Source: Mesaphorura yosii (lineage: Eukaryota; Arthropoda; Collembola; Poduromorpha; Tullbergiidae). Taken from it: a DNA stretch of 64,000 bases. Below, in pieces: positions 1-64,000 of the stretch. The DNA is taken from assembly GCA_009869945.1 (NCBI GenBank), contig WIXG01000293.1, positions 1 through 64,000 of the forward strand, in the 5' to 3' direction. A program made the translations under genes and the position numbers. A model generated the notes under the pieces. It ran no database searches. It had not been told where the DNA came from and saw only the letters and a list, made by a program, of their open reading frames with translations. Every line of letters starts with the position of its first letter. Position 1 is the stretch's first letter.

Positions 1-94
1 CTCCCAATTCTGCGGCCCTGAAATCAGTTCCCTAACCAGCCGTTCCGAGCTAACAGTGCGCTAACAGTCACCGTTTAGATCATCGTCGCCGTAG

Positions 95-388
95 GAGAAC
101 CCCAAAATTCCAGCCCTCACGACCAAACTTTCCGCGTCTTCTTCCGACGACGAGCTCGAAGGTGGAAAGCGTGTTGTGGAATTCGCAGGAGGAGAAGATG
201 AGATCAATCGGCGCTTGGCTTCAGGTGCATTCTTGAGGCACTCGTCTGGTTCAGGAGTCACCACACCAGAAAAACAAGGGTCGTTTTGTGGCATGAAACA
301 TGTGCTTGAACAGCTCCCAGCTCCAATGATAAGAAACCCTGCGATTAGCCTGTTACCCATCTGGGATGATATTTGTGATGGAAAATGA
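95..388 (+). CDS. Possible 3'-terminal coding exon, unrecognised gene (partial)
   Basis: An acceptor-like TAG at 92-94 is followed by 97 codons and a stop. The peptide begins ENPKIPALTTKL, has an acidic serine patch (SSSDDELEGG) and ends in a hydrophobic stretch (ISLLPIWDDICDGK). Composition is that of a disordered protein tail and I recognise no family. If real, the rest of the gene lies left of the window. The opposite strand is also open over 61-462 (133 codons), including a signal-peptide-like start at 357 (MGNRLIAGFLIIGAG), so the coding strand is not settled. I prefer plus because of the acceptor and the residue usage, but weakly. Confidence 0.3.
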   Translation, partial: ENPKIPALTTKLSASSSDDELEGGKRVVEFAGGEDEINRRLASGAFLRHSSGSGVTTPEKQGSFCGMKHVLEQLPAPMIRNPAISLLPIWDDICDGK

Positions 389-2573
389 TGCTCGAAATAT
401 TGAATACTGCAATTAGCGGAGTGAAATGTCCAAAACCACCAGCAGGGAACAGTAACAGTCAAAACTCAAGTCTAAAGTTTTGATTTGGAGTTTGTGTGGG
501 CAGGCACCATAAATGTTGCCATGCATGCCCATCGCATTCAGACATTGACACCGATGCGCTAGCTTCTTAGCAACTTCTCCACGTCCATGATGCACGCCAA
601 ATTACATAAAGGAGGCAAGTCCGAGTATTGGAAAAGGAAGAAGGATGATTCTCCTGGGCCACATTGCAACGAGAAGTGGACACTGCATAATCGAGAAATC
701 AGCAGACTTCCAATGCATGCGGGAAAGAATGGACCTACAATCCCCGAAATCATTTCCCAGTCTGGAAGAATCTTGACCGTCCTGCTTTGCTCCTAATTAA
801 TTATCTCAGCCCAACGAATTCTCTCCGATGCGGACGTCCGATGGAGGGTTCTCGATCTGGATTTCAAACTCATCAGATGAATAAGATTAAAATCCGTAAC
901 AATAATGAACTCGTGGCAAATCTGTGCCGAAAGCTGAAAACGCATGGGAAATATGTAGCTTAAATCAACTGAAGCGGGTTAAAAGAGAGGCTCGAAGCAA
1001 ATGAGCCCGGTCGCGCTCGTCTACCAATAAAACAAAGGTTTATGTCTAGTTTTTCGTGTTCTTTCAATGCCCAAAGTGTTTGCTGCTTTAGTAAGCGTGT
1101 AAAGCAAAAGAACAGCGTTTTTTCCAAGGAGAAATGTTCAACCAGAAAACGGGCATGGCATGAGAACTGTAAAAATGTTGGTTGTAAAAAGCGGTGAAAG
1201 GAGTAAAGGTGGCAACGGCTCCATTCTTGCCTCATGGAAGGAAGTGGTGGGCCCGTGTTCATCAATGTGGATGAGATGAACTGCCTTTTAAAATAAAGCG
1301 AGCATCGAGATTAAGAGAGAGTCTGTCTTTGACTTTATGGTGAGAAAACAACAGGAGAAAGTTTGTAGAAAGTTGGAGTCAGGCTGCTGTGAAAGACCAA
1401 AGACCAAAGACGGAACAGGATTCTTGAGGAGCAAAGCACTCGTACTCGCAGGAACGAGTGTGGATTGTGTTGTACAACTGTGCAGCACATTGTAATCGTT
1501 ACTTCTATTACTTTTGTCGGCAGAATATGGAGCTGGCATAAAGTGGCCCAGCGCCACAGAAAATTCATGAACTCCGCCCGAAAAGCACACTCCTCGACCA
1601 CAAAACGTCCCTTTAATTCTAATTTATGGAATCGAAATGAGAACTCGCTCGGCACGGATGCGCCATTGACCGCCTCTTCAAAGCACAAACAAGTCTTCTC
1701 TGAATTAGGCCAAACAGACAGTGAACGAACGTTCACTGCGATCGCTGAGACGCTGCCTTCCAATTCGAATCGTGAAATTGCATCGTTCACCTGCAGCGAA
1801 TGTCACTGAATGCAAAAAGTTGCAAAAAAAAGGCATGCTGAGTCTTTACTCAGCGCCGTGACCTGGAAGCGTAGTCTAGAAAGAGATAAGGATTCTTGGA
1901 CCCGAGCGAGAAACGGGGGAGCAGAAAACCTCAAATGGCCTAGTACAGGAATCGACCGAGGCAGCACTTGCTGGACTCTCCCCAAGAGAAGAGTACAGCT
2001 TGTGGCCAACGGGACTTCCATTGAATGAAATCAATGCTACCAACTCAAAGATGGGGGACACGAAACTTTCATTAGATCAACTACATACACACGAGAGATG
2101 CATGCATGCAGCAATCCTATGTCAGCCCGTGCTCTCACACAAAAGACGCTTCCAACAGAACACACACACAAACTCTAATGCTATCCAAATCACACAGAAA
2201 ACAGAATTTGCATCCCGGAATTCGAAATTCAACCTCAATTACTTGCAAACGGGACACCGTCAGCCATCGTCTTAATGCAAATTATTACAGACACGTCATT
2301 TGTCTGGCCCCTTGTGTCATCTGATTACTGATAGTCTCGAAGGTGCTTTTGCATTATTAGTTTTCAGTGAACACAGCGGTATTCATAACTCCATGTGGTG
2401 AGAGACTTCCCCGCGAATCGTCAAACTCGGCTTTCAAATTAGAATCTCAGTTTAAGGTTTATTTTGAAACAATTTCTTCATCGCATATTCTTAGTGCTAA
2501 TTCCGCTAATTGACCTCCGATATACGCATCAGCACCTTTCGTAACTGATGGCTAAAGCAACTACAGCTGAAGC
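389..2573. other. Intergenic, no gene recognised
   Basis: Several open frames of 60-151 codons occur here (for example 1335-1790 minus and 1465-1809 plus). They overlap on opposite strands, have unbiased composition and match no family I know. No tRNA, repeat array or clear poly(A) cluster was seen. The right-hand end probably carries the promoter and leader of the gene starting at 2574. Confidence 0.5.
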
Positions 2574-3339
2574 ATGACAAACAACGGGGAGGCACTGCTA
2601 CGCCAGAGTTCAGTAAGTTCAACGAGACAATTAATTATTAGCCCTCTCTGCCTTGCAGAATTAAACGATCGGATTCCGGATTAATATTTGTTTTGCTTCG
2701 TAGTCTCGGAATTCTTCCTCCCAACCGGATCGAGATCGTCCAGACTTTCTGGAAATCGGAGACTCAGTTGAACATTATGGAGCCGGTGACCCCAGTGAGC
2801 TTGCGAATGACAACAACAACGATGGAAACCTGGCGAACCACAATGATCCCATTGTACCTAATGATCTAAATCAGGAATTGTTAAGGGCTGAGGAAAATAT
2901 TCTTGATGTCGATTTAGACATTGAGGCTGGAAATCCAGGTGTGGTGGATGAACTTGTGCCTTCGTCCATGGAGTCAGTCGGATTTAGTCAAGGAAGCGGC
3001 TTCTTCGCCCCTGCGTCACCAACTTACTCCCCCTCGCTGCCGTGCTTTTCGCAGCCATCGCAAGTTTCTGTCGCGTCATCAGGTAAGGTTTTAATTTATT
3101 TGTTCACAACGGCGAGCCAGCTGCTCCATTTGGAGGAGAGGCGTATGAATGTTGAAATAGTTATGACTTCCATTTTCTTCGTAGGGGCCGATGGCATCAC
3201 TGCCTTAGAAAATCAGTATGTTTTTCCGGAACTGGGCGAGACGGAACTCAGTCAATCGATTATCGACTGCTCTGACCCAAGCTCTCAACCTGAAGCAAAG
3301 AGAAGACGACTTGATGACGTTGATGACGATAACAGCTGA
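2574..3339 (+). CDS. Unrecognised acidic protein with C-terminal basic nuclear signal
   Basis: Three exons join in phase: 2574-2612, 2704-3082 and 3185-3339 (190 aa). The donors are GTAAGT and GTAAGG. The N-terminus is MTNNGEALLRQSS. An Asn/Asp-rich stretch follows, then a Ser/Pro segment (SPTYSPSLPCFSQPS), and the protein ends in EAKRRRLDDVDDD, which looks like a short nuclear localisation signal in an acidic tail. There is no membrane segment, zinc finger or enzyme motif. Overall it resembles a small intrinsically disordered nuclear cofactor, but I do not recognise the family. The second intron (102 bases) has no stop and keeps frame, so retention would add 34 codons. An ATTAAA at 3485-3490 is a candidate poly(A) signal. 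It converges on GPS2. Confidence 0.6.
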
Positions 3340-3772
3340 CCAGGCGACTCAACAAATTCAATGAATCATCTTTGTGATCTGCGGTACAGTGCACAAGTCC
3401 AGCAGAAAGCACAGAACTATTTCTGTTATTTTCCCTATTACTATTGTATTGAAGCATATTGATGGTAAACACCACGAACTTTGGATTAAATACTATCTTC
3501 TGTAAAGCATTTTACTTTTTGTTTAACTTATGAAAAGAGATTTAATTACATTTTCCTTAAACCATTATACCAATTGATTACAAATTATCTACAGTTCCGT
3601 GGTATCAAGTACCAGGTACAACCAAAGACCCCATTTTCATCGTTTTCCTCCTCGCCCTCTTCTCCTTCCAGAGGCAATGAAACGACTAATGACATTTTAG
3701 AGAATCCATCAATCCGCCATTTCGAAGTTGTAGCCGATGAGTTGTCAGTTTCAAACTTCGAAGTGTTTTAGT
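3340..3772. other. 3' UTRs of two convergent genes
   Basis: This lies between the stop of the 2574 gene and the stop of GPS2. An ATTAAA at 3485-3490 suits the plus-strand transcript. The 65-codon plus-strand open frame at 3574-3771 abuts the GPS2 stop and is probably chance. Confidence 0.5.
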
Positions 3773-5646
3773 TCAGTTCATTCCTTGAGGCATGTTGTAG
3801 TTTCTTCCTCCAGGGATTGATGGGTGTGACTGTCCGTGTGCAGACATCGGTGCCTGAGCGTGTGCGTACGCCAGCCTCGGAGGCACTCCGCCCTGGCCCG
3901 TATAAACAACCTAAAGAACCAACGCACAAGTTCCTTTCTCGTACATGACAAAAATTCGTCTGTTTAGAAAGTTAAACTCTTCTTACATGGGGAGAGGGCG
4001 GCCTCGCCTGATACGTCGAACCTGAGGGCGTTGTTCTAATGGGGTACCCGGACGTGATTCCTCCCGACACTCCCTGGCAGAATGGAAATTGGTTAATTCT
4101 GCTCGCATAATACGAATTGTGTAAGTCATTCACGCTTACTTGAGAAGTTTGCAACGTCAATCCTGGATGAAGGCTCATGTGGGGCGGTGGGCGGCCATGC
4201 AGTTGGTGCGTAGCTGGGTTGAGGTAGTACTTTTGGTTCTCGTCAACGAACTTGTGCTGCGACGGCTGACCATGTTGCTAAAATCAGAGGTAAAACAATT
4301 TGCTATAATTACCACACCGTGATCCAATGGCAATCGGACATCCCCCATGAAATTGTTAACAACGGGATGGAATATTTAAATATTTGATGCATACATCGAC
4401 CGTCTGATGAAGCACGAATCCTCGCGGCAGCTGTTGAGTTGGGTGCAAGTACATGCCGGGCTGGATGGTTTTCGGAGGTTCATCCCGTGAGATCTGCGGA
4501 GAGCGGGTGTTGTGCGATCCAGCATACGTGTACAGCGCAGGCTGAGGAGACGAATGATGACTGGAGGAGTAGCTGGTGCTGCTGCCACTATTCTGCGAAG
4601 GTTGGGATGGAGGCGCCTGCTGCTGCTGCGAGGTCATGGGTAAGGCAACAGTTGGAAAATATTGTAGACCCGTTGGTTCTGCGAATTAGATATGCAAACT
4701 TATTCCTGAAGTCTTCTAGTACGTTACTCTATTTTAACTTACTATGAGGGTACGGATGCATGGCTTGAGGAGGCGGTTTGTAAGGTCCAAACTTGTAATT
4801 GGGTGGTGGTGAAGTGCTCCTCGGACGCTTTGTGCCCTGTAGGACAGCATAAACTTTAGAGTTCTGCATTCACAGCAACCAATTTGCTCGCGAATAATTT
4901 CCTATTAATCTGGTATTAATCCTAATTTAATTAGCAACTTACTTGTGGCATCAGAGCATGCGGATTCTGCTGAGGGTTGTGCTGCTGGATCGTGGGGGTT
5001 ATTTTGTATTGAGGCAAGCGTGCCAATTGGACGGGTTGGAACATTTGATGACCCTGCCCCACTTGTTGTGGTGCGTATGTAAAAATCTCTCTGGAGAAAT
5101 GTATTAGAAAATTCAAGGTTAGACGCTGATCGAAATGAAGAATTAATACATTTTGGAGTATCCACGTACCCTGCTTCTTTATTCATCAACTGCCTGCGTC
5201 TGGTCTCGTCTTCATTTAGAACTTTCTTCAACTGCAGAAACAGCTGGTGCTTTTCGTCTTTGAGTTCAGTTAAGTGCGAATCCAACTTTGCTAGTTGTTC
5301 TTTGGTTTCGCTCAGAGTCATCGAGTCCTGCTTCTGCTGCTTCTCACGTTCCTTTCGCTGTCTCTCCACCTCAGCATCAGCCTCCAATTCTAGAAACAAG
5401 CAGCACATGATATGGGATTAGAAATTCTGATTGAGCATCAAATCCATTTGCATTTTATCCAGTTTAAAATACCAAGTTATTCCGGCATTACCAACCCTTT
5501 ACCAACTACGGTTAACTCCCCACCTTTCGGGGTCTTGATCTTTCCCTACCTTGCTTTTTCCGTTGTCTTTCTCTGGTTACGTGAGTTTTTAGAGCCTCGA
5601 ACATCGCTCTGCTCATCTTCGGTCTTTCAAGCACCACGTTGGGCAT
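3773..5646 (-). CDS. GPS2: G protein pathway suppressor 2 (GPS2), NCoR/SMRT-HDAC3 corepressor subunit
   Basis: Eight exons in transcription order: 5646-5550, 5389-5170, 5090-4943, 4836-4743, 4678-4395, 4277-4140, 4073-3987, 3910-3773. Together they give 401 aa (human GPS2 is 327). The start MPNVVLERPKMSRAM matches the family N-terminus. The diagnostic coiled coil in exon 2 reads MTLSETKEQLAKL, then DEKHQLFLQLKKVL and ETRRRQ, nearly identical to vertebrate GPS2. The rest is Gln/Pro/Ser/Tyr-rich low complexity, as in the family. In known animals GPS2 bridges TBL1 and NCoR/SMRT in the nucleus and restrains JNK signalling. It is divergent to ACTMAP, with 268 bases between start codons, so a shared promoter is likely. 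Identification is secure; exon borders are inferred from phase. Confidence 0.93.
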
Positions 5647-5914
5647 TTTTACACAGGATTTATTTTTTACTGGAAGTTGAGTGATAAAGTCGTAGTAGAT
5701 ATGAGTTGGTGAAACTAAAAACAGTACTTGTATTCTAAAAGTAAGTTATGTGACGAGAGATCTACGATTCTTCAGTGCAATTAAGCCTGTAACGCCGTAA
5801 CGATTAGATTTTAATTAAAAATTACTGCTTTATGTTGCACTTTACAGTTTTCCTCTGCATTCAACAAGCCTGTGCTGAAGCAGTAGCAGCTTAGCGTTGG
5901 AGTTTTTTTTATAC
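5647..5914. promoter_or_regulatory. Probable bidirectional promoter of GPS2 and ACTMAP
   Basis: The two start codons point away from each other across 268 bases. No TATA box was noted. Placement is inferred from gene orientation only. Confidence 0.45.
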
Positions 5915-7009
5915 ATGTCGCAAATACCACCACCACCGCCACCTACTCCAACACTCTTCGGGAGGAAGGATGAGACAGGAGTCTTTGTTTCTTCGCTCGA
6001 ACACGCAACTGTGGACGGGGAGATGATCGTCCATGAAATTCAGTCATTAGGCAGACAGGAGTGGTTGATCAATTCGGCACACGTTGGGTACAAGTCCAGC
6101 CCAACAGGTGATGGGCAGGGGCACGATGGTGAGGATGGTAAAATGCTCATTATTTCATCCATTCTGCAACCAATTCTTCAGAACGGACCCATGTAAGAAA
6201 ATGCCACTTTCTAACCAAATGATGATTTGGATTTGGAATTCTAATCAGTCTGTTCAATTTGTCAGATGTGGGCTGGCTGCCCTGGCCATGGCTGTGCAAG
6301 CTGAGATGAAGAAACGTAGTGGAGAGGTGGACGGCGAAGTGCCCTCACGAATTTTCCAGGAAGCAGTTAGCAGAGGATTCACGAAAAGAGGAGAAATGTT
6401 TTCTGCCGATAACATGGCCTCCTTGGCCCGGACTTTCCTCCAAAATGTTCAACTGGTAAATACAATGGAGATGAGCGAGGCGGAAATTCGGAGCATGATT
6501 GTCACTAATAGCCTAAAGGGGAATTACTTCTTGGTTCCGTAAGTCTTATGCTGAATGCGTGAACCATGGAATTGAGATTCTGAACGTAACAAATCTGCAG
6601 GTACGACGCTGATCGAAACCATCGGCCAGGGCTTTTCAGGGGCCACAAGGCGCACTGGTGTGTTGTGACAGGCTTCGCAGTCTGGCTTGGACCTTCACAT
6701 TGGAACAAAATTTCCCTTCCACCGGAAAATGCTCGCGAGGAGGTTGTGTTCCTGGAGCCTGAAACCCTCATTGAGAAGGAGCAAGCCCTTATCACTGGGG
6801 CATTGATAACGAATGCAGACGGGCTAAGGCTCTCCGTACTTGCACGCCAGAGTAAAAGTAAGTACGTGGGGCTGTGGCCCTTGGAAGCTCTCGTCGCGAG
6901 CAATCGAAACCTGTCGGAAATTGCCCCAAAAATTCTAGCCGACGCAAACGATTACATTCTCCATCCAATTGCATCAACCTTGAAGGACAGAATCATATTG
7001 ATCAATTAA
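5915..7009 (+). CDS. ACTMAP: Actin maturation protease (ACTMAP, C19orf54 family)
   Basis: Exons 5915-6192, 6266-6538 and 6601-7009 give 319 aa (human 351). The family's cysteine protease removes the acetylated N-terminal residue of actin to yield mature actin. Family signatures are clear: an N-terminal polyproline run (IPPPPPPTP), which in the human protein recruits profilin; the catalytic-Cys motif GPICGLAAL (Cys94), whose Ile codon is split by intron 1; RGEMFSADNMASLA; and LVPYDADRNH followed by GHKAHWCVVTG with the catalytic His (about His202). I start at the first ATG, at 5915, just before MSQIPPPP. ATTAAA at 7005-7010 overlaps the stop codon, and minus-strand AATAAA copies for pinin lie at 7022-7031, so the two 3' ends nearly touch. 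Confidence 0.92.
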
Positions 7010-7229
7010 AATTTTACTCGATTTATTTATTTACCTTGAACAATACAGAATTCGGGGAACCTTAATTTTCTTGATTACGATAAAACGAAACGTGAGCCTG
7101 TAAAAGAAATTTCACACGGGCAAGAAGAAATGGGAATATGAAGTGTGTCTTAACTACTACAATACGATTAAGTAATTAATTATTCCAAAACTTTAAACTA
7201 TTTGCGTAGTAAATCCTGAGCCCTTCGTC

Positions 7230-8960
7230 TCAGTATTCTGTATCGGCGATGCTGACACTAATGTCCTCCATCTCCTGAACCGGTCGGGTCCTGAAGGTCG
7301 CAACTTCATCCATTTCGGATGCTTCTTCCCCGTGAATTCTCTCCAGGGAGTTTTCTCTGTCATCAGACTCGGAGTCCTTGCCTGTGGTCACGGTCACAGT
7401 GAAGTCTTCGCCATCTGGCAGCTGAACCGCGTCGTCCGTCTTCATGACCTCCTTCAACTCCTCTTCCATATCCACGTCGAAATGTTCGGCGCTGCCTCGT
7501 CTCTCTCGCCCGTCCAGCCGCTGTTCCCAATACCGCTTGCTCCTTTGCTCGTACTTGGCCAAATCCTCCAGACACTCCTTTCGCTTAGCCGCGATCATTT
7601 CTACGAGAAATAAACAGTGAAGACTTGTGAATAAAGATAGGAGAATTGGAGGGAAGGTTTCAAGCTACCTGCCACCAACTGCTTTGATTGCTCCAGTCTG
7701 CAGTCCATGACAGGGTTCATAATCTTGGGACGATAGAAAATGTGCGGCTTGGTCTCTGTGCGGATGAAATTGGACAAATATCGCGTCTTGGTTTCCCATT
7801 GCTCCAACTACAAAAAATTGGATCTGTTAGACAGGCTCCACTCGTTAATCAATAACGTTTGCGAAGTACATACAAAACCGATACCCATAGTAATGTTATC
7901 ATATCATGACTAATCAACTAACAGAGGTCGCATCACGATCTTACCTCTTCCAAGCGTGTTTTCTTAACTTCGAGTCTCCTAATCTCGGTCAACTTGAACC
8001 TTCTGTCTCGGATTAATTGCTGTTTTTCTTTCCGAACACCTTCTCGCTCGTTCTTCGCCGCTTCGTCTAACTTTGCTTCAATCTGAGCTCGCTTTTCCTC
8101 CTATTTTATTTTTAAGAAAACGCCAGAAGTTGTTATTTAGCAGTGCTTAAAGTGGTGAATCGTGAATGAGCCTCATGAATCCGTTCTTACCTTGTCTTTC
8201 AGTTTTGTTTCATCTTGTTTGAATCTCTGCAAAGTTCCTAGGAGTGCGCCAAACATGCGACGATTTCTGGTCAACCCGGACCGATCCTCACGCTGTTCAG
8301 CTAATACTTCGTCCCTGGATTTTTCTTTGACCGACGTCACTATGCGGGACTGCAGCTAAAAAATGTCACAGCGCAGTTAGATCACTTAACCTTATTAGAG
8401 CTCAAGAGAATTAAGAATCAAGGGCAGGCACTAATTAAAGGAAAGGTTTTTGATAAGTTTGATTGGTTATTGGTTTCTGTGTAATATCCTGCAGGCTTAC
8501 TCTTCCTCTTAAGTCGCCACCTACTGCATCGTCTTCTGTTCTGAATCTTTCCTTGAAGTTGGAATTTGTTCGTCCGACGTTCGACGCACCATCGACATTT
8601 CTACGCCTCTTCTCCCAAGGTTCTTCCGGGTAACTTTCTTCACCACGCCGCACCCTTGCTCGACCATTCGCAGCTGCGCTTTTGTCGTAGAAGTTGTCTG
8701 TCGTGTCTTCCGGCAACCCTCGCCTTCCTCTGGAAGGTGGAATTTATGATCAAATTCGTTTGCAAATCATCATGGTACAATCTGAGTGCAAGTTAACATC
8801 CACTCCCAATCACTCACCTTTGACCGAACGATGTCAGGTCCTTGGCTTCCTTCCCAAAGAGTTTCTTGATACTGACATCGACTTCTTTCAAAGTTTCTCT
8901 TGCTTTCTCGAGCTCTTCGTCAAGAGTTCCAGCAAGATTTGTGATTATACCCGTTGCCAT
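7230..8960 (-). CDS. PNN: Pinin, exon-junction/ASAP-PSAP splicing factor
   Basis: Six exons in transcription order: 8960-8818, 8729-8501, 8355-8191, 8100-7945, 7807-7669, 7600-7230, giving 400 aa. The N-terminus (LAGTLDEELEKARETLKEVD, SIKKLFG) matches the pinin coiled-coil region. Exon 3 has RNRRMFGALLGTLQRFKQ, the pinin/SDK core, followed by a long charged coiled coil (exon 4). Exon 5 has NFIRTETKPHIFYRPKIM, the family's most conserved block. The C-terminus is acidic, and the SR-rich tail of vertebrate pinin is missing, so this is a short form as in other invertebrates. Pinin binds RNPS1 on spliced mRNA in nuclear speckles; its desmosomal role is vertebrate. It is divergent to EXOC8. Confidence 0.93.
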
Positions 8961-9626
8961 TTTAGTTCTGTTGCGTCTTCAATTATCCAGCACTTTCACA
9001 GCCTATTCTGAAAGTGTCTTCAAAGCACGCTCAATAAGTAGTAATTAATTCGCACCACTCACAGCAATGTGGAAGAAGCGAATACGAACACCTGCACACT
9101 AAATTGAATCTCTAAATTCACATCAAATTCTCTGAAATGCAGGTTTAAAGTCTAAGAAGATTTTATGTGATTATTTAAAAGACGCAAATCAAATCAGAGT
9201 CAACATTTACACATCGACACAAGCGAATAACAGCGCTGGATCTTCCTTCGGTTCTTTCGCCGAGTAACGCGACACCGACTCGTTCTTTTGAGTTCGCGCG
9301 GTCTTCCTTGAGGCTCGAGGCTTACGAAAGTAGAGTTGAGCAAAACAAAATTGCTGCTGACGGCTGACGACTGTGCATTGATGAATTGGTGGACAGATTT
9401 ACTGCGCCTAGTTGATAATATAAATATTCAATGTGAACCATAGGTTTGTTGACAGTTGTAAGTTCAGTACATTACTCCTACAATTTTTGGCAATTTGCAC
9501 ATTGAAAGGATTCAAATATAAGGAGGTTCATCAAGATTTTCGAGACAACCGGTATTATTCCGGTTAATTTTTCTGTATTACAGTTAGAGGAGTTCGGAAA
9601 GGCAAGCGAAGAAACACAAGCCCAAA
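8961..9626. promoter_or_regulatory. Shared upstream region of pinin and EXOC8
   Basis: These 666 bases separate two divergent start codons and must contain both promoters and 5' UTRs. No repeat or small RNA gene was recognised. Confidence 0.4.
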
Positions 9627-12522
9627 ATGAGTGGGTGTCAATTTGGAGATAAGTTCGCTTCCAAAGACTTTGACCCTGAGAAATGTGAGTTTTTGACAAA
9701 CTTACCATTGCTCCATTTGTCTCAATACGGGCATTAGTATTGTGATGGGACGTTTAATGTTTCAGACGTGAAAGAGATAAGCACACATTGCATTGGAGGA
9801 GCAGAACTGAATACTCAGAAAGCTAAACTTCAAGCCTTGTCCGATGATACGCACTCAGCGTTGAAGAAAAATGTGTTCCAGCATTATGAACAATTCATCG
9901 ACACGGCGAAAGACATTTCTTGTAAGTCTGGCAGCGTGACTTGCGTGACTGATAAGAGATTCTACATGCACTGTTGTTGAAACTATGCACTTTTATATTT
10001 GCTTGATTTGATTTGATTGCAGATCTGGCAGGAGAAATGTACCAAATATCACAAACTTTAAGGGACCAGCGTGTATTGATACAAAACATTTTGGACACTT
10101 CCATCCTGGCACCAAAGAAGTTGCAGTTGTCTGCCACTGTGAGTCCCAGCGAAGTCGAGTTGAAGACGAAGTCGACGGAGGAAGACGCGAGAAAGAAAAT
10201 ACTCAGCGTGATAGAAAAGGTGGAAGGAGCAAGTGTAAGTGCATTTGCATTGACGATCCCCTTCTTGGATATTTGTGCTGGAGTTCTGAAATCTGAAGTG
10301 AGCCACTGATTTGCAGGATATTGTTGAGAATGAAAGCAGAACTCTGATCTACGAAGGGGACTTGTTGGAAATTGATCCCGACAATTACTCCGCAGTTCAA
10401 CGAAAGCGAGGCTGCCTGTTCAACGATGGAATCATGCTTGCTGTTTGGGTCACCAACAGGTTCGCTTTTATACCTTGAAGAAGGGGCTGGCGGGCCTTGC
10501 ATACCCACTGAAGCATTCTTTCTTTCTGTGTAGACGAGGCCCGCAGAGATACAAGTTTCAAGCCTTTTATGAGCTGGGGAGCATCGGGCTTGTAATGAAC
10601 ATTAGAGATCCCGAGTGTCCTAAACACACTTTCAAGCTGCTGATCTTCCCGAATGTGCATCTGCTTCAATGCCCAAATCAACAAGAAAAGGTAAAAGAAA
10701 ATTTTTTACTCTAAACTGAAGTCTCAACTAGTGATGTGATCGCGGGTTAAAGATCAGATGTGTTTCATGGACAGGATGCGTGGTGCACTCACATCGAAGG
10801 GCTCCAAAAAATCTTAAGGAACCCACACGGTCAGAAGTCGTTTACCACGAGTAAGCAAGCCACCATTGAGAGTCCCACCTCCGAGACGTACACTGGATTT
10901 GCTTCTATGGAATCCGAACGCATGAAGAGCCTGGACGAGTCGCTGGACAGTTCTGAGCAGATTCCAGAATGGTTGAAGGACTTGCCCGAGGACCTCGACG
11001 TCTACATCGCACAGAGGAACTTTACAGAGGCAGGTGACCTCTTCGATTCTTTCAAGGAATACGTCGGAACGGCACCGATGAACTCAGCTCTCAAGGACAT
11101 CAAGTAAGCTCTCAAACGACTTCTAATAAGTAAAACACGTTAGTTCTTCATTGAGCTCGACAAACACAGGGCGAGGGTGGACTCCAGAATCCGAGCCCTC
11201 ATCGACATCATTGTAGGGGACTTGGAAATTTTGACCCCAGCAAAGGTCTTGCAAGGTGGGCCACGCTCAATTCTCAGGTCTGTGGATCTGCTCGTCAGAC
11301 TCGGAAGGGAAAGTCAAGCCTCGCAATTGTTTCTGGCTCACCGCTCGGCGTACATTAAGCAAAGGTAACCAGTGGTAAAGCGTTTAGGATTTTCTCATTT
11401 CTCATCCAACCCATCCTTCACATGAAAGACTGAAGCGACTGAAGACGGAGGGCCGAAATCAGTTGTACATGGATCACCTAGCGGACATCTTCTTCCAGAA
11501 CATCGCAGAAACCATGAGAGAATACCGAAAATGCTTTCAAATTAACGTCACCTCCGTCGTGACTTGTAAGGAGAAAATAAGTTGTACACGTTTCTGCAAG
11601 TTGATATGCAAGAACTTTCTGCACAGGTTTGGTGGTCTGGACGAACAATGAGGTCACGAACTTTGTCAACAATTTCTGCCGACAGCTCTTCACGCCTCAA
11701 ACGCAGTTGTCGTCGATATCAAAACTCGTTACTAAATTACGCTCGCACATCGCAAAGGTACGACACGGCAGCCTGTCGGAGTTGCGGGGAGGCACCGATC
11801 TTAATTAGCTGATTGTTTTTTAAGTTGGTGGAATTTGGGATCGACCTTTGCTTCATTGTCGACTCGACTCTGCTCACTTACATTCAGCGGACAGTGACTG
11901 ACGCCAAAGAGAAATTAATCGAAGCTATTCGGCACCGTCACAGGTCGAAAGATGACGCTGGCACCCTCACGGAGTTTGGTGACAAGGCCGCATTGTCGAA
12001 ATTTGCAAACGAAATGGCCGATTTGGGAGTGGACAACTGGCAGGTGTATCTGAAAGGTACGTCCGCATTCATTATCTCAATTGGTGATACACTCCTTGCA
12101 ATCTTTCTGGTCTTTCGTCGTTTTCAGGGATGACGTTCGAAATAAGTTCGAGCGCAGTCGCCTTCACAAAGTCGTGGCTTCACTTCTGTCTAGACGTCGT
12201 GGAGCTGGCAGCTGATGAATGGCAGAATCTCATTGAGACTGCCATTTGTGAGGTTCTTCTGACGGAGATCAGTCAGCTGGAGCATGCCTGGAACAAGGCG
12301 AAGAAGAAGAAAGATTTGAGGCATGCAAAATTAATTGAGAACGACGCAGAATTTGTTTTGGGGTCTGTAAACATTGCAGCCAACAAAATATTCGAGATGC
12401 ACATTGGTCGACCATTCCCCGAGCTGCTGGAAATCGCCGTGCAGAGCGCCTTCACTTCCAAGCCACAGCGGACGGCTTCGCCTCAGAAATCCACCCGGTT
12501 CACGTCCTCAGAGTACATTTAA
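9627..12522 (+). CDS. EXOC8: Exocyst complex component 8 (EXO84)
   Basis: Eleven exons: 9627-9684, 9766-9921, 10023-10234, 10317-10459, 10534-10690, 10775-11103, 11170-11364, 11429-11565, 11627-11757, 11825-12056, 12128-12522; 714 aa (human 725). The N-terminal coil has LKKNVFQHYEQFIDTAKDIS, matching human LKRNVYQNYRQFIETAREIS. A PH-like domain follows (LIYEGDLLEID, GCLFNDGIMLAVW, FKLLIFPN), which in mammals binds RalA. The Exo84 C-terminal helical region begins at IPEWLKDLPEDLDVYIAQRN and runs to the end. EXOC8 is a subunit of the octameric exocyst that tethers secretory vesicles to the plasma membrane. AATAAA at 12604-12609 is the likely poly(A) signal. Confidence 0.95.
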
Positions 12523-15500
12523 TCAGATTGGAAATGACATACGTACTCACACTCTATTCGTAAAGCATATTGTTTTCAAATGCAATGAGCGAATGAGCTT
12601 TGCAATAAATTGGAACCGTTTACAAGAGACTAAAGAATGCTGTCAAACGCATAGAACCGGCCGGGTCAGTCTTGTACATGGAGGCAGTGTTGACGAAGTC
12701 AACCAGCGAACCGGAAATTGAGATGCGGTAAAAGCAGGGAAGTTGCGTGTTCTCATGCTGGGTTTCGTTTTGTCCGAGGTGTTTACATTTCAATTTGCCC
12801 GTCGCACGGCGCATTTTGCTTTGTGACTTTGTTTGATAAAAGCGATTGACAAGGAAGACGGCGAGCTTGGTTGCCTAATAAAGTGATTCGATACAAATGG
12901 CGTGTAATCAGTCACTCGTGGCGGGCGAGAGTGACTGGCGTAAGTGAAGAAGAAAGGAGAGTGACCCGGAAGTAACACCATTTGCTCCATTTGTCTAAAT
13001 ACGCGCAAATTCATGTCGGCCACATTTCCATAGCTCGCCTTCAACCCGTCGCGATCGCACTCAGGCTGCTCAACTCTGAAATTGGATTTCGTCTGCATGC
13101 TTCGCGTGTCGGTGATTGAGCTGCTGCAAGAAAAGAAAAGCTTCCAAATTCGATTGCAAAGTCATCATGTTGGAAACGTTGCTCGTATCTAATCTTGTGC
13201 ACACAATGCTTATCAAGTCAAATGTTTCCACTTTTATTCGAAAAAGATGTAATGCGTGGCCCGTTCCTTCCGTCAGTGTGTGTGGAGGGAACAACCTCAA
13301 ATATTCTACAATCAAAGCATGGAAATTAGGTGCGGGAATCGCGCTCCTCTCAACCCTTCCCGACTCCGCACTCGCGTAATCAACTTGAACGTTACCTGCT
13401 GTCGTAGAGTGAGCGAAAAGTCAATCTTCCATCCCACACAAAAGTCTCTTGCGAGTGAAATGCATGGACAATCACTTTCGCTCTTCCATCTGCACAGCTC
13501 GTGTGAAGTATCTCTCCATCGAAATTGATTTACTTTGCCTGCGAAACTCGCAAGTGTGATCAGTCAAATGCAGGGAAGGCAAAGCGAGTGGAAGAGTTAA
13601 TTCGCTTTCAGAGGGAAAATTAAATGAGTGGAGAAAATATTGACCCCTTGAGAGTCAGAGTGAAGATGACTTCGAAAACGCATGTATTCAATGTTCAATC
13701 TCGCAATCCAAATTTGACAGGGAAAGCATTCAAGCTCTGTGTTCCGTTCAAGTATTCTGGAAAAATTGTGACGCGCACTGCGTCCGCGTCCATCGAAAAT
13801 TGATTCAATTCAATATTGAATGGAGTTCCTCGGCGCTGTTCCACCGTCCTAATTTTTGCCAGTGCCTGGTTTTGCGCAATTCGTGTGACTATTTCGTTCC
13901 AGCGACTGATGCGGATTCGGAGGAGGCGAGTGCAAACAGAAGGTAATTATGAGTCCCTTTGTGATCTCTAATCTTCAAAGCGAGCGAAGTGCGGATGCGG
14001 CTGTGGGAGAATTACGGCCTGGAAAGCCCTATAAAAGCTTCTTCTTTGTCGAAGTAATAACTCCAGCGTCCATTCTGTGTTGCATTGTCTGAAATGTTAT
14101 TAATATCGACTGGACATTTCTTAAGTAACCGAAGGCAGGCGCTCTGGGATTACAGATTTTGACTTTATTGTGTTCTGACGATATTACAAATTGGACAACG
14201 CTCCGTCTCGTTCTAATACGCCCAGCCAAGTAATTGTTCATTTGTCAACACGAGCGACTTTCATCGCAGCCCGCAAAGATGACAGACGCATTCTGAGCAA
14301 ACCACGGTGCAGCCAACACGCAACCACCGAAGATAAACTTCATTCGTGTATTTCAATCTCCCATTACCGGTGTTTCGAGTCTGTCAAGACTGAATGGTTC
14401 GATGGGCCGCAGCATTTCTACCGCATCAGACTCGAATGCGAGCGTGGAACAACGCAGCACTTCAATCAGCAAACAATGGGAGCGGCGTTTCCATACCTGC
14501 TTGTCCATGTCATTGAAAGTATTAACTTTGGCCAGGGCGAGACAGAGGCTCGCAGATGACAAGACACTCCAGACAATAACCACATCATCATTTTTTCAGG
14601 AGCAAAATATTTGACGAAGCAAATCGGAGGAAAGAAAAAGCGGCTGGTCGAGTGGGCATAACGAGATCCCCATAGACTCGGGATTTAAGACTCCTCCAAC
14701 ATCCTCCTGCCTTCACTGGGCTTCGCGCGCAGGAGATTCGCACAGTTTAAAAGGAGGGTGTCGTCTCATTACAGACTGCACACTAAATCCAATTGCCAAA
14801 TTGAAGAAAGGCGGATTGCACTAATCGAATTTGTCAATAAAACTCCGAGTTGAGTGCTCTGTCTCAATCATCGCTGTTTCATTGTTTCAAGTGACTTCAC
14901 GGAGGCAGAAAGAATTCGGCTGCGGATTCGACTTAATGGACCAGCAGGTTTTTATTCTCCCGGCTTGAGATGAAGGTAAACACAGGAAAGAGAAAAACTC
15001 TGGCACCTTGTAATGTGCAGATTCTTTAGCCGTGTTCCGACATGTATTTTCTCTCTCTGCCGAGCCGTATCATCCATCGTCTACATAAGCAGACGATTTT
15101 GTCCTTTCACGTACCTTCGGCGACCAGCACTAGCAAACGTCTCTGGCATTTTAAGATAAGGCTGGCAAGTGAAACAAAATTGGAGCCATTGTCCCACCAT
15201 GCCTGTTTCACTATTGCAATTGGGTGCAAAATTTTCTGGACTTATCTTCGTATCCGCGACACTGAATAAACACAGATGCTAAACAATTCTTCTAGTCACC
15301 GTTCACACATGCGTTGACTCTAAGTCAAATGTGGCTTGCCGTTCCAGCAATGCTTTTTGTAAGACAAGAGCTCACTTGCCAGCAAGGGGCAAGAAAATTC
15401 TCTGGTGGAGAAGTTAATCACATGGCGAAAGTTCCTCTCTCAGAAGAAAAAGACTTCCTTTGTGCGCCTTTGGGACAGGTTAATCCGTTCGTTTCTGGGC

Positions 15501-18500
15501 AGCATTTCTAAAGGCGCGGCTAATGACATGCGCATTTGCACATACAACGCTGAAATTTGTGCTCATCATTCACGCAAATGCCTTCACCGCTAAAATCTGC
15601 TGCCACCCTGAAAGCTTGTTCGCATTAAAGGACGCAGGAAAACAAAAGACTTGATTAGACCGCTTCGACTCCGAGTTTGGAAGTTCCAAAGAGCTTAGCA
15701 TATTTTTCTTGCTCCTTTAAACCAACCGCCACACTCCGTTGCAGGTAATTGCTGTCTAATTACGCTTAGCCGAGTTGGAGGAAAGAATTCAAAGACAAAG
15801 TGATTCTGGAATTTTGAAGCTTGCATCTCAGCCAGTGTGGCAGCCTCTGTGCTGAGCCCGACAGAATAATCTCTCACTGGCAAGATTTGCGGAGTGCCGT
15901 GCTGCGAACTCGGTGAGTTCAGTAATGAAATATTTATATTCAAATCCCATCTCATCAAATTCACATTAACTAGCAAGAATGTAGTTTTTTACCCCGCAAC
16001 TTGTGGCCTGTCCCACCGCACCAGGCAGGCCCTCGTCTGAGGAGCAGCAGCAAGATTACCAAAGCTACTAAATCTTATTTGCTGATACAGAAAACAGCTT
16101 CATCGCTCTACTCTGAAACTCCAATTCACGGCATGCAAAGTGCATGCACGCACGTTGAAGATGATGAAATATTTAAGAATCCATTTACTCCAGCTTATTG
16201 ACTTTGTGTAGATTTATTTCCTGGCTTATTCAACCTTTCTCCACTGATGGGCTGCACAAACTTGAATAGAAAATGGGGTTTCCCATGCGGCATTTTAAAG
16301 GAAAATTTCTTTTCATGCGTTGTGGAAAGAAGAAAGTTTGTACAGTTGAGAAACCTCACAATTTCATGCTGTGTTTTTTCCCTGGCGCGGCAACGGAACA
16401 GATCCACCAGATTGATTCAAGTGTGGGGCGACGTGAGAAATATCTCCACAGAGTTTTGCGAACACTTAAATTTTCAGGAAAACTCGGGTCGTGTAAAAAT
16501 GTGGCAAGGGACCAAATCAAGACGAAATCAAAATGTTGTTCTTTATTGTCATTGTCGATTCACAAGGGAGATATAAAATGTGGAATTCGCGAGGGAGTCG
16601 TGTGCTGAGTGGTGGATGTCAATGAGAAGACACCAAAACAGAGCCAAAATGGTTCGTTAATTTCGAGACATTTAATTTCATTCGGGTCAGGATTAGGTTA
16701 CGCACCAACTCATAACTCCCGATGCAGGAGATGAGCCGACATGAGACTCGCATGTAATGCTATTAGCGCAATATTTACTTAGCTTCTCTTGCAATGCGGA
16801 ATTTATGCTTCCAAGCGCACGATGTCCTGGGGAGTGGCAGTTTATGCAGGCGAGTGTGAGGAAGGAAAGACGGGGAATGAGTTATGATTATGTCAACTAA
16901 TAAAATTTCGGAGATTAAATTATGTCGCTCCATTCCCCTGAGTGGCAATATCGGCTGCCTCACGCAGGAGTCGCAAATTCATGTCAGAATTAAAACGCGG
17001 TCGAACCCGCAACTCGCCTCAAAAAATGGCAATGAAAGGACGGTGCTGATGGAAAGTATGCCGGTCTTTGTAATTTAATTTATACCTCGAACCGAGCCAA
17101 CCAGAACCCATGCAAAAATGTGGCGGCCAGCCGACCAGGAAGCAATTTGACCTCGCATGTGTTACCATTTGGGTGCATTGAAATGATACAATGAGCATTC
17201 AAATGATAAGCAAGCATGTAGACGTATCTTCTTGGTCGGTTAAACGAATCTCGCGCAGTGTTTTGGCGAAATAAACATTGGAGTTTTCCGTCAAAATCCG
17301 TGCTTGGGAAGACCCAAGAATGAAGATTAAGTTCCTTACGACAGTGATCAATTCTGGGTCTCAGGAACCCTGAACATGGAATGTGGCATTTCATCAAGAA
17401 AGGAATTTTGAAGGTTCATAAAAATGTTTCCGCTCCGGTAATGGCATGTAATGCAATAGTAAAATGATACGTCCGTCTGAGTTTGAGAAGTGGAGAAGAC
17501 ACATCGGCGCTTTGATTGAATTTTCATATCAAACTTTCATTTCTTCATTAATCGAGGAACGAAATCAATCCAAGCACTCAAGGAGCGCGAGCAAGAAGCG
17601 AGGAGATGGTTGATTCACAGGGAATTGCCCAGCACGGCCATGGCACAGGCAGCACAGCCGCAATGACGCAGGGAATTCGAAAGAATTTGCAACAGTCGAG
17701 AAGCAATTAACTCTCACCACGGCGTCTGAAGCGTGGTTCTGTCAATGGACCAGCAAATTGTCAGAAAGTTCGTGGCGTAAAGGCCAGCAACGATTCGTTT
17801 CGGTTTTCTCTCTCCAGTTTCCAACTACTGCATCCTCCGACAAACGTGTGTTGTTTCGTGGTTTCCCTGCAGTATATTTCGTGCCCGAGACGCGTAAGGA
17901 TGCAATGCGGGCTCGTTCACCGCCATTATAATAATGGAACGTAATTTTATCTCTCCAACAAGTCAAAATTCTTGGGTCTGCTTCCCTGGAAAATATCGCG
18001 TTATGCGAGACAGCTGAGAGTGTGATTTCACTGGTGCTGTCCCCCTGATCAAATTGGAGGTGTATTGATTAGACAGATTCACTGAGCCGTGTCTGCAGTG
18101 TCGCATGCCGCTGTTGTTTCCCTGCTCAGTCCGCGTCCGGGTTTGTAGGAAATGCTTGTGTGCTTAGTAATAAAAATGAAATGTTTTTTGACGAGGGTTG
18201 CCTGTAAAATATTTGTGCACCGTGCGCGGTTGCTGCTGCTGGTCCTTCTTCCTCGATCAATCCAGAGCTACGTACCTCAATGGACGGGACGCTGAGCAAT
18301 GCGAGTACGCGTACGGTGGCAATTAGACGAGGTGACTCATCCAGGTGCGTACGCCGAGTCTGCCTGGCACCGCTTTATTCCACTGCTCGCGACTGACTTG
18401 GAATGCACAGGCGGAGGGTGAAATGTAATGGACAGTACTCTTCGTGCATCGACTTCGACGCAGTCGGAAGTGCACTAAAATTGCACAAGCTTCAAAGAAA

Positions 18501-21500
18501 TTACTCCAGGCTTTTCTTTTCAGGCAGCGAGCCGAAGTGAATGACACTTGTTGCTTGCAAAAAGCCTGCCGGTAGAGTAGGCTGATGTGTAACTCTTCTG
18601 CCGCATGCAGTTCCTCGTGGTCTAACTTTCCAATCGAATACATTGAACGCGCGTCGAGTTCTTAGCTAAAAGAATTACTGCAAAGCACCAGCAGTTTGAT
18701 TGAAGAAGCTACGAAAATTAAGTCACTGTGTCAGTGATATTCCACGACCACACAACAAACACGGGATTCGAACGCTTGCATGCATTTTCGTGTAGAGCGA
18801 ACAATCCGGAACAAAGGATTTCGGTGCTATTCCGAAGGCACGAGTTAATTCAGCTCTTATCAAACTTGTCTCTGAGCATGAAGGCAGACGGGGAGAGAAT
18901 CAAAGGAAGTTGGGCCAGCTGTACTTCTGATACAATGGAACGCGTTTACGAAATACTGCTCGTGCTCGTATGGAAAAGGATGAAAGGAAAGGCTCCCCTG
19001 GACCAAAATCTGCGTGAGGGTTGCTCGGATGAAAGAGGAAGAGAGTCTGTGGTACACTGCCAGAATGCGAATGGAGAAAGAAGGATCAAGTCGAGGCGGT
19101 GGTGGCACGCTGATGCTAATGAACCAGTCGGAGAGCGATAAGCGATGGCCTGCGTGGTGTGAGTCAGCTGTCGCGTGACGGCCAGGTGGGCTGCTACGGC
19201 AAGGCACGTGCCAGCGCGGATCGCAAGGGGCAGAATAATAATATTTTACACGCATCAAGCTCGTTTCTCTGCAAAGCAGCACAACAAATTCTGAGCTTAC
19301 GCTCGGTCAGGGCTTCGGCGTCCGCGTCAGCCAGTTTCCCATTGTCAAAAGCTACAAAAAATATGAGTGAAACGAGAAATGTGAAAAGAGAAAAGCCCGA
19401 CACACTTTCCACCGCTCCACCACGCGCAAACCGACCTGCGTTCGTGTTTCTCTCGTCTCGTCTGCTCACTCGCCTGGCTGAGTTCAAGCAGTGCAACAAT
19501 GCAGGCCGGGAATGCACGCCATCATTTCGACCTTCCCCACCACGGGCCTTCGGTTGTTGGTATATTTTCTGCAAATCTGCTGCACGCACATCGCAGTTGC
19601 AGAATGCGTAGATTTCGAATGCTGCGCACTCTGAAATTGTTTGACACGCGATGTTTTCTCCCCATCGCAATCGCGTCATTGTCATTACTCCGGTTTTAAA
19701 GCCCTTCCAGCACAGCTTCAGCCAGGCACTCGCCATCCGTCATCCCAATTTCATTTTTTATCTATCAATTCCATCATTCGACGATCCTGGTGAGCCACTC
19801 GCCCTCTCCCGCAGCAACGAATCTCGTCAATAAGTCCGCTGGGATTTCTATAATGACTCTACAAATAGGCATCGTGTTTCGCTTTCAATCTCTTCTTTGG
19901 CGAGGCAGGCGTCCGTCTCCTCTGACGGCCGTGTGCTTGCTTAGCGTCTGTCCGTCGCTCGCGCTCCCGATTATCTGCATTTTTGAAGAAAGGTTTCGAG
20001 TGTACGCAACAACGCTTGAGACCGTGCCACAAGCGAACTGAGTGAATTGCTCGCCCAGTTTGCGTCTAAGCAGTTTGAAGAAAGTGGAAGGGAAGAAAGC
20101 CACAAGGCGAGTAATCAGAGACAGTCACGGTTTCCTGCGTGCATGCACGGTCACGGAGAAACGTAACCTTTTCGTCTCGACATTTGCATGCATGCTTCAC
20201 CCACCCTCGCTTCGTTCGTGCAATTTTATCCCGACTTGTCACCTTGTGGCTCCACTTCCCTGTCGGTCTGTATGCGCACTTTCTCATGACGATCAATCGA
20301 TGGCCCATTACCTTCCCCACTCTCACCACTCACCTCAAATAGGTGTAGATTGCACAAGCACGATTTCATTTGGTTGCATTGCGACGATTGGGGCTCAAAT
20401 CAGATTTGCAGAAATACGAAACTAAAGGTAAAGGTGAAATTGTCATTTCTATTATGCTCAGCCTCATTCTTCTTCGGTTTCCACTTCGTAATAGTCTGGT
20501 TTAGAACTTATCAGCTCACCTTCTTACATGTCAACAACAATTTCGACACGCCAAAAGCTGACAATAGAATTTTGGGAAGAATATTCAAGCCTTTCACCAC
20601 TCGCAGCAGAGCAGAGAGCATAAAAATGATTGCAACAGCGTAGCATTGCGACTGAAGGAGGCTGGAATCTAAGAAGAAAATCGGATTTGGTCTGCGATCT
20701 CACATTTCTCTCGTTTTTCCCATGCAGGCTGACAATAAGTGTTGTGCTCAGGTATTATTTATTATTTGCCAACCCACACAATTTTCTTAAAGCCCTTTCT
20801 CAGGTTGAGTAAATTGTCCTGTAGCTTAATGTCGCATTTAATAAGATGAAAGTCTTTCACTGGCATTGTGCGCGCTCACGGCGTCGCATCGGGAGGGGCT
20901 TTCTTCTCCTCTTTCAACTCGCGTCTACCTTGTGCGGCGAAGAAAGAATGTCAGACGACAGCATGAATGAATTCTTTCCTTCGCTTCCTCTAATGAGCTT
21001 TTGCTCTTGACGTGGACACACAATATCCTAATGATCTCCTCAATTCGATTCCGCCTGCCTCGTAAAGGGAAATAATTCCAGCGATTCAACGCACTGATAA
21101 AACATTTCTGCACATCTGTCGGAGTTTCACTTTTCCCCACTGCACGTTTTGTCCTGTCTGCAACATTTTGAATACAACGTGCGTTGCGGTGATTTGGATA
21201 CGCGCAGTTTTATCAAGTCTGAAGCATTGTCACAAGTGCACTCGTCAGTCTTCATGGAAGTCTCATTCACCCTTGTAAATTTCACTGACAAAGTAATATT
21301 TTAAATGAGACTTGAATGCGTTATCGCGATTAACCGATCTCTTGAATGACAAAAACCCTTCCTCGCAACTGGAGACTTGCCACATTAAACCCGTGCGTTC
21401 TTCGGGTCGTCGACGTGCAGACGGAACCAAGTTTAAGTACCGACGCACTTATGGCTCTTCGAATTGTAATTCTTTTGCATTTCTTTTTCCTACCTGCTTT

Positions 21501-24500
21501 ATTCATTCCACATAAATAAATCTGTTATTCAGATCAAGCAATCATGCATGCAAACAAACAGTACGGATTTGATAAAAGGATTGTCACCAACAAAGCGTGT
21601 CGATATTCCTGGTTACAAATGAAGTGTGAACTTCTTTCTGTGGTCCTTCGAGATCACAGGAGGCCTTCTCGAGACGCGATCGGACTCTTTTGTTAGCGAC
21701 AGCGATTCTTTCGTTTGCAAATACGAAATATGGTAACCAGTGATTCAAGTGCAGAAGACTTCAGATCCGAGCGATATTGAAGTAATCAAAGCCTTGGTTC
21801 ACTCATCAGTTTCCTTGTGCTTTGATGAATAAATGCATGTAAAACCTGTTCCAAGTGGACGCGTCGCCGAGTGAGTTCCTTCGGAATGTGGAGGCTATCG
21901 GCACTTCATCCCTTCGTCTTCTTTTCATCGCGAAATAATTTTCATCGACAGTTGCGTCATTCCTTCCACAATTGAATGTTGAATACTCGAATATTATTCC
22001 GCAGGTATTTCGAATTCGTTCGAAACCACTTCAGTGGTGGATTGTTCTCAACAATTTATTCATTGTAACTTTTGCCCGATCGTGAATGAGTCCTCATTAT
22101 GCATCGCCGCCTCATCCAAAGAATTCCACTCGCTTCAGCAATTTCGATTCCCAGCCCGTTCGTTCCCTTTCTCTGGGTTACGGTCGGTTTATAGGTCACT
22201 TTAGACACAGTTTATGAGTACGTCTCATCCTGCAGTTCAGAAATGTGCATGCACATAACCAGCTTCCTTTGTCATCCTGTCTGTCGGTCGAAGGAGACAG
22301 ACACTGTTTCCGTTCATGCTGTCATGTTTGTCGGGTTGTACGCGGTGAAACCATGCAGATTAAAAACTTCGGTCCTGCTCTAGACAAAGAAATTCCAGCA
22401 CATTGAGCTCGCATGAGTCATTGTTCCAAGATTTATTTCGGCTGTGCCAGCAACACAGTTTGATGTGTGCGTATTTTCAGAGCATCTGGTCATTTATCTG
22501 GCCATGATTGGTTCGATTACAATGCGTTTTGTTGGTCTCCGGGCAGGAGAGACTTCGTGATGACGGTAAAGAGCGCAGAGCCTGCTGCCTGGACCAAACC
22601 AGACTTATTAAGTGTGTAGAGGAATACGGACATGAAATGCGGGTAGAGCACTATGGAATTGAGGGTCAGAGAAAGAGGGATGTTGAATTATAAAAACTGT
22701 GTGCAGGTGTGCTGCTGCATCTCCCCTTTTATTTTCACTCACAATGCAATCACGAGCCACTCCATCCTCATCGGGCGAAAGAGGACAGATGTTTGCTCCG
22801 CTTTTGTCTGCTCCTTTGTGGACCCGCGTTCTGCTTCCGATCAGATGATTCTGGTCCAGGTAGAGACCAGAAATTACACAACACGAAGGGGACGGAGAAA
22901 GAGAAATGCAGCAGTGCGGACGCGCGAGGACGGAGCGGTTGGCTGAAAAGCATCCACAACAGCCAGGGCACTTTTATTACATGCGAAGGGTTTCTGAAAA
23001 AAATTCATGAATAATTGGCACACTTTGTTGCTGTGTTTGCATTCTCATCCCAACCAGCAGCTTAAGCCAGCACTAAATGCCGTACAATTAATTCTCCGCG
23101 GCCCAGCTCCTTCCTTTCAACTTCTGCTTTGAAATGCCCTTCCATTCACTCGAATCATCTGCATGTTTATTTTTCATCTCTGAGCAGCTCCAAGAGTTCT
23201 GTTGGCTTCGGCACGCGGCCTCCTCTTCTCGTACTCAACTGGCACCAAGCCGCCCGCCTGCCGGTCCATTCAAAGTAATGAAAGAAACTGCCCCTCGCTT
23301 CTTTCAAACTTCTTTCATCCAAAGACCCTTTCTTCCTTTCTCTTACAAGTGGGTTCCACTGTGAAGAACAGGTTGAGGAAACCTGTTGAACAGAAAGAAA
23401 GTGCGAGAAAGAGGAAAGGCAGGCAGGCGAATGCAAAGCGTAATTAACCATGCTTGTACTTCTGTTTTCTGGATGCAAGTCAAGGCGAAGAGATTCTCAT
23501 CTTCGAGGTACGAGCGACTGACTTTTCTGTCTTTCTTACATTTGTCTCAACAAAGACTAATTTATTAATTTGTGCTATTCAAACATCTTGATCAACCTGA
23601 GGAGGCCTGTTCTTCCATTCACGTAAGAAGCGACACGAAGCACTCCTGCTTCGGCTCTGTCGCAGTTTTTTGCATTCATCAATTCATTCATTAATACTTT
23701 GAAGGTGAGCTCCAGTTAATGAAAGCGTGCAGTTAATGAAACAAAAGAGGAATTTAATGAACATGCCCGATGTTAATTACGAACACGAGGGAATTGAAAC
23801 GGCTCATTTTATTCGTGATTTTAGAGAAGCGTTCTTCCGAGTTTGAAACGGAAACTAATAAAATTCTTGTTACCAATAAACAAGGGATCGTGGAGCATGC
23901 CTTCAGCACGAACTGCTTGCGGGAAAATTAAAGCGGCACCTCACATTCATTACCTTTCATACTCGCGAAACCTGAACGTGTGATGGAGCAAATATTGCAG
24001 AAACTCCCACCAATTGAGGCGTCTCCGCGGCAGACGCCATTCAATACAGCGGAAGCCCGCACGTATAATTGAGCCTGAATCCTAATCAAGCCAAAGTCTG
24101 AGAGACTAAAAACAGCAGATAACACGTCATGATCACAGGAATGGTCCAGACAGCTGCTGCTCTTTGTTGTGCTTCTCCGGGGAAACGTCGAACGTGAAAG
24201 CGAGTCGACGAACGCATTCGTGGAGCATCTGTCTATTCTTCTGTCTTTGGCTACGCGTAATCATCGAGCAACCGACAAACAAATCCCTGTGAACGTAACT
24301 AGGTTGCTGGCTAATGCGAAGCGAAGGTGTGAATGTACAGTAATTCGAATACGAACAATCAGGAAATTCCAGAGCATGGAAGGAAAGGGGAATGCTGAAC
24401 CGCAGCGTAGGAGCTGCAATAATGACAACAAACAATAGAGAAGAGCAGTCTGCTCCCAACAGCATCTGCCTGGCCCATCAGGCTATGAAACAGACAAACA

Positions 24501-24681
24501 AATCGGATAGTCGTTGCTTGCCCCAACAAATTCGGTTTCTACTTCAAACTGCCATCAGGTCCAGAATTCTAATGAGTACGTGAACACTCATCTAATCAGA
24601 GTCCAAAATACACAACGGTCAAACAATCAATAGAGACAATCCGGTATCAAACATTTATACAACGTGTACGTGTCGAGATTG
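12523..24681. other. 12-kb gene desert, probably cis-regulatory
   Basis: No conserved coding exon, tRNA, rRNA or array was recognised over about 12 kb, while the flanks carry a gene about every 2-3 kb. The longest open frame (19194-19736 minus, 180 codons) overlaps an equally long plus-strand frame and looks random. A consensus TATAAAAG lies at 14030-14037 (+), and an isolated miR-279 8-mer seed match at 15291-15298 (+). Deserts beside developmental transcription-factor genes usually hold enhancers, and the next recognisable gene is the INSM/nerfin homologue. That interpretation is inference. Confidence 0.5.
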
Positions 24682-24936
24682 TTATAACTTCGAGAGATAC
24701 ACACACAAATTCATAATTCTGGATATCACTTTGACTTTGTCGCGTTTCTTCAACACGTAGGCTATGTTGGCGTCCATTCCGTAGTCGTATTTCGTGGTCT
24801 GAGCACTTTGCAAAATGAGGACGTATTCCATATGTTTGCGATTCCCGAGCACTCTTCCCAGAAAAGCAGCCAGGCCGAGAAAGCCAATGGACACTGTGAG
24901 CATTTCGAGGTGAGTCCACCCTCGACGCGTTTGAGC
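24682..24936 (-). CDS. Orphan terminal exon with one membrane segment, gene not recognised
   Basis: On the minus strand an acceptor (pyrimidine-rich CTTCTCCTCATAG) is immediately followed by 84 codons and a stop. The TAG of the acceptor is itself in frame, so this frame cannot extend without splicing. The peptide starts AQTRRGWTHLEM, has a hydrophobic segment (LTVSIGFLGLAAFLGRVLG) consistent with one membrane helix, then MEYVLILQSAQTTKYDYG and a basic stretch KKRDKVKVISRI. Residue usage looks coding. No upstream exon was found on the minus strand in 24937-26500. It could be the last exon of a gene whose other exons are distant, or a pseudogene fragment. I do not recognise it. Confidence 0.4.
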   Translation of the reverse strand, partial: AQTRRGWTHLEMLTVSIGFLGLAAFLGRVLGNRKHMEYVLILQSAQTTKYDYGMDANIAYVLKKRDKVKVISRIMNLCVYLSKL

Positions 24937-26508
24937 CTATGAGGAGAAGCACCGAGCAGTGCGATTGGATGCCACGGCTGAGCGGAGAAGAGGTGAGGAA
25001 CTGCGAGCCAGCCCATTCCGACGAGTCGTGTGCAGGCTTCTCATTCAGCGCTCTGGAACGGATTCCTTCTCGCATGAAATGCTTTCACAGAGGAAAGGAC
25101 GGGCTGACACACGGAGCAATGCTTCGGGGTGCAAACGGCCCAGCACAGACGCGATTCGGGTCCGTTCCCTGAAAACCAATCCCGTCTGCGGCGGAGTTGG
25201 CTAGCAAAAATAACGCACACGGAGTGAGTGAGGATTTAAAATAGAAATCGTCGAGAAAGCATCTTTCACTGCATGCAACAAGTCACCACTCGGCATATTT
25301 CCACTTCAGTCGCAAGTTTGCTCCTCAGTCGCCAACATCTTTGAGCTTGCTGATCAGATTCTGCTAAATAAAGCCTCGTATGAATTAATCCTCACTCGTT
25401 CTCGTTCACTTCTCGATTTCTTAAGGTGCAGTAGAGTTTACCCTTTAATTTTAAGTACTTTTCTAGTCACGTCACCAGAGTATGAAAAATATCAGTTTGA
25501 GTGAAGTGTGACAACCGTAGAAAACTCCTGCGAGTTGAATCTCGCCTGACCGGCCCTCAAAAACTCGGCAATTCCAAGAAAAATCTAGTCTAACAATGTG
25601 AACTCCGTCAAAAACTGTTAGTTTGATTCCCGAAGGAACCGTGATTCTTGCAAGTGGTTCAACAGTCAGTCACTTCACTGCAGTTCCACGCGTCTCAGCT
25701 TGCCCCAGAAAGCAGTCAACATCTCACCACGAAAGCTCTCTCTTTCAATCCAAGGTTCCAAGAGTCAAGCTAAGAAGCAACCAAACAAGAATCTTCATAA
25801 TATTCAGATCAGATCAGCTAAGTCATTCGTAATTACTTTACTGAATTTGTGCTAGTCACCTTCAAGATTTGTATTTGTCGGAGTCTAGTCAGTTTGTGGC
25901 TCCATAATAGTATTTAGCGTAGTTAGCGGTAGACGATTGTGGATTCTGGTTACGGGTTCTAGTCAAAAGAGTACTTCTAATCCATACTGTTGAGAAAGGC
26001 CAAGTACAACTTCCCCTTTGTCAATCTAGTCACACTTTAACTTCTGCAAATTGAGAATAGTTAGTTGATAAGCTCCACTTGTATTGAGGTCAAGAGCATT
26101 TCATGGCTCCTGGTTTGTGAGTGAGTCATGCTCGTAAACTGCGTTTCAGGCCCTGAAAGAAATTTGTAATTGCATTTTGGTGTACTTTGTTCCCGTTCTC
26201 CCCACTACAAAAATCGTTAAGGTGAGCGAGGGTGAGGTGCTAGCAGCGTAAATTCTTTCATCATATCGCGTGGAAGAAATGATTCATCGGCTGGGCTGCA
26301 ACCTGAGTCAATCGAAACATATTCAGTCCCTTTCTGTATTTAAGTAAGAGTGTTCGTGATGATCTCATCTGATATGAATATTACCAACAAGATTTCTCTC
26401 TTCACTTGTGAACTCGTTCCTTTCATTCTTTGCTAAACGAAATTACGCATTTGGGTCTTACGAAATGCAAACTGCAATTTCCAACGTTGGCCAACGCTGA
26501 AAGAAGAA
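24937..26508. other. Upstream region/leader of the INSM gene with miR-279 sites
   Basis: No coding exon was recognised. Several ATGs and short open frames occur, so if this is 5' UTR it contains upstream ORFs. Positions 25462-26032 carry the miR-279 seed-match cluster described separately. No conserved N-terminal SNAG repressor motif, expected at the start of INSM-type proteins, was found here. The stretch may be a 5' UTR, an intron of a longer INSM transcript, or the 3' UTR of another plus-strand transcript. Confidence 0.4.
25462..26032 (+). promoter_or_regulatory. Cluster of six miR-279 seed matches
   Basis: Plus-strand 8-mer matches TCTAGTCA lie at 25462-25469, 25884-25891, 25958-25965 and 26025-26032. 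A 7-mer TCTAGTC lies at 25584-25590 and a 7-mer CTAGTCA at 25852-25858. These are complementary to bases 1-8, 2-8 or 1-7 of a miRNA beginning TGACTAGA, the sequence carried by both hairpins at 36.3-36.5 kb. Chance expectation for either 7-mer in 571 bases is about 0.07. Whether this DNA lies in a mature transcript is unknown. Confidence 0.55.
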
Positions 26509-28697
26509 ATGGACAAAAATCAAAACATTTTAGACTTTTATTACTCACAACCGTCAAAACGAGATCCGATTTACATGGCGGAGCTCGTCTCAGCCATCGG
26601 ACAAGGCAAAGAGAGTTTCGGACTCAGCTCACTCGACCCTCTGGCCTCAGCCGCGTTCCTTCACTGGGCCAAACTGTGGAGGCAGGCTACTGTCGACCTC
26701 GACAGCCGAACCACGCCAATGTTATCACCCTTCGGTTCTCTACAAAGTCCACCCTCTGCCCCGTTGGCTCCTCCACTCACACTGTTTTCACCACAGCCTC
26801 GTCAGAACGGTGCCCTGAGTTCTAAGTCAGCATTTTCGCCCGTTTTTCACTCCCCGCAGACATTGCGCGCTCCGATGACGGAGTACCTCCAGCATCAGAA
26901 GAGTCCGACCAAGACAAGTGCTGAATCGGATCTGCAAGTGAGAATGCAGCACCTTCTGAACTCACCGTCAAAACAGCAGCAAAGGGCTCATCCGGTGGAA
27001 ATGGCGAGACCAGTCCAATCATCAGGCAAATGTTTTGGGGGCAACTTGAGATACCCTGCGACTGCAGCTCCCAGTGCCTGCTCTATGCCGGCTCCGTCGC
27101 AACAAGTGGCCAATGCTTCAAACGAGCTCCTCGACCTCTCCTTCAAGCGCTCACCGACACAGCAAATTCTTTCGCACTTCTCGCCGTTGGGCATAGGACG
27201 CAAGCGGTCAGCGTCCGGAGTCCAGCAACAATCAGCATCAGCTCATCTCTCTCCAGCTCGGAAGGTCTCTCCGATGGACTCTGATAAATCCGAGGTAGGT
27301 TCTCTGCTCATGGCTGAGAAATTTTAAGTGTCCCACGCTTGAGGGGCCTGAAGGCGCTAGTTCACGGGTGCTTTGTGCGGCAGGGGGCTTTGTCGACGCC
27401 AAGCTCTTTCGATGGGTCACCGAGAAAGTATGGCCAGTATAAATCGAAAAGAAAAACGAAAGCAGTACGACGCCTGCAATTTGAGGAGCAAGACAAATCA
27501 TCTCCGGTGTCTGGAACAATCATCAGAGACCTGAAAGACGCAATTCATGCGACTGCCGACAGAGATGACCCAAACAATAAGTACGAAGAGACGGCACTCG
27601 GAATTCAGGTACGAAAACTCCAGGACATAAAAGCCTCCAATGTTTGCTCAAGAGATGGCATCCGTTTGGATTGGCCGGATTGGAAGTTCCTTCGTTAAGC
27701 GCATTCATTGATCGTTTACATTTGACGGTAGGTCACTCGTCGAGGGGACATTGACCCGGAATTCAACACGGTTGAGGTCACGGAGGAGTCCCGAGCGCAA
27801 CTGGCCAAGATCGAAAACAAAATTGGTGCATACGTCTGCCGCCTCTGCTCTGAACACTACGAGGACGCTTTCGGGCTGGCCAGACACCGCTGCGCCTGCA
27901 TTGTCCACGTGGAGTACCGCTGTCCGGAGTGCGACAAGGTGTTCAGCTGCCCAGCCAATTTAGCGTCCCACCGACGATGGCACCGACCCAGAAACGAGTC
28001 AAATTCGGCAAAGAGCTCTCCACAAAAGGCGTCAAGATCCACGAAAATGACTCCAAAGCGAGAAGCTGAACTTCGCGTGGACTCCGACATCGAGCCGGAC
28101 TCGGACGAGGAAGACTGGAGTGTCAACTCTCAAGAGTCGAGTCGATCCCTCGGCCCTAAATGCGTCCCTGCTGCAGAGTTTGAAGAAAACAACAACCACC
28201 CAGTCAATCTGGTCAGCAAAGGTACCACTCGCCCCACGAAACTGCTCCACCATGTTCTTCTCTGGTTGCTGACTTGCTTTTCTTTCGCTCTCACAGGTGC
28301 AGAGAAGTTTGAGGCTGACGGCGCGCAGTGCAGCTCACCGACCGCCAACAAATGCGTGATTTGTGGGGCTCCATTTCACAGCTTCCAGGAATTCAGAAGT
28401 CACCTGCTGGGGTCGTCTCCATGCGGCAGAAATCCGCTGTCTCTGTTAGCTCTGCGACTGAACAGTCTGACCTCCCTGCAAAGAGCCCCCAACACGCACT
28501 GCACCTCTGCCCTGCGGTCGCCGGCCTCCTCGCCCCCAGTCTCCTCCGAATCGCTCTCCTCCGAACCTGCCTCCGTTTCACCTGCGAAGAAGGAGAAGTT
28601 TGTACCATCTTCGTATACTGATTACGACAACAAGGGCCAAGGCGTGCCGCTGCTGCTGTCGCGCAGCCAAAAGAAATTTGGCTCGCCTTACGAGTGA
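26509..28697 (+). CDS. insm: INSM/nerfin family C2H2 zinc-finger transcription factor
   Basis: Exons 26509-27294, 27384-27608, 27732-28221 and 28297-28697 join in phase to 633 aa. The N-terminal 260 residues are Ser/Pro/Gln-rich. Exon 2 has [19 protein letters not shown], matching the INSM block before the fingers. Exon 3 holds two adjacent fingers: [19 protein letters not shown] (about residues 372-391), then [20 protein letters not shown] and HRRWH (about 397-421), the INSM1/nerfin-1/EGL-46 signature. A weaker finger ([17 protein letters not shown]) follows in exon 4, so there are fewer fingers than the five in vertebrate INSM1. In known animals these nuclear repressors control neuronal and neuroendocrine differentiation. 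The first ATG after an in-frame stop is used; an upstream exon with a SNAG motif may be missing. The last intron is 75 bases, in frame and stop-free. Confidence 0.88.
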
Positions 28698-29834
28698 CTC
28701 TAGTATTTATCCTGAGCCACCACTCCGCTAGTCGCGCATTGACAATTACGTAAACTTCCTGTTTTGGTTATTTATGAACTTGCGAACAATCTAGTCGGCT
28801 TTTGAGAAATCGGGAATGAACGAGGACGGGATTAATTGCTATGAATCTTTAAAGTATTATCTGACGCAACAAACCGCGGCCGGTCACGACGGCCTGCCGA
28901 TCTTTGTACCATTAACCAGATTTTCCTAGTTAAGACAATACTAAACACAGTAAAGTAGTTAAGATTCCTCTTCTCGGCTGATTGACAGGAAATACATTTA
29001 GTGGTATACGAAATCCTTGTACAATGAGTGTGTACAGATGCAGTTAATATGGAACAGGTTAAGAGAAAGACCAAAGACTAGGAACTCTAGTTGCAAATTT
29101 GGCTTTTTGAGTGAAACTCTAGTCATGGGTTTGTACAAACACCAGCATTGTGCGGTGTCCGCAGATGCAACAAGTGTAGAGCAACAACCTCTAGCTAATT
29201 AAAAGTAATTAGGAGTATTACGAGGGATAGGAAAATAGGATACGAGCTTGTGGATCCATTCACAGCTCACATGCCGAACACGTGCAGTATTAATTGTGTA
29301 TAGTACTTTAAGCGTTAGATTCTTGCCAAGTTGAAACTGACCATTCCTGTGTTAATTTCAATTCATAAGGAAAATATCAGAGTAGACTTTCACCTTGTAA
29401 GCTTGAAAATTCAATGTTTAATGAAACAATGCCTTTCCTGGCCTGTCGTGTAAAATATCGGTGTAAAATAAAATCTAGACACTATTCAAAGTGAAAAAGT
29501 GACACAAAGTGTGACAACCCACTTGCTGAAAATAGTTGCTTGTAGCAAAATTGGGCTTGTAATTATAAACAAACAAAATAGCAAATAGTTGAAATAAAAC
29601 AATAAATTGAAATGTCCGGTCTGCATTGTTGGTAATGGGCGTCGGCTCAGATCACATTTGGCCAATTTGGCTACTTGACACAGTGATTACAAGAACCAGA
29701 AACAAACTGCGCGTGCAAGATAATCGCAAGAGCGATATGTTCAAGGCGTCCGCGTCCACGACGCACATCGCAACCCATTTCGCATAATCCATTTCGATTC
29801 AAGTAGAGGCAAAATTGTAGACAAAATTTCAAAT
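28698..29834 (+). other. 3' UTR of the INSM gene and LYPLAL1 upstream region
   Basis: No coding exon. Two miR-279 seed matches lie here on the sense strand: TCTAGTC at 28790-28796 and the full 8-mer TCTAGTCA at 29118-29125. AATAAA-type hexamers around 29466-29600 could end the INSM transcript, giving a 3' UTR of roughly 0.8-0.9 kb. Confidence 0.5.
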
Positions 29835-31089
29835 ATGAGGATGTTTACTCCAAAATTTGTTGGGCAGATCGCCGTCACAAATGCGACGAAGAAGGCGCGA
29901 GGCACAGTCATATTTTTGCACGGCTCCTGTATGGCAAGCATACGATGGACTCTTTGACTCCACTCCATCCACTTTCACAGCCTCTCTCTCTCTGATCTGA
30001 ACAGGTGATTCCGGAGCTGGAATGAAGACTTGGCTCAAGAAGATCATGAACGCCGACTTCAATTTTGCCGAGTTCAACGTCGTCTTCCCCTCAGCCCCGC
30101 TCCGTCCGTACACCCTTCTGAATGGCCAGGTAATGCTTCCAGGGGAAACTTAAGACCACTGCTTCTTGACTGGAAAGAATTTCTCGGAAAAATTGCAGGA
30201 AACCAGAATTTGGTACGACCGCATCTCGCTGTGTCCACAAATGCCGGAAGACGTCTCAATCATCGAATCGAGTGCCTTGGAACTGCAACGCTTCATAGCC
30301 TTGGAGAGCGAGAAGACCGGGATTTCGGTGTCTCAGATGGTCCTCGGAGGGTTTTCGATGGGAGGAAGCAAGTCGATCCATACAGCACCTTCTCTTAGAA
30401 TCGCTGAAACATCTGCCTTTTTGCTTTTGCGCACAGGCATGGCTCTACACACCGGATATCGCTTCTGTCCGGGATTCGCTGGCATTTTCGCACTTTCGTC
30501 GTTCCTGGCGCAAGACTCGCTTGTGTACCAGGTATTTCCACTCTCAATTCTGCAGCACCAATCTGTAATGAAAGTACAACTTGCTAATCCTTGCAGTGTC
30601 TGAAGCGTGAGGATCCGACCGGAGAAAGCAGAGCTGCACCTCGTCACCATTCTGAGTTCGGAATGAACGGGAAAGCTCTAAAAACGGCTGAAGAGGAGGC
30701 AGAAGAAGTGATGGCAGAGTGCGATGGTCAAGCGTCGTCTCAAAGGGGCCATGCTGGTGACCTGAGTGCCAAACCTAAGAATGAGAAGCTCAGGTTGCCT
30801 CCGCTGTTCATGAGCCAAGGGATGAAGGATCCCATTGTCAAACACCAGTGGGCCAAGTCTACCTTCTGTAAACTCTGGGTAAGAAACAGGGCGATGTGAG
30901 ATCTCCGAACATATCAGAAACAACTTTTTGCCGGACTCCTTAATTCTTGACCTGCAGGATCTTGGCGTGGATGGCCACTTCTTCACTCACTCGATGGCGA
31001 CCCACACGATCGATAAAACACAACTGTCAATCCTACACAAATGGATTAACCAAGTTCTTGCATCTGCAACTAACGCTCCTCAAAGATAA
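29835..31089 (+). CDS. LYPLAL1: Lysophospholipase-like protein 1 (serine hydrolase)
   Basis: Six exons: 29835-29928, 30005-30129, 30199-30367, 30437-30531, 30597-30878, 30958-31089; 298 aa (human 237). The alpha/beta-hydrolase acyl-thioesterase family is marked by TVIFLHGS, VVFPSAPLRPYTLLNGQ, WYDRIS and the nucleophile elbow VLGGFSMGGSMALHTGYR (Ser126). FALSSFL follows, then KDPIV with the likely catalytic Asp and a late His (FFTHSMATH). Intron 3 begins with GC rather than GT (GCAAGT at 30368); only this junction restores the conserved GGSMALH. The residue after HGS is Cys where human has Gly. An insertion of about 65 charged residues precedes PPLFMSQG. AATAAA at 31088-31093 overlaps the stop codon. 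The enzyme is cytosolic in mammals. Confidence 0.9.
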
Positions 31090-31304
31090 TAAATTAAAAA
31101 GTGGTGTCCAAAGAAAATGTAAAAGTAGTTCCAACAAAGCCTCCCACTTTCTTAGGGCTTTATTCTGTCCGACAAACGCTTCACAACTCTGCAGTTCGCA
31201 CTTCGTATGCAACAAATTTCACGTGCCAGCATCCAACAGTATCGGTAAGGTCAGGCGGCCAGCCCAGCTTTGGGCCTCCATTTTCGTTCAGTCTTCAAAC
31301 ACCA

Positions 31305-32111
31305 TCAGCTGTCGGCCATCTGGGAAATGATGCTGCCAAATTGTTGTGAATCTTCTTGCTTCGTCACTGTCTTATTTTTTGCAGATTTGGATTTGCCCTC
31401 CTTCTTTATATTTGTGATTTTCTGTTGGACCGTGACAGCGTTGAACAGTCTAACGACGCCTCTAAAAATAATACAACGAATACCATTTATTCAATGTAGA
31501 ATTCACTCTTGCATTCAGTTCAGCTATTAACCAGTCAAAAACTGAGTGGGCTCAGTCTCCTTTGTTTAAGTTAAAGACTACACAACTTACCTCGTTGCTA
31601 TTTTGGTTAGTTGCCTCTCCAAGTGGAAATCCTGTGCAGGATCCGGCTTAACTCGATTCAAGTTCTCCAACTTTACATCCTTCGAAACCAACATGCAAAT
31701 TCATGTGCACAAAGAGAGTTCATATGACCTTCTTCATCTTATCAGTTAAAAATATTTGGAGCACTCACGGCTTGTTTGTCCCTTGAGGTTTTAGTTTTGG
31801 CCGCCTTTTGTTCATTGCTCTGACTTGCAACAATTTCCACTTCTTTTTTGGCACGACTCAAAATGATAACTTTGCTGGCCTTCCTTTTCGGTTTCGTGCT
31901 GGCTAAAATCTTGCACATGACATCTGCCAATCCGGCTGCACTTTCTTGTCCGTCAATACCACGTTTTCTAAGAAATATATCACTTATGCAACATTCAAGA
32001 TAAAATGTGCAATAGTGGAAGTGCGTACCTCGTGCGCCGAAGATCGCCTCCCTCACCATCCGCAGCCTCGTCAGATGGTGACTGCGGCTCCTCAAAGTTG
32101 TCGGCGTGCAT
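31305..32111 (-). CDS. RRP15: RRP15-like ribosomal RNA processing protein
   Basis: Exons in transcription order: 32111-32029, 31967-31769, 31679-31591, 31461-31305. The family core is GLADVMCKILASTKPKRKA (human GWADAMAKVL), then KLENLNRVKPDPAQDFHLER and IATRGVVRLFNAV, matching human KPDVV...ERNLQRIATRGVVQLFNAV. In yeast and human it acts in pre-60S assembly and 27S pre-rRNA processing in the nucleolus. I start at the ATG at 32111, giving an acidic N-terminus (MHADNFEEPQSPSDEAADGE). The frame stays open upstream to an ATG at 32318 (MRAKEPRSAQAPRVRKPKD, basic), so a longer form of 69 more residues is possible. Minus-strand AATAAA lies at 31159-31164, so its 3' end nearly meets that of LYPLAL1. 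Confidence 0.85.
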
Positions 32112-32318
32112 ACTGAAGGTTAACGAGCGGAACAGCACACTACGGTCGTAAAATTTACTGCAATTAAAAGTTAACGAGACAGAAAGAACAGGCTGAAAGT
32201 GCTGTTCGAGATTAATTGTGTGTGTACCCTCTTCGTGGAGTTCACGTGCGTGCTTTTCCTTGTCTTTCGGCTTGCGCACACGCGGTGCTTGTGCAGACCT
32301 CGGCTCCTTGGCTCTCAT

Positions 32319-32707
32319 GGTTGCACCTTTGTTCTGTTCCTGCTAAATCTGCTTCTCCACGCTAAAAACACCCCATTCATTCTTTGAGTGGCTCGTCCCG
32401 CGCAAGCGGCTCTCCGATCGCAAGCACAAAACAACGCAATTCGAACTAACTTTCAGTTTAATTAATCACGATTCACTAACCGAGCCATAAAGTAATCAGT
32501 TTATCAGAGGAGTGCAAATACCAAGATCACAGATCAAGTGCTCCACGTACTTTGGACAATCGAAGAATAGTTGAGAGGTGAGTCGCCCAAGATTCAATTG
32601 AATCTAGTTTTTGTTTCAGGATAGACGCCTAGTCCTAGCCGTTGACAGAAAAAAGAATATAGTGACCTCTTCCCTGCCCTCTTTTAGCCTTAAGTGACAC
32701 GTTTCAC
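32319..32707. other. Upstream region of RRP15, no other feature seen
   Basis: This lies between the most upstream possible RRP15 start codon and the left end of the foldback element. It presumably contains the RRP15 promoter. No motif was recognised. Confidence 0.4.
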
Positions 32708-32710
32708 TAA

Positions 32711-33249
32711 AGAGGGATGGTTGTCAGGTGCAAATCAAAAAACGTTAAAAATTACATTAATTTGAAGTATTTTAAGGCATATGGCAGCCACCATTCCGTC
32801 CAACGGCTCGTTGGGTCCGTCTGATGAATTTTTGAAAAAGTCATCTCCCTGTATAAAAGGCCGCAGCAATGCTGCATATGTTGTTTATTTTGCCAAACAA
32901 AATAATTTGTTACTTTTGCATTGTAGAAATCCGATCCGCTTGACTTTTTCAAACATTCTTCGAATGGAAATAAGAGCCATTGGAACGGCGAGATCGGCAT
33001 TATTTAATAAGTAAGGACGTGATTCGAACAATTGAAAACAACAATTTATTTTGTTTGTCAAAACAAACGAATTATGCAGCACTGCTCCGGCCATTTATAC
33101 AGGGAGATGACTTTTTCAAAAATTCATCAGACGGACCCAACGCGCCATTGGACGGAATGGTGGCTACTATATGCCTTAAAATACTTCAAATTAATGTATT
33201 AATAGTAATTTTTAACGTCTCTTGATTTGGACCCCACAACCTTCCCTCT
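32711..33249. mobile_element. 539-bp foldback MITE, PIF/Harbinger-like by target site
   Basis: The first roughly 190 bases are the inverted repeat of the last roughly 190. Both arms share, in opposite orientation, AGAGGGAnGGTTGT, the block CACCATTCCGTCCAA, GTTGGGTCCGTCTGATGAAT, GAAAAAGTCATCTCCCTGTA and a run near AACAAAATAA. The arms are diverged by substitutions and a small indel. The element is flanked by direct TAA repeats (32708-32710 and 33250-33252). A 3-bp TAA/TTA duplication is typical of PIF/Harbinger elements. No transposase is encoded, so it is non-autonomous. The left arm contains TATAAAAG at about 32856. The two open frames over it are translations of the arms. Confidence 0.8.
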
Positions 33250-35477
33250 TAAGATGGATACAATTTATTACTAAAGCTCTAAGAATAAAGTGTAGTCATC
33301 TTGCATTTCAAAGTTGTTAGTGTAAATCCTGGGCATTGCTTCTTTTCTTGATCTTTGATTCGAAGATCAAATGATCATAAAGTTAACGAGTGTGGCGTGT
33401 TGACGGTCATGAATTGCTGATTTTGGTAATGCACCTTAATATTCGACGGCTGCATCAGTATTGCTTACAGAGCCGAGCCCATTTTAGTATTGCTTTATGA
33501 CTGGAAGCATTGGCCTGATTATCGATTGTGGTATAATTCACAGAATCTGAAGGCCTGAATTGCCTGAACATGTTGCCCGTGTCAAGACCAGGAGGGAATC
33601 CGGCATCAAAGAAGTCCAACTTCGTAAGACCACCGAAGAATTCGGAAGAACTGAAAGACCGTGACCATGATGACGAGGTGAGTTGGAGACAATTTCCAAG
33701 TTCTGTTCTGAAAGCAAGCTGCTTGATGAGTGCCGCCCCAAGTCGTGAGTCGGATACGTTTATATGAATTCAATAATATAATATTCATCACTCATCATTG
33801 ACACAACTCCAATCTCGAACGAACGGCCGAACGAGGCGAGGCTGTGAAAGCTGAGGTTTGTGGTTCATGCAACGTCGTATGAGTTACCCCAGACCCAGCT
33901 ACCCTATACCCTTCGTCTTTCAGTGAGATAGTTCAGGTGTAAGGCACACATGTTTTGTCAACTCTGTCCAGCTAGCTCCTGTGCACATTGAATAGCGAGC
34001 GCAGCGAGCATCCGACGATTGATCACTTCCAGGTTCCGTATGCCCACAAGGATTTCACCACTACAACAATTATCATAAGTTAGGTTAGGTTCGCGCTTCT
34101 AGACTTCTTAAAGACTCGGCACCGAAATAAACACTTGTGAGTCCCCCCAAAACATTTCGTCTCAAAATGTTCTGCAACGTATTAAAATTCAGTGCAAATA
34201 TTTCGTGACCCTTGGCGTATTACTCGGGCAACTGCTACACATATTTTAGCAAGAATTAATTGATAAAATCTCGAACATGTTGCTTGTCTTTCAGTTGCTG
34301 AACCCTAGCACAACCGGTTTTAAATGTTCACTGGGGCTAACTGGGTCTGGGGTAGGGGCTAGTTGGGATATGGGGTAGCTAGGACCACCCGTTCATATAA
34401 CCTTTCATCCTTAATCATACTGCTTCCACTGCTTGCTTTGGGTGTCTGAATTAATCTTCCGCAATACCTCAGTTAAGTCCAGTCTTTGAGTTCAGACGGG
34501 GTGCGCATACTTGGCCTAGGCATTCTTGAAACATTATGTGAATCGTGAATCTCGATCGACAGGCTTTCAGGTGTCAGTCGTGTCAGGCATACTCGCTGCT
34601 CTCTTATGAACCGTATTTAATGCTTGCCATCCCTGATCCCTCCATCTAAGCTGAATTGAATGTTTCATTCTCACGCTTTTAAGACATTGCAGAGGGTGAT
34701 GGTTGAACAATTGTCTTGCAGTGAACAGCATGCATTGAGTGTTTAAGAATTCGTGCCTTGAGGCTGTGCCAACCCCGATTGTAATGGCTAGACAAAGACC
34801 AGAGACTTGGTTCTCTGTCTCTGTCTTGGCGGCAGTTTGGTTGCATCATTGGCACATTCTTTACCACTTTACTTGAAAGAATACCTGCGTTCGAAGATGT
34901 TAGCATGGCCATAAAAAACTCAACCTTAAGTTAAGAGTCCAAGTCTGAGCTCGAGAGGGGAGGCTCCGCGTCTGAGGTTGCAAGATGCCGAATCCAGCCT
35001 GAAAAACTTGATGTCTTTTTTGTCGAAACACGGAGCTGCTGCTGTGCCCAAATAGTCTTCTCCACAGCTAGCTCACAATCGCTGGTAGCATTGAGCTAAA
35101 TTGAGCATGCAGAGAGATGTGCGTCGGTTTCTTGTACGCGATGAAGAAAACGCTTGGAGGGAGCTCGCTTGGGAACTCTCTCAACAACAATAGCACAAAT
35201 GGCCCACCTTAACACCAAACTGAGCAGGACAGGGTAGGAACGCGATTAGCGACCGATCGGGCCAGGTGCGCAGAACCTCACCATAGTCCTGCTCAAGACG
35301 TTGAGCGTCAGTGCAGTGAAGGCGAGAACGCATCGCATGCTTTCGTCTCATCCCTCGTTTCTTGTGATTTGACTGATATCAGAATCCGCTTCTAGCAGTA
35401 TTCTTTTCAATAAGAGTCTCCGAAAATAAAGGGAATCATTTAATTTGAGGTGGAAGTCCCTTTGCCAATCCGCCCAG
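33250..35477. other. Intergenic region with exon-like and repeat-like fragments
   Basis: At 33544-33677 there is an exon-like segment: acceptor CAG at 33541-33543, 44 codons (SEGLNCLNMLPVSRPGG then NPASKKSNFVRPPKNSEEL) and donor GTGAGT. No partner exons were found, so it may be a relic. Related GC-rich blocks occur in opposite orientation near 33885-33915 (ACCCCAGACCCAGCTACCC) and 34330-34385 (AACTGGGTCTGGGGTAGGG), possibly ends of a decayed element of about 500 bp. Nothing else was recognised. The initiating exon of POLA2 probably lies in the right-hand part but was not found. Confidence 0.35.
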
Positions 35478-38400
35478 GAGTCGCTCCAGTTCAGTGAAAC
35501 GTGCAAGTGTGCATATCTGCCTCTTCTCGTGGAGCTCTGCTGCAGTTCGGATTCATTGGTCCAGTCTCTGGTTTCGTACACAAAACGGACACCGGAATGG
35601 GTGCGTCATGGGTCAATGGTAATTAAGTTTGATTGCATTTTTTGGTAGTGTCACAAATTACGTTTAAAATTCTCGGTTTTCTCTGACATGGGTTGCATTT
35701 TCAGTGTGAATGGTTCGCGTGTTATAAAAACAGTTGCATCGTGCTGAGATGGGTTCTATCAGGCGAAGGGCCGAAGGGGCTTAGTGACTGTTCGCGATCC
35801 TTCTTGTGAGAAACAAGCTGCTGTGAGTGCGCGTAGACTCAGCAGATCCTGTGCTGTGAGACTGTGATGCTGCAAGAAGACGAGTCCACTGACTTTGTTG
35901 CTTTGATTCGATTCTGAGGTACCCTTCTTCGGCCGTTTGGCTGAATGATCTCTTTCACTTTACCTGTTGCACTCGCTCTTCTCCGAGCACACCTGGCCGG
36001 AGCATTCTGGCCGTTAGGATTCTTTTGCGTAAAGTGCGCAAGATGCAGGCTTCCATGTACTCAGAAATTCTCCAGAGATTTGTTCTTCTGACAGCCCCTG
36101 TCTGCCTTTTACAATTTACCCTCGCATCAATTCCGTTGGCCGTTATTTACTTTGCTCTTGCTTGCTTTACCTGCTTTCGCATCAGTCGCTAACGCCGCAA
36201 CCTGAAGCAAACGCAGTAGCGTGGACCGAGGAACTCTTTTAGATCGTTCATCCGAAGCAGCCATATCAGCGTTCTGGAGTTCCAGAACCCGATTGCTCCA
36301 GGAGGAGGAGAGAGTTTGTTGGTTGGTGAGTGTACTTCTGGTGCGCATTGTTCCCGACTTGTGACTAGATCCACACTCATCAATCAATGGACTCCAGCAA
36401 GACTGCGACACCGAGAAATATCTGATGTCAGATTGGATGATCCCCGCTCGGTGGCGATTGCTTTCGGTGGGTAGGTTTCTAGTGCATGACATGCAATGAA
36501 ATGACTAGATCCATACTCATCTAAAGAGGTCACCTCAGCCAGCCACGATCCTGACGATACGGTGGAATTCGTCTTGGCTTCTGCTTGTCTGCTTTTAGTT
36601 AACTTAGTTTAGTCTATTTAGAACAACTGCCTCAAAAAACTAACATTCGGCCGTGTTCTACTTGTCCACTCAAAATTTGCTTGGAACAAACTTGACAAAC
36701 TCGCATAAGCAACCGTTAATTTAAGTTGGTTCAAGTTCTGTTTCGTGTGATATTTCGTTCTGTGTACAGTAAAAGTAAAATAACATAAACTCACCACACA
36801 GCACCAACCTAACCGCACACAAAATGGAATTATGAAACAAACAATTGAATATGCCTTACCGTTTCAGTTGGAGCTGGAACCACACACTCTTGGGCAGGGA
36901 TACAAGAACGGAAACGGTGGCAAAGCCCACACGGCGGAGGAGTCGGACTTGTCGAGTGGGTCACCAGCGTCGCATCCTTCCCCAGCCTCCCGACCACCGA
37001 CTGCCTCGTAAGATGCGATATGCAAGCAACTTTTGAAGTATTTGAAGGAAAGGAGGGCTCCGAAGTTGCTAGTTTTCAATCAATTTCAGAAGCTATCGCG
37101 ACAGAGGGAAGAAGGGCGAAGTTGTGTTAAAGTTCAACACAGACGACGAGGACATTTTGGGGAGGGAAGTTGCCGAGAGAGTTGACTGGTCAACCAGACT
37201 CCTTTCCCCTGAAGTGCCACCAACACTCAAGGTCTGAGAGCAATGGCTAAAATAAGAGTGGTCTGTATCTCTCCTACTCTGCATAGTTCGCTTGGTCTTT
37301 CAGTTCATGTTCCAGAAAAGTCGAGACATGGCGCTGGTACTGGACGAACACACCACGCACTTCGCCTCCGCCATTGCCAAAGCACATAACCTGGACGCTG
37401 GCCACAGCCTGAAAGAGTCGGCTGCAGTGAGAACATCACACTTGCGTTTTTGACATTCGGAGTGGATCGTGATAATAATGCATGCCCAAACTGTTAGGAG
37501 GATGTTGCCTACATTGGAAGAATCAGAAGCGATGGAAAAATGACAGCTGAGAGCGTGCACTTCGAAGGAGTCCTTGACTCGAGCCAGGGCCATGCTGTCA
37601 GCCTGGACCTGAGTCAGCTGCAGGAGTACTTTCTGTTTTCCGGACAGGTAACTCATCCCCGCTTCCTACTCTGGCAAAATATTGATATATTGAGCCAAGT
37701 GCTGAATTAAAGCAATGATTCGCAGGTTTTGGCTGTGGTGGGAAGAAATACACTGGGCAAATGTGTCACGGTCAGCAAAATCATGGGTCCACATCGTCAG
37801 TCATTTGCCGATGCATCTATTCAGGCTTCTGAAGATACAAGTGTGTGGCACAGGCAACTTAACGAAATGCAGTTTACCAAAGTGCTCTGATTGATATGCA
37901 GGTCCGTTGACCGTCCTTGTCGCTGCCGGCCCGTTCACACCCTCCGACTCGCTTGCCTTTGAACCGGTTCACGATCTCGCGGCCATAATAACGGAGAGTC
38001 GACCCGACGTCTGCATTGTGATTGGTCCGTTTATTGACTCGACCCACCCCCTCCTGCAGGGCCCTTCACTTCCTCGCAATGAAACGTTCGGGGCGATGGT
38101 TCAGAAGCAGGTCGACGTGTTGGAGCAAGCGACCTTGTCAGCGTCGTGCCAGTTGATTCTAGTCTCAAGCCACAGGGATCCTCATCATCAGTACACTTTT
38201 CCAACACCACCGTACAGCCGAAGCGAGAAGTACGACGCAGGCCTTTGTTCTTTGAACATGTTGCGCAGTGAGCTCATTCTTCTGTCTGGTTTCAGGTGCA
38301 AGCATTTATGTGTTCCTGACCCCGCTGTGGTTTCCATTGGAGGAGTGGTGTTTGGATTGAGCTCGACCGACGTGCTGATGCACATGAGCAAGGCCGAGTT

Positions 38401-38827
38401 AGCCAGGTAGTCAGCATCTTAGACTCTACCCACAATGGTATGCTAGTTGAAGTGTGACACAATTTCACCCGAACGCAGGTGCAGTGGGTCTGTTGGCGCC
38501 GACAGAATGGGACGGTTGGCAGGACATCTCCTTTCTCAAAGAAATTTCTACCCGTTGCACCCGTCAGACGAATCGCTGCCTCTCGACGTGGAACACTGGC
38601 ACGAGTTTGCCCAGATGCCGTTCCAGCCACACGTCATGATTCTCCCGTCTGAACTGCGGTTCTTCATCAAGGAGGTGGATGGAACTGTTGTGCTCAACCC
38701 TCAACACGTCACCAAGGGGCAGTCGGGGGGCTTCTACGCCAGACTCCGAGTGCAGCTCCCGAGTGGACTTGATAACGGCAGTCACAGTATATCCAAATTC
38801 ATTAAAGCAGACATCGTCAAGATTTAA
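35478..38827 (+). CDS. POLA2: DNA polymerase alpha subunit B (primase-polymerase accessory subunit), 5' end incomplete
   Basis: Exons: 35478-35600 (tentative), 36868-37007, 37090-37231, 37304-37426, 37498-37647, 37726-37840, 37902-38406, 38479-38827; the phases agree. POLA2 is the non-catalytic B subunit tethering primase to Pol alpha at replication origins. The phosphodiesterase-like/OB fold is clear: TVLVAAGPFTPSDSL, RPDVCIVIGPFIDSTHPLL, VSIGGVVFGLSSTDVLMH, NFYPLHPSDE, PHVMILPSELRFFIKEVDG and LNPQHVTKGQSGGFYARL, ending ADIVKI as in human VVRI. The tentative first exon has LPLLVELCCSSDSLVQSLVS, resembling the human N-terminal helical domain (KLVELCVQY), but no ATG was found upstream. AATAAA lies at 38910-38915. 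The 1.27-kb intron 35601-36867 hosts two miR-279 hairpins on the same strand. Confidence 0.9.
35723..35730 (+). promoter_or_regulatory. TATA box, candidate promoter of the miR-279 primary transcript
   Basis: TATAAAAA stands about 590 bases upstream of the first hairpin and inside the apparent POLA2 intron. A TCAGG resembling an initiator follows about 35 bases later. Other genes here lack obvious TATA boxes, so an independent pri-miRNA promoter is plausible, but this is inference. Confidence 0.3.
36312..36394 (+). ncRNA. mir-279a: miR-279 precursor hairpin (copy 1)
   Basis: The 3' arm (from 36362) reads TGACTAGATCCACACTCAT and continues CAA, matching arthropod miR-279. The 5' arm GAGTTTGTTGGTTGG plus TGAGTGT (36312-36333) pairs continuously, apart from G-U wobbles, with the sequence running from ACACTC through GGACTC at 36394. 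After a 3-by-3 internal loop, TCTGGT pairs with ACTAGA including a G-U wobble. The terminal loop is about 20 bases. This is a near-perfect pre-miRNA fold with the product on the 3p arm, as in known miR-279. The family regulates neuronal specification and JAK/STAT output in Drosophila. It lies in sense orientation in the POLA2 intron. Confidence 0.92.
36461..36526 (+). ncRNA. mir-279b: miR-279-family precursor hairpin (copy 2)
   Basis: The 3' arm (from 36502) reads TGACTAGATCCATACTCATC, identical to copy 1 over the first 12 bases and differing at base 13 and at the end. The 5' arm CTTTC then GGTGGGTA pairs with TACTCATC then TAAAG across one mismatch. TCTAGT pairs perfectly with ACTAGA of the seed. 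The loop contains GCATGACATGCAATG. It starts only about 67 bases after copy 1, so both are surely on one primary transcript. Drosophila likewise has a seed-sharing pair (miR-279 and miR-996). Confidence 0.88.
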
Positions 38828-39434
38828 ATTACATTAGCCACTAATCAACATTTTCCGTATTCCTCTTGTTAATACTCGTAATTGTGATTTTTGTAATTTT
38901 GAAACAAAAAATAAATTGCAAACATTCGTTCTTCACCGCATCGCACCGTTCAGAAACTGGCATTTCCCTCTTTCTTTGTCGAGTGCAGAATGCTTTCACG
39001 GCGCTAAATTTGTGAACTTGAAAAGAGTGCATGTAATATTGTGCTTGTGTCACATCCCGTCTGCGAGTCTGGATCTCCTGTTGTAGATAACATTTATTGT
39101 ATCAAGTACAAGCAAGCTTTAAGTGATTAGCGAACATTCAACCTCGTCAGTGGCTGGTTGGCGTGAGAGATAGTTGAAGCAGTGATTAAATGATCAGGAA
39201 TTGGACAACCCTTGGCACACAAGGCATACGCTTGACGTCATTCCATCTGAGGACCAGCTTGATTAAACAAATACGCCCCTTGAGGCGCGATTCAGTTAGG
39301 TGAGGCTAAGAGTTCTGGACAGATTTCTTGCTCTGATTCTGAAGAAGAACTTTTATAGACACGCTTCGGCTTCAAAATTTCAAGAAAAGCGTACATTGAA
39401 ACCATCATTTCACGTCCAAAAGAGCTGTTCTGCA
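38828..39434. other. POLA2 3' UTR and DPP3 upstream region
   Basis: AATAAA at 38910-38915 suits POLA2. The frame of DPP3 is open upstream to a TAG at 39297, but without an ATG. It would encode a basic stretch (LILKKNFYRHASASKF), so an upstream non-AUG start cannot be excluded but is not needed. Confidence 0.5.
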
Positions 39435-42400
39435 ATGGGTGATATCGACGCTGAGGTAGTTCGATCGGTGGCTGAGCAAAAGGCCTTGAGTCAATACTTG
39501 CTGCCACTAGACCAACCTGTCGTGAAGCTGGATTGCGACCTTGCCTTTGGAGCCCTCGATACGAAGGAGAAGACATATGCTCATTACCTTTGTCAGGCAT
39601 CGTGGTATGGCAGTCTGGCGGCGATCGTGCAAGTGAGTTGCCTCATTTACTCTGCTCACCAGGTCAAGTTGGCTAGTGAGCTAACTATTTTGCGCATTCA
39701 TTAGACATCTCCAGAGTCTCCCCTTATTCTGACCTTCTTGCTGGACCTCTTCAAATCAAATAACATGGACGAGTTGAAGAAGATTGCTGTCTCCAACGCA
39801 GGATTTACAGAGGACGATTGGCAGGTAGATAATTCATAATTATGTAAGGTCTAAGGTCAGATTCATTCAAGGTGACTGCGGACATTTTCTTTTGTGACTC
39901 GATTAGGCACTGTTGGTGTACACAGCAGGGATTTTCGGAAATTCTGGCAATTATAAAAGTTTCGGCGACACAAAAATCGTCCCTGGTGTGTCACTCGCTA
40001 AACTTGAAGCGCTTGTGCATGGTGCTAAACTTCAATCAATGACTGAGGAGCAGTTGGAAACCAAATGGAAAGCCATTCGGGATTCCATGTACTCTCTCAG
40101 TGACAGGGAAAAGCAGCTGGGGCTTGGCGACAAGGTGAGTTCCAAGTTCCAATTTTTTTCGAATCTAAGGATTGCTGATTGCGTTATTGCAGGGCATAAC
40201 AACGTACTTTTCGAGCAATTGCACATTGGAGGATGCTGAGTTGGTCAACCGGTTCTTCAAGAGCTTTAAGTTGCAAGCGTACATGACGCGTTGTTTCAAG
40301 ACAGTCAGCAGTGACAACACCATTCATTATGAGGTCAGTTCCTGAGTCCGGGGCCCGGACAACGGGCATTACATAATGAAAATCTCCTTGTCGTTGCATC
40401 ACGATATATTCCTTATCAGATACGGACCGCGTCTGCTGAGCCTGACAATCCCAATGACAGCAAGGAAATCACCTTCGAGAATACCAAGATAAGGCTGACT
40501 CGGGGAGACTACAGCCCGTTCATGGCGAGGACCTGCTTCTACCTCTCCAAGGCCAAGGTAGAAAATAGAAAATATTTAATGCTGTTTAACAATGTTTCAC
40601 AATGACTGTCGACATACTTGGTGCAGGAGTACGCGTCAAACGAGGTGGAGGTGAAGATGTTGGAGGCATACATTGAGTGCTTTGAGAAGGGGTCTTTGGA
40701 TGCCCACTACACCGGCTCTCGCCACTGGATCAAGAACAAAAACCCCGCAATCGAAACGTACATGCATCGAACAACAAATGCATTAGATGGAAACCCGTCT
40801 GATCTTGCTGACCTGTTTCTTGTTATTTCAGGTACATTGGCTTCATCGAGACATACCGCGACCCGTCGGGAGTTCGGGGAGAATTCGAAGGGTTCGTGTC
40901 GATTGTCAATCGCCCCATGTCGGTCAAGTTTCAGCAGCTCGTAGAAAACGCCTCCCGATTTTTGCCTCTACTTCCATGGCCAGCGAACTTCGAAAAGGAC
41001 GTCTTTTTGAAACCAGACTTCACTTCCTTGGACGTTCTGGCTTTTGGTGGAAGTGGCATTCCGGCTGGAATCAACATTCCAAATTGTGCGTTGAGTTTAA
41101 CTTCCAACTAAAACGAATCTGCCTTAGCCAAATGCCAACGTAAGAAATGTGTACTTAAATTTGTGCAGATGATGAAATCCGTCAAAATGAGGGCTTCAAG
41201 AATGTTTCTCTGGGCAATGTGATATCGTCGAGCTACAAGGACGCGGTCATTCCCTTCCTCACTCTTGACGATCAGGCACTTCTGCAAAAGCATCGCACCA
41301 CGGCATTCGAGGTAAATGGCGACGCAAGTTAAAATAAATTAAATGAGTATGAATAACAAAGACTGTTCTGAATTCTGAAGCTGCAAGTAGGGCTGCACGA
41401 ACTCCTTGGCCATGGCTCGGGAAAGCTCCTGCAGAAGAAGGAGGATGGCTCCACCAATTTCGACCCCAGTCTGGAACATCCTCTCACGAAGCAGTTGGTT
41501 CGTTCCCCACTTCACTATTAGATGTAGGTCCAGTCAGAGCGACGTGCCTCACGCCTCCTCTCGTTGCAGATTGAAAGCATGTACGACGCGGCAGACACCT
41601 ACGACTCCGTCTTCACCACTCTCGGATCGGCGTACGAGGAGTGCAGAGCCGAGGGCGTTGGCATCTACCTCTCCCTCTTCCCTGAAGTCCTCAAGTCAGC
41701 CCTGCTTCATTTATCTACAGTATTTAATCTATCGCTTCATTACTGACAAAAAGTCTGTCTGTTTTCACCAGAATCTTTGGCCACGAAGGCGAGGAGGCGG
41801 AGACAATCAAATACGTCAACTGGTTGGCGATGGTGTTCGCTGGAGTCAAGTCCCTGGAGATGTACCAGCCGAAGGCTCAGGTTAATGACTGCCTTAAATT
41901 AGTTCAAACTCATAACCTAACCTTTCTCCCTTCCGACCTTCCCGCTCAATCGTGATTTCTCCTCTCTGGGTTCAGGCCTGGATGCAGGCGCACTCCCAAG
42001 CCCGTTTCGTCATTGCTCAAGTTCTACTTGAGGCAGCAAATGGACTGGTCACAGTAGAGGAAATTGCTGGAAAAGACGGGCCGGATTTGCTCATCAAACT
42101 GGACAGGACCAAAATCGACACAATCGGCAGGAAGGCCATGGCCGACTTTCTACTGAAACTTCAGGTCCGAATTTAAAACAAAAGCGAAATTGAATTCGCC
42201 AGGCCCTCGATGCCTCCTATTCCCCTATAATTTTCTCTTTCGCTGTTCCAGGTTTACAAATCCACAGCTGACATCACTTCGGCCCGCAACATGTTCAACA
42301 AGTATTCGAGAGTGGATGACGAGGGCAGTCACCCGTGGGCCACCTGGAGAAACATCGTCATGGACAAGAAACAACCGCGCAAGATTCTCGTGCAGCCGAA

Positions 42401-42622
42401 CACTGAAATAAAAGGTGAACGAAATGCGTTGACAAGGAAAGAGTTTGGAAGGAGGAACACTCATCAATTATTTTGTTTCCAGGAGACACTGTCGTGCTGA
42501 AGACGTACGACGCGAGCCCAGAGGGTATGATACAGTCCTGGGTGGACCGCTTTCAAGATGAAGAAGTCTTTCTCGGGCTGGACTACTGCTGGAACCGAGA
42601 TAAGCACCATTTCAACCTGTAG
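39435..42622 (+). CDS. DPP3: Dipeptidyl peptidase 3 (M49 zinc peptidase)
   Basis: Fourteen exons: 39435-39632, 39705-39824, 39907-40134, 40193-40333, 40420-40557, 40627-40757, 40832-41085, 41169-41311, 41381-41497, 41570-41694, 41772-41880, 41976-42164, 42252-42414, 42483-42622; 731 aa (human 737). The M49 zinc motif HELLGH (about residues 457-462) has the family's extra residue relative to HEXXH, and the second motif EECRAE (about 513-518) supplies the third zinc ligand. Other landmarks: [57 protein letters not shown] and [12 protein letters not shown] at the end. The cytosolic enzyme releases N-terminal dipeptides from short peptides such as enkephalins and angiotensins. AATAAA lies at 42675-42680. 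It converges on RAD51. Confidence 0.96.
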
Positions 42623-42840
42623 GCCTGTACACACGAGTTACACGAATCCTTGTTGGTAAAACTTCAAGTGCGTAAATAAAAGATAAAGCTATTGAACACG
42701 AAGAAGTTATTTAATATGACAGCGCATTAGGAATTATGAACACAAGAATGACGAATTTACAGTTTCGTTTGTTTCGGTTTCTCGAGAACACGGAAAGAAC
42801 AGCTTATTTCAGTTTATCAGTTTGCTGTGCTGCAGAAGTG

Positions 42841-44503
<1,663 letters not shown>

Positions 44504-45612
44504 TTTAAAAGCCGGCTTGAAAATCAAACTCAAAATTACACAAGATAAATTACTAAAATGGCCAAACTCGGGCACAACTTTGATAAGAGATGAGGATGGT
44601 TTGAGAGTTTGGAGTGCACGGACAACACAGTCACAGAAGATGTTCCAAGTCAACCAGAAAATCTTAATGTTTCCAGTGTCGTATATCATGAGAGGAGAGT
44701 GTGAAATTCGTGTTCTGACTTGTTTTGCTTTTCTTCCCCGCCTCGAACCAACCTGCACTCAACGTCTGCGGGAACGAGCCAATGATAGTGGGGAGAGTCT
44801 CAACCGCACGTAGGGCAGCCCGCGAATGTGCAACCTTGCATTCCATGCACGCAGTCAGAAATTCTAAAAGACGTTCACGTTGAGTTTGTAGCTGGACTGT
44901 TTGACTGTGGGTAGTGAGTTCGACGTAAATTATTTAGAATTTAACATTTGACACTTAGTGTTTTGTTTTTCGTATCAATCGAGGTTTGTGCTTTGATTCT
45001 CTCCCACTTTAGATAAGGAGAAGCTGAGCCGCCACAAAATAAGATCCAAGAGGGTAAGAATAAAATGTGACAACCGGGTCAGTTATAATTATGTAAGAAT
45101 TTGGTAACTCATGTCGGTCAACGACTGTCTTGAATTTTAGCTGGATTGCATGAGTCCGGATAAGAACGTTGGTATCAGGGTTTGCAGCTTGAACATACTC
45201 TAACCCAAGAAAATTACTGGTTCCAAGGCGCGGTGCTGGTCAACTTCAGAAAATAACATGTCCGCACGAGGAAACAAAGGTAAGCCTCCTTATTCATAGA
45301 CTACTACTTTTACTAGAATTGATCCAGGCCAGGACCAAGCCAATGCTATGTTTCTAAAACTTCTGTTTGCTGAGCTTACTACCCAGACATACGACACAAA
45401 CAAAACAAGTGTGCAGGCTCTTGATTTTTGCTTGTAGGCAAGGAGTGTTAAATGTAATGGTATGTCATGATTCGAATGACTTCACCCCATTTTTCCACGC
45501 ATCCGCAGGGCCAGCACGCATCTTATCAATGTCGGCAGTGTGAAATCAATCAAAACTCTTCAAACATCTACGTCATTCAGCCGTGGATTGAGAGTCCAAC
45601 TAAACTACGAAA
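44504..45612. other. RAD51 promoter side and spliced leader of the C6orf136-like gene
   Basis: A candidate 5' leader of the next gene ends at 45279 (GTAAGC donor) and resumes at 45509 after a good acceptor. Together they hold a short upstream ORF from the ATG at 45258 (MSARGNKGPARILSMSAV, stop at 45541-45543) ending 69 bases before the main ATG. The rest must hold the RAD51 promoter. Nothing else was recognised. Confidence 0.4.
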
Positions 45613-46550
45613 ATGAACCGCCCACTTCAGCTGCTACTTCGGCACTCAGTAATGCAGCTGAGCCTCGTGGAGTCCATCACCTGTGGTGGGAGGAGATGTG
45701 CCGTGGTTGTCACCCATCCCACCAGTCGCCAGGCGCCTCTCCTGCACGACCTCTCTGCGCAACCTCCACAGACTGCCTGGATCACAATCAGCAGTCCACC
45801 TTGCCTGCAGAAAGTTGCGAGTCGATTGGAGACACAGCCTCCTGAGAAATCAGGAACGGAAAACCAGGCGGCTGGAAAGGGCGGAGATCGGCCTCCCCTG
45901 GAGAAGCAATTGATAGTGTACAACACGTTGAGAGATGGGCTGCCGAAGCTCTTCACCCACACGATGGACTATCGCATTTACCACAAGCAACTCGTCTTTA
46001 TCAATAACTTGCTGGGGAAGACGACCAACGGCCTGCCAGCGTACATTCAGCAAGTGTCATTCCTGCGAACTGTTGGTCACTTTAAATTTGCTTTCGTGCG
46101 ATTTGAAATTCTCAACATGTCGCACGACGTGGAGGCAGCCAGGTGGGTCAGCCGGCCTGATTCTTAAGACATCTTTGCTAAGTTTCCTTAAACTCGTTCA
46201 GCCGTGTGACTGCTTGCCTTTTGCTGCTGTTCGGCAGGGTCACCGTGCGATGGCGAATAATTGGCGTGAGTGGCCTGAAGGTGATGCTCAAATTCTGGAG
46301 GCACAAGCTCTGGAGGAAGGAGGAGTTGCAAAAGCAGGCTGAGAAATGGTACGACGGGATTTCCTACTTCGATATTGGGTCAGACGGGCTGATCTGGAGG
46401 CACATTGCTGACAAGATCGAAGAAGACAAGGACCAACTCATGGCAAAGTCAAAAACGCCTCTTGCCGCGAAGCTGGCGTTCCTGGCCGTCGCCCTCAAAC
46501 CAGTTGCTGGAGACCCCGCACCCGATTTGTTCTTTAGCTTCTTCCAATGA
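45613..46550 (+). CDS. C6orf136-like protein (DUF2358), likely mitochondrial
   Basis: Exons 45613-46142 and 46238-46550 give 280 aa. The conserved domain starts near LRDGLPKLFTHTMDYRIYH and KQLVFINNLL (human C6orf136 RLRQELPKLFLQSHDYSLYS, EFINEIL). It continues with VRWRIIGVSGLKVM and DIGSDGLIWRHIADKI, matching human ARWRLVGLP and GLICRHRLDKL. The N-terminus MNRPLQLLLRHSVMQLSL has Arg and no acidic residues, consistent with a mitochondrial presequence; import is inference. The biochemical function of the family is unknown. AATAAA at 46654-46659 is the likely poly(A) signal. RAD51 is divergent from it. Confidence 0.82.
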
Positions 46551-47776
46551 GTCATTAATACTTAGCCACTTAGAATGTTGTGATACCTCTAAAAATAAGA
46601 AAAACGCGTACTTGCCGCTTGCTTCTGTGTAGTGCCACTGTATTATGTTCATCAATAAAGCTGAGGAACGTAAGCTTGGTCTCGTCTGCCATCTTTCCCG
46701 GAAGTTTCTACTGTTGACAAACAGCGTTGGCTTGGCTTGGCCTCATCAGTCATTGAGAGCGGATTCTTGACTGGTTCATAGATAATTAAGGGTTGGGACG
46801 TTAGGAGTCGGTCTAAGCTGACCATTGGTTACTATCTGGGCTAACATTTCAATCTGGGTAGTTCGTTGTCGCTGTGGACCAAAATGGTGCTCCTTCTTTA
46901 AAGTGCCCAGTCAACTGCGTGAGGCTGCCAGCCACACGACTGTTGGGTCAGGCGTCCGTGCCCGTTATTGAGGCACCCAATTATGTGCGTTATATCGTAA
47001 ACAGGGCTCGAGTATCGTAATCGAAGTGAGATGCAAGAATTGATACACTCGGAGCTGGGGTTTGTCTGTCCTACTCCCAGCTGGGCTGGTTGCCTGCTAC
47101 TCCTTCTATCCACTTGCATGAGCGGACGAGAGCGTGATGAAGTATCATCTTGCCCATCTTGTGTGTCATGATTCCGAACTTCTAAAAATAGACACAACGA
47201 TCTTTGCCTCACTCGCCCCTCTCTTCTCCTTTCGTTCTAGTGCCAGTCTAAGTTTGGGTGGATTTTGGAATTCTTTCGTCATCGTGTGAGTGGGTGTAAG
47301 TTCGTGTGAGCGGAAGATACCCGACTGCAACGCGACAGCACTTTGCAACTGTTCAGACGACTCAGTTTGTCCGCTTCCGGTTTCAGTTGACTGGAATCAC
47401 AACGCGGCTGGTCAGCAATAATATCATTGACGATTCATTAGCCTTCAAGTTCAGGTAGAATCATTTTCGTCCTTATTCAACTTCTTTACTTCGCAGAGCC
47501 AATCTCCACGTGGTTGTGGCTTAGCTCGGAACTTAACGGACGAAACAACAGGTATTCCACGCTTTCCACTCTTAATCCGTCATGGAGTCCTGTAGATTAG
47601 CTGCTTCCATGAGTCGTTCCCGTTCTACATCATGATAGCGGCTGGTCATGCTCAATTAACACATAGAAGCTACGCCATGAGACTACGACTTGCATTCCCC
47701 AATAATTCGACACTTCAAAACGATATAGTTTTACTTATTTCTGTTAATTATCATCTCATTTAGGAAAAATACTGAA
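46551..47776. other. Intergenic, NCDN upstream region
   Basis: A splice acceptor (CATCTCATTTAG) ends at 47763, 13 bases before the neurochondrin ATG, so its leader is probably spliced from an exon within this stretch. No coding exon, RNA gene or repeat was recognised. Confidence 0.45.
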
Positions 47777-50244
47777 ATGGCTGGGAAAATCGATCCTGGA
47801 GTGCAAAAATGCATCACGTCACTGCAGGCTGCGAAGAACGACACCGAGAAAATGGCGGCTTTGTTTCTTGTGACGAAAGTCGTCAAGGCCTCAAAACTGA
47901 ACAGCGAGAACCGCCTTGCGCTCTTCAACGCGATCGGATTCAAGTTCCTTCTCCGCCTGCTCAACTCGCCGTCGTCGGAGGACTGCCCCGCTCTTCTCTA
48001 CAAGTCTGTGGCCCTGAGCATCCTGACGGCGTTCTGTGCGGAGCCCTCCATCGCGGAGAGCCCCGACATGCTGGAGGCGATTCCCATTTTTCTGCAGACC
48101 ATCGAGAGCGTGGACGAGGACGACAGCTCCGACCAGCTCCTCATCGTCGTGAACGAGACGTATCACTGTCTCAAGTGCATCGCGAGCACCGAGAAGGGAG
48201 CTCTCGCACTCGTGAAGGCACAGGCCGTCCCCAAACTCGTCGACATCTACTCCAAGCAGGACATGGAGGAGGCGGTGGACATTATTCGCTCGATCGCAAT
48301 CAACGTGGGAGTCCGCACCTGGGATGGCTGTCCCGACGCCTTCAACACGCTCCTGGATCGATTTTCTCTCCAGTTCGAGGCGGACCAGTCTGAGCAGAAG
48401 TTCGACATGTGCGCAACGATGGCCTCGATCATCTCGAGCTTCCACGTCACCACGCAGAACGTCGAGAGCGCCTTCTGGCCGGCGAGCGTCCTGAAGGGTC
48501 TCATGGACATTCTGACCAGCAAACTGACGGAGAAGCAAAGAAACCCCGCGCTGAAACTCGCGTCGGTGGCTGTGACAACCTTTGGAATTGAGTGGATCAT
48601 TCGAACCAGCGGAGCTCCACCAAAGGCGAACCAATTCATTGTTCTCCTGGTCCACCTGAGCTGCATCGAAACACGAATGACTCTGGAAGACCGCACTTTG
48701 GAGAAAATTCTTCCACAGCACGACCTCATCGGGGCTTGCTACGGAATAATTGAGAAGGCTATCACGTTTATTGCTGGTCAACAATTTGACGCCCTGGACG
48801 ACAAGCAGAGGGAGCAGGTTTTTCACTCCCTGAAGGGTTCGTCCACTGCAATCTTGGGCTTCGTCAACCTCCTGCGCAAAGAATCTGAAAAGAACCCGAA
48901 GTTTTGGGACGCCAAGAAGAAGTTACTGGCGTGTGCTTCGATCAGGTGCTTGGCGGCACTTCTGGCGGAGGAGGGTGCGTCACTGAAGGAAGAAGTGTAC
49001 AAGCAGCTGCCTTTTGTGCTGGGGCTCGTGTTTGAGGCGTACCAGGACGCTGAGCTGAACCAAAGTGTGGAGAGCATGGCGCTCGCGGAGGTGGGCAAGT
49101 CCACGGAGCCTATGATGCCGGACCTCCTCTGCATGCTCCTCCCGGCCCTCTGCCATCTCACCGCCGCGGACAAGGTACGGTGACACTGTGGCGTCGCTTC
49201 CACCAACCCTGCATCAACCGCTAACTGATGCCAGTAACCGATTGACTGATTGTACTTGCAGGGAGTCAGCATTCTGGTGGAGGCGAAGGCGGACGAGCTG
49301 CTGTTTCGATTCCTGGCGCACAACTGGTCGGTATACAAGAATCTGAAGGAGCTGCTCGAGAAGAAGGCGCGGCCGAAGAAGCAGAAAAAGGGCAAGAAGG
49401 AGGAGGCGCAGCCCGAGATGGGGGAGGAGGAGCTGAAAGCCACCATTTTCAAAATCAGGGTGGCCGTGAACAACACGTGCAACATTTTCATCAACATCAC
49501 AGTCCTGAACCCCGATTTCGTTGCCTCGAGCCTCACTTTTCAGCAGATTATGCGATGGAGTTTCTCCACGCTGCCCATGCTGAATGCGCCCCAGGAGGAG
49601 CTCGTTCTCATCGCCAACATGTCCGCCTTGGGGCTTCTCCTCCTGCTCGACGTGGTGAAGAAATCGGTTGACGCAAAAGAGGCTGGACAACCGCTTTCTC
49701 CAGAAGAAGAGTTTCAGTCGACTAGGCTGATTTCTGGCACAGACAACGCGGTTTTCCGGTTCGGTCAGGCAGTGGTCAGGTTCGTCTGGGACGCACACTT
49801 ACCAGGTGAGCTCACTCAACGGCTTTTACATGCATAGCGTAACGTTAAACCTTGGTGTTGATTGTGGACCTTTTCATATTTCCAGATGAATCACAGAGCC
49901 CGGCCTCGTTGGAGATCACGTCAAATTACCGCGCTGTTTGGTCCGACATTAAGGAAATGTGGTTTCTGAGTTTGCAAACGGTCGGCTCGCTGATCGAAAT
50001 TTTGCCTTGGTTGGGCGACTTCTGCTGCGAGAGCGGGTTTCTGGACGCGCTAATCGGAAATTTGTCAAAGGCGTACAAGAACCGAATCGACCAGAGCACC
50101 TTGGCTGCGTACGAGGACTTCCTCTGCGCTGTGCTGAAGGGTGGAGAGAAGGCGCAGCAAATTATTCGGACCAAAGGAGCCTCCTTGGCTGCAAGCCACC
50201 ATCTTCGTGCACTGAAGAAAGCCTTGACTGGAGAGGCTGCTTGA
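47777..50244 (+). CDS. NCDN: Neurochondrin
   Basis: Exons 47777-49174, 49262-49805 and 49886-50244 give 766 aa (human 729). The N-terminal block SLQAAKNDTEKMAALFLVTK matches human [79 protein letters not shown] and LLPALCHLT are further family landmarks across the whole helical-repeat (armadillo-like) protein. The C-terminus has YRAVWSDIKEMWFLSLQTVG. A Lys/Arg/Glu-rich insert (EKKARPKKQKKGKKEEAQ) in exon 2 is absent from the human protein. In vertebrates it is a cytoplasmic neuronal protein affecting neurite growth and GPCR signalling. Exon 1 (1.4 kb) is notably G+C-rich relative to neighbours. AATAAA at 50415-50420 is the likely poly(A) signal. Confidence 0.93.
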
Positions 50245-50843
50245 AGTTCGACTGACTTTTGGTGTCGACAATCTGACGCATTGTTGATTGAGCAGCCGAT
50301 GTGTGTGTTTGTGTTTGTCTCTTTGTCACTTCGTCATTTACTCCTGTGTTTTGTTTAGAAAGAGTCGAACAAGGAATGACTTTGTCTGGGCTTGCACTCT
50401 TATACTGCATGAACAATAAAATAATTATTTTATGAGCTGAAATAATAATGTCCAACTTTGAACTTGATCCAGATAGACGCCTTAGGCGGCGAGCGCATAT
50501 GAATTCGCGACTCCGTGACACCGAAGTCTTCCCTGTCGCCGAATGCTCCTGCTGAGAATTCTGCTCCTGGGAAATGTTGCTTTTAGCCACGACAGCTCTC
50601 TTGGCTTGCGGCAATTCTGAATTTCAATGTAATAAATGCACATATACTCGGGACAGTGCAGTACGGTGAACAACGGTGGGACTTGTGCATATGTGGACGT
50701 GTAGCTTTCGCGCAGTCAAGAGTCAACATTCAACCTTCCGTATTTAAGTTTACACTCAAGCGTTTTGAAGAGAAGTAGTCAGTTATTTCTAGAATATATT
50801 TATTAATTAAATTAGGAGCTCGTGTCATCAAGTCGTTGGCGAG
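50245..50843. other. NCDN 3' UTR and TMED10 upstream region
   Basis: AATAAA at 50415-50420 ends the NCDN transcript about 170 bases after its stop. The remainder should hold the TMED10 promoter. A 150-codon minus-strand frame (50162-50614) overlaps the end of NCDN and is not supported. Confidence 0.5.
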
Positions 50844-51705
50844 ATGAATATCTTTGGTGCTTGGTTCGAACTATTTCTCTTGGCCTCAATACTCCAAGCC
50901 GCCAACTCACTGATGTTTTACCTGCAGCCGAATGTCCAGAAGTGCCTCCGTGAAGAAATTCATAAGGACGTCTTGGTGTCCGGAGACTACGAAGTTACAG
51001 AAATCCCTGGTCAAACTGTCGATCTCTCTGTGAGTCAAAACGCTCGCCAAGGGAAACGCTCTGAGCGTTCATTATATTCATAATAGGACCTGAGCTCGGT
51101 TTTGTCTGCCTTAGGTTGTTGATTCAAAAGGGGGATTTCTGTGGAGGAAGGAGCATGCTGAGAAAGGACGTTTCACATTCACGACGGACGAGTATGAGGT
51201 TTATGAAATATGTTTCATCTCCAAAGTGCCTCACGGTAAGCACATTGTGACTTCTGTTTTGATTCGGTAACAACTTCTAATTGGGCACTAAATCCTAATT
51301 TTAAATAGGCCAACGGGGGTTCCAGCAAGAAGTTTATTTGAGTACTAAACATGGAGTTGAAGCGAAAAACTACGAAGGGGTAAGCAAGCTTGACTCCTAC
51401 CTAGTTTAGTTTCCTAGCCAAAGATAAACGTTTGTTTACATGTGTGATTTTTCTAGCTGGACGAAGCGGCGAAGTTGAAGCCGCTGGAAGTGGAGTTGAA
51501 GCGCTTGGAAGATTTGTCAGAGTCAATTGTCAACGATTTCAGCTTCATGCGAAAACGCGAGGAGGAAATGAGAGACACGAATGAATCCACAAACTCCAGA
51601 GTTTTGTACTTTTCGATCTTCTCCATGCTCTGTCTGCTGGGCTTGGCCACTTGGCAAGTCATTTATCTCCGACAATTTTTCAAGTCGAAGAAACTTATCG
51701 AGTAA
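50844..51705 (+). CDS. TMED10: p24-delta cargo receptor TMED10
   Basis: Exons 50844-51029, 51115-51235, 51309-51379 and 51457-51705 give 208 aa. A signal peptide ([20 protein letters not shown]) is followed by the GOLD domain ([37 protein letters not shown]), a coiled region ([17 protein letters not shown]), one membrane helix ([20 protein letters not shown]) and the cytosolic tail [12 protein letters not shown]. The tail carries the diphenylalanine COPII signal and a dilysine-type COPI signal, as in TMED10. It cycles between ER and Golgi selecting GPI-anchored and other cargo. AATAAA lies at 51834-51839. Confidence 0.95.
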
Positions 51706-52071
51706 GGAGGTTCGGTTACGCCAAAAATCACCAAATTGCACATTTTAGCTCGGGTTTCATTCTGTGTATTTATTTCATCACCGATGGATTGGCCGCATTT
51801 GTGCAACTTCAAAAATTTTTAGAATAATATGTCAATAAAACCTAACCTAAATCTGTAACACTGTAAAAACGAACTGGAAATTATTCCTTTCTTAAAACTG
51901 ACGACTTGTGTTGCACTGAAAAGAGCATTTCAAATAAGCCCCGCCATGAGCACCGAAATCAATTACTCTACCATTGGAATGTAACTTTAGAAAGATAGTG
52001 TTGCACTTGCAACTCTGGTCCTTGTGAACCGACTTATTGTTTGGACCAAGGCGAATTGGCGAGTATCCCGG
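51706..52071. other. 3' UTRs of TMED10 and aftiphilin
   Basis: The two genes converge here. TMED10 has AATAAA at 51834-51839. Nothing else was recognised. Confidence 0.5.
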
Positions 52072-52906
52072 CTAGTTCGGAGCTGACGTCGGCGGCATAT
52101 CACATTTTCCAGCTCCCATGTCCAACTCGTGATGCGACTGGAAACTGTCAAACTCAGTCTCGGTTGGCGGCGCCGTCGATTGGCTCATTGGCTCTGGCTG
52201 CAGCGGCGTGTCCAGAAGGCTGGAGGCAAATTTCGGCACCTCGACGACCCCCCACTTGGTGGAATACATCTGTGAAGAATAACCCGAATAAACTTTGGTC
52301 GGTAAAAAACAGAAAGTGTGAAATCGTACAATGACTGAAGCCTTCGTTATGTTCAGGCAGGTCAGAAGTCGCTGATGCGAGTTGCTGTTCATCCACTTAA
52401 ACAGAAGGCAATGACTTTCTTCAAAATTTTGAATGTGAGCCCATGAAGTTATGTGAGGCGAATTTTCGCAAAGCTCTTTATCGATCGCTGCGTTTGGAGG
52501 GTCAACAGCTTCAGACGGCATCTCGCCTGGTTCAAATATGGCTCGTAGCAACTTTTTGTATCCATCCAGAGAAATACTCCTTGGAGGGGTAGCTGAATCT
52601 GGAGGCAAACAATGGGGAATCATTTCTTCATTCTGCCTAACTATCTTAGTTGTTGCAGTTTGCAACACTAATGAACATCAGGGAAGTGGAAGCACGGATG
52701 GATTTACCTACAGTCTTACCAAAGGCTGTCGTAACGACTGGCGTTGCCGGAGGGTCGGAGGTGTACGTGGATCGAAAATCTCCGAAATCATCTTCATAAC
52801 CATCATAATCGGCGGAATGTTCTTCGGGGATAGTCGATTGGCTACCTCCGTTCACAACATCCTGATCACTGCGACTAATGCTCAAATTTTCATCCGACGT
52901 GGCCAT
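52072..52906 (-). CDS. AFTPH: Aftiphilin-like clathrin/AP-1 accessory protein (short form)
   Basis: Exons in transcription order: 52906-52720, 52667-52330, 52269-52072; 240 aa, far shorter than human aftiphilin (over 900). The N-terminus has the acidic-phenylalanine motif EDDFGDF, the gamma-ear binding type. The conserved C-terminal region includes LLRAIFEPGEMP, WAHIQNFEESHCLLFKWMNS, NSHQRLLTCLNI and MYSTKWGVVEVP. These parallel human ELQDIHDAHGLRYQWGGS, HSNKKLLSSLGI and MYAAGL. FDSF near the end lies where the vertebrate clathrin-binding box (FDWSSS) occurs. The family works in trans-Golgi/endosome trafficking with AP-1. The first intron is only about 52 bases. The ATG at 52906 is preceded by a possible spliced leader. 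Confidence 0.82.
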
Positions 52907-53712
52907 ACCATTCCACGCGTGAGGCTCTGATATATATCCACAGTTTCTAAAAGCGTGCCCTTCGATTCGACCCTACCAAAATCATGCCTCCGCTTGTCGA
53001 TGAATTCTTGCTTGGAATTCGACGGAGACGATTGGATCCAATGCCTGGCTGATGGTGAATTCGTGGCCTTTTCGATTGTACATTTACGTTTTAAGTAGAA
53101 TCACTTCAAATCAACTTCACTTCACTTCTTAATTTAATAGCACCGTGAATCCAAAGACAACATTTGCCTTCTTCAAACTGGCAAAGGCGCCTAAGTAAAC
53201 TGACTTAACTTAACTCCAATATAATTTTACGAAAGGTGTTACTGAAATTGTTATTTTCTTGCTCCAATTTCACGCAAACTTCTAGACTGTATGCATTTTG
53301 TACTTTCCTCCTATCCTTTTCTCAGTACGCTTCTTCATTACTTCATTCTTCATGTCTAGCGCATGACGAAAGTTAGCTTGTTGGGGATGTTAATTTGCGC
53401 GATTCGAACTTTCTGGGTCCTTGCGTAATTGCTTTGTTGTAATGGAATAATAATATTGACCTTTTAACAAAGAAAAGATTAGAGTAGAGTCCATTCTGAA
53501 CAGATTCAGAGATTCATATTCGGCGTGTTTATTCAGGCATTAGATGGGATGCACAGGTGCAAGGTTGATAAAGTCATCATGACCCAATGCTATGCAGGTA
53601 TTTATTGAGAATTTGCGTGACTGAACAGACAAAGTCTTACAGACTCCCTGATCCCAGGTACAATTGGATTGGAACTCCATTATAAATACCACCAAACTCG
53701 GCATGTGTCATT
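52907..53712. other. Aftiphilin leader and TBCE 3' UTR
   Basis: On the minus strand a candidate leader exon ends at 52977 (GTAGGG donor) and contains a 33-codon upstream ORF (53083 to 52982, starting MYNRKGHEFTIS). The acceptor near 52950 precedes the main ATG. The rest is presumed TBCE 3' UTR. No other feature was seen. Confidence 0.35.
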
Positions 53713-56035
53713 CTACGGCGAGGACTTTGGAGGCCATGACACGACTAATTGATCAAAATTTTCCACGCAGCATTCGTCCAGTGAACTGTGGTTATTGCTC
53801 TGCTTGTTGTTATTCAGCGAAAATCGAACTTCCGGATTCTGAGAAACATTTCATTTCATGAGCACCGCAATGCAAGTTCGCTCAAGCAGTCAGCAGCCTC
53901 ACCCGAAAACTGACGACCTCAATTTTTGCCAAATCCCGTCCGGTCCTCGCGTAAAGCTTCCGCAACTGCATTTGAAGCTGCATGACTGTCATGCTTCGAG
54001 CAAACTCCTTTCGAATCGCTGGAAGCGCGGCGTCTGTCGGGACGATTTCCAATGCTGCGAAAGTGGCCAGATTAGGTCTTCAAACTTCGACTGCGGCAAG
54101 ATTAACGTGGTCGTCACTTACACAGCATGTGATTCCTTTTTTCCTCACCAGCAAATTTCTCCACAGGCGCAGTCTCTGCATAATCAGATAAGGCATCGTG
54201 ATTGTAGAAGAGCAGAAAAGTCAGTCCATTTCAATTGGGTTCGAATAACCAAGATAGGAGAATAATTTTAGATGCAAATCATTTCGAAGAGGCGAGGCTG
54301 CTAGAAGACAAACCTTGCATGACGTGCGCTGATTGTGCCAAAGACGTGGAATGTGAACTCGAACTGCAGCCGCGAGCTTGCGATGAAGAAGCGACCTTTG
54401 ACGAAGCTTCTACCTCAGCATCTCGCCTTTCCCTCTCGCTGATTTCTGTTCCTTCCAATTTCTGTCACGGAAGTGACAGAAACTCTTTACAGAGAAATTT
54501 AAAATCAAATAGTCTTTCATTATGTACTCACCTTCAGTTTTCCAACTTTTGAAATTATTAGCAGGCGGTTGTCAGCCTTCGACTTCTCCTCAAAAAGTGG
54601 ATTTGACTCAATACGTAACTCACAGAGTTTTGGCAATCTATTCAACTGATTGATCGACGTCCACTGTCAAAACAAACCAACAGTTAGATGTTAGAAAACC
54701 AGCTCATTGCAGTATATTATTGGAGATTTTGCTTTTACATCACAAATGCAATTTTTGCTCAAGTTCAGCCGTGACAAGTTTGGGAACAGTGAAGAATCAC
54801 AACCTTCAAGGCTATCGGGAAAGAAAATCACACTCAACAAGTTGGCGGAAATGTTCAAGTAATCCAAGCTGGAACGAAAGAATAAGAAGCAATAAACAAT
54901 TTGATAATATTAGCAATTTCTGAGCATAGAATGAATCAGGGTCAAAATAACAAACCTTTCAAAGCTCGATAATTTAAGCACCTCGTCCCAAGCAGAAATT
55001 TGGTTCCCTGTCAAATCCAGTTGGGTAAGCTTAAAGGCGTCGGGCACCCTTGGGCACATGACGGAAATCTTGTTGAATGGAAGCTAGAGTTTTTTAAAGT
55101 TGAGGACAACACAAAATTGGCACAGTGAATTGGCAACTGTAGTCATAGACAAGAATGTCATACCTGAAGGTTTAGTAAGTGAGGCACAAAAAAAGGAACG
55201 TCGAGTGCATTCTTCCATTCATAATTGAGACTTCCCAAAATTAAATGCTCCAATGTCGGGAACGCAGCACCACGAACAGTCTCAGCTTCAGCCTCCTTCC
55301 GAGTTGTAACAAGGTTGCCACTGAAAAGGTATACAGCGTGTCACTGTCAATCGCTTGCATACATTTTCAACCGAATTCACACCAATGGGATTCTGTACCT
55401 CAAATCCAGCCTTTTAAGCTTAAAGCAAGCACAAATTCTGACGATGTCGTCCCAGTCTTGAAGTAGATTTTCAGCCAAATTTAAATAGTGTACTTTGGGA
55501 GCGAGGAGAACCAGTTCTTCAACATTTCCAGTGCTTGTAATCCCCATTTCACTCAAATCCAACGTTGTCAGCTCACTGTGAAAACCACACAAACATATAA
55601 GCAAAACTGGGTCCGCTGTTACAAAATTGTTACGCAAACTAACCTGAAATCAAGTCTACTGTTATCTGCTCCTTCGGCTATTGGCTTCAACACAATGGAA
55701 ATGGCTTCTTCGTCGTGGCCATACCGCTCATGAAACGCCTCCGTGAAACTTTTCGTCTTTTGCACTTTTTGAGGACGCACAAATGAGGCCAGTGATTTGG
55801 TGCAGTCGAAGTAGTGAACTCCGTCCACTGTCCCCTTGTGTCTTCCTCTTGCCGGGTCGTCCCACTCGATTCCCACCCAAGTGCCATGGTGCCCATCGAC
55901 AGGTCCCAAGTACTTCACAACGCCAGTGCTCTTCTCGACGACCACTCGCTCATTCAGAGCAAAATGACAACTTGATGGTGAAGCTGAGCTCAGCGAAGTG
56001 TCGGTGTCCTTCACGTCGGCCTCAAACTGGAACAT
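53713..56035 (-). CDS. TBCE: Tubulin-specific chaperone E
   Basis: Ten exons in transcription order: 56035-55644, 55575-55399, 55320-55164, 55083-54956, 54868-54739, 54663-54532, 54461-54314, 54175-54122, 54054-53903, 53838-53713; 531 aa (human 527). The CAP-Gly domain contains GTWVGIEWDDPARGRHKGT and DGVHYFDC. Leucine-rich repeats follow (LTTLDLSEMGI, VHYLNLAENLL, LTQLDLTGNQISAW, LDYLNISANLL), then RLLIISKVGKLK. The ubiquitin-like end has EFARSMTVMQLQMQLRKLY and CCVENFDQLVVSW (human FYSVENGDCLLVRW). TBCE splits and assembles alpha-tubulin with TBCD/TBCC. Exon 7 after ERERRDAE is Ser-rich and lacks the expected similarity, so its 3' part and exon 8 are the least certain. Phases close exactly with this model. 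Confidence 0.9.
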
Positions 56036-56855
56036 GGCTTCAGAATTTTCTTTGTGCAACTCTCTGCGGAGGACACTCCCTCGAACACAGTAAAGAAGGC
56101 TGACCAGCGCCGAGGCGTCCAATTACCAGATTAATTACTAAACACGTCAGAATGTAACTCTGCGAACACATTGAAATTGTGCGAGTTCGACAGGAGACGG
56201 CTCGCTCGCATTTTTATTTCACGCAAGGAAGTCAAGGAAGAGGGTGCATTGACTGCTGTGTGAGTCACTTTCGTTCATCATAACAATCAATGCACAACTG
56301 ACTTGTCTGCTCTGTGAATGAACAGTACCGTTGAGTGTTGCTCCTTCCTGTCTGCACTACCAATGTCTTTAACTTTGAAGGCCATTTAGGCTGGCAGCAT
56401 CTTGTCACAACTCGTAACATATTTACTTATTGGTTAAGATCATCGTCTCGTCGTTCGTCGCCACGTACTCACTCAGGAATCAGGAATGAACTGATTAGTG
56501 ATTAATGCTCTGAGGTCCGAAAGGTGCCATTTTCCAGTCTGAAATTCCTTCAAGAAATTCGAAATGAAGGTGAACAGTAGTAAATAAGGTATCTGTAGTT
56601 AACTCAATTGTGATCATGAAGAGACCCGTCCAATAATTCTGCCACTTCAACAAGTTGTGGAGCTGAATGACACAACCAGGTGAATATATTTCAAACATGA
56701 AGCTTGGTTGCGCTGTTGTAATCTACAATGTTCGGTATTTTTTATTCTTTCAGGTTCTTAAAGCGCCCTGTGGAGCACAAAAGTGCCTTTCCATGATATG
56801 ACACATGAAGAAGACTCGGAAGTCTGTTCAGTAATCGATCACAGGGAATCCCAGA
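56036..56855. other. Region between divergent TBCE and EVI5
   Basis: These 820 bases must contain the promoters of both genes. A minus-strand open frame continues upstream of the TBCE ATG to 56122 but without an ATG. No repeat or RNA gene was recognised. Confidence 0.45.
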
Positions 56856-59800
56856 ATGGTTATCGATGGAGTCTGCACTTCGACGGCAGCTTCGGCACAG
56901 CACCGGGTTCAGAACAACAACAACAACTCTGTTAAATCATTGGAATCTCCATTAAATCCTGAGGAAGTGGCGATGCTGGCGAAGATTGAGGAAGCCAACA
57001 GGTGGGTAACATGCACGGTGCTTTTGCTGAGTGTTGAGTCCTTGTGTATTTGTGGTAGCTGTTTGGCCTTGCCCCTGTCGTTCCTTTGACGCTGAAACCT
57101 GAACGTGAACAGTGTTACTCAGACAGACAGTAAAGCTCCTCATTCTCTTCCTCTCAACAGTTTTGTGCTTTAGAGTCACTGGTTACACCCACGAAACGTG
57201 CCGCATAACTTACAGCAAGCAGGAAATGTGGAATTGTTAGGTATCAAACGGCAACAGCCCCTGACCAGAGATAGTCTTCTAGCTTCTGACGCAATTGTCG
57301 GACATCTAAAAACTTTCCAAATCTCTTGTTCTGGCTCTCGTAATTGGAGCTCATTAAATAATTGTGGTCATTATCCTGAATTGAGCAATTTGTGCACTAA
57401 AAGACCACTAATTTACTAATTGGCGATTGGCTTGGGCTATGTAAGATTGTACATCGACAAGTCGGACATTATCAGAGGTCTGACTGTTCAGCACAGCTCG
57501 GTCTTGGCATAATGCGTGGCAGATCAACAAGGCTTAATCTTAATCTCTCTCAACGACCAAAATGTCTCTACCATCTCTATGAGATATGGAACTCGAGCAG
57601 AGCTGTGTGTTAGTGTACAAAAAGCTAGCCATGATGAGCCCTTTACATGAGAACTCTTTAGTTGAAATCCCATGTTTCGAGTAGGGTGGATGTGTTGCAA
57701 TGAACGGCATGGACAAAAATTGTACAACTAAGACGCGTGCGAGATCACCAATTCCGACGGATGAACTCAACTTAAATCTCTACTGCTTCACGGGACGAAA
57801 TAATTTATGCAGAATTGCCTATTTAAAAGGCACTGCCTTCGAGTAACTGCTACAATTATGTGATTAGTCTCGTATTACAAGAAGTCATGTCATTTCTGCA
57901 AGATTTTGGTGCACATTCCATCCAGAGTCTCGAGAGTCCTGACACCAAGGTTCAGGGGTGGAAAATTCAGTTACGAAAGGAATATTGTTTCCCGTATTTC
58001 GAAGCAGCGATGAATTTCACACTAGGAGATAAAGGGACCTCAGGAAAGTGCTCTGGTACCCCCCTGATTATCATCACATCCGACTCGGATACGTCAGACG
58101 AGGAGATCTATTCCGACTTTAGCGAAGGAGTCGAAATTTTTGAGAAGGCTGACGTTACAGAAAGTTGTGAATATGTCTTACAAATTGGAGTAGAGTCAGA
58201 GGAGCCACATATTCGGAAAGAGCCTCCTTCGGGGTTCTCGGGAGTGCAACATTCTTGCTGCGTGGTCAATTCACTGGAATTGTCGGTCTCTTCGAACGTA
58301 ATTCAGAGGCACAACTCCGCTCCTGACGTCGTTGATTTGGCTGAGTTGCGCGATGAAGGTTTCCTCAGAACCGACGAAGACAAACCAAAGCGGAGAAACT
58401 CCATCGCAGATATTTTTAGATGGTAAAGAGGCGGGAGGAGTGCGTCCAGTGCGAGCACTTCACACATGGCGTCTCACATATCCTGCGCAGTACCCAGTGA
58501 CTAACTTGAGAATCTTCGTTAATTGTTATTTGTCCACCTTCCAGGCTAATCGAGTCGGACAGCAAGTCATTCAACTCGCTGCACGGATCCACGTCACTGC
58601 ACTCGCGCAAGAGTTCCGACGCTTCTGAGTTGTCGCTCGGCCTTTCAGAGAGAGGATCTGTCGAAGAGTCGGAGGAGGACTTGTGGGTGTCGTGGGGTAA
58701 AGTGGTGAACGAATGGGATGCTTACTGGAGAAAGAAGAACCAGCTCGTGAGGGTAGGCGCAATTTCAACCTTGCATTTCGAACTCTGCCACGTTGGCTGG
58801 CGAGGTACCTAATCGCTCCTGTGCTTACTTTCAGCATTTGGTCATGCGGGGTATTCCTCACCACTTCAGAGGAATCGTGTGGCAGCTGCTGTGTGGTGCT
58901 CACGATTCTCCGGACAAGGCGAGGTACTCCGAGTACATCAAGTCCACTTCCGCCTGTGAGAAAGTAAGCAGCCTGCCTCGAGCCATTTTTGAACACAACT
59001 TGCAACCTACTGTCGCTGTGCGCTTAACACATATACTGGTCGTTGACTCAAATCGCAGGTTATTCGGCGTGACATCGCCAGGACATACCCAGAGCACGAC
59101 TTCTTCAAGGTAGGCGACTGCCATGAGCCACGAAGGCCGTGACTGACTTCTATGAGAATGCGTTTCATGGCATTCGCAATGATTACAGGAAAAAGACGGT
59201 CTGGGCCAGGAATCACTTTTCAATGTGATGAAGGCGTATTCCCTTCACGACCGAGAAGTGGGATACTGCCAAGGATCCGCCTTCATTGTCGGTCTTCTGC
59301 TCATGGTAAGGAGCGTGTTCGTCCTGAGGAAAATTAGTGTTCTGTGGAGTCTTGATTAATTCGTGCTTCGCAGCAAATGCCCGAGGAGGAGGCGTTCGCA
59401 GTGCTCGTGAAACTCATGCAGGTATGTGCGGAAGTGCGTAGCAAATGCAGCCACGTTTTTAACTGATGCCAATTAACCCGACTCTTCACTCTCTTCACTT
59501 GCAGGACTACCGACTGCGTGAAATGTTCAAGCCTTCCATGGCGGAGTTGGGATTGTGTATGTACCAACTGGAAATGTGCGTCCAGGTAAGATTCAAGTGC
59601 AGACAGAAGATCGTCGACTATGCTCAAGTAGTTAAAGTTGACGTCATAACTTCATTTCGTACAGGAACAGCTACCAGAATTATACGTCCACTTCACGTCA
59701 CAAGGGTTTCACACAACGATGTACGCGTCCTCTTGGTTTCTCACGATTTTTACGACGACGTTGCATCTCGCAGTGAGCAGTCGCATAATGGACCTCTTTC

Positions 59801-61387
59801 TGATGGACGGAATCGAAGTCATTTTCCGCCTTGCCTTGGCCATGCTGTGCTTGGCCAGGAACGAGCTCCTCTCTCTGGACATGGAGGGCATGCTCAAGTT
59901 CCTCCAGAAGGAGCTCCCGCCACGCATCGAGGAGGACCCCGAAATCCTGTTCTCTCACTATACCCAGGTCAAGTACAACGCCAAGCGAATGAAGAAGCTC
60001 GAGAAGGAGTACGCGACCATGAAGGCAAAGGAGCAGGAGGAAATGGTCGAACTCCGAAGACTCCGAACGGAGAACAAACTTCTCAAGCACAGACTCGAAG
60101 TGTTGGAGGCTGAATCCTCGGAGCTGGCCAACAAACTTCTTCAGGGCCAAGTGGGCAGGGCTGAGGAAGTGGAAACCTCGTTCGCTCTGAAGCGCGAGTT
60201 GGCCGCCGTTCGACAGCACTACCTGGAAACGATAAATCAGCTGGAGCAGCAGACAATCAATTACCAGAACATTCTTGCAGCCCTCGAGGAACACAACTCC
60301 AAGAAACAAAACTCAATGGAGGAGGTCTCGCTCAAGTCTGAACTCCTGAAACAGAACGAAGAACTGCTGCAGTGTCTGCAAAACGAACTCGTCGAGGTCC
60401 GGCTTCGCGAAGCAGAAAACGAAGTCGTCATGTCAGATCTAAGAAATCAGATCCAGGAGCTGGAAATCGAAAAGAAGAAGCTCAGGGAGTGTGTGGTCGA
60501 CAATTCGGTGGCACACTTGCAAGAGGAACTCATCGCCGTCAAGCTGCGCGAAGCCGAAGCCTCACTCTCGCTTAAAGAACTTCGCCAGAAAGTTGTTGCA
60601 ATGAACGAGCAGTACCAAAAACACTTGCAGGTAAGCTCCGCGAAGATGTCTTCACACGAAAACATTTTACATTTTTTGAGGTGAGTGTGTCTAATTTGAC
60701 TTCAGGACAGCGAAGATGCCGAGTGTGAGAAGAGAGTGCCCTCCTCCAACCCCCTTGGCAGCTTGTTCACCTCAAACCGAGCCGAGGCCCAGCGCCTCGA
60801 GGAGGAGGCAATGACGCTCAAACTGAGAGAGATGAACACCATAATTGAAGTGAAGGAGCACAGGCTAAGAATAATGGAGCTGGAGACGCAGGTTTGGCTG
60901 ACTGCACACAACCAACCACACTCAGACGCTGACTGATGCACTGCCTCCTTCTTTTCAGGTGCAAGTTACGACGAATCAGTTCAGGCGACAGGAGGAGGAG
61001 TGCAGGCGCGTGCGGGAGGAGTTGGAGAAGGCGCTGGGACAGTGCAAGCAGCTGAACTCCCAGCTGAACAAAGAGCGGCGACGATACAGCGACCTGGAGT
61101 CCAAACTGAAGGAGGACTCCGTGCTCGCCAGAATAAAGTACGCGGAGAAGAGTCAGAAAATGTTCGACCTGAGCCAAGAACTCTCATCTCTGAAATTGAA
61201 GAATCAGGAGTTGTTGGCTGAGAAGGTGCTTTGCGCGAATGACTGCTCCTATCTAGGCCACGAGGCGGAGCTGAACGTGGTCAGAGAGACAGAAAGGAAC
61301 GACAGTGAGGAGGAGCCCTCCGCAGCGGACGACGCAGGCGGTGACTTTGTGGACGTGGACCTAGCGTGCCCAGTGACGTCGTCTTGA
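56856..61387 (+). CDS. EVI5: EVI5 Rab-GAP (TBC domain plus coiled coil)
   Basis: Ten exons: 56856-57001, 58545-58752, 58835-58963, 59059-59109, 59189-59305, 59374-59421, 59505-59585, 59665-60630, 60706-60891, 60959-61387; 786 aa. The N-terminal block [16 protein letters not shown] then LIESDSKS matches human EVI5. The TBC domain has [19 protein letters not shown], the arginine-finger motif [16 protein letters not shown], the glutamine-finger motif [18 protein letters not shown], then [20 protein letters not shown] and [12 protein letters not shown] long coiled coil follows ([36 protein letters not shown]). EVI5 acts on Rab11/Rab35-type GTPases in endosomal recycling and cytokinesis, and regulates Emi1 in vertebrates. 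The C-terminus is acidic and short. Exon 8 (966 bases) fuses several vertebrate exons. Confidence 0.94.
57002..57886 (+). other. EVI5 intron 1, 5' part
   Basis: Non-coding between the first exon and the alternative first exon. It should contain the promoter for the alternative transcript. No conserved element or small RNA was recognised. Confidence 0.4.
57887..58422 (+). CDS. EVI5: Alternative first coding exon of EVI5
   Basis: A 178-codon open frame from the ATG at 57887 ends at a GTAAAG donor with two leftover bases, TG. These complete a Trp codon with the first base of exon 2 (58545), exactly the phase used by the upstream first exon. The encoded N-terminus is acidic and Ser-rich ([20 protein letters not shown]) and ends in [12 protein letters not shown] and [14 protein letters not shown], with RHNSAP and RRNSIA resembling basophilic-kinase/14-3-3-type sites. 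It would replace the 49-residue N-terminus of the main form. An internal ATG at 58010 could also be used. Alternative promoter use is inferred from phase and composition. Confidence 0.6.
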
Positions 61388-62506
61388 GTCTCTGTTGATC
61401 TGATTGAAGAAGCACACACAAACTTACGACTAATTTTAAGCCTTCTATTTATTACGTCGGGCGGTGCAGGCTGCATGGGTACGCAATTGTCTCGTACCGC
61501 TGACTCGAGTGAAGGCAAAGTTCAACTGTGATCGCTTTGGTTGCTCGATTGATCCCGCTTTCGCTATAACGCCACAAGCTGATTGTGGTTCCGAAACCGT
61601 TGTCTTCTAATCACGCAGCTTTACTGGTCCCTAAGTTTATGATTCCTTAGCACTCCCAGCGTACCTCTTATGATCTGATGTGTTAATCTCCTGCACGTTC
61701 CCACATCGAACAATTCTCACATCGCCTCAATTCTCACAAGCTATGAAACTATTTGCAATATACACTTTTATGCTTTCGCGCCGTGCAAATTTGTGCAGTC
61801 ACGTGTTTGGTTCTGCGTCCGCCCGGTGGAATGAATCTTCGACTGCGGACTCACTTTTCGCGTGAGTAGTTAAGCCACGGGGTGCGACCTCGGCTACTCC
61901 AGTGCACCGTCTCAGGGTTGTGATTTTTGTATGCAATTTATAACACAATTACGATAGCACTTATTTTAAGGAATCTTATGGCTTTATTGGGGTTTATTAT
62001 TTATCTTGGCAATAAACAATCACGTTTTCATTCGAGTGTTTAAGTTGTTTTATCTTCCCGTCCTCATCGGGATCTTCCACCTGCCCTGCGCTGCTGCAAT
62101 CAAATTCCGGTGGCTGCATTTGTGGCACATTGGACCGCGATGTGTTGAGAGGGAACGGGTTGGTGCCAGTGAAAGCGAAACCGGCATCGTGCAGGCAAAG
62201 AATCGCTCAACAATGACCCAGATAAGATGGGCATAGCAGAGGCATAGCAGTGATTGTTGAGACTCACGGCCGGGGGCTTTTAAGTCTGGCTGACTCGTGT
62301 CCCACTGCAGAGCTTCGCTGTGGGATCCGGTACAAGCCATAACGGGATGGACGGGGTGGTCGTTCTGCGAGCCAATAATGCATTACGAAATCATTCAGGC
62401 GACGACCATGCAAAACCAAAACAGAAAGAGCACAGTGCAGACTGCAAAACGGGGTTAGTTGGTTAGTCGGCTTGCAGCGGTGCGCACTCAACAACTCAGC
62501 CGCACC
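61388..62506. other. EVI5 3' UTR and upstream region of the last gene
   Basis: AATAAA at 62011-62016 is the first clear plus-strand poly(A) hexamer after EVI5. Small open frames (61680-61865, 62006-62236) show no recognisable similarity. The promoter of the 62507 gene should be near 62.4 kb. Confidence 0.4.
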
Positions 62507-63225
62507 ATGTCTTCCTTCGGCTCCTCCGTCGCAAGCGGCTCAGGCGCGTCCGCCAAGACGGCGCAGTTGTCAGGCTCCACCTCCAAGAAGCAGGAATCTG
62601 TGTCTTCAACTCCACCAAAAATCCAGGTACTGAAGCAAGAGAAGCCCGGTCAGGGCAGGAGCACGAAGGAGGGAGAGGCTGACACATACCTCATGCAAAT
62701 GTTGCGAAACCCTTGCAGGTTACTGCTCGAGTGCTCTTCGGGTCTGTGGTCGACATTTCCACACTTCAAGCAGAGCGAAAACGACAAAAGTGACTTCCCA
62801 CCCTACCTCTGGAGCCTGGTGAGCTCGTTTTGACTGAATTTGACCCTACTCAAAATGTTGCAAGTCTGAAAGGCTAATTTACCGGATCCAGAAGTCTCTT
62901 TTATGTAAGTCTGACTGCAGAGAATAAATCCCCTCCACCAGCACACGGAACTCCGGCTGACCGGCTACCTCCGAGGTCGTCCAACCAACTCAGAGCTCCC
63001 TCCAGTAAGTCCCACCATTAAATTCAAGAGGCTTCGACATTCACCCAGTGCGTTTGCTGTCGACAGCTCAAGCCGTGTGCTCTGCCAACTCGAAACGCAG
63101 GACTCGGCTGGACCTCCGCGGCACTTACCCCGGGAATAGGATGGGAGGAAAAGGAGTGGATGCCCCCATCACTACAAAACCCGTCTAACAAAAGAAAGCC
63201 TGTTTATTTTGCCATCTATAGCTAG
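62507..63225 (+). CDS. Unrecognised three-exon protein
   Basis: Exons 62507-62818, 62921-63004 and 63067-63225 all begin and end in phase 0 and give 184 aa. The first 60 residues are Ser/Gly/Ala/Lys-rich (MSSFGSSVASGSGASA), then a more ordered stretch (YLMQMLRNPCRLLLECSSGL). Exon 2 gives INPLHQHTELRLTGYLRGRP. Exon 3 gives PTRNAGLGWTSAALTPGIGW and EEKEWMPPSL. Donors are GTGAGC and GTAAGT; acceptors end CTGCAG and CGACAG. I recognise no family. Exons 2 and 3 are also open in another mutually consistent frame (ADRLPPRSSNQLRAPS joined to LDLRGTYPGNRMGGKG), but joining that frame to exon 1 meets a stop, so the reported frame is preferred. Confidence 0.5.
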
Positions 63226-64000
63226 CATACTACTTACACGTGCTTATCGCGTATGTAATTTCATATTCATACAGGTGAGAAAAATTGCACACGCAATGGA
63301 ATGGAATCTCGCTTTTATAAATACGACCTTTGAGACGCGGCCAACCCCCAAGTAATTTCGCTTTAGTTGTACCTTTTGAATCGTGAGTATTGTATCTTAT
63401 CACTAGAACACTGATAGCACACCCTTGAATTGAGACAAGCGACAACACAATTCACACTGCGGTCCTTACAGAATATTTAGAATATTTACACGCATTTGCT
63501 AACCCATAGTTTAGTAACGATCTACGCTGTAGTCATACGCTTTAAGCTTCTGAGAAGTATGAGACACGATGTACACAAATAAATAACTCATGTGACATGC
63601 GACAAGTGATTTTCCTAAGCATCCATTTATCGAAAAGTCATTGAGATTCATTCATAAGATTCATAATAAGATTCAACCATAATCATTCGGTCCTAATTGT
63701 AAAGACTTACTATTTCAAGCGCATACAAGAGCGAACCTAAATAACTATTAACCAGTAAACACGACCTAATTGCTAATTGAATTGTAGAGAATCTTAAATT
63801 TCCACACAAATTGACCTTGTCTGTTTCACTTGCACCTTCAGCACTCACTCTATCGCATTCACAGCACCTTTGCGTAATTTGTACTTGAGTTTTAGTCAAC
63901 GAGCTTCCTGGAGCAACACATTATAAGCTATCAAGAATCGGCAGCGCGTCACCAGCCACATCTGAAGCGTGGCCTCGCACCATTCGCCAAGAAAGATCAC
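63226..64000. other. 3' flank of the last gene, nothing recognised
   Basis: A+T-rich sequence without coding exons. AATAAA-type hexamers occur near 63580. No RNA gene or repeat was noted before the window edge. Confidence 0.45.

Follow-up and report, generated by a model that had tools for sequence, protein, structure and literature searches.

Probable miR-279 target sites clustered ahead of the INSM/nerfin start codon in the collembolan Mesaphorura yosii, with a mir-279 hairpin pair downstream

Six matches to the miR-279 seed are packed into 571 bases just ahead of the start codon of an INSM/nerfin gene in the collembolan Mesaphorura yosii, and this raises the question of which RNA carries them. 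Repression of nerfin-1 by miR-279 is already known; as the original prediction for this DNA stated, and in agreement with published work, the Drosophila gene is an established target through its 3' UTR (PMC4456407, PMC3510486). For the sites ahead of the coding region three options had been offered, namely a 5' UTR rich in miRNA sites, the 3' UTR of another transcript, or a sponge-like noncoding RNA beside the target gene. We have analysed a window of 64,000 nucleotides (contig WIXG01000293.1, positions 1 to 64,000, forward strand) and searched the genome around it, and we suggest that the sites probably lie in a 5' leader of about 0.9-1.1 kb of the INSM/nerfin mRNA itself, from which miR-279 could act together with sites in the 3' UTR and so repress this gene from both ends.

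The INSM/nerfin coding region (26509..28697, plus strand) was reconstructed as join(26509..27294, 27384..27608, 27732..28221, 28297..28697), giving 633 codons plus stop and coding introns of 89, 123 and 75 nt. Exons were joined by a script; four joins kept the frame open, and one was picked by eye for its acceptors. A stop immediately before 26437 precedes the open reading frame, whose first ATG is at 26509; this ATG had been called annotated, which needs correcting, as there is no annotation here and 26509 is the ATG that opens our reconstructed frame. The best PDB matches are INSM1 structures (3zms, E 2.5e-26; 8jpy, E 1.6e-25), Pfam recognizes C2H2 zinc fingers in the frame, and the protein is a member of the INSM-type C2H2 zinc-finger group. 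Using the C-terminal exons as query, no second INSM-like locus was found in the genome, where the other matches have E values of 6.2e-4 or weaker. The SNAG motif M[PS][RK]x[FY][LMV][VIL] is absent from all frames of the window, and hence from any upstream coding exon within it; this N-terminal motif is typical of vertebrate INSM1 and may not define the arthropod branch. The presumed 3' UTR extends from 28698 to about 29490 on the plus strand, with an AATAAA at 29467. Upstream, a small open frame of 84 residues lies on the minus strand (24682-24936), divergent from INSM and without a Pfam match.

The claim of four 8-mers and two 7-mers within 571 bases on the sense strand, upstream of the INSM/nerfin start codon, is borne out by the positions of the words on the plus strand. 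Near the gene, TCTAGTC starts at 25462, 25584, 25884, 25958, 26025, 28790 and 29118, and CTAGTCA at 25463, 25852, 25885, 25959, 26026 and 29119. The 8-mer TCTAGTCA accordingly makes up sites 1, 4, 5 and 6 (25462..25469, 25884..25891, 25958..25965 and 26025..26032), site 2 (25584..25590) is a 7mer-m8 TCTAGTC followed by T, and site 3 (25852..25858) is a 7mer-A1 CTAGTCA preceded by G. The two additional sites that had been placed past the coding region are likewise there, in the presumed 3' UTR, as a 7mer-m8 at 28790..28796 and an 8-mer at 29118..29125. Further TCTAGTC words on the plus strand of the window are at 15291 and 38158.

Words were ranked against an order-2 model built from the window and six further stretches, considering words seen at least twice. 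In the 916 nt from 25306 to 26221 the most over-represented word at each of three lengths is part of the seed match: CTAGTC among 6-mers (6 seen vs 0.075 expected), TCTAGTC among 7-mers (5 vs 0.021) and TCTAGTCA among 8-mers (4 vs 0.006), a test that is flattered because the limits of the segment were picked after the cluster had been seen. CTAGTCA has an expectation of 0.023 in the same segment, so that the 0.07 or so chance 7-mers given in the original prediction was if anything generous. In 20,000 order-2 simulations the maximum number of TCTAGTC per 571 nt was 3, compared to the 5 observed, and these simulations are conservative because they were fitted to segment 25306-26221 itself. Nor is the word common in this genome: TCTAGTCA has 969 and 984 copies on the two strands of 93,006,257 bases, fewer than its reversed control word (1291 and 1251). 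At the genomic density of the 8-mer, one strand of a 571-base stretch would hold 0.006 copies, and only ~7e-5 clusters of four in 571 bases would occur in the whole 93 Mb. The cluster is thus real and non-random. Over the whole window and both strands, the excess of seed matches is diluted and modest, with 11 TCTAGTC vs 5.49 expected (a count reached in 1 of 100 shuffles) and 9 CTAGTCA vs 5.73 expected (reached in 13), and each of these counts includes two matches that are simply the miRNA genes.

Among 100 of the 1953 genomic TCTAGTCA matches that were listed, there is no second cluster of four in 571 bases. The densest other group among them consists of three TCTAGTCA on the minus strand within 1251 bases (C1:946514-947764); it lies within and after frames resembling, judged by eye, a monocarboxylate-transporter-like gene, which is possibly a further miR-279 target. 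Two same-strand pairs of TCTAGTCA were also seen on contig C3 among the matches listed.

The location of the six sites in a leader is suggested by sequence patterns around them. A putative 5' leader exon (25306..26221, plus strand) would run from an initiator-like TCAGT at 25306 or 25325 to a near-consensus donor AAG/GTGAGC at 26221/26222, with limits chosen post hoc. TCAGT is an arthropod initiator-like start word, and it recurs at 25492, 25666, 25889 and 26323. The donor matches the pattern [AC]AGGT[AG]AG, which is found 9 times on the plus strand of the 64 kb, and it would open a putative leader intron of 123 nt (26222..26344; GTGAGC ... TTTCTGTATTTAAG). Acceptor-like tracts such as the one that ends at 26344 are numerous in the region, and the donor together with a 123-nt intron fits the coding introns of the same gene. 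ATG is weakly depleted, with 5 vs 9.7 expected in 25306-26221 (8.1% of simulations as low) and 9 vs 15.4 in 25306-26508 (4.7% as low), and several upstream ATGs with short frames remain in the leader. From these patterns we infer that the leader would be present in the mature mRNA.

The RNA that carries the sites could also be a separate noncoding RNA, or a transcript from upstream whose 3' end includes them; it would then be a sponge or one more target of miR-279 next to INSM. Some transcript may end nearby, since there is an AATAAA at 25367, upstream of the cluster; the near-consensus donor at 23702 may mark an exon further upstream, and six sites in a row do resemble a sponge. In contrast, none of 11 poly(A) hexamers is present on the sense strand of 25373-26508, where 4.4 are expected (1.8% of simulations as low), and the next one, at 27283, is already inside the INSM coding sequence. 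The antisense strand of the same segment has 6 such hexamers, and in a control stretch (21000-24600) 21 were counted on the sense and 19 on the antisense strand vs a simulated mean of 10.4. The deficit is weaker in sub-segments: as few hexamers turn up in 5.7% of simulations of 25462-26221 and in 12.1% of those of 26033-26508. We also considered that the 3' UTR of a protein gene upstream might supply the sites, and see no sign of such a gene reaching them, as there is no Pfam match at E up to 0.1 in the six frames of 20501-25302, a search that genes outside Pfam or with short exons could escape. Since the donor at 26221/26222 in addition directs a transcript through the cluster toward the INSM coding exons, we regard a separate RNA as unlikely. 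Among the three options originally offered, the 5' UTR is therefore favoured by the donor, the acceptor-like tract, the missing sense poly(A) hexamers and the lack of upstream Pfam matches, and the 3' UTR of another transcript and the sponge have become the less likely ones.

A different possibility is that the words do not act in RNA at all and are DNA elements, such as transcription factor sites in a promoter or first-intron enhancer, with an incidental likeness to miR-279 sites. The region just upstream of a start codon is a usual position for a promoter, and weak repeats around two of the site pairs would suit an enhancer too. Against this, all eight sites of 7 or 8 bases in the INSM/nerfin gene are in sense orientation, an outcome on one strand only that a coin toss would give with a probability of 0.0078, and this fits RNA sites better than DNA binding sites. 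On the antisense strand of the gene no 7-mer seed match was found and a single 6-mer, CTAGTC, occurs at 29076; the two antisense 8-mers that the window does contain (36362 and 36502) belong to the miRNA genes. In addition, six of the eight sites have an A opposite miRNA position 1, and the word recurs in the presumed 3' UTR of a gene whose fly orthologue is an established miR-279 target (PMC4456407). A role as DNA elements is, in our view, about as unlikely as a separate RNA, or slightly more so. What characterizes a canonical miR-279 target, perfect sense 7- or 8-mer seed matches above chance, is what we find at this gene, and the cluster very probably represents miR-279 target sites of the orthologue of a known target.

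The quality of the individual sites was assessed by pairing and accessibility. For the 8-mer at 29118 in the presumed 3' UTR, an uninterrupted run of 5 to 7 base pairs is predicted with the 3' half of every one of four miR-279 paralogues, two of which give duplexes that rank among the best 5% of shuffles. The leader sites add little 3' pairing to their seed matches (of 24 site-miRNA combinations, 3 rank that high), and their accessibility by local folding is ordinary (percentiles 0.17 to 0.69); we do not find either property convincing as support for them. Two site pairs lie within weak local repeats (21 nt at 71% and 13 nt at 85% identity), so some sites may be duplicates. The leader as a transposon or satellite is unlikely because 25290-26510 matches only itself in the genome and its internal repeats are weak. 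Least likely of the alternatives is that the leader sites arose by chance plus local duplication and are functionless, with only the 3' UTR sites regulating the gene, since the weak repeats, the limited 3' pairing and the ordinary accessibility that speak for it are set against the ~7e-5 such clusters expected genome-wide, against the seed match being the top word at three word lengths, and against the four of six leader sites that lie outside repeat D1, with three outside both D1 and D2.

The window also contains, in addition to the likely target, a pair of mir-279 hairpins, which the original prediction did not mention. Hairpin 1 (36311..36395, plus strand) matches Rfam RF00754 with 61.7 bits, above the gathering score of 56, carries TGACTAGATCCACACTCATC in its 3p arm and folds with its flanks at -42.8 kcal/mol. 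Hairpin 2 (36452..36535, plus strand), with TGACTAGATCCATACTCATC in the 3p arm and -36.3 kcal/mol with flanks, scores 55.1 bits and misses the gathering score by 0.9 bits; we consider it a probable member of the mir-279 family. The two are 56 bases apart, and the 3p arms of both have TGACTAGA, at 36362 and 36502, which we take to be the miR-279 5' end. In the genome as a whole, mir-279 matches at E up to 0.001 occur in five places; TGACTAGA is present in four of these, including the two described here, and missing from the fifth. The other two hairpins with TGACTAGA in the 3p arm are mir-279-like and score below the gathering score (C331:30241-30327, 53.9 bits; C98:92568-92650, 38.7 bits).

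The hairpin pair is on the same strand as INSM and downstream of it, with hairpin 1 about 10.3 kb from the cluster and about 7 kb from the end of the presumed INSM 3' UTR. A given gene would lie 10 kb or less from any of three mir-279 loci with a chance of ~6.5e-4, in a comparison made after the fact. Between INSM and the hairpins are an Abhydrolase_2 gene (PF02230) and a foldback element, a palindrome some 480 bases long (32720-33240), which is 78% identical to its own reverse complement and has partial copies on other contigs. Rfam labels this foldback MIR2646 at 60.8 bits vs a gathering score of 245, likely a false label. A TATA-box-like TATAAAA (35723..35729, plus strand), 588 bases before hairpin 1 and the only TATA[AT]A in about 33.0-36.4 kb, is possibly the promoter of the pair. 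Downstream of the hairpins, a frame at 37895-38407 encodes a DNA polymerase alpha/epsilon subunit B domain (PF04042), and the hairpins may be inside a long first intron of that gene.

Returning to the 5' leader of INSM/nerfin as the preferred location of the six sites, we can sketch how the gene would be regulated. Mature miR-279, presumably expressed together with the INSM mRNA, would bring Argonaute to the six leader sites and the two 3' UTR sites of one mRNA, and this binding would block initiation and recruit deadenylation. We speculate further that the locus may be self-contained, with a six-site miR-279 strip in the leader, a mir-279 pair 10 kb downstream on the same strand, and an alternative start past the strip, for which the TCAGT at 26323 is a candidate, giving isoforms that escape repression through the leader; this is a tentative scenario, possible but on balance doubtful. 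If the scenario were true, the position of the miRNA pair would allow repressor and target to use common regulatory DNA, and the choice of promoter would be a switch of miRNA sensitivity.

What may be new in these results is the placement of the sites in a leader, how many there are, and their linkage to the miRNA genes. To our knowledge, there are few descriptions of natural animal genes whose 5' leader holds many sites for a single miRNA, and the efficacy of many-site 5' leaders outside reporters is not settled. Our literature search, covering titles and abstract openings, retrieved nothing on miR-279 sites in the 5' UTR of nerfin or INSM, which is no proof of absence. The locus offers a natural test of leader sites with an established miRNA-target pair. 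The neighbourhood of repressor and target is unusual and can be compared across arthropod genomes; in Drosophila, nerfin-1 and the mir-279/996 genes are reportedly on different chromosome arms.

The closest known system is that of miR-279/996 and nerfin-1 in Drosophila, with which the M. yosii locus shares the miRNA family, an orthologous target, a close hairpin pair and a site-bearing 3' UTR (PMC4456407, PMC3510486). In mir-279/996 mutant flies the nerfin-1 transcript is reported to be strongly derepressed, and the two miRNAs are made as one transcript with a CAGE start downstream of a TATA box, as here a TATA-like word precedes the hairpins (PMC4456407). A nerfin-1 3' UTR reporter decays faster with miR-279, via CCR4-NOT (PMC3510486). 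The fly work, as described in these reports, used 3' UTR reporters (PMC4456407, PMC3510486), whereas in M. yosii six of the eight sites precede the start codon, and about 10 kb separate the miRNA pair from the target gene. Beyond flies, the same partnership is predicted in Tribolium, where nerfin-1 has conserved predicted miR-279 sites; the available text of that report places them in the UTRs, and a leader cluster is not mentioned in it (PMC6961396). In the crustacean Daphnia magna, at least five MIR-279 genes are reported, one of them with a mature sequence that begins with UGACUAGA (PMC6828783). The arginine kinase exons of the M. yosii genome are in keeping with an arthropod: of the single-domain PDB enzymes, 4bg4, from a shrimp, scores highest (565 bits), followed by 1m15, from a horseshoe crab (517.5 bits), and higher totals are reached by two two-domain chains, 4wo8 (626) and 4rf6 (613), for each of which two stretches were added up. 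A tardigrade affinity, compared loosely through lipocalin-like genes, was set aside, and a search of the assembly for COX1 found none.

For the leader sites, the nearest parallel is a Drosophila reporter that, like our locus, has several copies of one miRNA site in the 5' UTR: six miR-2 sites led to a block of cap-dependent initiation and to deadenylation, whereas one or two 5' UTR sites gave poor or no repression, weaker than 3' UTR sites (PMC3565276). Since six sites are effective there, six leader sites and two 3' UTR sites could in principle repress strongly, and by analogy the leader sites of M. yosii INSM/nerfin may do so. The miR-2 reporter is artificial, whereas we are dealing with a natural gene that has sites at both ends. 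In this last respect it resembles targets of the miBridge type, which also have sites in both UTRs; in these, according to the same report, the 5' UTR would bind the miRNA at its 3' end, whereas the putative leader described here contains seed matches (PMC3565276).
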